DNA from: Spiroplasma endosymbiont of Danaus chrysippus
GTDB taxonomy: Bacteria > Bacillota_I > Bacilli_A > Mycoplasmatales > VBWQ01
DNA length: 55,681 nt
NCBI RefSeq assembly: GCF_902809815.1
Contig: NZ_CADDIL010000003.1
Location: 210,099-265,779 of the forward strand
Reading direction: 5' to 3'
Under the pieces are notes generated by a model that saw only the letters and a program-made list of their open reading frames with translations, was not told the DNA's origin and did not search any database. Shown here one piece after another: positions 1-55,681 of the stretch (positions within the stretch are counted from its first letter, which is position 1; each line of letters opens with the position of its first letter). Position numbers and translations under genes: made by a program.

Positions 1-834
1 GTATGAAACATATTTTAAGCTATTTCTAATTTGATGAACTATGCATAATTGATGTTCAGTTTTAGGATAAACTGATTGTATTGCCTCTGACATGCCTGTT
101 AAATTATCACTACAAGCAATAAGAATATCATTTAAGCCTCGATTTTTCATTTCTGTAAAATTATTTAATCAGAATTTAGCACCTTCATTTTCACTAATTC
201 ATAAACCTAAAACATCTTTTTTACCTTCTAAATCAACTCCTAAAGCTATATAAACTGATTTGTTAATAATACGTTTATCCTGACGTACTTTAACTACGAT
301 ACAATCAAAATAAATGATTGGATAAACACTATCTAATGGACGATTTTGCCATGCTTTGACATCATCAATGACATCATCAGTAATTTGACTAATTACGCTT
401 TCGCTAATATCTGCGCCATCATATAACTCTTGCAACTGCATTCTAATATCTGATAAAGTCATACCTTTTGCATATAGTGAAAGAACTTGTTGATCAAAAC
501 CATCAAATCTTCTCTGTCTTTTTGTGATTATTACTGGTTCAAAATTACTATTGCGATCTCTTGGTAGATCAATTTCAATTTTACCTTGTTGAGTTATTAA
601 TTTTTTTGATGTTGTACCATTACGAACATTGTCATTATTACTGCGTTGATTTCTTTCGTGTCCTAAATAATTTTGCATCTCAGAATTCAACATTTTTTCT
701 ACCAATCGTTTAGTTAATTCTTTATATAAGCCTCCCTCTTTAAAAACTGTTGTTAAATCCTCAGTATTTTCTAATAATAAATCTACTGCTTTTGATATTG
801 GATCATTGTTATTAAGATTATCTTTTTTAGCCAT
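1..834 (-). CDS. IS256-family (Mutator-type) transposase, partial
   Basis: The start codon is at 834 and the gene runs out of the window, leaving about 278 of 412 residues. The first catalytic Asp (YFDCIV, residue 177) and second Asp (CSDN, residue 243) of the DDE triad are present; the Glu lies outside. TGA codons within the frame are tryptophan. Compared with the other three copies it differs at one visible residue (IDLPRD instead of IDVPRD), so it is a recent copy. A purine-rich stretch (AAGAGTGAG) precedes the ATG, as in the other copies. Confidence 0.93.
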
Positions 835-929
835 CTGTAACTCACTCTTTCTAGATATATAAATTATATTTACTAGAATTAATTAAACATAGTTATTTTT
901 GTAAGTCACACAGATTACTAAACATTCCC
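1..929 (-). mobile_element. IS256-family insertion sequence, truncated by window edge
   Basis: This is the 5' part of the 1375-bp element that is complete at 29707-31081, 35194-36568 and 38648-40022. Position 1 corresponds to position 30154 of the second copy, and the outer end is the CCC at 927-929, followed by unrelated sequence. The shared terminal motif TTTAGTAATCTGTGT (reverse complement) is present near 911-925. The other end lies outside the window, so target duplication cannot be judged. Confidence 0.93.
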
Positions 930-1089
930 ATTTCTTTTTAGAAATTTTAATATTAAATTAAAAAATCATACCTTAATTTAATACAATTAAAAATAAAATA
1001 ATAATAAGTATTATCATATTAAAGTATGACTTAAAAATATTTAAATGAAACTTGCAAAAAAAGTAATTATTTTAACAATGATTGATAAA

Positions 1090-1767
1090 TTATTCAGATA
1101 TTTTTGTTGAAGATAAATCATAAAATTTACCTTTAATAATATATACTATTGTTTCACAAATGTTAACTAAGTGATCACCTAGTCTTTCAATATATTTCAA
1201 CTGTTGCATTGTTGATGTATATTGAGAGAGTTGATCATTATTTTTGTTTACTTTTAACATATTGACAATGTTTTTCATTGATTCACGAAAACGATTATCA
1301 ATATCAATATCATATTCTGCTGCTTGATAAGCTTTGTTAATATCATTTTCATTTATAGATTCACCAATTAAATCCATCATTTTAAATACTTTTTTCATTA
1401 ATCCTGATAATTGAGATGTTAATTTAATTTCTGGTTTATATTTGACATTAAATTTGGATAAATTTTTAGCATAATTTGAAATACGTTCTAAATCACGAAT
1501 AATATTCATATAGCCAATAATAGTACGTAAGTCAGTAGCAAAAGGATTTTGTTGAGCAATACTTCAAATTGCAGTAATTGTTAAACTTTCAGCGACTGTT
1601 CTAATTTCTTTATCGGTTTCAACAATTCTTTTTGACATGTCAAAATCTTGTGTTTCCATTGCTATTAAAGCGTCTTTATGTTCTTTTTTTACTTCTTTTA
1701 ATAAAGTTAATAAGTTTTGTTTTAAATTTATGATATCTAAATCAAATCTACGGTTAATTATTTTCAT
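1090..1767 (-). CDS. phoU: PhoU, phosphate transport system regulator
   Basis: This 225-residue protein matches the normal length of PhoU and is all helical with the two repeated three-helix PhoU halves. Recognisable segments are METQDFDM with IVETDKEI in the first half, and a second half with DNRFRES and IERLGDHLVNICE, the typical metal-binding ER..DH..N..E helix. The frame needs UGA as Trp (codon near 1564). The ATG at 1767 has a strong GGAGG upstream. It is the last gene of the minus-strand pst operon, 37 nt after pstB. Known role of the family: it restrains Pst uptake when phosphate is plentiful. No PhoR/PhoB genes are visible nearby, so its partner here is probably the transporter itself (inference). 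Confidence 0.92.
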
Positions 1768-1804
1768 TTTTTCCTCCTTTCTCTATAATTAATTATATAT
1801 ATTT

Positions 1805-2662
1805 TTAACCAAATCTGCGGGTAATATAATCTTCTGTTCTTTTATCTTTTGGTCGTGAAAATATTTTTTTAGTATTATTATATTCAATGACTTCTCCATT
1901 TAAGAAAAAGGCAGTTTTATCAGAAATTCGTGCTGCTTGTTGCATTGAATGTGTAACAACAATAATTGTAAAGTCTGATTTTAAATCATTCATTAAGTCT
2001 TCAATTTTAGATGCGGCAATCGGATCTAGAGCTGAAGTTGGTTCATCCATTAATAGTACTTCTGGTTTTAGGGCAATAGCACGAGCAATGCATAAACGTT
2101 GTTGTTGGCCACCTGATAATGATAATGCTGAATCAAATAAGTGTTGAGCAACTTCATCTCATAAAGCTGCTTTTTTTAAAGCATCTTCGACAATTTGATT
2201 TAGAATCTTTTTATTTTTAATACCTTGATTTTTTGGGCCATATGCCACATTTTCATAAATTGACATTGGAAAGGGATTAGGTTTTTGAAATACCATTCCA
2301 ACTTTAGTTCGTAATGAAATAATATTTTTTTTATTTTCATAAATATCTTCATTATTAAATAATATTTGTCCATTAATTTTAACACCATCAATTAAATCAT
2401 TCATTCTATTTAAAGTTCGTAGTAATGTTGATTTGCCACAACCACTTGGTCCAATAAAAGCGGTTACTTGATTACGACTTATTTCTAAATTTATATTAAA
2501 TAAAGCCTGTTTTTTCCCATGATTATAGAAAAAATTTAAATTTTTAATAGTAAAAACATAATTACTTTTTGGAATATTTTCTATATTTGATAAATTATTT
2601 GATTTGTTATTTGGTTTTTTCTTAAATTTATCTTTCACTTTTAAAAAGTAAGGTTTAATCAC
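1805..2662 (-). CDS. pstB: PstB, phosphate ABC transporter ATPase
   Basis: The 285-residue ABC ATPase has Walker [10 protein letters not shown] (about residue 70), a Q-loop VFQKPNPFP typical of PstB, the signature [14 protein letters not shown], Walker [13 protein letters not shown] and the H-loop VVTHSMQQA. It couples ATP hydrolysis to phosphate import by the PstCA channel on the cytoplasmic face. About 35 extra lysine/asparagine-rich residues precede the ABC domain. The start is a GTG at 2662, two nt after the pstCA stop; the ATG that overlaps it is in another frame and stops after a few codons. Intact and well conserved. Confidence 0.95.
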
Positions 2663-2664
2663 AT

Positions 2665-4686
2665 TTACTTTTCTTTTTTTATTGCTATTCGCTGATTCTT
2701 TCTTGCTTTCATTTTTTCTTTTAATAATTCAATTGAGCATTTTGTTTTCACCCCGATTCCTGTTGTTAAATTTTTTTCAAAATGTTTTGCTATAAAATTT
2801 AAAATAAATATTAGTATAACTGTTATTAGTGCTGTTTGGTACATCATTCCTAATTTATTAGGGTCATTTGATTCTTTATTAACTAATAAAATATGGGTTG
2901 TTAAAGTTTGTCCTGAACTTAAGAAACCTTTATTGGGAAAAGCAACAGTGCTTCCTAATGTTAGATAAACTGGTGCTGATTCACCAATAATTCTACCCAT
3001 TGATAAAATCATACTAGTAATAATGCCACCAATGGCAGCCGGAATAACTACTTTTCTTATTGTTTCAAATTTACTAGCACCTAGTGCTAATGATGCTTCA
3101 CGGTATTCAATAGGTACTGATTTTAATGTATCTTCTACTGCTCTAATAATAAGTGGTAAAATAACAATTGTTAATGTTAAACTAGCAGCAATTGCTGAGA
3201 AACTTATTTGTAAGAAAGTAATAAAAAAAGTAAATCCAAACATACCAAAGATAATTGATGGCGTAGAAGCTAAGGTATTTAGCACAAAACGTAATATTGA
3301 AGGAAATCAACCATTTTTGGCATATTCGTGAAGATAAATTGCGCCAATAATACCTAATGGCATAGCAATAGTAATTGTTGTTAATACCAATAAACATGTC
3401 ATTGTGATAATTGATAAGTAACCTTCATCACCGGTTGTTCAAATTAAAGCTGCAAAATTAAAATTGAAAACGCTACTACCAGCATTACCGCTAATGTTGA
3501 AGATACCATTAATAATAATATCACCAATAATTCAAATAATTAATCCCATAGTAATAAAACAAGCTAGCCCCATAAAGAATAATCGAAAATAGTCTTTAAA
3601 GTGTTTTCAGCCTTGATTTTTAATAGTTTTTTCACTAATAGTTAACATTAGTTGATTATCAGATAGATTTATTTTTTTTAAATTATAATTTCGTGGTTTT
3701 TTATGACCTTTTGCTTTTTTATCACTACGTTTATAAATTATTAAAACAATAAAGTTAATGATTGAAACTATAATAAATAAAAATAAACCAATTCCATATA
3801 ATGCTGATATTTGTTGAGAACTAACTGCTTCTCCAATTTCTAGTCCAATTACTCCCGCTAAAGTAGAAATTGAACTAAATAAAAATGCAAGTGGACCATG
3901 TGCAAAATTTGGGGTTAGAGTACTATTACCAGCAATCATAACAACGGCCATTGTTTCGCCGATGACTCTTCCAAATCCAAAAATTATTGCACCAATGATT
4001 TTGGTTTTTGCCGCTTTAAAAATGACTTTAAAACTAGTGTCAGTCCTGCTAATACCTAGTGCTAATGATGCATATAGATAAGATTTTGGTACTCTAGTAA
4101 TAGCATTAACAGATAATGAAATAATTGTTGGTAATGCCATCATTGATAAAATAAAACTTGCTGTCATCATATTTTCTTTGGTTGGTGCTCCCATTTTTAC
4201 AAAAATAGGACCAATGGTCATTAAACCAAAAGCACCAAAAACAACTGAAGGAATACCAGATAATAATTCTACTAAAGTTAATGTTGTTTTTTTTAATTTT
4301 GGTGGTAAAAATTCACATATAAATAATGATGTTAGTAAGCTTAAAGGAATAGCAAGTATCATTGAAAATAGTGCAACTCAAAAAGTGGCAACGATAAAGG
4401 CAATAATACCAAAACTATTAGCACTAGGTAATCATTTACTATTTCCTAACATTTTAAATCAATTTAGAAAACTCATATTACTAAATGTTTGACCAATAAT
4501 AAAACCAATTAATAATGAAGCGGCAATTAGTGCTAATGAAGATATAGACAGTACACAAATTTTAGCAATCAGATCATAAGTATGTTTTTTTTGTTCACTA
4601 ATAAAAACATTTTTTGGATCATGATTTTTATTAAAATGATTAAAAGTTATTTTATGTCAAAACTTTTTAAAAGATTTGGATTTCAT
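2665..4686 (-). CDS. pstCA: PstC-PstA fused phosphate permease
   Basis: One uninterrupted frame of 673 residues (UGA = Trp) carries two permease domains that are separate proteins in most bacteria. The first half (residues about 20-330) contains the PstC-like EFLPPKLKK and a transmembrane loop with [20 protein letters not shown]; the second half (about 365-640) is PstA-like, with [19 protein letters not shown] and [12 protein letters not shown]. Both are EAA-type loops that contact PstB. The linker near 3500-3620 was read codon by codon and has no stop, so fusion is real in this sequence. The ATG at 4686 follows a GGAG. It lies between pstS (14 nt) and pstB (2 nt). It forms both halves of the membrane channel in a single chain. 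Confidence 0.92.
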
Positions 4687-4700
4687 TTATTAATACTCCT

Positions 4701-5666
4701 TTATGGAAAATTGTTTAATCACTGATTTAAATCATGATTTAATTTGTCAGTTAATGGTACTGCTGATTGTGCGTACTGAGCTTCTGAAAAAGCAGGAACT
4801 ACGTATTCGTTATGACCTGGATAGCCAGGAATAAACAAGAATTTTAGAAATTTAACTAAAGTATTAATTTGTTTAAAATTTTTATTTATTAAACCTGTAA
4901 ATGGTCGTGATAACTGATAAGTACCATTTTTAATGGTATCTAAACTTGGAGCAATTTTTTCTCAATTAGCAATATGAATATTAGTGAATTGTTTATTTGA
5001 ATCTAATTGTTTTTTATCTGAATATGAACTATAACCAACACCACCACTAGACATATTAAACATTTGTGTACTTGAATTAACGGTTATTGCTTGTGGATAA
5101 TATGCTTTTGAATCACCCAGAACTTTTTCATTAAAAACATCTCGTGTTCCTGAACCATTTTCTCTAGTATAAGGTAAAATTTTGAGGTCACAAGTTGGTT
5201 TGATTCAACCTTGATTTGGTTCTGAAGTATTTTGTGGAAATAAATCTCTTCAGAAAATAGGTGATTTAGATAAATACATTTTTTTTACTTTATCTTGTGT
5301 AAAATTTAGAGGTTTATTATTACCTAAGCAATCTTGTGGTAGATTATAAACTAGAATCATGCCATCTTTTGATAAAACAAAAGAAATTAAATTATTATTA
5401 GGAGTTGTATATTCTTTTGAAAGTCAGCCAATACCAAACATATTTTTATTAACGGGAATTACTGCTGCATCTGAACCTAAACTGTTATAAGTAAAATCTG
5501 CTTCTTTATGATTATCGGGATAGTCTTCCATTAATGTATGCATTAAAGGTGCTACTGAAGTTGAACCGCCCATAATAAAATAGGGTTTATGACTAACTAA
5601 AGTTACAATAAAAATAGTAATCATTGTGATTAATCAAAATAATGACAAAATTCTTTTTTTTAGCAT
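4701..5666 (-). CDS. pstS: PstS-like phosphate-binding protein
   Basis: This 321-residue protein begins with a basic MLKKR and one hydrophobic segment (about residues 6-25), then the PstS hallmark GGSTSVAPLM and later YNSLGSDA, YTRENGSGTRDVF and SSGGVGYSSY, which are the phosphate-binding segments of the family. There is no lipobox cysteine after the hydrophobic segment, so it is probably anchored by an uncleaved N-terminal helix rather than by lipid (inference). The cell has no periplasm, so anchoring would keep it at the outer face next to PstCA. It is the first gene of the operon; the ATG is preceded by GGTGG. Confidence 0.9.
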
Positions 5667-5706
5667 ATAAATCCACCCAACTGAGAGTTTTCTTTATCAT
5701 ACACGT

Positions 5707-5712
5707 ATTATA
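5707..5712 (-). promoter_or_regulatory. -10 element for the pst operon
   Basis: On the minus strand this reads TATAAT, about 40 nt before the pstS start at 5666. No convincing -35 box was identified. No obvious Pho-box-like direct repeat is visible nearby. Confidence 0.5.
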
Positions 5713-5807
5713 ACAATATAATTGATAAAAACTAGAAAAATTATTTCATTTTTATAAAAAATGTAGGTTCTAGACTATATTATTAATATTTTTAATTTAA
5801 TATAAAA

Positions 5808-5837
5808 AATAAAAGAAAAGTATTTCTTTCTTTTATT
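5808..5837 (-). terminator. Hairpin between rpmB and pstS
   Basis: The 11-bp stem AATAAAAGAAA / TTTCTTTTATT is followed on the minus strand by a T-rich run. It sits 40 nt after the rpmB stop and upstream of the pst promoter, so it most likely ends the rpmB transcript. The stem is pure A/T-G/C-poor, so it is a weak hairpin. Confidence 0.5.
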
Positions 5838-5876
5838 AGTATTCTTTATTTATATAATTCAAAAGATAAAATAAGT

Positions 5877-6068
5877 TTATTTTTTATTATCTAAAGCATT
5901 ATTTTTCTTTAAAGTTTTTAAAGTACGAGCACTAATCATTAAAGTTTTTCCACCAATTTTTACTGGTTGTAAGTTTGGATTTCATTTTCTTCTAGAAGAG
6001 TTCATCGCATGCGAACGGTTGTTACCAGCTAGTGGACCAATACCAGTTAAAGCACATTTTCTTGCCAT
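5877..6068 (-). CDS. rpmB: Ribosomal protein L28
   Basis: The 63-residue protein starts MARKCALTG and continues GPLAGNNRSHAMNSSRRKW, the classic L28 N-terminus with the single N-terminal cysteine retained and the zinc-type partners absent. The length is normal for the family. It is a component of the large ribosomal subunit. The ATG at 6068 is preceded by GGAGAA. It stands alone between the HPr-like gene (divergent) and the pst operon. Confidence 0.95.
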
Positions 6069-6298
6069 AGTTATTTTCTCCTTATTAATGTTTTAACTAA
6101 TAAATAATACCATATTTATTTATTTATTTTAAAAAAAATTAAAATTTATTTGTAAAAAATTGAATATTTATTAGGACATTATTTTAATAAGAAAAATTTA
6201 AATTATATATTTTTTTTAAAAAATAAAAAATATGTTATAAATAAACTATATTATACAAATTTTTAAGAAATCTTGTTAAGAAATCTTGGAGGAAAAAA

Positions 6299-6646
6299 AT
6301 GAATTGTATTATTTATGCTGTGCAAATTGATGATGAAAAAAAGATTGGTTTACATGCACGACCAATAGCCAAAATTGCTGTTGCTATTAGTAAGTATAAA
6401 AATATTGAGGTAGAAGTCATTAAATTACCTGATAATGCAGATATTACGAAGCCAGTAAAACTTACTGGAAATGAAACTAAAGTTAAAGCTAAGTCAGTTC
6501 TTAATTTTCTAGGTTTACAAGCAAAAAATTTTAGTAAAATTGCTTTTATTATTACAAAAATGGATGAGAAAGAAGAAGATAAAAAACTTGAAGAAGTTAA
6601 AACAGAAATTATTTCTTTATTAAAAGAAGAAAAATTAATAAAGTAA
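6299..6646 (+). CDS. HPr-family phosphocarrier protein
   Basis: The N-terminal part has the HPr active site GLHARP with the phosphorylated histidine at residue 19, and a regulatory-type serine near residue 66 in AKSVLNFLGL, the site modified by HPr kinase in Firmicutes. HPr passes phosphate from enzyme I to sugar-specific PTS permeases. It is 115 residues, longer than the usual 85-90: there is an insertion of about 15 residues before the Ser motif and a lysine/glutamate-rich C-terminal helix. It may be a divergent HPr rather than the main ptsH product. AGGAGG-like TTGGAGG sits 6 nt before the ATG. A strong terminator follows directly, so it is a single-gene transcript. Confidence 0.85.
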   Translation: MNCIIYAVQIDDEKKIGLHARPIAKIAVAISKYKNIEVEVIKLPDNADITKPVKLTGNETKVKAKSVLNFLGLQAKNFSKIAFIITKMDEKEEDKKLEEVKTEIISLLKEEKLIK

Positions 6647-6692
6647 ATGGTTTTAAAAAAGTATTCTTTTGAATACTTTTTTAAAACCATTT
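6647..6692 (+). terminator. Strong intrinsic terminator after HPr gene
   Basis: A near-perfect inverted repeat of about 20 bp pairs AATGGTTTTAAAAAAGTATTC with its complement around a TTTT loop, starting at the stop codon of the HPr gene and ending just before the greA promoter. Confidence 0.85.
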
Positions 6693-6700
6693 ATCCTTAT

Positions 6701-6708
6701 GATATAAT
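6701..6708 (+). promoter_or_regulatory. Extended -10 promoter of greA
   Basis: TGATATAAT (6700-6708) is an extended -10 box about 45 nt before the greA ATG and just after the preceding terminator. The same TGATATAATTA string recurs in the phage block. Confidence 0.6.
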
Positions 6709-6753
6709 TATTTATGTTCTTAAAATATTAAATTATAAAAATGGAGGCATTTA

Positions 6754-7275
6754 ATGAGCGAAATTAACAAAAATAAAGAAATAATAATTTCAGAACAAGG
6801 TTTAGAAAAGTTAAAAACTGAATTATATAAACGAATTAATGTTGAACGTGAATCGATAAAAGAACGATTAAAAGCAGCTAGGGCTGATGGTGATTTATCA
6901 GAAAATGCTGATTATACTAGTGCGCGTGAAGAGCAAGGTAAAAATGAAGCACGCATTCAAGAACTTGAAACGATTATTACTAGTGCTGTTATTCTTGAAG
7001 AACAAAAACAACGTAAAAATAGTAATATCAAAGCAGTTCGTGTTGGTAGTTGAGTAACAATTGTAAAAATTAAAGATGGTAAAATTGTTTCTGATTGAGA
7101 AGAAAAATTTAAAATTGTTGGAAGTATTGAAAGTAATCCATTTGAAGGATTAATTTCTAATGAGTGCCCATTAGCAGTATCAATTATGAATTGTGTTGTT
7201 GGTGATATTGTTGATATTAAAGGTATTAAAGAAACATATAGGGTAAAAATTGTAGAAGTAAAAAATCAATTATAA
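6754..7275 (+). CDS. greA: Transcription elongation factor GreA
   Basis: The 173-residue protein has the two GreA domains: an N-terminal coiled coil with the acidic tip AARADGDLSENADY (D and E residues that coordinate the catalytic metal in the RNA polymerase secondary channel) and a C-terminal FKBP-like domain ending YRVKIVEV. GreA rescues backtracked RNA polymerase by stimulating transcript cleavage. Length is slightly above the usual 157-160 because of a longer N-terminus. Two TGA codons are Trp. GGAGG lies 9 nt upstream of the ATG. Confidence 0.95.
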
Positions 7276-7284
7276 ATTATTAAT

Positions 7285-7810
7285 TTATAATTGAACAGAA
7301 TGATAATTATAAGTTTTGTTTTCTTTAGTATCTAAATTACTTTGTTGTTTGATTTTTTCAAAATTATTATCTGGGATTTTAAGCAATCATTTAGTAATTC
7401 TTTTATGTTAGAATTTTCAATATTAAAATTTTCACATATTTCTTTTAAAGAAAGTTTAGTTTCAAAGTATGTTTCATCATTTTTAATAGTTATACCTTCT
7501 TTAATAATTTTATTTTTTAAGTCATTAATTTCAGTTATATATGATGAATTTGGTAAATTAAAAGTTGCTGTTATTACTCATGGGATATCTATTTTTTAGA
7601 TGCAACTGCATTATGGTAAGCATTTTTTAAAAATTCTTGTAATTCTTTAGAAAAAATGGTTGCTTTTGAACCATTGTAAATTGAGTGTTGAACATTAATT
7701 AGATCTTTTTGATTATAATCAATCATTATTTCTAAATTTAAACGTTTACTTTTTAATTTAAAAGTATTATTTTTTAATATTGTTTTTATAATTTCATATG
7801 ACTTTGGCAT
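7285..7810 (-). pseudogene. Small conserved-looking protein with two A-tract frameshifts
   Basis: Read from ATG 7810, the first frame gives 73 residues and stops at 7589 just after a run of six A residues. One added A would continue smoothly into KKIDIPWVITATFNLPNSSY, and a second added A near 7360 (in TTAAAATCCC) would continue into KIPDNNFEKIKQQS and stop at 7285. The rebuilt product is about 174 residues, lysine/asparagine-rich, with no membrane segment. I do not recognise the family. Two independent one-base losses in A tracts argue for a pseudogene rather than programmed frameshifting, although sequencing error or slippage is possible. Confidence 0.65.
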
Positions 7811-7955
7811 ATAAATATCCTTTCTTTTTTTAACTTATTAATAATTATTTAATACTAAATTAATTATATATTATGTTGGATTTTAATGTAGTAATAGGAG
7901 TTTTAAATAACATTATAAGTTTAATTTAAAAAGATATTATTAAAATATTATTATT

Positions 7956-9371
7956 TTAGAATAATAAGTTATTTGGTGTACGAGGAAAAGGAATAACATC
8001 TCTAATATTATTAATACCAGTAATAAACATTAAAAATCTTTCTAGACCTAAACCAAAACCAGCACTTGGTGCATATCCATATTTTCTTAAATCAAAATAT
8101 CATTGTAGATCATTACCCTCAATTTTGAATTGGGTTTTATTTTTTAGTAATTGTTCATAATTATCTTCACGAACAGAACCACCAATTAATTCACCAATCC
8201 CTGGCACTAATAAATCCATAGCTGCCACTGTTTTTTGTTGTGGATAATTACTATCAATTGGATTAAGTTTCATGTAAAAAGCTTTGATGGTTTGTGGATA
8301 GTTAATAACAAAAGTTGGCTGTTTAGTTATTTCTTCACATAAATATCTTTCATGTTCTGATTGTAAATCAATTCCTCATTTAATTTCATTAAATTCAAAT
8401 TTTTTTCCTTTTTTTTGTGCAGTTAAAAGTAATTCAATTACTTCTGTATAAGTAATAACTTTAAAATCAGATTTAAAATCAACAATTTTTTGTAATTTTT
8501 CAATTAGTGATTGTTCATTTTTAGTTTCTTGTTTTTGTTCTAAAAATTTTAATTCAGAATTACAATTATTTAGAACATCTCTAATAACAGTTTTTATTAG
8601 TTTTTGGGCTAGTACAATATTATCTTGTAGATTACTAAAGGTAAATTCTGGTTCTACCATTCAAAATTCTGCTGCATGACGTGTAGTATTAGATTTTTCA
8701 GCACGAAATGTTGGTCCAAATGTATAAACTTTTTGTAAAGATTGAGCGTAGGCTTCAGCATTTAACTGACCACTAACAGTTAATGAGGCTTTTTTCCCAA
8801 AAAAATCCTTTTCATATTTATCATTAGTTATAGTAGTAACAATAAAATTTTCACTAGCACCTTCAGCATCATTAGCTGTAATAAGAGGACTATGTAGGTA
8901 AATAAATTGATTATCATGGAAAAATTTATGAATAGATCATGATACTTGATCACGAATTCTAAATAATGACAAGAAAGTATTAGTACGAACACGTAAGTGT
9001 GCATGTTCACGAAGAAATTCATTTGTATGTTCTTTTTTTTGGATTGGATAATCATTAGCGCATATGTTGTAGACAGTAGCAGTAATTACTTTTAGTTCAA
9101 ATGGTTGTTTCGCATTTGGTGTTAAAATTAAATTACCAGTAATAGTAACAGCACTACCAGTAGTAACATTAGTTAAATTGTTAGTATTTTCTAAATTTGG
9201 ATCATATACTACTTGTAAGTTATTAATTGAAGAACCATCGTTTAAATCTAAAAACCCAACTTTTTTACTATTTCGATTAGAACGAACCCAACCGTTAACA
9301 GTTACTTGTGTTCGTATTTTTTTATTTTTATCGTTACTATTAATAAATAAATTATTAATTGTGTAAATCAT
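7956..9371 (-). CDS. asnS: Asparaginyl-tRNA synthetase
   Basis: This 471-residue class II synthetase has an N-terminal OB-fold anticodon-binding domain (residues about 18-110, with [19 protein letters not shown]), motif 2 [22 protein letters not shown] and motif 3 with [15 protein letters not shown] near the C-terminus. The EFWM and VREDNY segments fit AsnRS rather than AspRS. It charges tRNA-Asn. An insertion of about 40 residues after the DNI region is rich in lysine and glutamine. AGGAGGAA precedes the ATG. It is divergent from the Nudix gene. Confidence 0.94.
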
Positions 9372-9533
9372 TATTGTTCCTCCTATTTATTTTTATATAA
9401 TAAATAAATTATATATTAACTATTATCTTAGTAGGGAATTATTTATGATTTTTTTCATTAATATTTGGGATAAATTTTATTTTTAGTTAGTATAAAATTT
9501 CAAATTGAATTTTAAGTTAATGTTATAATATTA

Positions 9534-9539
9534 CTTATA
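9534..9539 (+). promoter_or_regulatory. -10 element before the Nudix gene
   Basis: TATAAT lies 16 nt before the start codon; GGGGG at 9544-9549 could serve as the ribosome binding site. No -35 box with good spacing was seen. Confidence 0.45.
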
Positions 9540-9555
9540 GTAAAGGGGGTTTATT

Positions 9556-10092
9556 ATGGGCAAATTTTTAAAGTTAATTACTAATGGCTTTATGACAGGT
9601 GTTAGTGAACCATGATGTAATAATGAAGGAGTTGCAGTTTTACCTTTTGTATATAAATACAATCAATATTGATTTTTATTAATGAAAGAAAAGAATCCTT
9701 TATTTGAAAATAAAAAGATATCATTTTTTAGTACTCTAACAGGTGGTTGTAAATTAGGTAAATCATCACTAGAAACTGTTAAGAATGAAATTTTAGAAGA
9801 GACAGGAATTAATATTAGAAGCTTAAAATTTGATTGTATTTATAGACTTGGTAGTTACTATGCTAATAAAACTTCAATAAAAATATGACATTTTTATGCT
9901 GTTGATTTATCTAGTTTGAATTTAGATTTAAAGTTAAGTTATTTTGGTAAAGGTGATGGTAGTATTGGTGAAAATGGTATTAATGGTATTTTCATTAATG
10001 AGAGTGAACTAGATAAAGTTAATGATGCACTTACATTGGCAATTTATGGAAAATTACGATTGAATAATACAATAGTGAACATAAATAAATAA
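9556..10092 (+). CDS. Nudix hydrolase
   Basis: The 178-residue protein contains a Nudix box: GCKLGKSSLETVKNEILEETG (about residues 75-95), with the metal-binding EILEETG intact; the usual Arg before EL is Asn here. Nudix enzymes hydrolyse nucleoside diphosphate derivatives, such as oxidised dNTPs or sugar nucleotides; the substrate cannot be read from the sequence. The N-terminal 55 residues form the usual first beta sheet. Three TGA codons are Trp. It is followed after 21 nt by the small gene at 10114, which may be co-transcribed. Confidence 0.85.
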
Positions 10093-10193
10093 ATAAATTT
10101 AAAAGGAAGAAAATATGTTTAAAGATATAAAATTTAGATTTATAAAAAGAAAGAAAAATATAAAAGAATTTTTATTATCAATACCCAAAGATC

Positions 10194-11325
10194 GGTGGTT
10201 AGCCCTTTTTACTAGACCATTAATTTAAAAAAAACTTGAATGTATTCGAAAAACAATTGTGTTATACAATTAACACTAATTTTGACATGAAAGGATTTTT
10301 AATAATGGATAAAATTAAACAAATAGCATTAGTAATTAACAAGTTAAATATCAAACAAAAAATTCAAATTATTGATGATAGCAAAAACCAATATTCAATT
10401 AGATATCTTTGCCAACATCTTCAACTAAACCGATCAACATATTATTTTGTAAAAAACAAACAAAACCCTATTAAAAAAGAAAAAAATCAAATTAGTAATT
10501 GTACACATAAATATCAAGAATTATGCCAACTTTTACTTGAATTTCATTTTACAAGAAAAGGACAAATTTATGGCTATTTACGAATTTTTTCAGCATTTAA
10601 AGAATGATTAAAACAATACAAACATATTATTTTAAATCTAGAATTATCAACAAAACAAATGCGAAAAATTATGAAAGATCACAATCTTCAAGGATTAAAA
10701 CAAACTAAAAATAACTATCCTAAAAACAAAAAAAATCCAAATAAGTGAATACCTACAATGGATAAAGTAAACAAAGATTATAAAAGTACAACCTCTTCAA
10801 ATCAAATTTGATCAATGGACACTAAACAAATAAATACTAAAGAAGGTTGATTATATCTTTTTGTAATTATTGATTTTTATTCAAATAATATTGTAAGCTA
10901 TAATACATGTTCAAACAAATCCTATCAAGATTTAATTCTTCCTGCACTTGAAAAAATAAATCAACAATTCTCTTGAAACCAAGTAAAAAACGTTATTTTA
11001 CACTCAGATAACGCCAACGAATTTTATTGTCAAGACATCACAAATTGAGCTGCTGATAAGCAAATAATTTTAAGCAAAAAACAACCTTATGATATTGGTG
11101 GCAATGTAATATCTGAAAACTGTTTTTCTCATTTATCTCAAGAATGACTACCTAAAGGTTCAAATCAATATTTTTCTCTCAATGAAGCTATAAATGATGT
11201 AAACCAATATATTATGTTTTATAATTACGAAAGAATACATTCTAAATTTCTAAAACCACCAATTTCACAAATAAAAATTTAAAACTGTCTATCCAAAAGT
11301 GGTCCAGTATTTAGGGCTAACCACC
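10194..11325 (+). mobile_element. IS3-like insertion sequence, copy 1
   Basis: The element is bounded by a perfect 13-bp inverted repeat GGTGGTTAGCCCT / AGGGCTAACCACC and contains a single transposase gene. Unlike copies 2-4, its left end carries GGTGGTT in place of one or more GCTACTT heptamers. No target duplication is visible, and excision restores the reading frame of the host gene. Confidence 0.85.
10305..11282 (+). CDS. IS3-like DDE transposase (rve domain)
   Basis: The 325-residue protein has an N-terminal helix-turn-helix (IRYLCQHLQLNRSTYYF), the IS3-type IYGYLRI segment, then a retroviral-integrase-type core with Asp172 (WSMDTKQ), Asp235 (LHSDNANEF) and Glu271 (VISEN), a D-35-E spacing. 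There is no separate orfA. I chose the ATG at 10305, preceded by AAAGGA, over a TTG 69 nt upstream. This copy has Cys at residue 273 next to the catalytic Glu where copies 2-4 have Trp, which might weaken it. Confidence 0.9.
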
Positions 11326-11443
11326 TTTATCAATGATTTTTTGTAAAAAGTAAAGAAAAAGTAGTAGTTAAAAAAGAAACATATGAGCAGTAATAACTTT
11401 TAAATAAGAAAAATAATAATTTAGAAAATAAGTTATTATTTTG

Positions 11444-11449
11444 TATAAT
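11444..11449 (+). promoter_or_regulatory. -10 element for tsaE
   Basis: TATAAT lies 39 nt before the tsaE start; AAGAGG serves as its ribosome binding site. Confidence 0.5.
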
Positions 11450-11487
11450 AGTTTGTAAAGTATAAAATAATTATCAAAGAGGTTATT

Positions 11488-11958
11488 ATGAAAAAAAATG
11501 TATATATATTAAAAAATTTAGATGACACTAATACTCTTGCCAAAATAATTGCTAAAATTGCTAAATCAAATTTAATTTTATTATTAAATGGTCCGCTTGG
11601 TAGTGGTAAAACGCAAATTACTAAATTAATTGGTAATTTACTTGGAGTTAAAAATATTATTAATTCACCAACTTTTATTATTTGAAATAAGTATCAAACT
11701 AAATATGAATGAAATTTAATTCATATGGATGCTTATCGTTTAATTAATCCTCATTTAGAAGAATATTATGAAATAATGATGAATAATTTTATGATAATTG
11801 AATGATCAGAAAGATTAAAAATTAATTTTAATAATTATTCATATATTGCTATAGATTTTAAAATTATTGATATTAATAGTAGACATATAGTTATTAATAC
11901 TAATCTTCTTACAAAAGAGGAAGAAAAGTATTTATTTGATGCATTAAAAAAAATATAG
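11488..11958 (+). CDS. tsaE: TsaE, tRNA t6A biosynthesis ATPase
   Basis: The 156-residue P-loop protein has Walker A GPLGSGKTQ (about residue 34), the family segment SPTFIIWN, the HMDAYRL strand and IEWSERL, all characteristic of TsaE (YjeE). It works with TsaB and TsaD to make the t6A modification on ANN-decoding tRNAs. The length is typical. Four TGA codons are Trp. It converges on the rhomboid-like gene with a shared terminator between them. Confidence 0.93.
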
Positions 11959-11970
11959 AATTTTATTTAT

Positions 11971-12001
11971 AAAAAAAAGTAGGAAAAATCCCACTTTTTT
12001 T
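11971..12001. terminator. Bidirectional terminator between convergent genes
   Basis: The stem AAAAAAGTAGG / CCCACTTTTTT (one A-C mismatch) has an A run on one side and a T run on the other, so it can stop transcripts from both tsaE and the ileS-lspA-rluD operon. Confidence 0.65.
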
Positions 12002-13367
12002 ATACTTGTATATGAAAGTAATTAAGCATAATACTATTAATAGTACTTTGACTAATTAGACCAAGTTTTTGATATTGTTTTAATACTTCTAAAGTATAAT
12101 TATTATCATCAACAGGATAATAATTATTTAAACCCCAAAGTAAACCAGCAAATAATACTAATAAACCAATAGCAATTGGACTAAAAGCATAATACACAGT
12201 TATTTTACGATTATGATATCCGATTAAAGAAGCAAATAATCATCCTGTGACAAAAGCAATCATTCAATATAATAATGTCACTGCTTGTTGATCATCAGTT
12301 CTAGATCATCAAAATATTAACATTAATAAAATAGTTGTAAAGAAACGACTCATAATTGGAGTTTTAAATAATTTATAATTTCAAATGAAAGGTAACATTG
12401 CTCCTAATGAAATTACAGGAAAAACTCAAAATCCTGACATGATATTAATATTATCAACAACACTACTTTGTAAAATACCGGTTAGAATCATTGCACCAAT
12501 TCAAATGAAAATTGCTTTTCATCATCCATAAAATCCTTCAACAAATCTGCCAACACGATAAAACATTCAAAGTGAAAATATTAAATTAATAGGAGTTGAA
12601 GGATTTATATCATTACCAGCAAATGGATAAATTAATCATCTTCAATATTGATGTGCACCAAATATTAAGTTATGATAATTGGCACCAAAAAGCAAATGTT
12701 GTTGTTTATAATCTAATGCTAATCAATCATCTTGACTAAGATTTATAATTACTAGAAAAACAACAAATGTAATAATAGGAATTATAAAAAGAAATCAGGT
12801 AACTGACAAATTAGCATTAGTACATTTTTTTAATGTTTCGCTTAAGTAACGACGGTTTTGAAAATTAACTTTTTTTCAATTATCACTTAAAGTTCCAGTA
12901 CTATTATCTTTATTAGTCTCTTCATTATTTTCGGTTTCAGTTTCAAGTTGGGGTAAGTCTACCTTAATAAATTTAGTAATACTAGGATAAAATTTAGATA
13001 ATTCTTGAACAATTTTGTCACTAGTAGCAATAATAACATCAACCGCTGGTGACATTCGATTTTCGTTTTGGTTATCATCATTTAAAATAACCATTAAATA
13101 ACGAATATCTTTAACACCTTCATCTGCTAATTGTTTATGTAAAATTTCATAAACTTCATCTTTGTTTTTTAAATGGTGAGGATTAAAATTATTTTCTTTA
13201 ATAATTTTAATGATATGATAAGTATTACTATCTTTATTAGTTAGATATACTTCACCTTTAACATGTAGTTTTAATTCTTTAGGAACATTAAATGGTCGAT
13301 AATCTTGATGACTAATAAAATAATCAACTAATTGTAAACCTAAAATATCTAGAATATTATCATCCAT
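12000..13367 (-). CDS. Rhomboid-like membrane protein, probably non-proteolytic
   Basis: This 455-residue protein has a soluble N-terminal domain (residues 1-165, ending in an acidic TETENNEE stretch) and about seven membrane helices. The membrane part resembles rhomboids: HQYWRWLIYPFAG (like the WR-containing L1 loop), NLIFSLWMFYRVGRFVEGFYG (like the H..N..L..G..E..G helix) and NIMSGFWVF where GxSG would lie. An SG pair is kept, but the glycine before it and the last-helix histidine are not evident, so catalysis is doubtful. The start ATG overlaps the rluD stop by one base (TAATG), indicating translational coupling. Confidence 0.65.
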
Positions 13368-14344
13368 TATTTAACACTTTCCTTTCGTAATAATTGTAAT
13401 TTATTTTCAAAAAAATCAGGTAAATTACATTCAAAAGTCATAACTTTTTTAGTTGTGGGATGAGTAAAAGTAATGACTTTAGCATGTAAGTATTGTCCAA
13501 TATTAGCATTTTCCAATTTAAACTTGCTGTATAAAGGGTCATTTACAATTGGATGTTCAATTCACTCAAAATGAACACGAATTTGGTGTGTTCGACCAGT
13601 TTCTAATTGACATTGAACTAAAGTATAGTCTTTAAATCGCTCAATAACTGTAAAATGAGTAGTTGCTTTCTTACTATTTTGTTCATTGACCATCATTTTT
13701 AGACGATTATTATTGCTTCTAGCAATAGGCGCTTTAATGGTTCCTGATCTACCTTTAATTGTACCATGAACTAATGCAATATAAATTCGTTTAATTTCAT
13801 GTTTTTGTAATTGTTCTGCTAAAATATGATGACTAATTTTATTTTTAGCTACTAATAATAATCCTGTCGTTTGTTTGTCAATACGATGAACGATGCCTGG
13901 ACGTAAATTATTTTCATCAATATTTTCAATTTTAGATTGGAATAATAATCCGTTAACTAAAGTATTATCTCAATTACCTGCTCCTGGGTGGACAACCAAA
14001 TTATTAGGTTTGTTAATAACAAGAATTTCATTATCCTCATAAATTATTTCAAAATCAATTGCAGTTGCTTTTAAAGTTTTCTCTTTTTCATTTTTAATAA
14101 TAATATTTATTTCATCATTATTTTTTAATAATAAGTTAGCTGATGAAATAGTTTTATTATTAACTATTACTTGCCCATTAGTGATTAAATTTTGGATAAA
14201 ATTTCGTGAATAATGATGTTCTGTTAATACCATTGCTAAATATTTGTCGATGCGGATATTTTTGTTTTCATGATATGTTAGTTTTATCATCTTTTGATTT
14301 TCTATCATTGATGATTGTTGTGAATGTTCTGTTGTTGACTTCAT
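13367..14344 (-). CDS. rluD: RluD-family 23S rRNA pseudouridine synthase
   Basis: The protein has an S4 RNA-binding domain (IRIDKYLAMVL, about residues 23-85) and a pseudouridine synthase domain with the catalytic motif HRIDKQTTGLL and the downstream GRTHQIRVH. I chose ATG 14344, which has GGAGA eight nt upstream, giving 325 residues; a further in-frame ATG at 14290 sits just before the S4 domain. The first 20 residues are low-complexity Ser/Gln. The 5' end overlaps lspA by up to 167 nt in a different frame. Confidence 0.9.
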
Positions 14345-14885
14345 TATTGTGTTCTCCAAACTTTTCTTGATAGGCATTAATTATGGTTCCAATAATTATT
14401 TGTAGAATAATAATTGTGATACCAATGGTAATAAATATATCCGCAGTATTAAAAATAGTATATGGTGGGAATAGTTGTCATAATAAAAAGTCAATAACAC
14501 CACCATTATGTAAAAATCTATCGGTTAAATTACCGATTGTTCCTGCAATAACAAAACTGAGACCTAGTGCTCTGTTAATAGATTTAGTAAATAATAGTCA
14601 GGTGCTAATAGCAATTGCTACTAGAAAAGCAAAAGTTATTAGAAAGATTTTTTGATTTTGAAAAAAACTAAAAGCAGAACCATAATTAATAATAAATTTT
14701 AAATTAATAAATCCTGGTATGAATTTATATTCTTCACCAACTTTTATTCCATTTTGTACTGCTAATTTTATCATTTGATCAGTGACAATTAGAATAATAA
14801 TTGCACAAAAACAAATTATTTTAGTTAATCATTTTCAATCACGTGTTTTTAAATGATTTTTAATTGCTAATCAAGAAAATTCCAT
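14178..14885 (-). CDS. lspA: Lipoprotein signal peptidase (signal peptidase II)
   Basis: The protein has four membrane helices and the two catalytic Asp motifs of LspA: GTIGNLTDRFLHNGGVIDFL and FNTADIFITIG, plus NYGSAFSFF. It cleaves prolipoproteins at the lipobox cysteine, an important step in a cell-wall-less cell whose surface is made of lipoproteins. The conserved core ends near residue 180; the frame continues, with TGA as Trp, to 14178 and gives 235 residues with a polar tail of about 55 residues. That tail overlaps the start of rluD. It lies 31 nt after ileS in the same operon. Confidence 0.9.
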
Positions 14886-14916
14886 AATTACTTCTTTCTA
14901 AACTAATATTAGTTAT

Positions 14917-17679
14917 TTACATTATTAAGGATAACACTTCAAAACAACGATTACAAACATCTTCTTTTGTTTCATTAACAATTAATCAACAGCGAGGACA
15001 TTTAGTACCCTCTTTTGTTTTAACATTAATAGTTCAGTCATTAACGTTGCTATTATTATAATTAATATTAACTTCACTAACAATTAATAATTGTGCTAAT
15101 TCTTTTTCATCAATTGTTGATAAGATATTATGATTATCTTTAAAAATAATAGTCACTATTGTTTCTAAGGCTGTTTTAACAATTTTGTCTTTTTTAGCTT
15201 GTTCAATAACTTTATTAACTTCATTTTTAAAGTTAATAAAATATTCTCATTTTTCCATTAGTTTTGTTGGTTTGTTTAAATTTCATGGTTGTGGAAATTT
15301 TTTTAAATGAATAGAATCACTGCTTGTGTTTAAATCTTTTTTAGTTAAACTTTGGAATGCTTCTTCAGTAGTGTGTGGTAAAATAGGGGCTAATAAACCA
15401 ATTAAAGTTTTTACTATTAAAAACATTGTCATTTGTACTTGTTTTCTTCTAATGTCATTTTTGCTATTAACATATAAAATATCTTTAGTAAAATCACAAT
15501 AAAAAGCAGACAAATCATTAGTAACAAAATTTAAAATTAAATGATAGATAGTATTAAATTGGTAAGTTTGATAATTTTCATTAATTTTAGTCACTAATCC
15601 GTTTAATTTATTTAAAATATATTGATCAACTTCTGATAAACTATTAATAATTTCTTTTTCTGTTTTATTTTCAATAGTTTTGATATCTAAATCAAATAAA
15701 TTACCTAGTAAGAAACGAAAAATATTTCTGATTTTACGATAGTTTTCACTAACTTGTTTTAAAATTTCAGTACCAATTCTTGTATCATCAGTAAAATCAA
15801 CACTGGCTACTCATAATCGTAAAATATCAGCACCATTAGTATCACAAATTGATTTAACACTAATAACATTACCAATTGATTTTGACATTTTATTGCCTTT
15901 AGCGTCAGTTACAAAACCATGTGCCAGCAAGTTTTTATAGGGACTACTATTATTAGTAATAGTTCCTGTTGTTAAACTTGAATTAAATCAACCACGAAAT
16001 TGATCATTACCCTCCAAATATAAATCTGCTGGTCAAGGTAAATTATTATTTTTAATAACTGCTAAGTGGGAAACGCCACTATCATATCAAACATCCATGA
16101 TATCTTGTTCTTTATAAAAAATACCATTTGGACTATCTTTATGTTGATATTTAGGTGGTAATAAATCTTTTGCTTCTTTTTCAAATCAAATATTTGAACC
16201 ATGTTTAGCAAATAAATCACCAACATGATTAATAAGGTTTATATCCATGATTGGTTCTTTTTTTTCGGTGTAAAAAATTGGAATTGGTAATCCTCAAGCA
16301 CGTTGACGAGAAATGCATCAATCATAGCGATTATTTGTCATTAATAACATTCTTTTTTTTGCTCATTCAGGAACAAAATTTACTTTATTAATATTTTTAG
16401 TAAGTAATGGTTTGATTTTTTCAATAGCGATAAATCATTGTAAAGTAGCACGATAAATAACGGGTTTTTTAGTTCGTCAATCATGTGGATATTGATGTTT
16501 AAATCATTTCATACCAATTAATGTACCATTATTTTTTAAGTGCTCAACAATAATTTTATTAGTATCATCATAAAATTTATTGACTAATTGTTCATCATTG
16601 ATTTCTGCTGTAAATTGACCTTGATCATTAATTGGACAAAGAATTTTGATATTATGTTTTAATCCTAAATCAAAATCTTCTTCACCAAACGCTGGAGCAG
16701 TATGAACAATTCCAGTTCCATCATTTATAGTAACATGAGAACCATGAACGATTGGAGTTTTTCTTTGATATAATGGATGTAATGCTGTTAATCCAATTAA
16801 ATCTTTACCAGAAATTGTTTTAACAATTATAAAATCGGTGATGTTGTTTGCTTTAGTAAAAGAATCAATCAATGGTTGTGCAATAATATATTGTTGTTCA
16901 TTAGTTTTAATAATACTATATGTAAATTCTTCATTTACTGCTAACATTTGATTGCTAGGAATGGTTCATGGTGTTGTTGTTCAAATTATTAGTGAGGTAG
17001 GTAAGTTAAATATTTTTTTTTCATCATTTAGTAAAAAGGCAACATAAATAGCAGCACTAGTTTTTGTTAAATATTCAACTTCAGCTTCAGCTAAGGCACT
17101 TTCACTTGATGGTGATCAATATACAGGATATAAATTACGATATACTAGTTTTTTTTCTACCATTTTAGCAAAAACTTTAATTTGTTCAGATTCATATTTT
17201 TTATCATAAGTAACATAATGATCTTCAAAATCTGTTAATAATCCTAATGTTTTAAATTGATTAATTTGATTAGCAACTTGCAGTTCTGCATATTTTTGAC
17301 ATTGTTTTCTAAAATCTGATACTGCTATTGTTTTACGATTAATTCCCGAGTTAGTAACTGCTGTTTCAATAGGTAAACCATGCGTATCTCAACCTGCAAT
17401 ATAGGGTGCATAATAATTGCTACTATTATAATAGCGAACAATAATATCTTTTAAAATTTTATTTAATGCGTGTCCTAAATGTAGATCACCATTAGCATAT
17501 GGAGGTCCATCATGAAGAATAAAAGTTTTCGTAGATTTTTTATTTTTGTTAATTAGTTGTTGATATATTTTTTGGTCTTGTCAATATTTTTGTAGTTGTG
17601 GTTCTTTTATAGTTAAATTAGCACGCATTTCAAAGTTAGTTTGAGGCATTAATAATGTATCTTTATAGTTTTTATTCAT
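14917..17679 (-). CDS. ileS: Isoleucyl-tRNA synthetase
   Basis: This 920-residue class I synthetase contains the HIGH-type motif in [17 protein letters not shown], the editing-domain [38 protein letters not shown], the KMSKS signature in [10 protein letters not shown] and a C-terminal zinc finger CPRCW...CNRC. It charges tRNA-Ile; a tRNA-Ile gene lies at 46141. The ATG at 17679 is preceded by AAAGGAG. No T-box leader was recognised in the 300 nt upstream. It heads the operon ileS-lspA-rluD-rhomboid. Confidence 0.96.
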
Positions 17680-17851
17680 GTATATTATTCTCCTTTAAAA
17701 TAACAAGTTTTATTTGTACTAATTATTCTTTTTTATTCTTAAATCATTATACTAGTAATTACTTGAAATTTGTATAATATTTACTTTATTTTAATAATAA
17801 GATTTTATAAAACTTAAAAGTTAAAAATATTACTTTTAGTGAGTATTATTT

Positions 17852-17857
17852 TATAAT
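17852..17857 (+). promoter_or_regulatory. -10 element before the 17.9-kb gene remnant
   Basis: TATAAT lies about 60 nt before the AAAGAGG ribosome-binding-like site and the palindrome at 17920. The remaining sequence between 17680 and 17920 shows nothing else. Confidence 0.4.
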
Positions 17858-17919
17858 AAAGTATAAACTTATTAAAGTTTATAAAAAATATTTTTAAAAT
17901 TTTAAAAAAGAGGTTAATG

Positions 17920-17947
17920 AATAATGTTAAAAATTTTTAACATTATT
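17920..17947. repeat. Perfect 28-bp palindrome
   Basis: Each 14-nt half is AATAATGTTAAAAA and the second half is its exact reverse complement, with no spacer. It overlaps the ATG codons at 17917 and 17924 that follow an AAAGAGG site, at the 5' end of the IS-split remnant. It could be an operator or a hairpin arising from a duplication; no T run follows, so it is not a typical terminator. Confidence 0.8.
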
Positions 17948-18031
17948 TAAGAGAACAAAAAGCAAAGGATGAATTATCAGAATTAATTGGTGGTTAGCCC
18001 TAAATACTGGACCACTTTTGGATAGACAGTT

Positions 18032-19009
18032 TTAAATTTTTATTTGTGAAATTGGTGGTTTTAGAAATTTAGAATGTATTCTTTCGTAATTATAAAACAT
18101 AATATATTGGTTTACATCATTTATAGCTTCATTGAGAGAAAAATATTGATTTGAACCTTTAGGTAGTCATTCTTGAGATAAATGAGAAAATCAGTTTTCA
18201 GATATTACATTGCCACCAATATCATAAGGTTGTTTTTTGCTTAAAATTATTTGCTTATCAGCAGCTCAATTTGTGATGTCTTGACAATAAAATTCGTTGG
18301 CGTTATCTGAGTGTAAAATAACGTTTTTTACTTGGTTTCAAGAGAATTGTTGATTTATTTTTTCAAGTGCAGGAAGGATTAAATCTTGATAGGATTTGTT
18401 TGAACATGTATTATAGCTTACAATATTATTTGAATAAAAATCAATAATTACAAAAAGATATAATCAACCTTCTTTAGTATTTATTTGTTTAGTGTCCATT
18501 GATCAAATTTGATTTGAAGAGGTTGTACTTTTATAATCTTTGTTTACTTTATCCATTGTAGGTATTCACTTATTTGGATTTTTTTTGTTTTTAGGATAGT
18601 TATTTTTAGTTTGTTTTAATCCTTGAAGATTGTGATCTTTCATAATTTTTCGCATTTGTTTTGTTGATAATTCTAGATTTAAAATAATATGTTTGTATTG
18701 TTTTAATCATTCTTTAAATGCTGAAAAAATTCGTAAATAGCCATAAATTTGTCCTTTTCTTGTAAAATGAAATTCAAGTAAAAGTTGGCATAATTCTTGA
18801 TATTTATGTGTACAATTACTAATTTGATTTTTTTCTTTTTTAATAGGGTTTTGTTTGTTTTTTACAAAATAATATGTTGATCGGTTTAGTTGAAGATGTT
18901 GGCAAAGATATCTAATTGAATATTGGTTTTTGCTATCATCAATAATTTGAATTTTTTGTTTGATATTTAACTTGTTAATTACTAATGCTATTTGTTTAAT
19001 TTTATCCAT
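18032..19009 (-). CDS. IS3-like DDE transposase
   Basis: Intact 325-residue copy of the transposase described at 10305, with the D-D-35-E triad and Trp at residue 273. ATG at 19009 preceded by AAAGGA on the minus strand. Confidence 0.9.
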
Positions 19010-19112
19010 TATTAAAAATCCTTTCATGTCAAAATTAGTGTTAATTGTATAACACAATTGTTTTTCGAATACATTCAAGTTTTTTTAAATTAATGGTCTA
19101 GTAAAAAGGGCT

Positions 19113-19133
19113 AAGTAGCAAGTAGCAAGTAGC
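19113..19133 (-). repeat. Three tandem heptamers at the IS left end
   Basis: AAGTAGC is repeated three times (GCTACTT on the IS-sense strand). Copies 3 and 4 have two units; copy 1 has none. Confidence 0.9.
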
Positions 19134-19508
19134 AATAAACTAAATTGTTATTTTTCACAAAAACATAAATCAAAAAAATGATTTTTTGAAAAAGTTAAAA
19201 CTGAAGTTAATAATAACGAACATTATTTTGAAAAACTTTTTAGTTGTGAAAATCTTTTAAAAGATTTTCAATATTATTATTAAGGTTAAAAATTAAAAAA
19301 TATACTTTTTTATCAATTATTTAAGAAAATTTTATGTAATCAGAATGTTGTTTTAAATAATATTTTTAATTAGAAAAAAATAAATAATTGAATACCAATA
19401 AGAATACAGATGTATATTAGTAGTTAATTATAAATATCAAAAATATATAAAATTAAAAAGGTTTTAATTTTTTTAGTAAATAAAACTAAAAAAACTTTAT
19501 TTTAGTAG

Positions 19509-19514
19509 TATAAT
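19509..19514 (+). promoter_or_regulatory. -10 element of the left small RNA
   Basis: TATAAT ends 5 nt before the first hairpin of the putative RNA, the spacing expected for a transcript that starts at the hairpin. The following ATAAAAATACTTA is nearly the same at the right copy. Confidence 0.6.
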
Positions 19515-19519
19515 AAAAA

Positions 19520-19606
19520 TACTTACTTAGTTAAGGGTAAGTAAATATTCATTGCGGTTGGCACCTAACAGTGAATAGGAGTTACCATTATTGGTAACTC
19601 TTTTAT
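19520..19606 (+). ncRNA. Putative structured small RNA, left copy
   Basis: In order: 5' hairpin TACTTAC / GTAAGTA (19520-19543); the core GGTTGGCACCTAA (19556-19568) held in a loop by the flanking TATTCATTG / CAGTGAATA pairing; terminator hairpin GAGTTACCA / TGGTAACTC (19579-19600) followed by TTTTATTTT. The same order, spacing and core recur at 36865, while stem bases differ with compensating changes, which supports RNA structure. No reading frame of note is present. It has its own -10 box. Function unknown; a trans-acting regulator, an antisense RNA or a packaging-related RNA are all possible. Confidence 0.6.
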
Positions 19607-19734
19607 TTTAAATAATTATTATATACCTGAAAATTTAATAATATTTAAATTATTTATATAATATGAAAATAAAAAATATTGTAAAAATTTCTAAAATTTG
19701 GTAAAAGATAAGTGTAAAACTAAATATAGTTTTT

Positions 19735-19770
19735 AACCCATTGCTTTGTTTGTAAGTAAATGGGTTTTAT
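19735..19770 (+). terminator. Hairpin in the leader of the 55-residue gene
   Basis: AACCCATT (19735-19742) pairs with AATGGGTT (19759-19766) around a 16-nt loop and is followed by TTATTTTAC. It lies between a possible promoter (TATAAT, 19656-19661) and the ATG at 19792, so it could attenuate that gene or end a short leader RNA. Confidence 0.5.
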
Positions 19771-19791
19771 TTTACTAAGAAGGTGTATAAA

Positions 19792-19959
19792 ATGCGTGAT
19801 AATGATAAAAGAAAATCAACAACATTTCAGCCAATAATGGAAAATAATCCAGAAAATATTTTTGCTCAAACCGATGGTTCTATAAAAAAAAGACATGGAA
19901 GTTTAGCAATAAAATCTTCTAGAAGTGAAAATAGTTGGTCGTTTAAAAAATGCGTATAA
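19792..19959 (+). CDS. Small hypothetical protein
   Basis: The 55-residue frame starts at ATG 19792 after AAGAAGG and ends at 19959. It is polar and basic (MRDNDKRKSTTF, SIKKRHGSLAIKSSRSEN) with no membrane segment. Its one tryptophan is TGG, unlike neighbouring phage genes, which use TGA. It sits at the left edge of the phage block. I do not recognise it; a small DNA-binding or regulatory protein is one possibility, without direct evidence. Confidence 0.5.
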   Translation: MRDNDKRKSTTFQPIMENNPENIFAQTDGSIKKRHGSLAIKSSRSENSWSFKKCV

Positions 19960-19995
19960 AGTATATTTTTTTGAGAGAAAAATATCTTTAATTGT

Positions 19996-20011
19996 TGATA
20001 TAATTATATCA
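19996..20011. promoter_or_regulatory. Symmetric site with -10 boxes on both strands
   Basis: TGATATAATTATATCA is a perfect 16-bp palindrome that places an extended -10 (TGATATAAT) on each strand. It lies between the 55-residue gene and the end of the transposase-like gene, about 100 nt from either. The TGATATAATTA string is the same as at 21369 and 21825. Confidence 0.35.
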
Positions 20012-20111
20012 TATTATATTTAACAAATAAAGTATTTTAGTGTTTTATTTTTATTAAAATAATTTAAAAATTCCTAACTATTTAGGTTTAGAATTATTTA
20101 ATTTTATATTA

Positions 20112-21287
20112 TTAACAAATAACAATATTTTGATTATTTATATGCGCAATTCTTGTATTTAACATATTTACAAATGTTTTATAATTATATGATTTTGCAC
20201 CATAACCTTTTAAAGATTTAACTAAATGTGAAACAGTACTTTCAGCATGACAACCAATATTTCAATCTTTACCTTGATTAATAATTCCTTGTTCATTATT
20301 AGCAAAGTAATTAAATGTTTTTTTATCAACATTAGGTTTTAAAATATTAATTAGTTCATGATAATTACCACTTTTAAAATTAAATGATGTATCAAAATAA
20401 TTAGGTCAATTTGTATCAGATTTTTTCTTTCCTTTTACATTTATAAATGCTTTTCATAAATAACTAATACCATGAAAACAATCTAATACATATTTTCCAC
20501 CAAATCATTTTGCCATTGCTCTAATTCATAATGCACCATCTCCACCAATAATAATATTATTATTTTCTCAAAATACATCAGTTAAATGATTAATGTTAAT
20601 ATCATAATGATTAATAGCAGTTGTATATATAAAATCATATACTTTATCTTGAGTTATATTATCACTTGGTTTAAATATCATATATGCTCATATTTTATTT
20701 TGTAATTGATTTCTATTTTTATAAATATTAATTTTATAAGTATAACAATTAAAAATTCTAATACAATATTTTTCTATTATTCCTTGTTCATTTGCTAAAT
20801 ATTCAAAACAATCATCCATATCAATATGTAAATAATTTTTAACTTCATATTTATTTATTGGTAATTGAATTTCTATTTTTGTATTTTTTATTATATTACT
20901 ATAAGTTTGTTTTGAAATACCACAATATGGTAACATATCTTTAATATCACATTGTCTTTTACCTTTATGTATTTGTTTAATTATAAATAATGTTAAATTA
21001 TTAGTACAATTTTTATATTTTTTAATTCCTATTGCTTGTTTAACTGGACATATATTTTCATTAGTTTCTAAATTTTTATATATTCGTAATGGAAGATAAG
21101 ATTTTCCAAAAGGATTAATTAATAATTTTTGTCTTCTTTGTATTAATTTAAATTTAGTTTTATCATATTTATTTTTATATCAATAATAATCATAATCTAA
21201 TAAATCTTTATTATAATCTTCTAATTTTTGATTTGCATGTTGAATATCAAAAGTATCATAATCATATTTATCATTAATTCAAGGCAT
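20112..21287 (-). CDS. UPF0236/ISLre2-type transposase-like protein
   Basis: The 391-residue protein reads without interruption (UGA = Trp) from ATG 21287. Features of the UPF0236 / ISLre2 / Mbov_0401 group: an HTH-like PYCGISKQTYSNI region, LHIDMDDCF (first Asp), IGGDGALWI followed by YVLDCFHGISYLWKA (second Asp), and GCHAESTVSHLVKSLKGYGAKS (Glu). Related proteins occur in mycoplasma integrative elements. It is divergent from the phage morphogenesis genes. No typical phage integrase was found, so this protein is the best candidate for moving the element (inference). Confidence 0.75.
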
Positions 21288-21368
21288 AATATTAATTCCT
21301 TTCCAAATACATGATTTTGAGTATAACAATAATTAACTGGTGAGTGTTGGAAAATGATTTAGTTAAAA

Positions 21369-21377
21369 TGATATAAT
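21369..21377 (+). promoter_or_regulatory. Extended -10 promoter before the small terminase-like gene
   Basis: TGATATAAT lies 33 nt before the ATG at 21411. A second TGATATAAT (21401-21409) abuts the start codon and is too close to drive it. No clear ribosome binding site precedes this gene. Confidence 0.5.
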
Positions 21378-21410
21378 TAGTATATAAATATTGAATATAT
21401 GTGATATAAT

Positions 21411-21776
21411 ATGCCAGCAAAAAGAAAAGAATTAGGAAATTATGATGTTACGATTAGTAATTATTTAAGAACTAAAAATAAAACATTAACACCACAAGGA
21501 TTAAATAATGCACTTGGAATTGATAGAAAATTTATATTTGATTGCCGACGCAGAAGCAATCCATGACAACGTAATTTTTTAAAAAGTTATGATAAAGCAC
21601 GTAGTATTGTTTCAACTCATATGTTAGAAAAAGCATTAGTAAAACCAGAATTAATTTATACACATTGATTAAAATCTCATCCAAATGAATTTGATATTAA
21701 TGAAGATGATAATAGTATAAAAAGTAATATCATTATTAATATTTGTGAACCTAGAAAAATAGAAAATGATGATTAA
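21411..21776 (+). CDS. Putative terminase small subunit
   Basis: The 121-residue basic protein has an N-terminal MPAKRKELG, a possible helix-turn-helix (LTPQGLNNALGIDRKFIFDCRR), a middle helix KSYDKARSIVSTHMLEKAL and a charged C-terminus ending EPRKIENDD. That layout (DNA-binding HTH, central helices, portal/TerL-contacting tail) fits small terminases, and it is the first gene before the scaffold-like and capsid-like genes. The family is not certain; a general DNA-binding regulator is the alternative. A terminator follows directly. Confidence 0.45.
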
Positions 21777-21803
21777 AAACCTATATTTATTATAGGTTTT
21801 TTT
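21776..21803 (+). terminator. Intrinsic terminator
   Basis: AAAACCTATA / TATAGGTTTT with a five-base loop, then a T run, immediately after the stop of the preceding gene. Confidence 0.8.
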
Positions 21804-21824
21804 CTTTATTTTAAAGGATAAAAA

Positions 21825-21833
21825 TGATATAAT
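21825..21833 (+). promoter_or_regulatory. Extended -10 promoter of the morphogenesis genes
   Basis: TGATATAAT, with TTTAGGAG as the ribosome binding site of the gene at 21880. All plus-strand genes from 21880 to 26631 are closely spaced and could form one transcript. Confidence 0.55.
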
Positions 21834-21879
21834 TAATATTAAGGAAACAGTAGTCATTCTGTGAGTTTAGGAGTTAAAT

Positions 21880-22395
21880 ATGGAAAACTTTAACTGAGAT
21901 AAAAATAAAAAATATACTAATGAAGAATTAGAAAATTTATTAGAACAACACCGAAATTTTGTTTATAAAAATACTAAAACTGAATTAGAACCAAAAATAA
22001 ATGAATATCAAAATAAATTAAAAGAATATGAAAATAAAGTTAATGAATATCAAGAAAAAGAATTATTTAATGGTTTTAATGATAAACAATTAAAAATAGT
22101 TAAATCATTAATTAATACTGAATATAAAGAACTTGATAAACATTCTGCTTTAAATAAAATAAAAGAAGATTATGCAGAAATATTTAATAATAATTTACAT
22201 AATAAAGAAATAAAAAAACAAGAAATTATTAAAAATGAAGAATCTAAACAAGAGTTTTTTAATCCAAAAACACTTTTTGAATTAGATAATAATATTACAT
22301 CTAAAAATGAAGAATTATTAAAAAATACAGAAGTTGTTGGTGCAAAAACTAAACAAGAAATGATTAAATTTTTAGAATTTTTATTTAGTAAATAA
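21880..22395 (+). CDS. Putative capsid scaffolding protein
   Basis: The 171-residue protein is almost entirely charged helix: a long coiled coil from about residue 10 to 60 (LEQHRNFVYK through NKVNEYQEKEL), a second helical part and a conserved-looking C-terminus (KTKQEMIKFLEFLFSK). Size, coiled coil and position directly before the capsid-like gene fit phage scaffolding proteins of the GP20 type. The assignment rests on these general features, not on a diagnostic motif. Confidence 0.5.
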
Positions 22396-22423
22396 TTAAA
22401 TATTTCTCAAAAGGAGAGATATT

Positions 22424-23758
22424 ATGGCTATTCCACAAGTTCCAACTGGTTTAATTACTGGTGGTAATAATGGAAATAAAACAATGTTAACTGCTATGGA
22501 AGCACAAGTAAAAGGTATACTTTATAATGATGAAAGTATGATGTTTTTAAAAGCAAGTGCAGTTGCAGAACAAATAAGTGAAATACCTGGAGCAGTAGAA
22601 GCATATTATCGTATTGCTGAACGTTTACGTTGAGGTTCAAAATATGATGTTATGAGTGGTACAAATAAACAATGAACAACATTAAGAACAACTAGTGTTA
22701 TTTTAGATCAAATATTAGTTATTGATTGAAGAACTGAAGATTTTGATATGAATAGATTTATGTCAAGTCCAATTCCATTAAAAGCAAATATGTTATCAAT
22801 ATGAGCAGAAAGTGCATTAAGAAATTATTTATTTATACAAGAATGTATTTTTTTACAAGGTATTAAAGATTATTGTATTGCTAAATCACAAGTAATTCCT
22901 ATTAATATGTTAGAAATGACAGAAGATACAGCAAAATCAGCATTTTATCAAATTGGTGATAAAATGAATGAATTATTAGGAAATATAACTGAAACTGAAA
23001 TTGGTACAAATGTAAGTGATTTTATTGGTGCATTAGGATTTACTCCAATGTTACAATTAACAAAAGCATATTTAAGATTAAATTATGGTCAAATTGCAGC
23101 AGATACTGTAGCAAGTGGTCAATTATATAAACAATCAGTATTTGGTATGTTTTTATATAAACATATGTTTTTAAATAAAGATATGGTTAAAGATACTAAA
23201 ACTGGTTTACATTTAGAAAAAACATTTGATTTAAAAAAAGTATTAGGAGTTTTTGTACATAGAAATGCATTTGCACAACCTAATAGTTTTCAAAAAATTG
23301 TTAATTTAATTGATAATAATACATTAAATCAAAAAACATTAGGTAAAGCACTTTATGGTATAACAACAGCAATTCGTGGTTGATTATCATTTATTATTAT
23401 GGAAAAAATGCCAACAGCTGATGAAATTAAAGAAGCACAAAAACGTTGTTGAACTAATTGAATTAAATTAACTTCAGCAGAAAGAGAAAAATCACCAGTA
23501 ACATTTAAAATTGCTGATTTTGATGATTTTAGAATTAGTTTAAATGATTTAATTTATTTTAAAAATTTAGGAAAAATAACTATGGCTGGTGATACACCAA
23601 CTAATAATGAATTAGAAACTGCAATAATAAATGCTGGTAATCGTGGTTATGAAAAAGGTAAAGCAATATTTAGTAATATTACAAAAACAAGTGCTACTAT
23701 GACTGGTAATGATAAAGATTATATTGAAGAAATAGAATTAAAATTTTCTAAAAAATAA
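22424..23758 (+). CDS. Putative major capsid protein
   Basis: The 444-residue protein is mixed alpha/beta with no membrane helix or enzyme motif. It has a flexible Gly/Asn-rich start (TGLITGGNNGNKT), then segments such as AEQISEIPGAVEAYYRIAER and a C-terminal DYIEEIELKFSKK. It is the first large gene after the scaffold-like gene, has a strong AAGGAGAG ribosome binding site, and is followed by small head or connector-type genes. These features fit a major capsid protein, probably of HK97 type, though no diagnostic residue can be shown. It contains about nine TGA-Trp codons. Confidence 0.6.
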
Positions 23759-23760
23759 TT

Positions 23761-24045
23761 ATGGAATATATTTATAAATATTTTAATGAAAAAGCACGTA
23801 TTACTATTTATTCACCAAAACCAGAAGATTTAATTACAACTAATGATATTAGAGCAATTTTATTAGATGAATATCCTAAATTAAGAAATGATTATTTTAT
23901 AGTAAGTGATGTACATGATAGTTATGCAATATGTGTTGGAGATAATATACATTGTGAAGGTAAAGTAATAATTAAAATAGAAAAACAAACTAATGTAGAA
24001 GGAGTTAATAAAAATGCCAATTTCTGAAGATATACAATTAAATAA
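23761..24045 (+). CDS. Small phage protein, unknown
   Basis: The start ATG lies 2 nt after the capsid stop. With TGA as Trp, the frame does not stop at 24027 but runs on for WRYTIK to 24045 (94 residues), overlapping the next gene by 32 nt. It has MEYIYKYFNEKARITIYS and VCVGDNIHCEGKVIIKIE-like beta segments, compact and acidic in the middle. Position suggests a head decoration, completion or connector protein; the family is not recognised. Confidence 0.7.
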
Positions 24046-24847
24046 TTATACTTTATTAAAGATAATTCGTTCTTCAATTAGTCCTTTAAGTGCAATGATA
24101 GGTACAAGTGCTTATTATGGTCAAGTAATTGCAAATCCAGTATTAGGTTCAATTAATAGTTTATTATTTGGTAAAAAATTAGGTTTAGATATTTGAAATT
24201 TAAATCAAAGACCAAATACTAAAACTAAATTAATTAATAGTAGTAAAAAAATATTATTGGGTTTAGGAACAATTGGTTTAGTTAATTATGCAAAATTTAC
24301 TAATAATGATATTAATCCTAATCCAACAGAAAATCCAATAACTACTACAACACCAATTAATCCATTTCCAGATGATTTATTATTTAGTAATAATAGGACT
24401 GATAATCATTTAATGGATTGAGATACATATTTTTCTTTAAATGCTTATGGTATTTCAAATCTTATTAGTGGATTAACTGAATTAATACCAAGTAAATTTG
24501 AAACTATTAGAAAAATAGCAAATATGGCTACTGGTGGTTGTTTGATTAGTAGTGGTGTTGCTATGGGTATTAATAATGATTTTATGAATGCTTATGCAGT
24601 ACCAACAATAGTTGCTGGTGCAAGTGAAATTATACATAATCTTTTACCAATAGAAACAACACATCATAACCAAGAAATGCAAGAAACACCATTTAATAAT
24701 GAAACTGCAAGATTAATTAATGATAATAGATTTACTATTAATAGTGAAACTGCAAGTCAATATTATGGTAGTGATAATATGAGCGAAGTACCATTAAATC
24801 ATGATAATGCTTCATTAACTTGAGATTATAATCACATGAGTTTATAA
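24014..24847 (+). CDS. Phage structural or membrane-active protein, unknown
   Basis: This 277-residue protein has an AAGGAG ribosome binding site and overlaps the previous gene. The N-terminal 100 residues hold hydrophobic helices (SAMIGTSAYYGQVIANPVLGS, ILLGLGTIGLVNY), then a Pro/Thr-rich linker (NPTENPITTTTPINPFP), a second hydrophobic stretch (MATGGCLISSGVAMGI, AVPTIVAGASEII) and a polar tail. It resembles proteins that enter or touch membranes, such as ejection proteins, but no family is recognised. Its stop overlaps the next start (TAATG). Confidence 0.65.
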
Positions 24848-25758
24848 TGAATCCTTTAATTATTGAATGAATATACAATGCTTTAGTAAGTAATGATATT
24901 AAATTAGCATTAATAAATGCTTTAAAAACTTATTATAAAAATCAATCATTAAAAGCAGTATTTGATAGTGAAAATATTAGTGAAAAAGAAATACATCAAC
25001 CATATAGTGTTTTTAATCCAAATATACTTAAAAAATTAACAAGTATATTAAAACCAAGTGAATTATCTATATTACAAAATGAAATTAATAAATTTAAAAA
25101 TCCAATAAATAGTTTTAAAAATTCTATTATGTCAACAGAAATTAGAACTGTTAAAAATTATGTAAATAAATTTGATAATTTATTTAAAGAAAATGAAGAA
25201 GAAATACCAGATAATGCATGAGAAGTATTATCAAGTTCATGATTTAAAAAAGGAAGATTTACAGTTGATAATAAAAATTTAAAAATTGGAACTTTAACAA
25301 CATTATTTCAAAGTGATAATGATAAAAGACAAATATGATATGGTCCATATACTTATCCAACATTTCCACAAGAAATATGAATATTAATGACACAAGCAAA
25401 AGGTAAAAATGGTTCTGGTGCTGGAACAATATTTTGAAAATTTTGAAATAGAAAATGATTACCAAGTCAATTAAGAAAATATGTTAAAAGTGAGTTAGCA
25501 AAAAAAGGTAAATATTATGGTTCACAAGATACTAGTGTAATTTATCCAAATAATATTAATGTACAAAAAACTATGCATTTTATTAATAGATTAGAAAAAG
25601 GTTTTTTTAAATTAAAAGAATATAAAACTTTATCTAAAAATGAAATAGGAAGTACACAATGAAGATATGAAAGAAAACAATTATTAAAAAATTCTTTACA
25701 TACAAGAAAATATATAAAAATTAAAAGAAATTCTAATTTTTATAAAACATGAAAGTAG
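24847..25758 (+). CDS. Phage protein, possible minor head protein
   Basis: The 303-residue basic protein begins in the stop of the previous gene. The N-terminal half is helical and charged; the C-terminal half contains GRFTVDNKNLKIGTL, IWYGPYTYPTFPQEIW, KGKNGSGAGTIFWKFWNRKWLPSQLR and ends in a Lys/Arg-rich tail. The pattern of a Gly-rich loop with several Trp and Arg could be an enzyme or nucleic-acid-binding site. It is not recognised; position among head genes is the only functional hint. Confidence 0.65.
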
Positions 25759-26277
25759 GTGGTAATTATTATTGAATTAGATAAACCAATTAAACCAATT
25801 GGTATATGAAATACTATTAATCCATTAAGTAAAGATAATAAAGAATATAAAAGATTAAATAAGATTTGATTTAATAAAAATAGTACTCATATTGATAAAA
25901 TAAAAATTTTAATATTAAATATTTTAAAAATAACAAGTCATATTATAGGTATGTTAATAACATTATTTTTTACAATAACACCATGATTAATAGCGAAAAT
26001 ACCAATAGAAATGGGAATAGGTAATTATACTAATCAATATAATTTTACTTGACCTGACCATTTAATATTAACTTTATTTCCTATGTTTGGTCATATTGGA
26101 TTAAATTTAGTAACTAAATTAGGTAATTATGGAAAATTAATTAAATATGCTTTAATAACAATTCCAATTATTATTACAAGTCCATATTTAATATATCAAT
26201 ATAAAGAAATTAAAAAACATAAAAAAGAATGTCATTTATGTAAACAACATTCAAATAAAATACAATTGGAGGAATAA
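25759..26277 (+). CDS. Phage membrane protein with a C-terminal Cys/His motif
   Basis: The frame begins at once after the previous stop. The start is either GTG 25759 or an ATT a few codons later that has AGGTGG well spaced upstream; no ATG lies near. The product (about 170 residues) has three hydrophobic helices (IIGMLITLFFTITPWLIA, LILTLFPMFGHIGLNLV, YALITIPIIITSPYLIY) and a cytosolic-looking tail with ECHLCKQH, a possible metal site. The family is not recognised; a membrane-remodelling or holin-like role is possible. Confidence 0.6.
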
Positions 26278-26280
26278 AAA

Positions 26281-26631
26281 ATGAATTTATCAAAAGAATT
26301 AATAACAGCAGTATTAAGTGGAGCAATAACTACTGGAATTATAGTTACTATTGTTTTACTTTTCTTATCAAAATTTATTAAAAAATCAAAACAAAATAAA
26401 ATATCAAAAGAATTAAAAAGAGATAAAGAAATTCAATTTATTATTGAAAATATTAAACAAATAAATTCTCAATTACAATTAGAAACTACTTCTACTGCAA
26501 AATTACTTGATAGTTTTAATAATGATGATGAAAAAGATGAAGTATTTAAAAACACTATTATTAGTCAAAGAGCAAAACGTAAAGAATTATCAGAAAAAGA
26601 TAAGAAAAAAGCAACTAAAGTTGGAATTTAA
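26281..26631 (+). CDS. Phage single-span membrane protein
   Basis: The 116-residue protein has one N-terminal helix (AVLSGAITTGIIVTIVLLFL) followed by a long, lysine-rich coiled region. TTGGAGG, lying in the end of the previous gene, is its ribosome binding site. The architecture resembles spanin- or antiholin-like small phage membrane proteins, but no motif decides this. A terminator follows at once, so it ends the capsid operon. Confidence 0.65.
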   Translation: MNLSKELITAVLSGAITTGIIVTIVLLFLSKFIKKSKQNKISKELKRDKEIQFIIENIKQINSQLQLETTSTAKLLDSFNNDDEKDEVFKNTIISQRAKRKELSEKDKKKATKVGI

Positions 26632-26650
26632 AGGGTTTAAATACCCTTTA
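26629..26650 (+). terminator. Intrinsic terminator after the capsid operon
   Basis: TAAAGGGT / ACCCTTTA around a six-base loop, followed by TTTTAC, overlapping the stop codon of the previous gene. Confidence 0.7.
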
Positions 26651-26674
26651 TTTTACATTAAGGAGTAAATTATT

Positions 26675-27988
26675 ATGGCTATTAAAGACCCATTAATGTT
26701 TATAACAATTGAAGAATTTAAAAATTGAAAAGGTTTTAATAACTCATTATTTGATGAAGTTACAACACCAGATAGTGAAATTAGATACGCAATTGAAATT
26801 GCAAGTAGTAATATTGATTTTTTAAGTGGTTTTACTATTTCAAAAAAATGACCAGAAATAAATCCAACAAAATTTACAGATAATATTCAAACTGCAACTA
26901 CTCATTATGTTAATTTTTTATTAGGTAAAGGTGTTGAATATGCACGTGGTCAAGCAAGTATTGGTCAAGGTGGTATTACTTATTCACAAAATAATCCAGA
27001 AGACCCTTATTATATTGTTCCACAAGTATTTAATTATTTAAAAGAAATAAATGAATATCCAACTATGCAAGGTTTTAATCTTGATGTTTCATCTAAACAA
27101 AATTGATTTAAAAAATTTATGGGTAATGGTGGTGAACAAAATCCATGAGAAATTTATTTACAAACTCTTAATTTAAAATCATCAGACACTAGAACTAAAA
27201 TTACTATTACTCATCCAAAAAATATTATGGGTTCAGTAGTTGATATTGATACTAGTGGTATTAAAACAAATATTGATAATTCATTATGAGAAGTTGATAA
27301 AGATAATATTAATTTTGTTAAATTAAAAGATGATAAAGGTATTATTGCTAATAATAAAAGAATTATTGATGTTGGTACACCTACATTTTTAAGTGATGCT
27401 ACAACTAAAGTATATGTTGATAATTTATTAGATAAAAAACAAGATAAGTTAATTGCTGGTGAAAATATTACTATTGATAAAAAAACTAATACTATTAGTG
27501 CTACTGGTGGTAGTAGTGAATCATTATGAGAAGTAGACCCTAATAGTCCAAATATTATTCAACCTAAAGAAAAAAGAATTATTACTTCAAATAATACTAG
27601 AATTGTTGATATAGCAGACCCTACACAACCACAAGATGCTGTAAATAAAAGATATGTTGATAATAAAATACAACCAACTCCAACTATTCTCCAATGAAAA
27701 GAAGTAGGAACAAAAGTTAATATAAATCATATTAAATATACTTTTAAATCAAATACTAAATATAAAATTTATTATAATTTTGAAAGTCAATCAAGTAATA
27801 AGAAATTTGCTTTTATGTCTAAAGAATTTTTATACGGTGAATTGAATACTGATGTTCAAACATTATATTGAGATAAAGTTAATGAGAGAATAATAATTTC
27901 TTTACAAATGCAAAATGATACCATTGCTATTGTTAGTGACCCTACAAGATATGGTCAACTTTTAAAATTAGAAGAATTACAGGAATAA
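26675..27988 (+). CDS. Putative head-tail adaptor fused to a fibre-like domain
   Basis: The 437-residue protein starts after AAGGAG. Residues 1-140 look like gp6-type head-tail adaptors: an EEFKNWKGF start, D-x-E-I-x-x-AIEIASSNIDFL, a helical middle and the strand ASIGQGGITYSQN. From about residue 210 it changes to two copies of a fibre-type module: SLWEVD ... NNKRIIDVGTPT..SDATTKVYVDN and SLWEVD ... NNTRIVDIADPTQPQDAVNKRYVDN. The second pattern (N.RI.D..PT...DA..K.YVD) is common in phage tail fibres, upstream of the receptor-binding tip. The last 90 residues would be the tip. Both halves are in one uninterrupted frame. Confidence 0.6.
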
Positions 27989-27992
27989 GATT

Positions 27993-29515
27993 ATGAATAA
28001 AGAATTTACTTATTTACATGAAATTAGTTATTGATTATTAAATAAAAGTGATTTTACTCATAGTGAATATAATTTAAGTGGAAGTAGATATTCAAGTAAA
28101 ACATATAGTATTGCAGAAGAATTAGCAATATTAATAGCAATTTCAATTAAAGTTAATAAATCAATTGCTATATATTGTTTTAGAAAATTAAATAAAGATA
28201 TTAATGAATTAACAAAAGAAATTGATGAAGCATTAATTAATATTGGTTTTGATTATAAAGATTTTACTTTAAAATATCCAAATAAACAAGCAGATTTTAG
28301 ATTTAAAGGTTCAAAATCATTTATTAGAGTTATGGGGGTGTATATAGTAATTCAAATGATAGAATACCACTTAAAGGTCTTTCTCGTAGTGAAATAAAAA
28401 ATTTTGATTTAGCAATTGAATGATGTGAAGAAGCAAATGAATTTAGTCAAGCAGAATTTCAAGCAATTACTTTTGCATTAGGTAATGCTAAAAAAACTAT
28501 TAAAATTAGAAGTTGTAATCCAGATAATATTTATCAATATTTTATTACTTATATGAATAAACGTGTACCTTTTAATTTAGAAATTATGAAATTTAATAAT
28601 GAACAAATAAAATCAATAGAAGAAAATCAAATGTTTAAATTATTTCATTATTCAAATTGAAAATTAAATGAACATAATTTAAAACAAGATAAAATTAATG
28701 ATTTAGAAGAATTAAAAGAATTAGACCCTATAAAAGCACAAAGTTGATATTATGGTGTACCTAGTGTTTTACAAGGTGCTATATTTGCAAGATATTTAGA
28801 TAAAGTATCAACTAAATTAGATTTTCAAGTTTCTAAAATAACTGGTGGTTTAGATATAGGTATGGCAACAAGTAGTAGTGGTCATCCAACTGCTACTTCA
28901 TTATGATTTATTGGTGAAAATCATAATGGAAGAAGAGCACATAAAGTAAGTGAATTTTATCATAGTAATGCTAATATTAATGGTCAACCAGCAATGCATT
29001 TTAAAAATACTTATGAATTAGCAAATAGTATTATTGATTATTATTTAATTGAAGCACAAAAATATTTTGCTATGTTTAAAGGTTTTACTTGTTATGTTGA
29101 TTATGGTAATGGTGGTCAAGCATTTATTGATATTTTAAATGTAGAAAAAAATAAAAGAAATATGAATTGATTAAATTTTGAACCAGTAGATAAATCAGTA
29201 ATGTATTTAAAAGATAGAATTGATTTTACTACTACTGGATTAATTAAAAATATATTAAGTTATGATTGAAATAATTGTCCAGAAACTAAAAGACAGTATA
29301 GTTTAATTCAATGATTATCTAAATCTAAAATAGAAAATTCAAATAATGAACCTAAAATGTTAGATTTATATGATGATACTTGAGATAGTGATTGTTATGC
29401 ATTAATGAATGATATGAAATGATTAATTGAACAAATAAATAATGAATTATTAATTAATAAAACTAAATTTGAATTTGGTAAACAATATAGTTTTATTAAT
29501 AATAAGGAGTGATAA
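27993..29515 (+). CDS. Terminase large subunit, frameshifted at a G tract
   Basis: The N-terminal part has the P-loop GSRYSSKT (residues 30-37); the second part has a Walker B-like FDLAIEWCEEANEF, and nuclease-domain segments GGLDIGMATSSSG and CYVDYGNGGQAF with their Asp residues. This is a PBSX-type terminase motor and nuclease. At 28333-28338 a run of five G puts the two halves out of frame: the first frame stops at 28397, the second runs to 29515. One extra G would give 507 residues reading RVMGGVYSNSNDR. The last Trp-stop pair TGA-TAA carries the ribosome binding site of the portal gene. Confidence 0.8.
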
Positions 29516-29706
29516 TATGAATTATAATCCAACAGAATATTTTAGTATACATGAAGATACTTGAGAATTAGATATACCTAGAATTATTGCAAATAAAAGT
29601 ACAATGTTATGATTAGGTAAAGGTTTATTATTTAAAAGTGAAAATAAAGATTTATTAAATTTTTTAAATAAATTAAAAGATAAAGATAAATGAAATGAAA
29701 AATTAT

Positions 29707-31081
29707 GAGGCTTTTTAGTAATCTGTGTTTCTTTGTTTTACAAAGTACTAGTTCAGATTAATTCTGTCTTCAAATTTTATCATAAAATGAGCAATTGCTG
29801 TATTTCAATTTTGAATAGGCAATGTTCATTTTTTTGTGATATTTTCAATTGCTAAGTAAAAAATTTTAAAAACTGCCATATCATTAGGAAAAACTTTTTT
29901 ATTTCTAATAACTTTTCGTAATTGGCTATTAACAGATTCAATAGCATTTGTAGTATAAATTACCCTTTTAATTTCTGCTGGATAACTAATAAAAACCATT
30001 AAATTTTCTCAATTTTTATATCAAGATTTAGCAATTTGTGGATATTGTTTATTTCATTTACTTTCAAATGATTCTAAAGCTTGCATTGCTTGTTCTTCAC
30101 TACATGCTGTATAAATTGGCTTTAAATCGATAACTAGAGACTTTCGATGTTTGTATGAAACATATTTTAAGCTATTTCTAATTTGATGAACTATGCATAA
30201 TTGATGTTCAGTTTTAGGATAAACTGATTGTATTGCCTCTGACATGCCTGTTAAATTATCACTACAAGCAATAAGAATATCATTTAAGCCTCGATTTTTC
30301 ATTTCTGTAAAATTATTTAATCAGAATTTAGCACCTTCATTTTCACTAATTCATAAACCTAAAACATCTTTTTTACCTTCTAAATCAACTCCTAAAGCTA
30401 TATAAACTGATTTGTTAATAATACGTTTATCCTGACGTACTTTAACTACGATACAATCAAAATAAATGATTGGATAAACACTATCTAATGGACGATTTTG
30501 CCATGCTTTGACATCATCAATGACATCATCAGTAATTTGACTAATTACGCTTTCGCTAATATCTGCGCCATCATATAACTCTTGCAACTGCATTCTAATA
30601 TCTGATAAAGTCATACCTTTTGCATATAGTGAAAGAACTTGTTGATCAAAACCATCAAATCTTCTCTGTCTTTTTGTGATTATTACTGGTTCAAAATTAC
30701 TATTGCGATCTCTTGGTACATCAATTTCAATTTTACCTTGTTGAGTTATTAATTTTTTTGATGTTGTACCATTACGAACATTGTCATTATTACTGCGTTG
30801 ATTTCTTTCGTGTCCTAAATAATTTTGCATCTCAGAATTCAACATTTTTTCTACCAATCGTTTAGTTAATTCTTTATATAAGCCTCCCTCTTTAAAAACT
30901 GTTGTTAAATCCTCAGTATTTTCTAATAATAAATCTACTGCTTTTGATATTGGATCATTGTTATTAAGATTATCTTTTTTAGCCATCTGTAACTCACTCT
31001 TTCTAGATATATAAATTATATTTACTAGAATTAATTAAACATAGTTATTTTTGTAAGTCACACAGATTACTAAACATTCCC
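29707..31081 (-). mobile_element. IS256-family insertion sequence, copy 2
   Basis: It is the full 1375-bp element, starting GAGGCTTTTTAGTAATC and ending with the complement of GGGAATGTTTAGTAATC. The flanking 8-mers AAAATTAT and TTTAAAAA do not match, unlike the 8-bp duplications of copies 3 and 4. Confidence 0.95.
29748..30986 (-). CDS. IS256-family transposase
   Basis: Complete 412-residue Mutator-type transposase with Asp177, Asp243 and Glu350 (TTNAIESVN) as the DDE triad. The frame needs TGA as Trp at several sites, so it could not be expressed in a standard-code host. ATG at 30986. Confidence 0.95.
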
Positions 31082-32132
31082 TTTAAAAATGGTGAATTAA
31101 GTTTAACTTTACCAAGTCCAAGTTTTATGTCACGTGTTGCTAAATTTAATGAACAAGAACAATCAGCAGAATTATTTTTTATGAATGAACAAAGTGATAA
31201 TGGTAGTTTAACATGAGTAACAATAGAAAATTCAAAAGTAAAAGTTGAAATATTTAATGGTAATAGAGAAATTTTATTAGGTAGTACAAAATCAAAAATT
31301 AAACCAGAAAGTCAATTAAAAGAAAAATATGAATTAAAAAATCCATTTGGTTATTTACCAATTGTTGAAATTACAAATTTACCACAAATTCATTTTTATG
31401 GTAATAGTACACAAATGAATGCATATCCAGATTGTGCACCAGTATGAAATTTAATATGAGATTTACAACATATTATTAAACAAAAAAGAAAAGAAAGAAT
31501 ATTAAATTTAACTAGATTTTATGGAATTATTGATAATGAAAAATTTAAAGCTTTAAATTTAAGTGATGATTTTCAATCAATTATTAAAGATGCATTTTTA
31601 AATATTACTACTGCAAATTATGTAAAAGGTGGTAATGGTGGAGTTGATATTGTACAAGGTAATCCAAAATTTGGTGAATATTGACTTGATTATAATGGTA
31701 CAGCAAAACAAATATTTAATGGTGCTGGTTATGATTATGATGAATTTAATGGTATTAATTATGAAAATAAAACTAAAACATTAATGAATAATAAATTTGA
31801 TATGCAAACAACAGAAGTTAAAATAACACATTATACAACTTATTTATATAGAATGTTTGATATGTTAGTAACTTTTTCTAAAGATGAAAATGGAAAAGTA
31901 TATTGAAATGGTATTGGTGAAAGACCTTATAGTTTTGAATTTATACCAATTGCTATGGTTGACCAATTAGTACAAGATGAATTAATTAATAGTAGATTAA
32001 ATAATGGAACAATGTCAATAGTTGAAGCAATTAGTTTATATGAAAATATTGATACATTAATGGCAAAACAAAAATTAGAACATATTATTAATGAAAATAA
32101 ATTTTTAAATAAACATTTAGGAGATAATACAA

Positions 32133-35090
32133 ATGATAATGAACAACGCAGTAAAAATTCAATTAATGAAACAAGCACATCTAGCATTAAAGCAAACTCA
32201 ACAATTAATAAAGAGATGTAGTTATTGAAAAATATTTCCTATTATTAATAATGGAGCAATTCCTTTAACTGAAACTGGTTATAAACCAATTAATAGTAAA
32301 ATAAGTGATTTTGGTCAATATGAATTAATATTAACTGGTACTACTCCAGTTGTATGTATTTGAAAAAATAGTACAAAAATATATCAAAAAAATAAAGGTA
32401 AAATTGATGAAATAACAAATAAAATAAAAGAACAAGATGAATTTTATACAAAACAATATAAAATTGGTGATTATTGAAATGCTTATTTAATTGATGATAC
32501 AAGTGGTGTTGATTTTAGTAATTTACCAAATAATCAAATATTTAAAACAGTACAAACTAAAAGACAATATACTTTAGTTATGTTTGAAGAACATATTACA
32601 ATTGATGATTATTTACAATTTTTTTGTGTATTTAATGATGAAAATGAAAATATTGGTGGTAATAGTGGTAAAAATCAAGATAGACAATTATTATATATTT
32701 CAAATGTAACAAATTATTATAGTCCTTATAATGGTGCATTTAGTATGCAAGTATTAACTTTTAGTAGTTTAAATGATAGAGTAGTTGCAAGTGGTCAAAA
32801 TACACTTGATTTTGTACAATATGCAAGCCCGGGTAGTGGTTATGCTTTTCCTACTATTCAACAAGGAAAAGTAACTTTAAATCGTATTTTAATGAAAGAT
32901 ATAGGTGTAAGATATTCTCATAGACAAAGTTATGGATTAGAATTATTATCAAGTTGTTATTATTATGGAAGACCAATAATTCAAGGTCAAGAACCTATTC
33001 AACAAAATAATGAAGAAATATTTGAAAGTAAAGTATTTGCTTCAAGAAGATTATTTATTGCTGGTAATAATGAAAAATCTACAACTGAAGTTAAAAATAA
33101 TGGTGGTTTACTTGCTGGAATAAATGATAAAATAACTACAAGTAGTCATCCAGAAACTACATTTTATAATATTATGGACGCAAAACCAACTGGATTTACT
33201 CATTATGATACATGACAAAAATTTTTAGAAGCAAGAAAATTTGATATGTTAGCACAAAAAGATTTTCAAGGAATATTAACATGTAATAAAGAATTAGCAA
33301 TTAAAAGTAATGGTGATGCTATTGGTAAAGCAAAATTCTTTTGAGATAGTGAATGAAATATAAATAATTTACAAGGTGAATATAATGTTGATATGTCAAG
33401 TAATTTTAAATATAAAGACCCAGATACTGGATTAGTTATTGGTTCACCAACTGTTGATTATAAAAAAATAAGTCAAAAATATATGTCTGCTATATTAAAT
33501 TTTAATAGTGTAGTATTTAGTTCATTAATTCAAATGCCTTATGATAGTGTACAATGATTACCATTTGCTTTAAGTTCAATTCCATTAGTAGGTAAATTAT
33601 TAAATGCTTTAACATTAGGTATTCCAGTAGGATTTATTATTACTCAAAATTCTCAACAATATAAAAATATGCCATTTTTTAATGGTTTTATGTCAGCATT
33701 TTTTGCTTCAAATTTATCAAGTATTATTGGTAATAATGATACAAATTGATTTATACCTTTAAATATATTTAGTAATTCAAGTGAATTTGCATTAGGTAAA
33801 ATGTTAGGTTCACATGTTAGTACAACTGCTATGACTATGAAATTAAGTGATAGAGTAAATGTTTATCCATGAGACCCTACTACTGGTAAAAAGTTAGAAG
33901 TAAAAGAACAAATAAGTACAGTTGATTTATCACAAAAGAAAAATAATAAAGTTTATATTTTAGCAGAAGATACTGAATTTTTAGATATTGCTTCACCATT
34001 AACTAATGAAGATACTGAATGTCAATGAAATCCAACAGCAAATGGAGTTATTGATGGTTCAAATTATGCTTATATTATTGATACAATTGTAACTCAATCA
34101 TTACATCAAGGTGAAGAAAGACATACATTTTATAGTGATAATCCTTTTACTTATCAAGGTGATTATAATGAAATATCAGTTGCTCAGTTTAGATATAATA
34201 ATATGGCTTATTTAACTGGTAATGCTTTTAATTGAACAACTTTGTATAAATTAAATCATGATGAATATGAAGAAAGTGAAGAAACTACATTTTCATATCC
34301 AGCAAAAATATTACCACCAAGTCCACAAAATATAGCAAAATCAATAGTTATTATTCCAGATTTAAAAATTGAAATGACAACAAATGATGTATCATTAATT
34401 GATACAAGTTCGGTATCATATAAACCTAATTTTAATGTTTGACTTAATAATAATTCAAATAAATTAGGTAATTATGAAGTTGATTTAAAATCATTATTAG
34501 ACCCAACTTTATTAATTAATACTTTTAATGATTTAAAAAGATATTATAAATCAATAACTATTTATTACGATTATGTTATTGACACAAAGGAAGAAATAAA
34601 AAATTCTCATGATAATAAATTAGTAGTATATTCTACAAACGAAACCTTTAGACCGGCAAAAAGTGAAAATATAAGTAAAACTATTGATTTAAAAGATTTA
34701 ATATTAAGTAATAATAATCCAACAATTAATGAATATAAACAAGAATTTTTACATCCAAATGATAATAATGATGAAAATGGATTAGCATATATTTATACTT
34801 ATAGTAATAATAATTCAATGCCATATAATTTAACTGGTTATGAATTTAATCTATCAGTACATTTTGGAAGTTTGGGAAGAACAGTAAATAAAAATTATGA
34901 AACAAATTCATGTATTGCGATGAGTATTGTTGATAATAAACATCTAAAATGAAATTTTTATTTACAAGCTAATTTAGGTAAAATTGAATGTATAAATGAT
35001 TGAAAAAACAATTTAATATATACACATGGAAAAAGATATATCAGTAATATTAAAACTAATATTTATAAAATAATTTTAAATTCAAGATAA
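32133..35090 (+). CDS. Large phage structural protein, possible tail protein
   Basis: The 985-residue protein has AGGAG before ATG 32133, inside the portal-like gene in another frame (89-nt overlap). It is mostly beta-rich and Asn/Tyr-rich. A central stretch near residues 460-540 is hydrophobic (LIQMPYDSVQWLPFALSSIP, LLNALTLGIPVGFII, FFNGFMSAFFASNL), resembling membrane-active loops in tail-knob proteins of short-tailed phages. The late part has repeated beta motifs and may bind the cell surface. No family is recognised; size and position after the portal suggest a tail or distal structural protein. Confidence 0.65.
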
Positions 35091-35193
35091 AAATTATTTT
35101 ATATGTTAAAATAATTATGTTTATGATAAATGTTTTTATGGAGTACTATTATATGAAAAATATTTTAAAAAAAATAAAATTTAAAGAAAAAAA

Positions 35194-36568
35194 GGGAATG
35201 TTTAGTAATCTGTGTGACTTACAAAAATAACTATGTTTAATTAATTCTAGTAAATATAATTTATATATCTAGAAAGAGTGAGTTACAGATGGCTAAAAAA
35301 GATAATCTTAATAACAATGATCCAATATCAAAAGCAGTAGATTTATTATTAGAAAATACTGAGGATTTAACAACAGTTTTTAAAGAGGGAGGCTTATATA
35401 AAGAATTAACTAAACGATTGGTAGAAAAAATGTTGAATTCTGAGATGCAAAATTATTTAGGACACGAAAGAAATCAACGCAGTAATAATGACAATGTTCG
35501 TAATGGTACAACATCAAAAAAATTAATAACTCAACAAGGTAAAATTGAAATTGATGTACCAAGAGATCGTAATAGTAATTTTGAACCAGTAATAATCACA
35601 AAAAGACAGAGAAGATTTGATGGTTTTGATCAACAAGTTCTTTCACTATATGCAAAAGGTATGACTTTATCAGATATTAGAATGCAGTTGCAAGAGTTAT
35701 ATGATGGCGCAGATATTAGCGAAAGCGTAATTAGTCAAATTACTGATGATGTCATTGATGATGTCAAAGCATGGCAAAATCGTCCATTAGATAGTGTTTA
35801 TCCAATCATTTATTTTGATTGTATCGTAGTTAAAGTACGTCAGGATAAACGTATTATTAACAAATCAGTTTATATAGCTTTAGGAGTTGATTTAGAAGGT
35901 AAAAAAGATGTTTTAGGTTTATGAATTAGTGAAAATGAAGGTGCTAAATTCTGATTAAATAATTTTACAGAAATGAAAAATCGAGGCTTAAATGATATTC
36001 TTATTGCTTGTAGTGATAATTTAACAGGCATGTCAGAGGCAATACAATCAGTTTATCCTAAAACTGAACATCAATTATGCATAGTTCATCAAATTAGAAA
36101 TAGCTTAAAATATGTTTCATACAAACATCGAAAGTCTCTAGTTATCGATTTAAAGCCAATTTATACAGCATGTAGTGAAGAACAAGCAATGCAAGCTTTA
36201 GAATCATTTGAAAGTAAATGAAATAAACAATATCCACAAATTGCTAAATCTTGATATAAAAATTGAGAAAATTTAATGGTTTTTATTAGTTATCCAGCAG
36301 AAATTAAAAGGGTAATTTATACTACAAATGCTATTGAATCTGTTAATAGCCAATTACGAAAAGTTATTAGAAATAAAAAAGTTTTTCCTAATGATATGGC
36401 AGTTTTTAAAATTTTTTACTTAGCAATTGAAAATATCACAAAAAAATGAACATTGCCTATTCAAAATTGAAATACAGCAATTGCTCATTTTATGATAAAA
36501 TTTGAAGACAGAATTAATCTGAACTAGTACTTTGTAAAACAAAGAAACACAGATTACTAAAAAGCCTC
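35194..36568 (+). mobile_element. IS256-family insertion sequence, copy 3
   Basis: The 1375-bp element is flanked by an 8-bp target duplication GAAAAAAA (35186-35193 and 36569-36576). Ends GGGAATGTTTAGTAATCTG and GAGGCTTTTTAGTAATCTG share the core TTTAGTAATCTGTGT. Confidence 0.95.
35289..36527 (+). CDS. IS256-family transposase
   Basis: Complete 412-residue transposase identical in the visible parts to the copy at 29748. The DDE triad is intact. Confidence 0.95.
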
Positions 36569-36852
36569 GAAAAAAAACATGATTAATAGTTATTAGTTTT
36601 ATTTATTTAATTATATCAATTTATTATTTAGGAACATTAATCTATTGAGATAAATTTTATGATAATGTAAGTATTATTACTGATGATGTGACTAAATATT
36701 TTAGTAGTGGAAGAATGTTTTTAATTAAAATGTTATCATTGTGATTTGTTGTTTCTATTGCTTTTTTTATAGGTTGAATAATTTTAAAAGTTACAAAAAC
36801 TAAAATAAAACCTAAACAAAATAATATTTCCCCACAATCTTAAATATTAATG

Positions 36853-36858
36853 TATAAT
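36853..36858 (+). promoter_or_regulatory. -10 element of the right small RNA
   Basis: TATAAT ends 6 nt before the first hairpin of the putative RNA, matching the spacing of the left copy. Confidence 0.6.
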
Positions 36859-36864
36859 ATAAAA

Positions 36865-36969
36865 ATACTTATCAAGTAGTTATAAAAAAAAGATAAGTAT
36901 ATAATTTCACTGTATATGATTTAGGTTGGCACCTAATTAAAAAGTTACCAATTAAGGTAACTTTTTTTA
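36865..36969 (+). ncRNA. Putative structured small RNA, right copy
   Basis: Order as in the left copy: 5' hairpin ATACTTATC / GATAAGTAT (36865-36900), core GGTTGGCACCTAA (36924-36936) which here also forms TTAGGT-TGGC-ACCTAA, and a terminator hairpin AAGTTACC / GGTAACTT (36942-36963) followed by a T run. Stem bases differ from the left copy but stay paired. It ends 20 nt from the convergent gene at 36990 and may also stop that transcript only weakly. Function unknown. Confidence 0.6.
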
Positions 36970-36989
36970 TATTATTAAATTAAATATAT

Positions 36990-38450
36990 TTATACTCCGG
37001 AAATAGCACAAACACCAGCAGTAACAGTTGCAACGGCAGCAGCAACAGTTCCAATTACGGGTATAACAGAACTAACACCAGCAATAACAGTTGCAACATT
37101 TACACAATTTACATTTGATGTATTTTCTAAATTTGCAACTCTTTTATCTACTTCATTAACTTGTTGTTTTATTAAATCAAAACTTGATTTTAATCCTTGT
37201 ACATTTTTATTTAATTCATCTAATTTTCAATCATGTTCTATTAAAGTACTAACATAACTTCAATCTCTAATATAACCTTTAATTATTTCTTTTTCTCTAT
37301 TTTTTGCAGTTCATTTTTGACTATCAGTATAAGTTTTTAAATGATTGATTTTTGTAGGTAAATTTTTATTGTAATCATTTATATGTGCTATTCATTGTTT
37401 AACTTTTTCATCATTTGCTATATAATTTGATATTTCATTAAGTTTAGTTTGAGTTATATAAGTAAATTTAGGTTTTAAAATACCATGAGAGTATTTTTCG
37501 CTACTTTCTTTAACTTTTATTTTTGTTGAAAAACATTGACAAAAGTGAGAATAACTTTCCTTGTTTACAATTTCAACATCATTAATATCTAAATTTGGAT
37601 ATTTTTGTTTAATTGCATTTTTAATATTATTATTAATTAACCCTAAATTAATCGTATTAGTTGAATCTCAAATAGGAAAATCTCTTTGTAAATTATCAAG
37701 ATATACATTTGAATAATAATGAGTATCAGATGTTCTAATACTTACATCATCGTTTCAAATTTCTCATCCAGTAGCTTTCATTAAGACAATAATCAATATA
37801 CGTTCTTTTTTAGAACTATTAATAAATTTATCAGCAATACGTCAAAAATTATCATATATAGTTTCTCCTAAGTTAATAATGTCATAATAATCGATTCTTG
37901 AATCCATTCAAACACCATTAAAACATTTATTTTTAAATTTTTCTGCAAAATTTTTCCTATTATTATCTGATTTTAATTTAATTATTTCTTCTCATCAGTT
38001 AGGTTTAAATGAGCAATAAAGATTATTTTTTCAAAAATTATATTCAATCTCATTTCCATGATTTAAACCTCTTTTGTTTCTAATTTTTTCATGCTGTGCT
38101 TTTAAAAATTGATGATGTTCTTCTTGTATTTCTTGAAGTTGTTGTTGAGCAATTTGTGGGTCTCTACTTCAACCTTGTGTTTTTAAGAAATTTTCATAAA
38201 AATGGTCAGTTTCTAAATTTTTTACTGATTGAATATTTTGGTCATTTTGTAATTGTATTAAATTTGTTTGGTTATTTAATAAAGTTAATTCTTGATTTTC
38301 TATTGATTCTAAACTGGTATTGTTGTTAGCTCAATCTTTAATATTTTGATTATCAATTGACTTAGCATTAATACCTTGTGTTTTATCATTAAATAATGGT
38401 GCAGATAATACTCACATTTTAAATCAATAACTTGGATTAAAATATTTCAT
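36990..38450 (-). CDS. Phage protein with coiled coil and hydrophobic C-terminal tail
   Basis: The 486-residue protein starts at ATG 38450. It begins with an aromatic MKYFNPSYWFKMW, has Gln/Glu-rich helices (QIAQQQLQEIQEEHHQF), a mixed middle, a coiled coil near residues 405-445 (NVQGLKSSFDLIKQQVNEVDK) and ends in a 40-residue Gly/Ala/Val-rich hydrophobic segment (ATVIAGVSSVIPVIGTVAAA). A coiled coil followed by a glycine-zipper-like membrane segment recalls tail-needle, ejection or pore-forming proteins. No family is recognised. It is the only large minus-strand gene on the right side of the phage block. Confidence 0.65.
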
Positions 38451-38639
38451 TATAAATATTTCCTTTCATTAATAAATATGTGTTAAAAACAAAAAAAGAA
38501 AAAACTACTCTAACTTCAACGAATTAGAAAGGCTTTTCTTTTTATTTTATCTATTTAAATAAAAATATTTTTATTAAGTTTTTAACAATTAAATTATACA
38601 TATAAAAATTTTAAAATGTGAAAATATAATTTTTTAAAA

Positions 38640-40030
38640 TTTAATTTGGGAATGTTTAGTAATCTGTGTGACTTACAAAAATAACTATGTTTAATTAATT
38701 CTAGTAAATATAATTTATATATCTAGAAAGAGTGAGTTACAGATGGCTAAAAAAGATAATCTTAATAACAATGATCCAATATCAAAAGCAGTAGATTTAT
38801 TATTAGAAAATACTGAGGATTTAACAACAGTTTTTAAAGAGGGAGGCTTATATAAAGAATTAACTAAACGATTGGTAGAAAAAATGTTGAATTCTGAGAT
38901 GCAAAATTATTTAGGACACGAAAGAAATCAACGCAGTAATAATGACAATGTTCGTAATGGTACAACATCAAAAAAATTAATAACTCAACAAGGTAAAATT
39001 GAAATTGATGTACCAAGAGATCGCAATAGTAATTTTGAACCAGTAATAATCACAAAAAGACAGAGAAGATTTGATGGTTTTGATCAACAAGTTCTTTCAC
39101 TATATGCAAAAGGTATGACTTTATCAGATATTAGAATGCAGTTGCAAGAGTTATATCATGGCGCAGATATTAGCGAAAGCGTAATTAGTCAAATTACTGA
39201 TGATGTCATTGATGATGTCAAAGCATGGCAAAATCGTCCATTAGATAGTGTTTATCCAATCATTTATTTTGATTGTATCGTAGTTAAAGTACGTCAGGAT
39301 AAACGTATTATTAACAAATCAGTTTATATAGCTTTAGGAGTTGATTTAGAAGGTAAAAAAGATGTTTTAGGTTTATGAATTAGTGAAAATGAAGGTGCTA
39401 AATTCTGATTAAATAATTTTACAGAAATGAAAAATCGAGGCTTAAATGATATTCTTATTGCTTGTAGTGATAATTTAACAGGCATGTCAGAGGCAATACA
39501 ATCAGTTTATCCTAAAACTGAACATCAATTATGCATAGTTCATCAAATTAGAAATAGCTTAAAATATGTTTCATACAAACATCGAAAGTCTCTAGTTATC
39601 GATTTAAAGCCAATTTATACAGCATGTAGTGAAGAACAAGCAATGCAAGCTTTAGAATCATTTGAAAGTAAATGAAATAAACAATATCCACAAATTGCTA
39701 AATCTTGATATAAAAATTGAGAAAATTTAATGGTTTTTATTAGTTATCCAGCAGAAATTAAAAGGGTAATTTATACTACAAATGCTATTGAATCTGTTAA
39801 TAGCCAATTACGAAAAGTTATTAGAAATAAAAAAGTTTTTCCTAATGATATGGCAGTTTTTAAAATTTTTTACTTAGCAATTGAAAATATCACAAAAAAA
39901 TGAACATTGCCTATTCAAAATTGAAATACAGCAATTGCTCATTTTATGATAAAATTTGAAGACAGAATTAATCTGAACTAGTACTTTGTAAAACAAAGAA
40001 ACACAGATTACTAAAAAGCCTCTTTAATTT
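38640..40030 (+). mobile_element. IS256-family insertion sequence, copy 4, with target duplication
   Basis: The element itself is 38648-40022 (1375 bp), flanked by the 8-bp duplication TTTAATTT at 38640-38647 and 40023-40030. It sits between the 486-residue gene and the small-gene cluster, so it breaks no recognised gene. Confidence 0.95.
38743..39981 (+). CDS. IS256-family transposase
   Basis: Complete 412-residue transposase. It differs from the other copies by His in place of Asp in the ELYDGAD segment (residue 140); the DDE triad is unchanged. Confidence 0.95.
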
Positions 40031-40220
40031 AATTATTTTTATAATATTCTCTTATTTCTTTTATTTTATTTTTAAATTGTTTTTTATGAAAATAACACAT
40101 ATTAAAAAATTGAATTACACTATCTTCTATATTTAAAGTTTTTAAAGTAACTAATACTTTACTATTACAATCTTTAACAATACATTTAAGTAATACTTTT
40201 TCTTGTTTTTGTTTTTGCAT
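40029..40220 (-). CDS. Small Cys/His protein, possible zinc finger
   Basis: The 63-residue basic protein has KCIVKDCNSK and FNMCYFHKKQF, giving a C-x4-C ... C-x2-H pattern consistent with one zinc site. Its ATG overlaps the stop of the RuvC-like gene by one base, so the two are probably translated together. The TAA stop falls inside the right-hand target duplication of the IS256 copy at 38648, so the insertion only just left this frame closed. Not recognised as a named family. Confidence 0.65.
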   Translation of the reverse strand: MQKQKQEKVLLKCIVKDCNSKVLVTLKTLNIEDSVIQFFNMCYFHKKQFKNKIKEIREYYKNN

Positions 40221-40816
40221 TATTTTACTTCCTTATTTAAATAATATCAACCAATTAATAAACTATCTGCTTCATCATGATTTGATATTGTTATATTTCA
40301 ACCTTGTTCTTGAATTACTTGATTTGCTAATTTTAATGATAATTTTTTATCTCATTTTTTATCTTTTGCATATCAAAATATTTTTACATATCATTTCTTT
40401 CATGAAGAAGGACTTATTAACATATCTTTTGTTAATAATTTATTAAATTGACCAGCAATAAATCCACGTAAATGTTCTTGAGTTTCATAACCAATACCAT
40501 TTTTTGAATGAAAAGTACCACGTTCAATAATTAAAGTTATTTTATCTCAATCATAAGTATATGGACTTTCAATATAGAAATTAATTTTATCAATTATATT
40601 TCTAAAATTATTTTCATAAATAATATCTTGAAAATCATAATCAATAATATCTTTATATTTATTAAAATTATAACTTTTAATTCATATTGGTTTTCATATA
40701 TCTATATTATTACAACTACAATTACCAAAACATTTACAATCTTGATAAATATGTTCTCATAAAGTAAATCCAGTATTTTTTATACTTGGGTCAATTGAAA
40801 GTAAATAATTAGTCAT
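40220..40816 (-). CDS. RuvC-like Holliday junction resolvase
   Basis: The 198-residue protein shows the RNase H-fold acidic set of RuvC-type resolvases: LLSIDPSIKNTGF (first Asp), TLIIERGTF (Glu) and ISNHDEADSLLIGWYY (last Asp pair). Phage versions cut branched DNA before or during packaging. A short CKCFGNCSCNN loop near residue 28 adds four Cys, unusual for the family. TGA-Trp codons are frequent. It lies in a run of minus-strand genes with 1-8 nt overlaps. Confidence 0.8.
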
Positions 40817-40934
40817 TATCAAATTCTCCTTTTTCAATTAGTTTATTTAAGATAAATAATGTTACATCTGTTCTCCGTGCTGGCTCTAATTCAATTAAAT
40901 CATTAATATATTTAATTAATTTTTCTTTATTCAT
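40809..40934 (-). CDS. Very small phage protein
   Basis: The 41-residue frame (MNKEKLIKYINDLIELEPAR ... GEFDND) is an amphipathic helix pair with an acidic end. It overlaps the start of the RuvC-like gene by 8 nt and the preceding gene by 8 nt, and has AAAGG upstream. The overlaps support it as a real gene; its function is unknown. Confidence 0.55.
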   Translation of the reverse strand: MNKEKLIKYINDLIELEPARRTDVTLFILNKLIEKGEFDND

Positions 40935-41052
40935 AATTTAACCTTTCTTTCCTAACTCTTTTATTTTGTTTTTGTTTACATAAGTTATTACATTTATGAG
41001 CAAAAACTCTACCATAACCACATTTATTATTCTTTTTTATTTTTATTATCAT
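40927..41052 (-). CDS. Very small basic Cys-containing protein
   Basis: The 41-residue frame begins MIIKIKKNNKCGYGRVFAHK and has CNNLC, then a Lys/Arg-rich tail. The C...H..C..C set could bind one metal ion. Its ATG overlaps the stop of the 77-residue gene by one base. The function is unknown. Confidence 0.5.
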   Translation of the reverse strand: MIIKIKKNNKCGYGRVFAHKCNNLCKQKQNKRVRKERLNYE

Positions 41053-41285
41053 TATTTATTTTCTTCTCATATGATATTTCCACAACTATTACAATTTTCA
41101 AGTTTTTCTCAATTTTTAAAATTATTTTCAAAATCATTTATCATTTTTTTAAACTTATTTAAGTCATATTTATCAATACAAATATCATCTAGGTTTAAAG
41201 TAAAATCTCCATTTATTGAAAAATGACCAATATTAATTCCTTCTCATTCTTCTTTTCATTTGTTTAAAAATTCATTTATTGTCAT
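41052..41285 (-). CDS. Small acidic protein with CxxC end
   Basis: The 77-residue protein (MTINEFLNKWKEEWEG start, NLDDICIDKYDLNKF middle) ends with NCNSCGNIIW, a C-x2-C zinc knuckle half. Its ATG overlaps the stop of the 45-residue gene by one base and GGAG lies upstream. Not recognised. Confidence 0.6.
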
Positions 41286-41422
41286 TATTTTTTCTCCTTA
41301 TTTTTATTTAAATATTTATTTTCTACATTTTTAGATAAATTATTAACTATTTTTTCTAAACAATTCATACATCAATATTGAGAAAATCAAATTCTTTTAT
41401 TACAATATTTACATTTATTCAT
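41285..41422 (-). CDS. Small zinc-ribbon-like protein
   Basis: The 45-residue protein has two C-x2-C pairs (CKYC and CMNC), about 15 residues apart, the pattern of a zinc ribbon, then a lysine-rich tail. It overlaps the previous gene by 8 nt and the next by one base. Confidence 0.6.
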
Positions 41423-41690
41423 AATTTCTATACTCATTTTTATTATTAGTTTTTAAATTTTTAAATCTTTCACGAATTTCTTTAAATTTATCAAATAAAA
41501 TTTTTAAATAATTTTCACCCATTAATATTAAAAAATCTTTACTATTATTTGGATTTAATCTTTCCATATCTTCTCTTATACATTCATCAAATAAAACTGT
41601 ATTTGTAATCATATATTTTTCAAAATAATCTAATTGTTTTTCACTTGGTTCTCATTTTTCATTTTGTATTTTTACACATTTAGTACTCAT
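41415..41690 (-). CDS. Small helical phage protein, first gene of minus-strand cluster
   Basis: The 91-residue protein is helical and charged (EKWEPSEKQLDYFEKYM, LKILFDKFKEIRERFKNL). It is the first gene of the seven-gene cluster down to 40029, which is probably one transcript. No strong ribosome binding site is visible. It is not recognised; early-gene regulators are often of this kind (inference). Confidence 0.6.
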
Positions 41691-41739
41691 AATTAGACTA
41701 TCTACGAGAGTTTTAAAGTTTTTTTATTTAACAATTAAA

Positions 41740-41763
41740 AAATGAGAGTTTTATCTCTCATTT
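41740..41763. terminator. Hairpin at the right edge of the phage block
   Basis: AAATGAGAG / CTCTCATTT is a perfect 9-bp stem with a six-base loop and a T-rich run on both strands. It separates the phage cluster from the truncated lipase and may mark the junction. Confidence 0.65.
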
Positions 41764-41772
41764 GTATTTTTA

Positions 41773-42131
41773 TTAAATCGTATCCAAGTTTGCAATGCGC
41801 CCTGCTATAAAGTCTCATCCAGCTGTCATTTTTGTCTTAATTTTTTACTAATTAATTCGGTTGCAACAGGACCATTACACCAAGATCGATTTTGATAATA
41901 AGGAGGTTTTAATTGTACATCATGAGATTTCATAAGTTCCTCTGGTAGGGGGATATTTTGAAAAAATTGACTTCCTGCACCAACCAATGCTCCTACATCT
42001 GATAAACTGTCTCCTAAAGTATAAAAATTATTTTGAAAATTAGTTGTATTATGATTTGTATTACTTAATGCTGAGATTGTATTTGTCATTAATAAAGAAC
42101 ATGTTGTCATTAATTTTATTAAACTTTTCAT
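41773..42131 (-). pseudogene. Truncated and frameshifted GDSL lipase-like gene
   Basis: ATG 42131 (GGAG upstream) opens with a signal-peptide-like MKSLIKLMTTCSLLMTNTIS and the GDSL motif FYTLGDSLSDVGALVG, whose Ser is the SGNH-hydrolase nucleophile, then PYYQNRSWCNGPVATELI. The frame ends at 41805 after 108 residues. In the next frame KMTAGWDFIAGRIANLDTI continues in family-like style until a stop at 41773. The protein is therefore shifted and stops where the phage block begins; the Gly, Asn and Asp/His blocks of the family are missing. Confidence 0.7.
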
Positions 42132-42390
42132 AGGTATTTATTCTCCTTTTCATTTATTTCTAGTTTCTAATATAATGATATATTTTGGTATATATTTTTC
42201 TTTTTAATTTAAGTTTATAACTGAAAAAATTAATATACAATAAAAAATGTTTAATGTTAATTATTTTAAAAAATAAATATTTTTATAAGAGTTAGTTGTA
42301 AGTTTTAATTATTTATTTTGTAATGTATAATTTTGTGTAAAAATAATTATTAAATCTTTGATAATACTTGTTTTTTTAAATAAGTTTCTA

Positions 42391-42396
42391 TATAAT
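42391..42396 (+). promoter_or_regulatory. -10 element of the rplM-rpsI operon
   Basis: TATAAT gives a leader of about 50 nt containing GTAGTCCCGGTAAAAATTAC, with a short GTAA/TTAC pairing, before AAGGAG. This might be a small L13-type leader but the structure is weak. The remaining sequence from 42132 to 42390 shows nothing else. Confidence 0.5.
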
Positions 42397-42452
42397 TATT
42401 AATGCTTTAAGCAATGTAGTCCCGGTAAAAATTACACTGTAAGGAGAAAAAA

Positions 42453-42893
42453 ATGCGTCAAACAACAATGAATTTCAGTAACATTGAAAAAAAGTGATAT
42501 GTTATTGATGCCAGTGGTTTAATTTTAGGACGTCTTGCAACTAAAGTTGCAATGATATTGCGTGGTAAAAATAAACCTTCATTTACACCACATTTAGATT
42601 GTGGAGATTATATCATTATTATTAATGCAAACAAAATTAAATTAACAGGTAATAAATTACAAGATAAGAAGTATTATAACCATTCACAATATCCTGGTGG
42701 ATTACGTGTACGTAATGCACAAAGTATGATTGCTAAAGATGCTTCTGAATTAGTAGAGATAGCGATTAAAGGTATGCTACCAAATACTACCTTAGGTCGT
42801 AAGCAATTTACACATCTTCATGTTTATAACCATGATCAACATCAACATCAAGCCCAAAACCCCAAAGTTTTAATATTAGGCCAAGAGGAGTAG
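42453..42893 (+). CDS. rplM: Ribosomal protein L13
   Basis: The 146-residue protein has the L13 segments [46 protein letters not shown] and [18 protein letters not shown]. It is an early-assembling large-subunit protein. AAGGAG precedes the ATG. It is paired with rpsI 6 nt downstream, the usual bacterial arrangement. Confidence 0.96.
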
Positions 42894-42899
42894 ACTTTT

Positions 42900-43307
42900 A
42901 TGACAACATCTAATAAACCCGTAACTTATTCAAGTTCAGGCGGACGTAAAACGTCAACTGCCCGTGTTCATTTAAAAAATACTAGTCAATCAAAAATATT
43001 AATTAATGGTTTTGAGCCTTTAAAATATTTAGAACAAGAAATCTTAGTTCAAGATATGTTATTGCCTTTAAAAGTAACTAATACGTTAGAAAACTTTGAT
43101 ATTAATATCAAAGTTGAAGGCGGCGGAAGAACTGGTCAAGCTGGTGCAGCACGTTTAGCTTTATCTAATGTTTTAGTTAAGGTGTCAGAAGATTATCGAG
43201 CATTATTAAGACAATTTGGATTATTAACTCGTGATGCACGTAAAAAAGAACGTAAAAAATATGGTTTAAAAGCAGCCAGAAAAGCACCGCAGTTTTCAAA
43301 ACGTTAA
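42900..43307 (+). CDS. rpsI: Ribosomal protein S9
   Basis: The 135-residue protein has SSGGRKTSTARVHL, GGGRTGQAGAARLALS and the C-terminal KKYGLKAARKAPQFSKR that reaches the P-site tRNA. The ribosome binding site lies in the end of rplM. A terminator follows. Confidence 0.96.
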   Translation: MTTSNKPVTYSSSGGRKTSTARVHLKNTSQSKILINGFEPLKYLEQEILVQDMLLPLKVTNTLENFDINIKVEGGGRTGQAGAARLALSNVLVKVSEDYRALLRQFGLLTRDARKKERKKYGLKAARKAPQFSKR

Positions 43308-43313
43308 TATAAT

Positions 43314-43340
43314 AAAAAAAGAGTCTCAGACTCTTTTTTT
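43314..43340 (+). terminator. Terminator of the rplM-rpsI operon
   Basis: AAAAAAAGAGTC / GACTCTTTTTTT with a three-base loop, directly after rpsI. From 43341 to 43480 nothing is recognisable. Confidence 0.85.
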
Positions 43341-43487
43341 ATTACTATTATCTAATATTTTTTTTATTATTATAGCATTACTAGAATTCTATATATTATT
43401 TTTGTTTATAATTTACTTTTTTATTTATATAACTTTCTTTTTTTAAAATTTGTATTTCTTTAAATAAATTAGAGGTGTTTTTATTAT

Positions 43488-43513
43488 GGTGGGGTGGTTG
43501 GTGGTTGGTGGTT
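43488..43513 (-). repeat. G-rich heptamer array at the IS right end
   Basis: GGTGG followed by three GGTGGTT units next to AGCCC. With the GG-runs every two to three bases it could form a two-layer G-quadruplex. It follows AGAGGTG and overlaps an ATG at 43486. Copy 4 has a similar ATGGTGGGGTGGTGGTGGTT array. Confidence 0.85.
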
Positions 43514-43549
43514 AGCCCTAAATACTGGACCACTTTTGGATAGACAGTT

Positions 43550-44527
43550 TTAAATTTTTATTTGTGAAATTGGTGGTTTTAGAAATTTAGAATGTATTCT
43601 TTCGTAATTATAAAACATAATATATTGGTTTACATCATTTATAGCTTCATTGAGAGAAAAATATTGATTTGAACCTTTAGGTAGTCATTCTTGAGATAAA
43701 TGAGAAAATCAGTTTTCAGATATTACATTGCCACCAATATCATAAGGTTGTTTTTTGCTTAAAATTATTTGCTTATCAGCAGCTCAATTTGTGATGTCTT
43801 GACAATAAAATTCGTTGGCGTTATCTGAGTGTAAAATAACGTTTTTTACTTGGTTTCAAGAGAATTGTTGATTTATTTTTTCAAGTGCAGGAAGAATTAA
43901 ATCTTGATAGGATTTGTTTGAACATGTATTATAGCTTACAATATTATTTGAATAAAAATCAATAATTACAAAAAGATATAATCAACCTTCTTTAGTATTT
44001 ATTTGTTTAGTGTCCATTGATCAAATTTGATTTGAAGAGGTTGTACTTTTATAATCTTTGTTTACTTTATCCATTGTAGGTATTCACTTATTTGGATTTT
44101 TTTTGTTTTTAGGATAGTTATTTTTAGTTTGTTTTAATCCTTGAAGATTGTGATCTTTCATAATTTTTCGCATTTGTTTTGTTGATAATTCTAGATTTAA
44201 AATAATATGTTTGTATTGTTTTAATCATTCTTTAAATGCTGAAAAAATTCGTAAATAGCCATAAATTTGTCCTTTTCTTGTAAAATGAAATTCAAGTAAA
44301 AGTTGGCATAATTCTTGATATTTATGTGTACAATTACTAATTTGATTTTTTTCTTTTTTAATAGGGTTTTGTTTGTTTTTTACAAAATAATATGTTGATC
44401 GGTTTAGTTGAAGATGTTGGCAAAGATATCTAATTGAATATTGGTTTTTGCTATCATCAATAATTTGAATTTTTTGTTTGATATTTAACTTGTTAATTAC
44501 TAATGCTATTTGTTTAATTTTATCCAT
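43550..44527 (-). CDS. IS3-like DDE transposase
   Basis: Intact 325-residue copy with the D-D-35-E triad and Trp at residue 273, ATG at 44527 preceded by AAAGGA. Confidence 0.9.
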
Positions 44528-44631
44528 TATTAAAAATCCTTTCATGTCAAAATTAGTGTTAATTGTATAACACAATTGTTTTTCGAATACATTCAAGTTT
44601 TTTTTAAATTAATGGTCTAGTAAAAAGGGCT

Positions 44632-44645
44632 AAGTAGCAAGTAGC
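44632..44645 (-). repeat. Two tandem heptamers at the IS left end
   Basis: AAGTAGC occurs twice between the IS core and the neighbouring gene fragment. Confidence 0.9.
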
Positions 44646-44834
44646 AAAGGTGGATTATATAAGTCATCTGATGGTGGTATTACTTTTACTGAAGTATTTG
44701 GTTGAAATAAAGATTATGGTGCGGTAGTAAGTTTATTACCTGCAGATAATAATTTATATATTGGAAGCAAAAACTATAGTGATAAAACTAATCAAAATTA
44801 TCAAGGGAAGTTATTTTTTAAAAGAATAAAATAA
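44646..44834 (+). pseudogene. C-terminal fragment of a BNR-repeat-like protein
   Basis: An open frame with no start reads KGGLYKSSDGGITFTEVFGW, containing an Asp-box (S-x-D-G-G-x-T-F) as in sialidase-type beta propellers, then AVVSLLPADNNLYIGS and a stop at 44834. The upstream part of the gene is absent on the other side of the IS3-like element, so sequence was probably lost there. Such proteins are usually cell-surface proteins; the function here cannot be stated. Confidence 0.55.
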
Positions 44835-44934
44835 AATTATTAAAAAAATAAAAAATATTATAATAAAAATATTATAATATTTAGAAAATATTTAGTTTTT
44901 AAAATATTAATAATATAAAGTATATTAATAAAAA

Positions 44935-45357
44935 TTAATGAACATAGTAATTATTAATAATTTCACAATTTTCGATTGCATCTCAAAAATTATTATTTTT
45001 TTCTTTTATTTTAAAAATAAAAATAATTACTATGAATAGAAATACTGTATATAATAAAATTGGACCGATAATTATACAAAAGATAACTCCAATCTGTAAT
45101 TGAATTCAAGGATAGTAATTATCAGGAAAATGATTTAAGTTACATAAAGAACTTGCCGAAGTGCTAATAGTATAACTTAAACCAAAATGTTTTAATATTG
45201 TATATCCATCTTTAAAATTTGAATGATATTGTTCCTTATTATCTAATTTAAAATAAAAGTTACTAAATCAAATTAAGTATAAACCAGTAATTGTAATTAA
45301 AACCGTGATTGCAAATAATATTATAGTTGTTAATTGTAATATTTTAACTTTTTTCAT
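44935..45357 (-). CDS. Two-helix membrane protein, unknown
   Basis: The 140-residue protein has a first helix (ILQLTTIILFAITVLITITG), an extracellular-looking loop of about 55 residues with one Cys, a second helix (IGVIFCIIIGPILLYTVFLF) and a short polar tail. ATG at 45357 follows AGAGG. Two TGA codons are Trp. Not recognised. Confidence 0.65.
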
Positions 45358-45422
45358 TTTGATACCTCTTTAAATATAAAAAAACATTTTTAGATAATAA
45401 AAATAATAAGTTAAGAACTATA

Positions 45423-45680
45423 TTATTTTGATTTATTAATTTGATTCAATATTCTACTTGCATCTAAATTAAATGGTATTACAATAATTTCATAGTGAAT
45501 AATTTCGCGATTAGGATATCCAAATTTTGTCACTATTTCTTTAAAACTTAGATGAAATAGTGTTGCTAATTCTATTGTTTCAAATGCTTTATATTTTATG
45601 TCATCACTTTGATTTGTTTTATATTTTAATAAATAAATTTCTTTGAGTTTTATTTTCATTTCATTTTTATTGCCATTCAT
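45423..45680 (-). CDS. Hypothetical protein
   Basis: The 85-residue soluble protein starts MNGNKNEMKIKLKEIYLLK after AGAGGT; a longer frame begins 33 nt upstream but lacks a binding site. It has FETIELATLFHLSFKEIV, helix-turn-helix-like, and the beta strand IIHYEIIVIPFNLD. It may be a small DNA-binding protein, but no family is evident. Confidence 0.6.
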   Translation of the reverse strand: MNGNKNEMKIKLKEIYLLKYKTNQSDDIKYKAFETIELATLFHLSFKEIVTKFGYPNREIIHYEIIVIPFNLDASRILNQINKSK

Positions 45681-45802
45681 TTTTTTACCTCTCAAGCTTA
45701 TATAATTTAACAAAAAATTATATATAAATTATATCATTTTACTTAATTCATATTTAGTATTATTTATTAAAAAATTTTAATAAATATACAATAAAAATAT
45801 GA

Positions 45803-45964
45803 TTATGAAAACGTAGGTGATTTTGCAATAATATCATTATTAATTTTCTCTATATTCTCATTCTCATTTATATTTTTTATATCATCATCATTTAGTGTTG
45901 CTTCTTTTCCTAAATTTTGATTTCATTTTTCTATTTTTAAGATATGTATTTTAATCTTTGTCAT
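45803..45964 (-). CDS. Small acidic hypothetical protein
   Basis: The 53-residue frame starts after AAGAGGGG at ATG 45964 and reads MTKIKIHILKIEKWNQNLG, then an Asp/Asn/Glu-rich tail ending SPTFS. The strong ribosome binding site supports expression; the function is unknown. Confidence 0.5.
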
Positions 45965-46093
45965 TCTGAATCCCCTCTTAATAAAAAACCTTGTATGAAT
46001 AAATTATACAAAAAATTTTTTTTACTTTTAAAAATATAAATTTTTATTATAAGAATATTAAATAAAAATTAAATAAAATATTGTTATTATATA

Positions 46094-46122
46094 TTGCAAT
46101 CGTGCTTGAACAAATATATAAT
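46094..46122 (+). promoter_or_regulatory. Promoter of tRNA-Ile
   Basis: TTGCAA (46094-46099) and TATAAT (46117-46122) are 17 bp apart, placing the transcription start about 10 nt before the tRNA. Confidence 0.65.
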
Positions 46123-46140
46123 ATCTCTGTTGCTCTTTTT

Positions 46141-46217
46141 GGGACTATAGCTCAGCTGGTTAGAGCGCACGCTTGATAAGCGTGAGGTCGATGGTTCAAG
46201 TCCATTTAGTCCCACCA
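46141..46217 (+). tRNA. tRNA-Ile (GAT)
   Basis: The 77-nt cloverleaf has acceptor stem GGGACTA / TAGTCCC, D-arm AGCTCAGCTGGTTAGAGC, anticodon loop CTTGATAAG with anticodon GAT, T-loop GGTTCAAGTCC and an encoded CCA end. It reads AUC/AUU codons. It stands alone with its own promoter. Confidence 0.96.
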
Positions 46218-46331
46218 TTATATGTGAAATTATGAAACAAACAGTTTTCTTTATTTTTTTTTATTTAAATCAAATTAAAAATTATAATAAAGATGTAAAT
46301 CAATTGATTTATTAAGAATATAAAAAGTTAT

Positions 46332-46382
46332 ATTAAAAACCTATGATTAATCAGATATTTTAATTAGTGATAGGTTTTTAAT
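46332..46382. terminator. Long hairpin after tRNA-Ile
   Basis: ATTAAAAACCTAT (46332-46344) pairs with ATAGGTTTTTAAT (46370-46382); the inner part can also pair partly. It may end the tRNA transcript. From 46218 to 46520 nothing else is clear. Confidence 0.6.
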
Positions 46383-46520
46383 AATTGTTATTTTTTTTAG
46401 TATGTTTTATATTATTAATTTTTTTTATTTTTGAATTATAAATTAATATATAGTATATCAGTATATTAGTATTAAGTATATTAACCATATAGTAATTATT
46501 ATATTTAAGTAGTTAGGACA

Positions 46521-47615
46521 ATGAGTATGAAAAAACAAGAAATATTAAAACCAGTTATTAATAGTTCTTTAGTTGAAGATGATGTTAATGCTAAATCAAA
46601 AGAAAAACATAAATTTCTAAATTTTATTAAATCATATTTTAAAAACTGACGTAATCATTATAACCGTAATGTAATAGTTAATCCCGAAGATGCTCAATAT
46701 GCAGTTTTAATTCGTGATTTTACTAAACAGTTTAAAAAATTTAAAGCTGTTGATAATGCTATTATTAAAGTTAAAAAAGGTACTATTCATGGTTTTATTG
46801 GTCCAAATGGATCAGGTAAAACTACTACTATTAAGTGTTTAATTAGCGCTATGGTTGAAACACACGGTGATTTAATTATTCATGGTAAGCGTTCATGAAC
46901 AGTTGAAGCAAAAAAACAAGTAGGTTATATTCCAGAAGCTGAAAGATTTCCTAAACGAATTACTACTTATGATTATTTAATTTCAATGGGACAAATTAGT
47001 GGTTTGAAATATAAAATTGCTAAGGAAAAGACAGAAATGATTTTAAAGGAATTAGATTTATGGAAATTTAAAAAACGCAACCCTAATGCTTATTCTTCGG
47101 GTATGAAGAAAAAGGTGTTATTAGCACAATCACTATTAAATAATCCAGATGTCTTAATTTTAGATGAACCAGCCGCTAATCTTGATCCAACAGCAAGAAC
47201 AGAACTGTTTAATGATTTAAGAAAGCTTCGTGAACAAGGTAAAACTGTTTTTATTTCATCACATATTTTATCTGAATTACAAAATTTAGCCGATGAAGTT
47301 ACTGTTTTAAATTATAGTAAAGTTGTTTATACAGGATTGGTTAATAAAACTGATTCATTATATGAAATAAGTTCTAATAATAACAATAATAAATTAATGA
47401 AGTTATTAATAGATAAAAAATTTTCAGTAGATGTTAATGAAAATCGTTTATTGGTAAATATTAAAACTGAAGCACAAGTTGCAGAAGTATTAGCAATTGC
47501 TTTAAGTGCTAATATCATCATTACTTATTTAAAACCATATACTGTTGATTTGCAAACAATGTATGAACGAATTGTTATGGAAGCTAATGATAAAAATAAG
47601 AAGGAAGAAAAATAA
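46521..47615 (+). CDS. ABC transporter ATP-binding protein
   Basis: The 364-residue protein has a polar N-terminal extension of about 65 residues and then an ABC domain with Walker A GPNGSGKTT, signature YSSGMKKKVLLAQSL, Walker B VLILDEPAANLDP and the H-loop SSHILSE. This is the subfamily that pairs with ABC-2 permeases for export (drug, lipid or bacteriocin-type cargo; substrate unknown). Its stop overlaps the permease start (TAATG), so the two are translationally coupled. ATG 46521 and ATG 46527 are both possible starts. Confidence 0.93.
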
Positions 47616-49027
47616 TGCCAATATTTCGTTATACTTTTAAAAAGATGATTGCTACTCCTTCAACTTGAATTATTTTTATTATAACTTTAATTTTTCTTGC
47701 TTTATCTTGGTCTTTAATTTCGTTATTTGTGGGTTCTGAAGCAATAAAACAATTAACTTATGATCAAGCATTAAATTTTTATGTACCACAATGAAAAGTA
47801 TTATCATTCTCGGTACTTTTATCAATTATGATTTTTGTATTTATTTCAGTTAAAGCAACACAAGTTTTTCGTAATGAAATTGATGATGGTACTTTATTGA
47901 TTTTAGTATCAAAGCCAGTTAGTAGAACTAGAATTTGAGCTGAAAAGTTATTATCTTTACAAGTGGTAATTATTTTATATTTATTTTTATCTATTTTTAT
48001 TGCTAGTTTTGTCATTACTATTCCTGGCATTGGTAGCTCAACTATTTATAGTGCGGTATTTCCTTATTTATGAATTTTGTTTGGTGTTGCTATTATTTTT
48101 GATTTAATTATTTCTTCAATTGCTATTTTATTTTCATTAATTTTAAATGCTAAGGCTTTAGTTGCAATTATGATTGGAATGGCTGCTTTATTCAATATTT
48201 TTGCGTCATTAATTAATGGTTTAGTAACATTTGATCCTACATATTATGTTGTTTCACAGTCATTAGCAGTTTATAATAATGTAAAAGCTAAATTAGATAA
48301 AACTGATATTGATTGAATTAATGACGTATATAGAAAAGACCCAACAACTACTATTGAGTCTATTCAAAAGGCTATGTTTAGTATTTACGATACATATATT
48401 AAAGAAGTTAAGTATCCTAATAATTATGATTATCAAAAAGAACAAACAATAGTATTAGCAATTAAGAATGGTAGTACTAGTACTCCACCAACTGCTGATG
48501 CTCCTAAGGACTTAGTTACTCATATTTACAATATTAGTAATGCTTTTCGTCAATGAAAAGAACAAAGTTTTGAAGAATTAATGACAGGTAAAAAAGTTGG
48601 ACTAGATAACCTTCGTTCCAAAAGATCAAATGGTGTTGGTAGCAATAATGTTGATTATTCAGTAAATCTTATGATTACAGGTTTAAATACATCTCTTTCT
48701 CAATCACAATATGATGCTCTTAATACTAAGACATCACAAGTTAAAGCAATGCGTTATTTAAATATTTTTTATCAATTAAAATATATTTGAGATGGAATAT
48801 CGACTGAACAAAGTTCAATCTTTGCTTATCCAAGTGAGTATGCTATGACAGCAGATCCTTATTTAGTTAGTTTTAATAAAGTTAACACAAATTATCAAGT
48901 TGATACCAATAAAGCAACTAATAGTAAAATTCTTAATTTTCCAGTTTTATTGACTGTGTATGTTTTGCTTGGTATTGGTTTATTTTGTGCTTCATGATTA
49001 GTATTTAATCGTAGAGATTTTACTTAG
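47615..49027 (+). CDS. ABC-2 type transporter permease
   Basis: The 470-residue protein has five or six membrane helices: one near the start (WIIFIITLIFLALSWSLISL), several from residue 65 to 200, including VFRNEIDDGTLLILVSKPVSR, a segment typical of ABC-2 permeases, and one at the C-terminus. A large extracellular loop of about 230 residues, rich in Asn/Thr/Ser, precedes the last helix, longer than in most relatives. It forms the membrane part of the exporter with the preceding ATPase. Confidence 0.88.
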
Positions 49028-49089
49028 CAGTTTAGTATCTTTTATAAAAAATTTCAAACCTCATTATTTAAATGATGTAAAATTATTAT

Positions 49090-49095
49090 TATAAT
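49090..49095 (+). promoter_or_regulatory. -10 element of the MATE gene
   Basis: TATAAT lies 30 nt before the ATG at 49126, with AAGGG as ribosome binding site. Confidence 0.5.
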
Positions 49096-49125
49096 ATAGA
49101 GCAAATTAATGATAAGGGTGAAATT

Positions 49126-50949
49126 ATGAAAATTAGTGGATTTAAAATTAATAATAGAACAAATCCACATAAAATTAGTAATTTTTTTGCTACTAAAAAA
49201 TGGTATTTATTAGCATTAATGATTATTATTCCGGCAGTATTGCAACAAATATTATCAGCATCAATGAATTTACTGGATAATATTATGGTTGGAGAATTAA
49301 AGGATAGTTTTATTAGTGATTTAAAGCCAATGAATGAACATATTAGGGATATTTTTACTTCATTAGGACTTTGAGATAATTGAAGTTGATGAAAAGATAA
49401 TGGTTTAGAACATTTTTATCATTTGCAATGTTCAGCAGGACAAATTGCTGTTTCGGGAGTTACTGCTTCTAATCAAATTTTTGTTATTATTTATGCCGTT
49501 ATGGGAGGTTTTATCAACGGTGTTAGTATTTTTGGTTCTCAATTTTATGGAGCTGGAAGATATGGTTCTTTAAGACAAACAGTAAGAATGAGAATTATTT
49601 TTGGATTTTTAATTGGAGTGATAGTTATTATTTTATCTTATACAGTGGGTGAATATTTAATTTCTTATACTACTAGTCCTAGTAGTGCATTGGATAAATT
49701 TAATCAATTATGTGCTGCTAAAGGATTAACTCTTAATGATATTAATGAGTTAAAGGATATTTTAAATTATAATCATGCTTTTGATGAAAATTCACTTATT
49801 GATTTTATGAATGTTCATAATATTGATAAAAACGATCCCCAATTTGTACAAATTATTTTACGTTATTATGAATTTCATTCAGCATCTTTAGCAACAGCAC
49901 AAGGTATTGATTATAATCAATGAATTGTTTTTTCTTATCCATTGTTAGGAATAAACTTTGCTTTTATTTCAGTATTTCGTGAAACAAAACGTGGTTATAT
50001 TCCATTAATATTAACTTTTGTTTCAGTATTTATTAACTTTTTATTAAATTTATTATTAATTAATGGTATTGGTGCGGTTGCAGGAATTGGAGCACGAGGT
50101 TCAGCAGTTGCTACTTTAACAGCGAGAATTGCTCAGTTGGCATTAATTAGTAGTTTTATTATATGAAAGAAATATGAATTTCAACCAAAAGTTTTGAAAA
50201 TGTTTAAGATTAGGGGTGATTTATTTAAAAAAATTATAATTAAAACATGGCCATTAATGTTAAATGATTTATTATTTGCAGTTGCTACGACAATGATTAT
50301 TAGATTAATTTCGCAATGAAGCTTTGAAGCATTAAGTGGTTCGGCAATTGCTTCCACGATTAATACCATGTTCTATACTTTATATATTGGATTTGGTATT
50401 GCTTCTTCGGTGTTAATTGCCAATCGTTTAGGTGCCGATGATTTGATTGGTGCTAAATATAATGCTAAACATTTAATTAGGTTAGGCTTTTTTGTTTCAT
50501 TATTTTTTGCTGGCTTATTAGTTTTATCTTCATTTTTTTTACCACAATTATTATTTAATGCAACAACAGAAGCCTTACGAATTTCTAGTTGAATGATGCG
50601 TGTTGATGCTATAGTTTTTAGTGCTTATACTATTTTGTATACTTGTATTTATGCATTTCGTGCTGGTGGCTTAGCAATTACTGTTTTACTTGTTGATAGT
50701 TGTTTTACTTGATGTTTTTCAATATTAATTTTATTTATTGAGGTACATTATAGTCCTTTAGATATTGTTTATATTTATGCTATTATGCGTTCTTGTGATG
50801 TTATTAAGATGATTATTGCTTTATTTATTTATCATCGTGGTAAATGAGTAAGAAATTTAGCAAGTAGTATGAATAAAGTATATCCAGAATCTCCACCAGT
50901 AATTGATATACCAAAAGCAAAAGATAAAGTTGATATTGCTAATTTCTAA
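49126..50949 (+). CDS. MATE-family efflux transporter
   Basis: The 607-residue protein has 12 or so membrane helices in two homologous halves. MATE-typical segments are IIPAVLQQILSASMNLLDNIMVG near the start, GGFINGVSIFGSQFYGAGR, and in the second half GFGIASSVLIANRLGADDL. It exports organic cations or drugs using a Na+ or H+ gradient; the substrate cannot be read. Two polar insertions (residues about 60-110 and 185-260) make it longer than the usual 450 residues. A short soluble tail ends the protein. Confidence 0.9.
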
Positions 50950-50964
50950 AGATTGAAAATTTAT

Positions 50965-51885
50965 TTAAATATGTTTAATTTTACCTATTTTTTCTCTTTG
51001 TTTAGTTGGCTTTATTCTTTGCTTATAATTTTTTGTTGCAATATCATTTTCATATTTACGTAGTGTTTGTTCTCAAGGGATGTCTTTTTATTTTTGTTTA
51101 TTAATAGGGTTAGATATTTGTGGTTTTGGTTGTATTTTAGAGGTACTGAAATATCTGAATTTAAAGAATCTGTTGATGTAGATTTTGAATTAAAGCCTTC
51201 ATCACTACTGTTGGATAATAATTGTTTTTCCAAATCATAAATTTTTTCAGTAAGTTGAAATATTTCTGATTCAAATTGTTCAACCATTTGCTCATTGACT
51301 TCGACAATTGTTTCTTTTTCTTGCTGTTCTTTTTGATTTATTAAATCAATTAATAAATTATTGTTATTATTTAACAAATTATTTTTATCTTCTAATAATT
51401 TGTTTTCACGTTCAGTTATTTGATTAATATTAGTTATTAAATTTGCATATTTTGTTTGTTTTTTAATATAATTTGAATTTAAAATATTAATTTTTTGTTG
51501 ATTATTTAATTTTGTTTTTTAAGTAATTCACAATTTATTTCTTCTGTTTCAATTAAATTATTAATACTTTTATTTTTATTTATTTTTCCAAATGAAAAAA
51601 GATTAATAAAAAAATTTTTAATTTTGTTAATTTTTTGTTCCTTTAATTTATAGATTCGAATATTAAATTGAAATACTTTATCTTCTATTTTTTTTATTTT
51701 GTTTAATTCAAAATTGAATAGTTTTTTGATAATTATTAATTTCTTTTTCAATTTTCTCACTTTTTTCAATAAGTTTTATTTTTTTCCTTTTAAATTTAGT
51801 AATTGTTTTTTATTTTTTCTACAGTTTCATAATTTATTACATATGCTTTGTTAGTAAATATTTGTTCTTTTTTAATTATTTTCAT
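50965..51885 (-). pseudogene. Coiled-coil protein gene with several frameshifts
   Basis: ATG 51885 (MKIIKKEQIFTNKAYVINYE) starts after an AAAGGGGG site; the coding signal then jumps frame at A tracts near 51810, 51725, 51535, 51135 and 51105. Joined, it is a Lys/Glu/Asn-rich coiled-coil protein of about 300 residues with segments KIEDKVFQFNIRIYKL, ITERENKLLEDKNNLL, FESEIFQLTEKIYDLEKQ and the C-terminal WEQTLRKYENDIATKNYKQR ending GKIKHI at 50965. Five or more slips exclude a working gene. No family is recognised. Confidence 0.65.
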
Positions 51886-52112
51886 TTTGTCCCCCTTTTA
51901 AAATAAAAACCTATTTGTTAAAAAATAAAACAATAGGTCAAAAACTATATCTTTAGTTTACAAGTATTATATCTAATATTTTTTTGTAAACGAGAAATTA
52001 CTTTATTTGTAATATTTATTATAAGAAATTATTTTAGTAATAAAATGAAATATTAAATTTTATTAAAATCAATATTTGTGATAGTATTATTAATAATTTA
52101 ATATAAGTGGTT

Positions 52113-53251
52113 GCTACTTGCTACTTAGCCCTTTTTACTAGACCATTAATTTAAAAAAAACTTGAATGTATTCGAAAAACAATTGTGTTATACAATTAAC
52201 ACTAATTTTGACATGAAAGGATTTTTAATAATGGATAAAATTAAACAAATAGCATTAGTAATTAACAAGTTAAATATCAAACAAAAAATTCAAATTATTG
52301 ATGATAGCAAAAACCAATATTCAATTAGATATCTTTGCCAACATCTTCAACTAAACCGATCAACATATTATTTTGTAAAAAACAAACAAAACCCTATTAA
52401 AAAAGAAAAAAATCAAATTAGTAATTGTACACATAAATATCAAGAATTATGCCAACTTTTACTTGAATTTCATTTTACAAGAAAAGGACAAATTTATGGC
52501 TATTTACGAATTTTTTCAGCATTTAAAGAATGATTAAAACAATACAAACATATTATTTTAAATCTAGAATTATCAACAAAACAAATGCGAAAAATTATGA
52601 AAGATCACAATCTTCAAGGATTAAAACAAACTAAAAATAACTATCCTAAAAACAAAAAAAATCCAAATAAGTGAATACCTACAATGGATAAAGTAAACAA
52701 AGATTATAAAAGTACAACCTCTTCAAATCAAATTTGATCAATGGACACTAAACAAATAAATACTAAAGAAGGTTGATTATATCTTTTTGTAATTATTGAT
52801 TTTTATTCAAATAATATTGTAAGCTATAATACATGTTCAAACAAATCCTATCAAGATTTAATCCTTCCTGCACTTGAAAAAATAAATCAACAATTCTCTT
52901 GAAACCAAGTAAAAAACGTTATTTTACACTCAGATAACGCCAACGAATTTTATTGTCAAGACATCACAAATTGAGCTGCTGATAAGCAAATAATTTTAAG
53001 CAAAAAACAACCTTATGATATTGGTGGCAATGTAATATCTGAAAACTGATTTTCTCATTTATCTCAAGAATGACTACCTAAAGGTTCAAATCAATATTTT
53101 TCTCTCAATGAAGCTATAAATGATGTAAACCAATATATTATGTTTTATAATTACGAAAGAATACATTCTAAATTTCTAAAACCACCAATTTCACAAATAA
53201 AAATTTAAAACTGTCTATCCAAAAGTGGTCCAGTATTTAGGGCTAACCACC
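52113..53251 (+). mobile_element. IS3-like insertion sequence, copy 4
   Basis: The left end has two GCTACTT units (52113-52126), preceded by GTGGTT; the right end is AACCACC at 53245-53251, followed by more CCA repeats up to 53262. It carries an intact transposase. No target duplication is seen. Confidence 0.85.
52231..53208 (+). CDS. IS3-like DDE transposase
   Basis: Intact 325-residue copy with Asp172, Asp235 and Glu271 and Trp273; ATG 52231 preceded by AAAGGA. Confidence 0.9.
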
Positions 53252-53261
53252 ACCACCCCAC

Positions 53262-53354
53262 CATATTGAAAAAATTAATAAATCAGAATCACAAAATCAA
53301 CAATCTTTAACAAAAAAATATTCGCAAGAAAGTTGCAAATTTAAAGTTTATTAA
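53262..53354 (+). pseudogene. Short 3' remnant of a gene cut by an IS
   Basis: An open frame without a start, HIEKINKSESQNQQSLTKKY and on to a stop at 53354, follows the element. It is polar and has one Cys. Its upstream part is not visible on the other side of the IS. Confidence 0.35.
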
Positions 53355-53529
53355 AAATATTATGATACATTTTTATTAAGTTAAATCTAAATTTTAATTT
53401 TCAAGAAATATTTTTATAAAGGTTATATTTTCATTTATATTTCATAATTGTCGTTAAACATGTTAATCATTTATGATAGAATTTAATATATGAGATTTTA
53501 ATGAGATTTTAGAGTTGTGAGGTTTTAGT

Positions 53530-54669
53530 ATGGAAGTGTCAGCAGAGAATTATAGAAACATTAATTCTCATAATCGTTGAGGAATTATTGTTAGTTCGGG
53601 GTTAATGGCAATAACTTTGATTATAAGTTGAGTATTATGACTTATACTTTATCGTACTAATGTTAATGAGATTTTAGCAATTTTAACTGAAGTAATTAAT
53701 AGTAAAGGCATTACATTTACTCTTACTTTTCAGATTTTAACAATTTTTACTTTAATTTTTTCGGTTATTACTCTAGTGTTTATTACAATTCCATTTATTT
53801 TTTTAAATAAATATGGAGTAATAACTTTAGTATGAGCATTAATAGTAGTAGTAATTTCGCTTGTCTTACTTATTGGTTCGGGATTATTAATAAGTTATGG
53901 TTATAAAAAAATTTATAGTTATGTTATGGACAAAAAAATTATTAATGTTTTATTTTTTATTTTACCTTGAGGCTTTGCATTAATTTGTAGTTTCTTTTTA
54001 GTACTTTTTTCTTTATGATTAATAATGGCTAATCTAAGAAATAAATGAAAAAAAGCATTATCATTGACAAATAATAATGCTTTATCAGCAACAGAAATAC
54101 CCGCAAGTGTTAAACAAAATTCTCTTTTTGGTGAACAAACTATTGGACCATCATTTACAGATCAATTTTTTAATGAACATGATAAATCAACACAAGGTAT
54201 AAATATAGTTATTAATAATACTGGTGGAGGTGCACTTCCACAATCAAAGTTACTTGATTATCAAGTAACTAGTAATCCAAATCCTGTTCAAACTAATAAC
54301 AGTAGTAATGTTGTTAATAGTGAAGTAACTTGAACGCCACAACAAATTGAAGAAGTATGAAATAAAGGAGAAATTATTGATGATTATAATCCACAGTTAT
54401 ATCGAAAAGACTATGCGGGTGCGCTAATGTTTAAAAATAACTTTATTAGTAATGTTAAACTTAATGATGATCCTAAAAGTTATAATTGAACTATTATACA
54501 TCAACGACCTTTATTTCATGGAGGTACTTCTGATATTAGTAATTTACAACCAATGAATAATACTAATGCTATTACTAAAGGTAATAATTATCCACGTTGA
54601 AAAACAGCTATTACTTTTAATGGAAAACAAAATTTTTTAAAACAAAAATCATGAAAAGATAAAAAATAG
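53530..54669 (+). CDS. Membrane protein with soluble C-terminal domain, unknown
   Basis: The 379-residue protein starts at ATG 53530 with GAGG upstream. Four hydrophobic helices occupy residues 20-175 (for example GIIVSSGLMAITLIISWVLW, LVWALIVVVISLVLLIGSG, FFILPWGFALICSFFLVLF). The C-terminal 200 residues are Asn/Thr-rich, then contain DDYNPQLYRKDYAGALMFK, TIIHQRPLFHGGTSDISNLQ and NNYPRWKTAITFNG, a conserved-looking fold with several His, Arg and Asp residues. The family is not recognised. Confidence 0.7.
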
Positions 54670-54804
54670 AGTATTAATCATTAATTTAACTGAAGATGAT
54701 ATTAAGCATATTATAAATATAATTGGTATTTTGCTTAGTTGTTAATAATTTAAATTTAATTACACTATTATCTTTTAAAATTTATTTGTTTATGGGAAAA
54801 TGTA

Positions 54805-54810
54805 TATAAT
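54805..54810 (+). promoter_or_regulatory. -10 element of the hibernation factor gene
   Basis: TATAAT lies 26 nt before ATG 54836; TAGGAG is the ribosome binding site. Confidence 0.55.
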
Positions 54811-54835
54811 AATTAAAAGATAGGAGCAATTAATC

Positions 54836-55228
54836 ATGCAAGTTATTGTCCATGGAAAAAATATTAATATTACTTATGAAATTAAAAATGCTGTTGATAA
54901 AAATTTTAATTATTTACAAGAAAAGTATTCTAAATATATTAAAAAAGATATGATTGCTAAAGTTGGTATTGAAAGAAATAGTAATCATACATATAATATT
55001 TCCGTTCATATTCAGTTATTAAATAATAATTTTTTACAGTGTTTAGTAGAAAATCACGATCTTTATGTTGGCATTAATAAAACATTAGTTCCGTTGGAAA
55101 AACAATTAAGTCGTTTAAAAACGGTTGCTGATAAAACTGGTGCTGAAAGCGTTGGTCAATTTATAACTAAAGAAATTCTTGATGATAATAGTGAAGTTAT
55201 TATTGACGTAACAGAAAATAAAGATTAA
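54836..55228 (+). CDS. hpf: Ribosome hibernation promoting factor (HPF/RaiA type)
   Basis: The 130-residue protein has the HPF N-terminal fold: MQVIVHGKNINITYEIKNAV, KVGIERNSNHTYNISVHIQL and the helix LYVGINKTLVPLEKQLSRLK, which binds the decoding centre of idle 30S subunits. The long-form dimerisation domain is absent, as in short HPF/YfiA proteins; a polar tail of about 30 residues ends it. It is alone in its transcription unit. Confidence 0.88.
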   Translation: MQVIVHGKNINITYEIKNAVDKNFNYLQEKYSKYIKKDMIAKVGIERNSNHTYNISVHIQLLNNNFLQCLVENHDLYVGINKTLVPLEKQLSRLKTVADKTGAESVGQFITKEILDDNSEVIIDVTENKD

Positions 55229-55237
55229 AGAAAACGT

Positions 55238-55591
55238 TTATGAAAGTATACAATTATTAGCATTAGTTTTTTTATGTAAATATGATGCATCATATTTTTC
55301 ATTTTCTGCATCTTGTGCTTTTTTTTGTAAATTTTCTTCTGGTGTTATTTTTAAATTTCGCTTATAAATATTTGTATCCATTTTGTTTATTATTAAAATG
55401 GCATATTCAATACTTTTTTTTATTTCTTTAATTAATTGTATATTTAAATTATCTTGATAGTTTTTTGTTGAAATATGTTTCTTTTTTTTGTTATCTCTAA
55501 TTCTAAAATGTTTGATATAGTTATAGTAATAAAAAATATAATAGAGATTTTTAAAAGGGACGGTAACAAAAACGGAGGATATAATTACTTT
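55238..55591 (-). CDS. Unassigned open frame at window end
   Basis: An open frame without a clear start reads IISSVFVTVPFKNLYYIFYY, then a Lys-rich stretch, DNLNIQLIKEIKKSIEYA and TPEENLQKKAQDAENEKYDA to a stop at 55238. The only ATG inside is at 55381 and has no ribosome binding site, giving 47 residues. The hydrophobic beginning suggests the end of a longer gene whose start has been lost. Beyond 55592 nothing is recognisable. Confidence 0.35.
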   Translation of the reverse strand, partial: KVIISSVFVTVPFKNLYYIFYYYNYIKHFRIRDNKKKKHISTKNYQDNLNIQLIKEIKKSIEYAILIINKMDTNIYKRNLKITPEENLQKKAQDAENEKYDASYLHKKTNANNCILS

Positions 55592-55681
55592 TTAAACATT
55601 TCTTTAAAATTATAGACAAGAAATAATTGTAATTATATGCAATTGTACATAAATCTTACTACTAAATTAAATGAATTTCAA

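What the first reader, a model, noticed from the sequence alone, without database searches (positions are those of the whole stretch)
36853..36969. Right copy of the same RNA with compensating stem changes
The core and order are kept while the 5' stem is ATACTTATC/GATAAGTAT and the terminator stem AAGTTACC/GGTAACTT; differences from the left copy keep base pairing. Two copies in one phage-like element suggest paralogous regulators or a cis-acting mark at two sites. The GGT-TGGC-ACC core could itself fold or pair with a target.
Basis: partly seen in the sequence, partly recalled or inferred. Interest (0 to 1): 0.75.

Follow-up and report, generated by a model that had tools for sequence, protein, structure and literature searches.

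The report
Prophage small-RNA cassette in Spiroplasma
A roughly 100-nucleotide RNA gene, with its own promoter, sits between the last late gene of a Spiroplasma prophage and that gene's terminator; many related prophages carry versions with a constant end and a variable start, and others lack it cleanly, which suggests a swappable phage regulatory RNA whose target is still unknown.

Summary
At 36853-36969 there is an extended -10 promoter, a 5' hairpin, the hairpin UUAGGU-UGGC-ACCUAA and a terminator. The left copy (19509-19605) has the same order, with paired differences. The element is a family confined, as far as searched, to six congeners of the Spiroplasma ixodetis clade: 11 exact-core copies in this genome, 11 in five congeners, none in 53 other genomes. 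Copies in recognisable MaM-2019a-like prophages lie at the 3' end of the late operon. A 29-nt module is invariant while the 5' hairpin comes in several types. Six prophages have empty sites lacking the promoter-hairpin-core segment; the best pair, in one genome, differs by 69 bp with 99% identity over 3 kb downstream. So it behaves as an RNA-only 'moron' cassette between stop codon and terminator. The T-box-like UGGC core is excluded as a tRNA sensor (loops UAGC and AAGC occur; no downstream gene). Likeliest role, inferred only: a prophage trans-acting RNA resembling EHEC prophage anti-sRNAs in layout; no target was found.

The parts
36851..36858 (+). extended -10 promoter TGTATAAT of the right copy
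   Evidence: TGTATAAT kept in most phage copies
36840..36933 (+). segment absent from empty sites (promoter + 5' hairpin + core); ends ambiguous by 2 bp because CT is shared at both ends
   Evidence: empty sites CCCCACAATCTAATTAAAAAG in L183-L187 and L189; paired alignment L070/L187
36865..36900 (+). 5' hairpin ATACTTATC...GATAAGTAT
   Evidence: covariation
36921..36936 (+). core hairpin UUAGGU-UGGC-ACCUAA
   Evidence: loop variants UAGC, AAGC
36921..36949 (+). 29-nt invariant module TTAGGTTGGCACCTAATTAAAAAGTTACC
   Evidence: all phage copies with the exact core
36940..36965 (+). intrinsic terminator, shared with the late operon
   Evidence: present at empty sites and at L238 without the RNA
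36580..36844 (+). end of the last late gene: small membrane ORF ending ..QNNISPQS*, truncated by IS256
36990..38450 (-). convergent 486-aa ORF, a variable neighbour of the RNA
32133..35090 (+). 985-aa late gene used as anchor for the census
19509..19514 (+). -10 box of the left copy
19519..19544 (+). left copy 5' hairpin
19546..19577 (+). left copy core hairpin UAUUCAUUG-C-GGU-UGGC-ACC-UAA-CAGUGAAUA
19579..19605 (+). left copy terminator GAGTTACC/GGTAACTC

Best explanation
The right copy is a member of a family of short noncoding RNA genes carried by MaM-2019a-like prophages of the Spiroplasma ixodetis clade. Read from the sequence: a host-type extended -10 promoter starts an RNA of about 80-116 nt with a type-specific 5' hairpin, a spacer, an almost invariant hairpin (UUAGGU-NNGC-ACCUAA, usually UGGC), and the late operon's intrinsic terminator. 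Shown by comparison: the promoter-to-core segment is a 69-~110 bp unit that is precisely present or absent between the stop codon of the last late gene and that terminator, i.e. an RNA-only moron. Inferred: because it has a host-type promoter it is expressed in the lysogen, independently of late transcription, and acts in trans; the constant 3' module serves stability or partner binding, and the variable 5' hairpin and spacer set the target (mRNA or host RNA). The left copy is a diverged chromosomal relative, not part of the prophage.
For: Family of 22 exact-core copies in six congeners with 0 reversed-control hits. Position at the late/early convergent junction in many prophages and the census of 28 late-operon ends: RNA in 11, empty in 5, a different RNA body in 4, IS-interrupted in 7, terminator only in 1. 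Empty and occupied sites with the same flanks. Constant module versus several 5' hairpin types, each folding. Compensating changes in the 5' stem. Loop variants keep the stem. No ORF or start codon sets up a peptide in the RNA (from the sequence). The terminator exists without the RNA in a divergent phage (L238), which favours insertion over loss.
Against: No expression data. No target found. The core stem itself shows no compensating changes, and two copies (L127, L123) weaken it. Invariance of 29 nt among phages could partly reflect recombination. The hairpins without the terminator are only modestly better than shuffles in types A and B. Insertion and deletion cannot be told apart with certainty. 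Many carrier prophages are degraded by IS elements.
Confidence: 0.55

Rival explanations
1. A promoter-plus-stem-loop boundary element like the PeSLs of T4-type phages: the block is kept because it provides homology for module exchange and expression of new cargo, and the RNA itself has no function.
For: Flanks on both sides are unrelated between phages while the block is kept; unrelated upstream ORFs share the last codons NNISPQS; cassette presence is polymorphic. PeSLs are described as promoter early stem loops that mediate gene shuffling between T4-like phages (PMC4503421).
Against: The promoter points into a terminator, not into cargo. The 5' hairpin changes with compensation and the 29-nt module extends beyond promoter and terminator needs. 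Empty sites keep the same terminator, so the RNA part is not needed as a boundary.
Confidence: 0.22
2. A cis element: short transcription into the terminator insulates the convergent late and early operons (interference or antisense control of the facing gene).
For: Sits between convergent operons with a symmetric bidirectional terminator.
Against: Empty sites have the terminator alone and appear otherwise alike; a conserved internal hairpin is unexplained; the left copy has no facing phage operon.
Confidence: 0.15
3. A T-box-like tRNA sensor: GGU-UGGC-ACC resembles the T-box bulge UGGNACC, and GUUACC of the terminator could pair with GGU/UAA to form an antiterminator.
For: Core resembles UGGNACC; alternative pairing GGU/ACC and UAA/UUA is possible in both copies.
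Against: Loops UAGC and AAGC in intact members break UGGN; GTTACC stays in empty sites and in L238 without any core; no gene follows the terminator in the same direction in most copies; no Rfam T-box match even at relaxed threshold.
Confidence: 0.03
4. Antisense of the core against a competing plectrovirus: GGUUGGCACC is perfectly complementary to GGTGCCAACC in a GC-rich hairpin of SpV1-like filamentous phages in the same genomes.
For: 10-nt match in L230-L232, L215, L216, L222, on the sense strand just after a Zot-like gene in L230.
Against: Roughly 0.1 chance expectation by my own estimate for so GC-rich a 10-mer; core loop variants would not pair; both sites are inside stems; the extended flanks do not pair.
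Confidence: 0.05

Closest known systems
EHEC lambdoid prophage anti-sRNAs (AsxR, AgvB; EcOnc01-03), Tree et al. 2014, PMC4104026
   Same: Small RNAs at a conserved position in many prophages of one genome, in a cargo (moron) site next to a convergent ORF, with highly conserved 3' part and variable 5' end.
   Different: Those are 51-60 nt, Hfq-bound, in convergent pairs after PR'. Here the RNA is ~80-116 nt, single, uses the late operon's terminator, and the six genomes have no Hfq. No sequence relation was shown.
Phage morons (Juhala et al. 2000; cited in PMC7067206 and PMC4104026)
   Same: Autonomously promoted unit inserted between genes, absent from close relatives.
   Different: Encodes no protein and borrows the operon's terminator.
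PeSL cassettes of T4-type phages (Arbiol 2010, Comeau 2014; cited in PMC4503421)
   Same: Short promoter + stem-loop unit at variable junctions, polymorphic presence.
   Different: Has a conserved internal RNA hairpin and variable structured 5' part; promoter does not drive a following gene. The original papers were not readable here.
T-box riboswitch (RF00230; PMC7583486)
   Same: UGGN-ACC-like core close to a terminator.
   Different: No specifier stem I, no downstream gene, UGGN not conserved, no Rfam match.

Membership tests
Moron (phage cargo unit) | own promoter and terminator | tested here: met
   TGTATAAT and terminator at nearly all copies, by sequence only; terminator shared with the late operon
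Moron (phage cargo unit) | inserted between genes adjacent in close relatives | tested here: met
   occupied versus empty sites in the same genome, 69 bp
Moron (phage cargo unit) | expressed in the lysogen | not testable with these tools
   no RNA-seq
Prophage anti-sRNA (AsxR/AgvB type) | conserved 3' part with variable 5' end at a fixed prophage site | tested here: met
Prophage anti-sRNA (AsxR/AgvB type) | Hfq-dependent | tested here: not met
   no Hfq (PF17209) in six genomes; control genomes ring
Prophage anti-sRNA (AsxR/AgvB type) | antagonises a host sRNA | not testable with these tools
   host sRNAs unknown; left copy is only a candidate
PeSL | early promoter followed by stem-loop terminator at gene-exchange junctions | tested here: inconclusive
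   layout similar; promoter class and role untested
T-box riboswitch | UGGN complementary to tRNA NCCA end | tested here: not met
   UAGC and AAGC loops
T-box riboswitch | leader of a downstream gene; Rfam model match | tested here: not met

The most novel reading that the evidence does not exclude
A swappable phage RNA cassette: one fixed slot between stop codon and terminator in a phage group, into which alternative promoter-RNA bodies (several 5' types plus core-less alternatives such as L260/L254) are exchanged, with a host chromosomal relative as the partner or source, working as Hfq-independent trans-acting RNA in a wall-less bacterium.
Probability: 0.3. Interest if true: 0.75.

Novelty: new variant of a known kind. 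Interest (0 to 1): 0.5.

Why it matters
No Rfam family, phage record or plasmid matched this RNA, and a search of the held papers turned up nothing on small RNAs of Spiroplasma phages. Within one genus there are occupied and empty sites in closely related prophages, which makes a clean natural experiment for asking what an RNA-only phage cargo does. If it acts in trans, it would extend the prophage anti-sRNA idea to bacteria without Hfq.

Tried and rejected
T-box sensor: rejected on loop variants and on GTTACC being kept without the core. Known RNA family: none at gathering threshold over the whole window and only chance-level hits at E up to 10 around the two copies. Homologues in phages (right copy, one search left copy) and plasmids (right copy only): only terminator or AT-rich matches; MaM-2019a itself has only a similar terminator. 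Exact 18-mer in IMG/VR: chance hits; capsid search of IMG/VR found no relatives. -35-like role of CCCCACAATC: rejected, its distance to the -10 box varies by 3 nt and it is coding sequence. Type-specific superinfection exclusion: unlikely, several copies of one type coexist in one genome. Pairing with translation starts: not beyond shuffles for the 5' parts; the core alone was slightly better than shuffles but not consistent across upstream ORFs. IS200/605-type mini-element: considered because of hairpins near both ends without repeats, but copies in prophages sit at one homologous slot. The R1 search hits of 29-40 bits in other genera were taken as terminator-only (many match on both strands) and discounted without reading each one.

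Full report
What is there. The right copy (36853-36969) reads: TG-TATAAT, a few bases, a 9-bp hairpin ATACTTATC/GATAAGTAT, a short spacer, the hairpin TTAGGT-TGGC-ACCTAA, and the terminator AAAAGTTACC-AATTAA-GGTAACTTTT. The left copy (19509-19605) has the same order. Rfam has no such family.

Where it comes from. The window is Spiroplasma: reading TGA as tryptophan opens the phage genes, and two congeners with the element are named records, S. ixodetis SHM (G005) and Spiroplasma sp. AdecLV25b (G002). The exact 13-nt core occurs 11 times in the window's genome and 1-4 times in each of five congeners, never in 53 other genomes, with zero hits for the reversed control. Further members have loop changes: TTAGGT-TAGC-ACCTAA, TTAGGT-AAGC-ACCTAA, TTAGGC-TAGC-ACCTAA, and a degraded TTAGAT-TCGT-ACTTAA. 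A covariance model of the 3' module gives a gap between these (65-77 bits), the three left-type copies (about 52 bits; this type was in the model) and weaker hits; the strongest of those, when read, were empty sites or bare terminators.

Anatomy of the family. In the phage copies with the exact core the 29 nt TTAGGTTGGCACCTAATTAAAAAGTTACC are identical and only the neighbouring base, the terminator loop and tail vary. The 5' part falls into several types (CTTAC-TTAT-GTAAG; CTTATC-..-GATAAG; CTTACC-..-GGTAAG; TTCTTACTT-..-AAGTAAGAA) with spacers of different length. Across hand-anchored type representatives four of eight pairs of this stem show double changes (81 of 88 cells pair against 76.5 in shuffles, P 0.008). 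The core stem does not vary enough to test.

Genomic slot. In recognisable prophages the RNA follows TerL-portal-985-aa protein-small ORF and faces a convergent, variable ORF followed in most by RuvC and RecT/ERF genes. The last late ORFs are unrelated in many cases but many share the end ..NNISPQS. Using the C-terminus of the 985-aa protein as anchor, 28 late-operon ends were read: 11 with the RNA, 5 empty, 4 with a different RNA body, 7 interrupted by IS or unreadable before the slot, and 1 divergent phage with the GTTACC/GGTAAC terminator directly after the stop codon. The alternatives are informative: L260, L261 and L244 keep the promoter block but have another hairpin (TTAATCTAT/ATAGATTAA) and no core; L254 has a CTTAC hairpin and another 3' part. 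A sixth empty site, L187, was found through the model search.

Empty sites. CCCCACAATC|TTAAAT...GGCACC|TAATTAAAAAG in occupied copies corresponds to CACAATCTAATTAAAAAG in empty ones. In genome G004 the occupied L070 and the empty L187 are 99.2% identical over 3 kb downstream and 85.7% upstream, and differ by a precise 69-bp segment. Only CT is shared at both ends, so slippage between long repeats is not the explanation. Whether this is gain or loss is not proven; the terminator without RNA in the divergent L238 favours gain.

The left copy. It is not in the prophage. In G003 the same RNA lies between a ThsB-like TIR gene (Pfam ThsB_TIR, E 4e-13) and an unrelated gene, near ileS, and none of the reference phage proteins used for annotation matched there; G005 has the same locus; G001 keeps both flanks with the RNA replaced. 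In the window an IS element and then the prophage begin 0.5-2 kb further right. It is therefore a chromosomal relative.

How it may work. Shown by sequence: a promoter-like site, hairpins, a terminator, conservation, presence/absence. Inferred: transcription in the lysogen, action in trans. The nearest functional parallel read here is the group of anti-sRNAs of EHEC lambdoid prophages, which sit at the moron insertion site and have highly conserved 3' regions and variable 5' ends (PMC4104026). The six Spiroplasma genomes have no Hfq, so the mechanism could not be the same in detail. A search for targets found none. A 10-nt perfect complement of the core lies in a GC-rich hairpin next to a Zot-like gene of plectrovirus-type elements in the same genomes (the Zot/Rep naming is by my reading of the proteins, not by a family search); I judge this near chance level.

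Why not a T-box. The core looks like UGGNACC, and in both copies GGU/UAA could pair with UUACC of the terminator. But members with UAGC and AAGC loops exist, the GTTACC terminator is kept where the core is missing, and no gene follows in sense in most copies.

Verdict. Function remains inferred.

Noticed in passing
L057 (G003:C1, about 0.1-1.0 kb upstream of the left-type RNA); fragments in L055 (G005): A TIR protein of the Thoeris ThsB type (Pfam PF08937, E 4e-13) lies directly upstream of the chromosomal RNA; it is intact in G003, broken in G005 and missing in the window, where an IS3-type element sits.
   Followed up: partly
L230-L232 (G000:C7), L215, L222 (G001), L216 (G003): GC-rich hairpin clusters in an AT-rich genome, in L230 next to Zot-like and Rep-like genes (plectrovirus type), contain GGTGCCAACC, the exact complement of the RNA core.
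   Followed up: partly
L193-L196 (G005, G003, G000, G001): A further RNA-like unit: promoter, hairpin CTTACC-TAGTAGGGTTATAGAGAAA-GGTAA. In three genomes the 3' arm runs straight into the terminator tail (GGTAACTTTTTTT), so the hairpin itself would be the terminator; in G003 a separate terminator follows.
   Followed up: partly
L260, L261, L244, L254 (G004): Different RNA bodies occupy the same slot, mostly behind the same promoter block; no core hairpin.
   Followed up: partly
window 29748-30986, 35289-36527, 38743-39981: Three near-identical IS256-type transposase copies, one splitting the portal gene and two bracketing the RNA region; the prophage is defective.
   Followed up: no
L139 (G005:C1:681504-682562): The ileS gene of G005 appears broken (two TAG and two TAA inside the matched part, besides TGA).
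   Followed up: no
L069, L070, L073: Behind the RNA lies a gp437-like structural gene on the opposite strand (in L070 followed by the capsid genes), unlike the window's gene order: an inversion or different phage lineage with the RNA at the junction.
   Followed up: no
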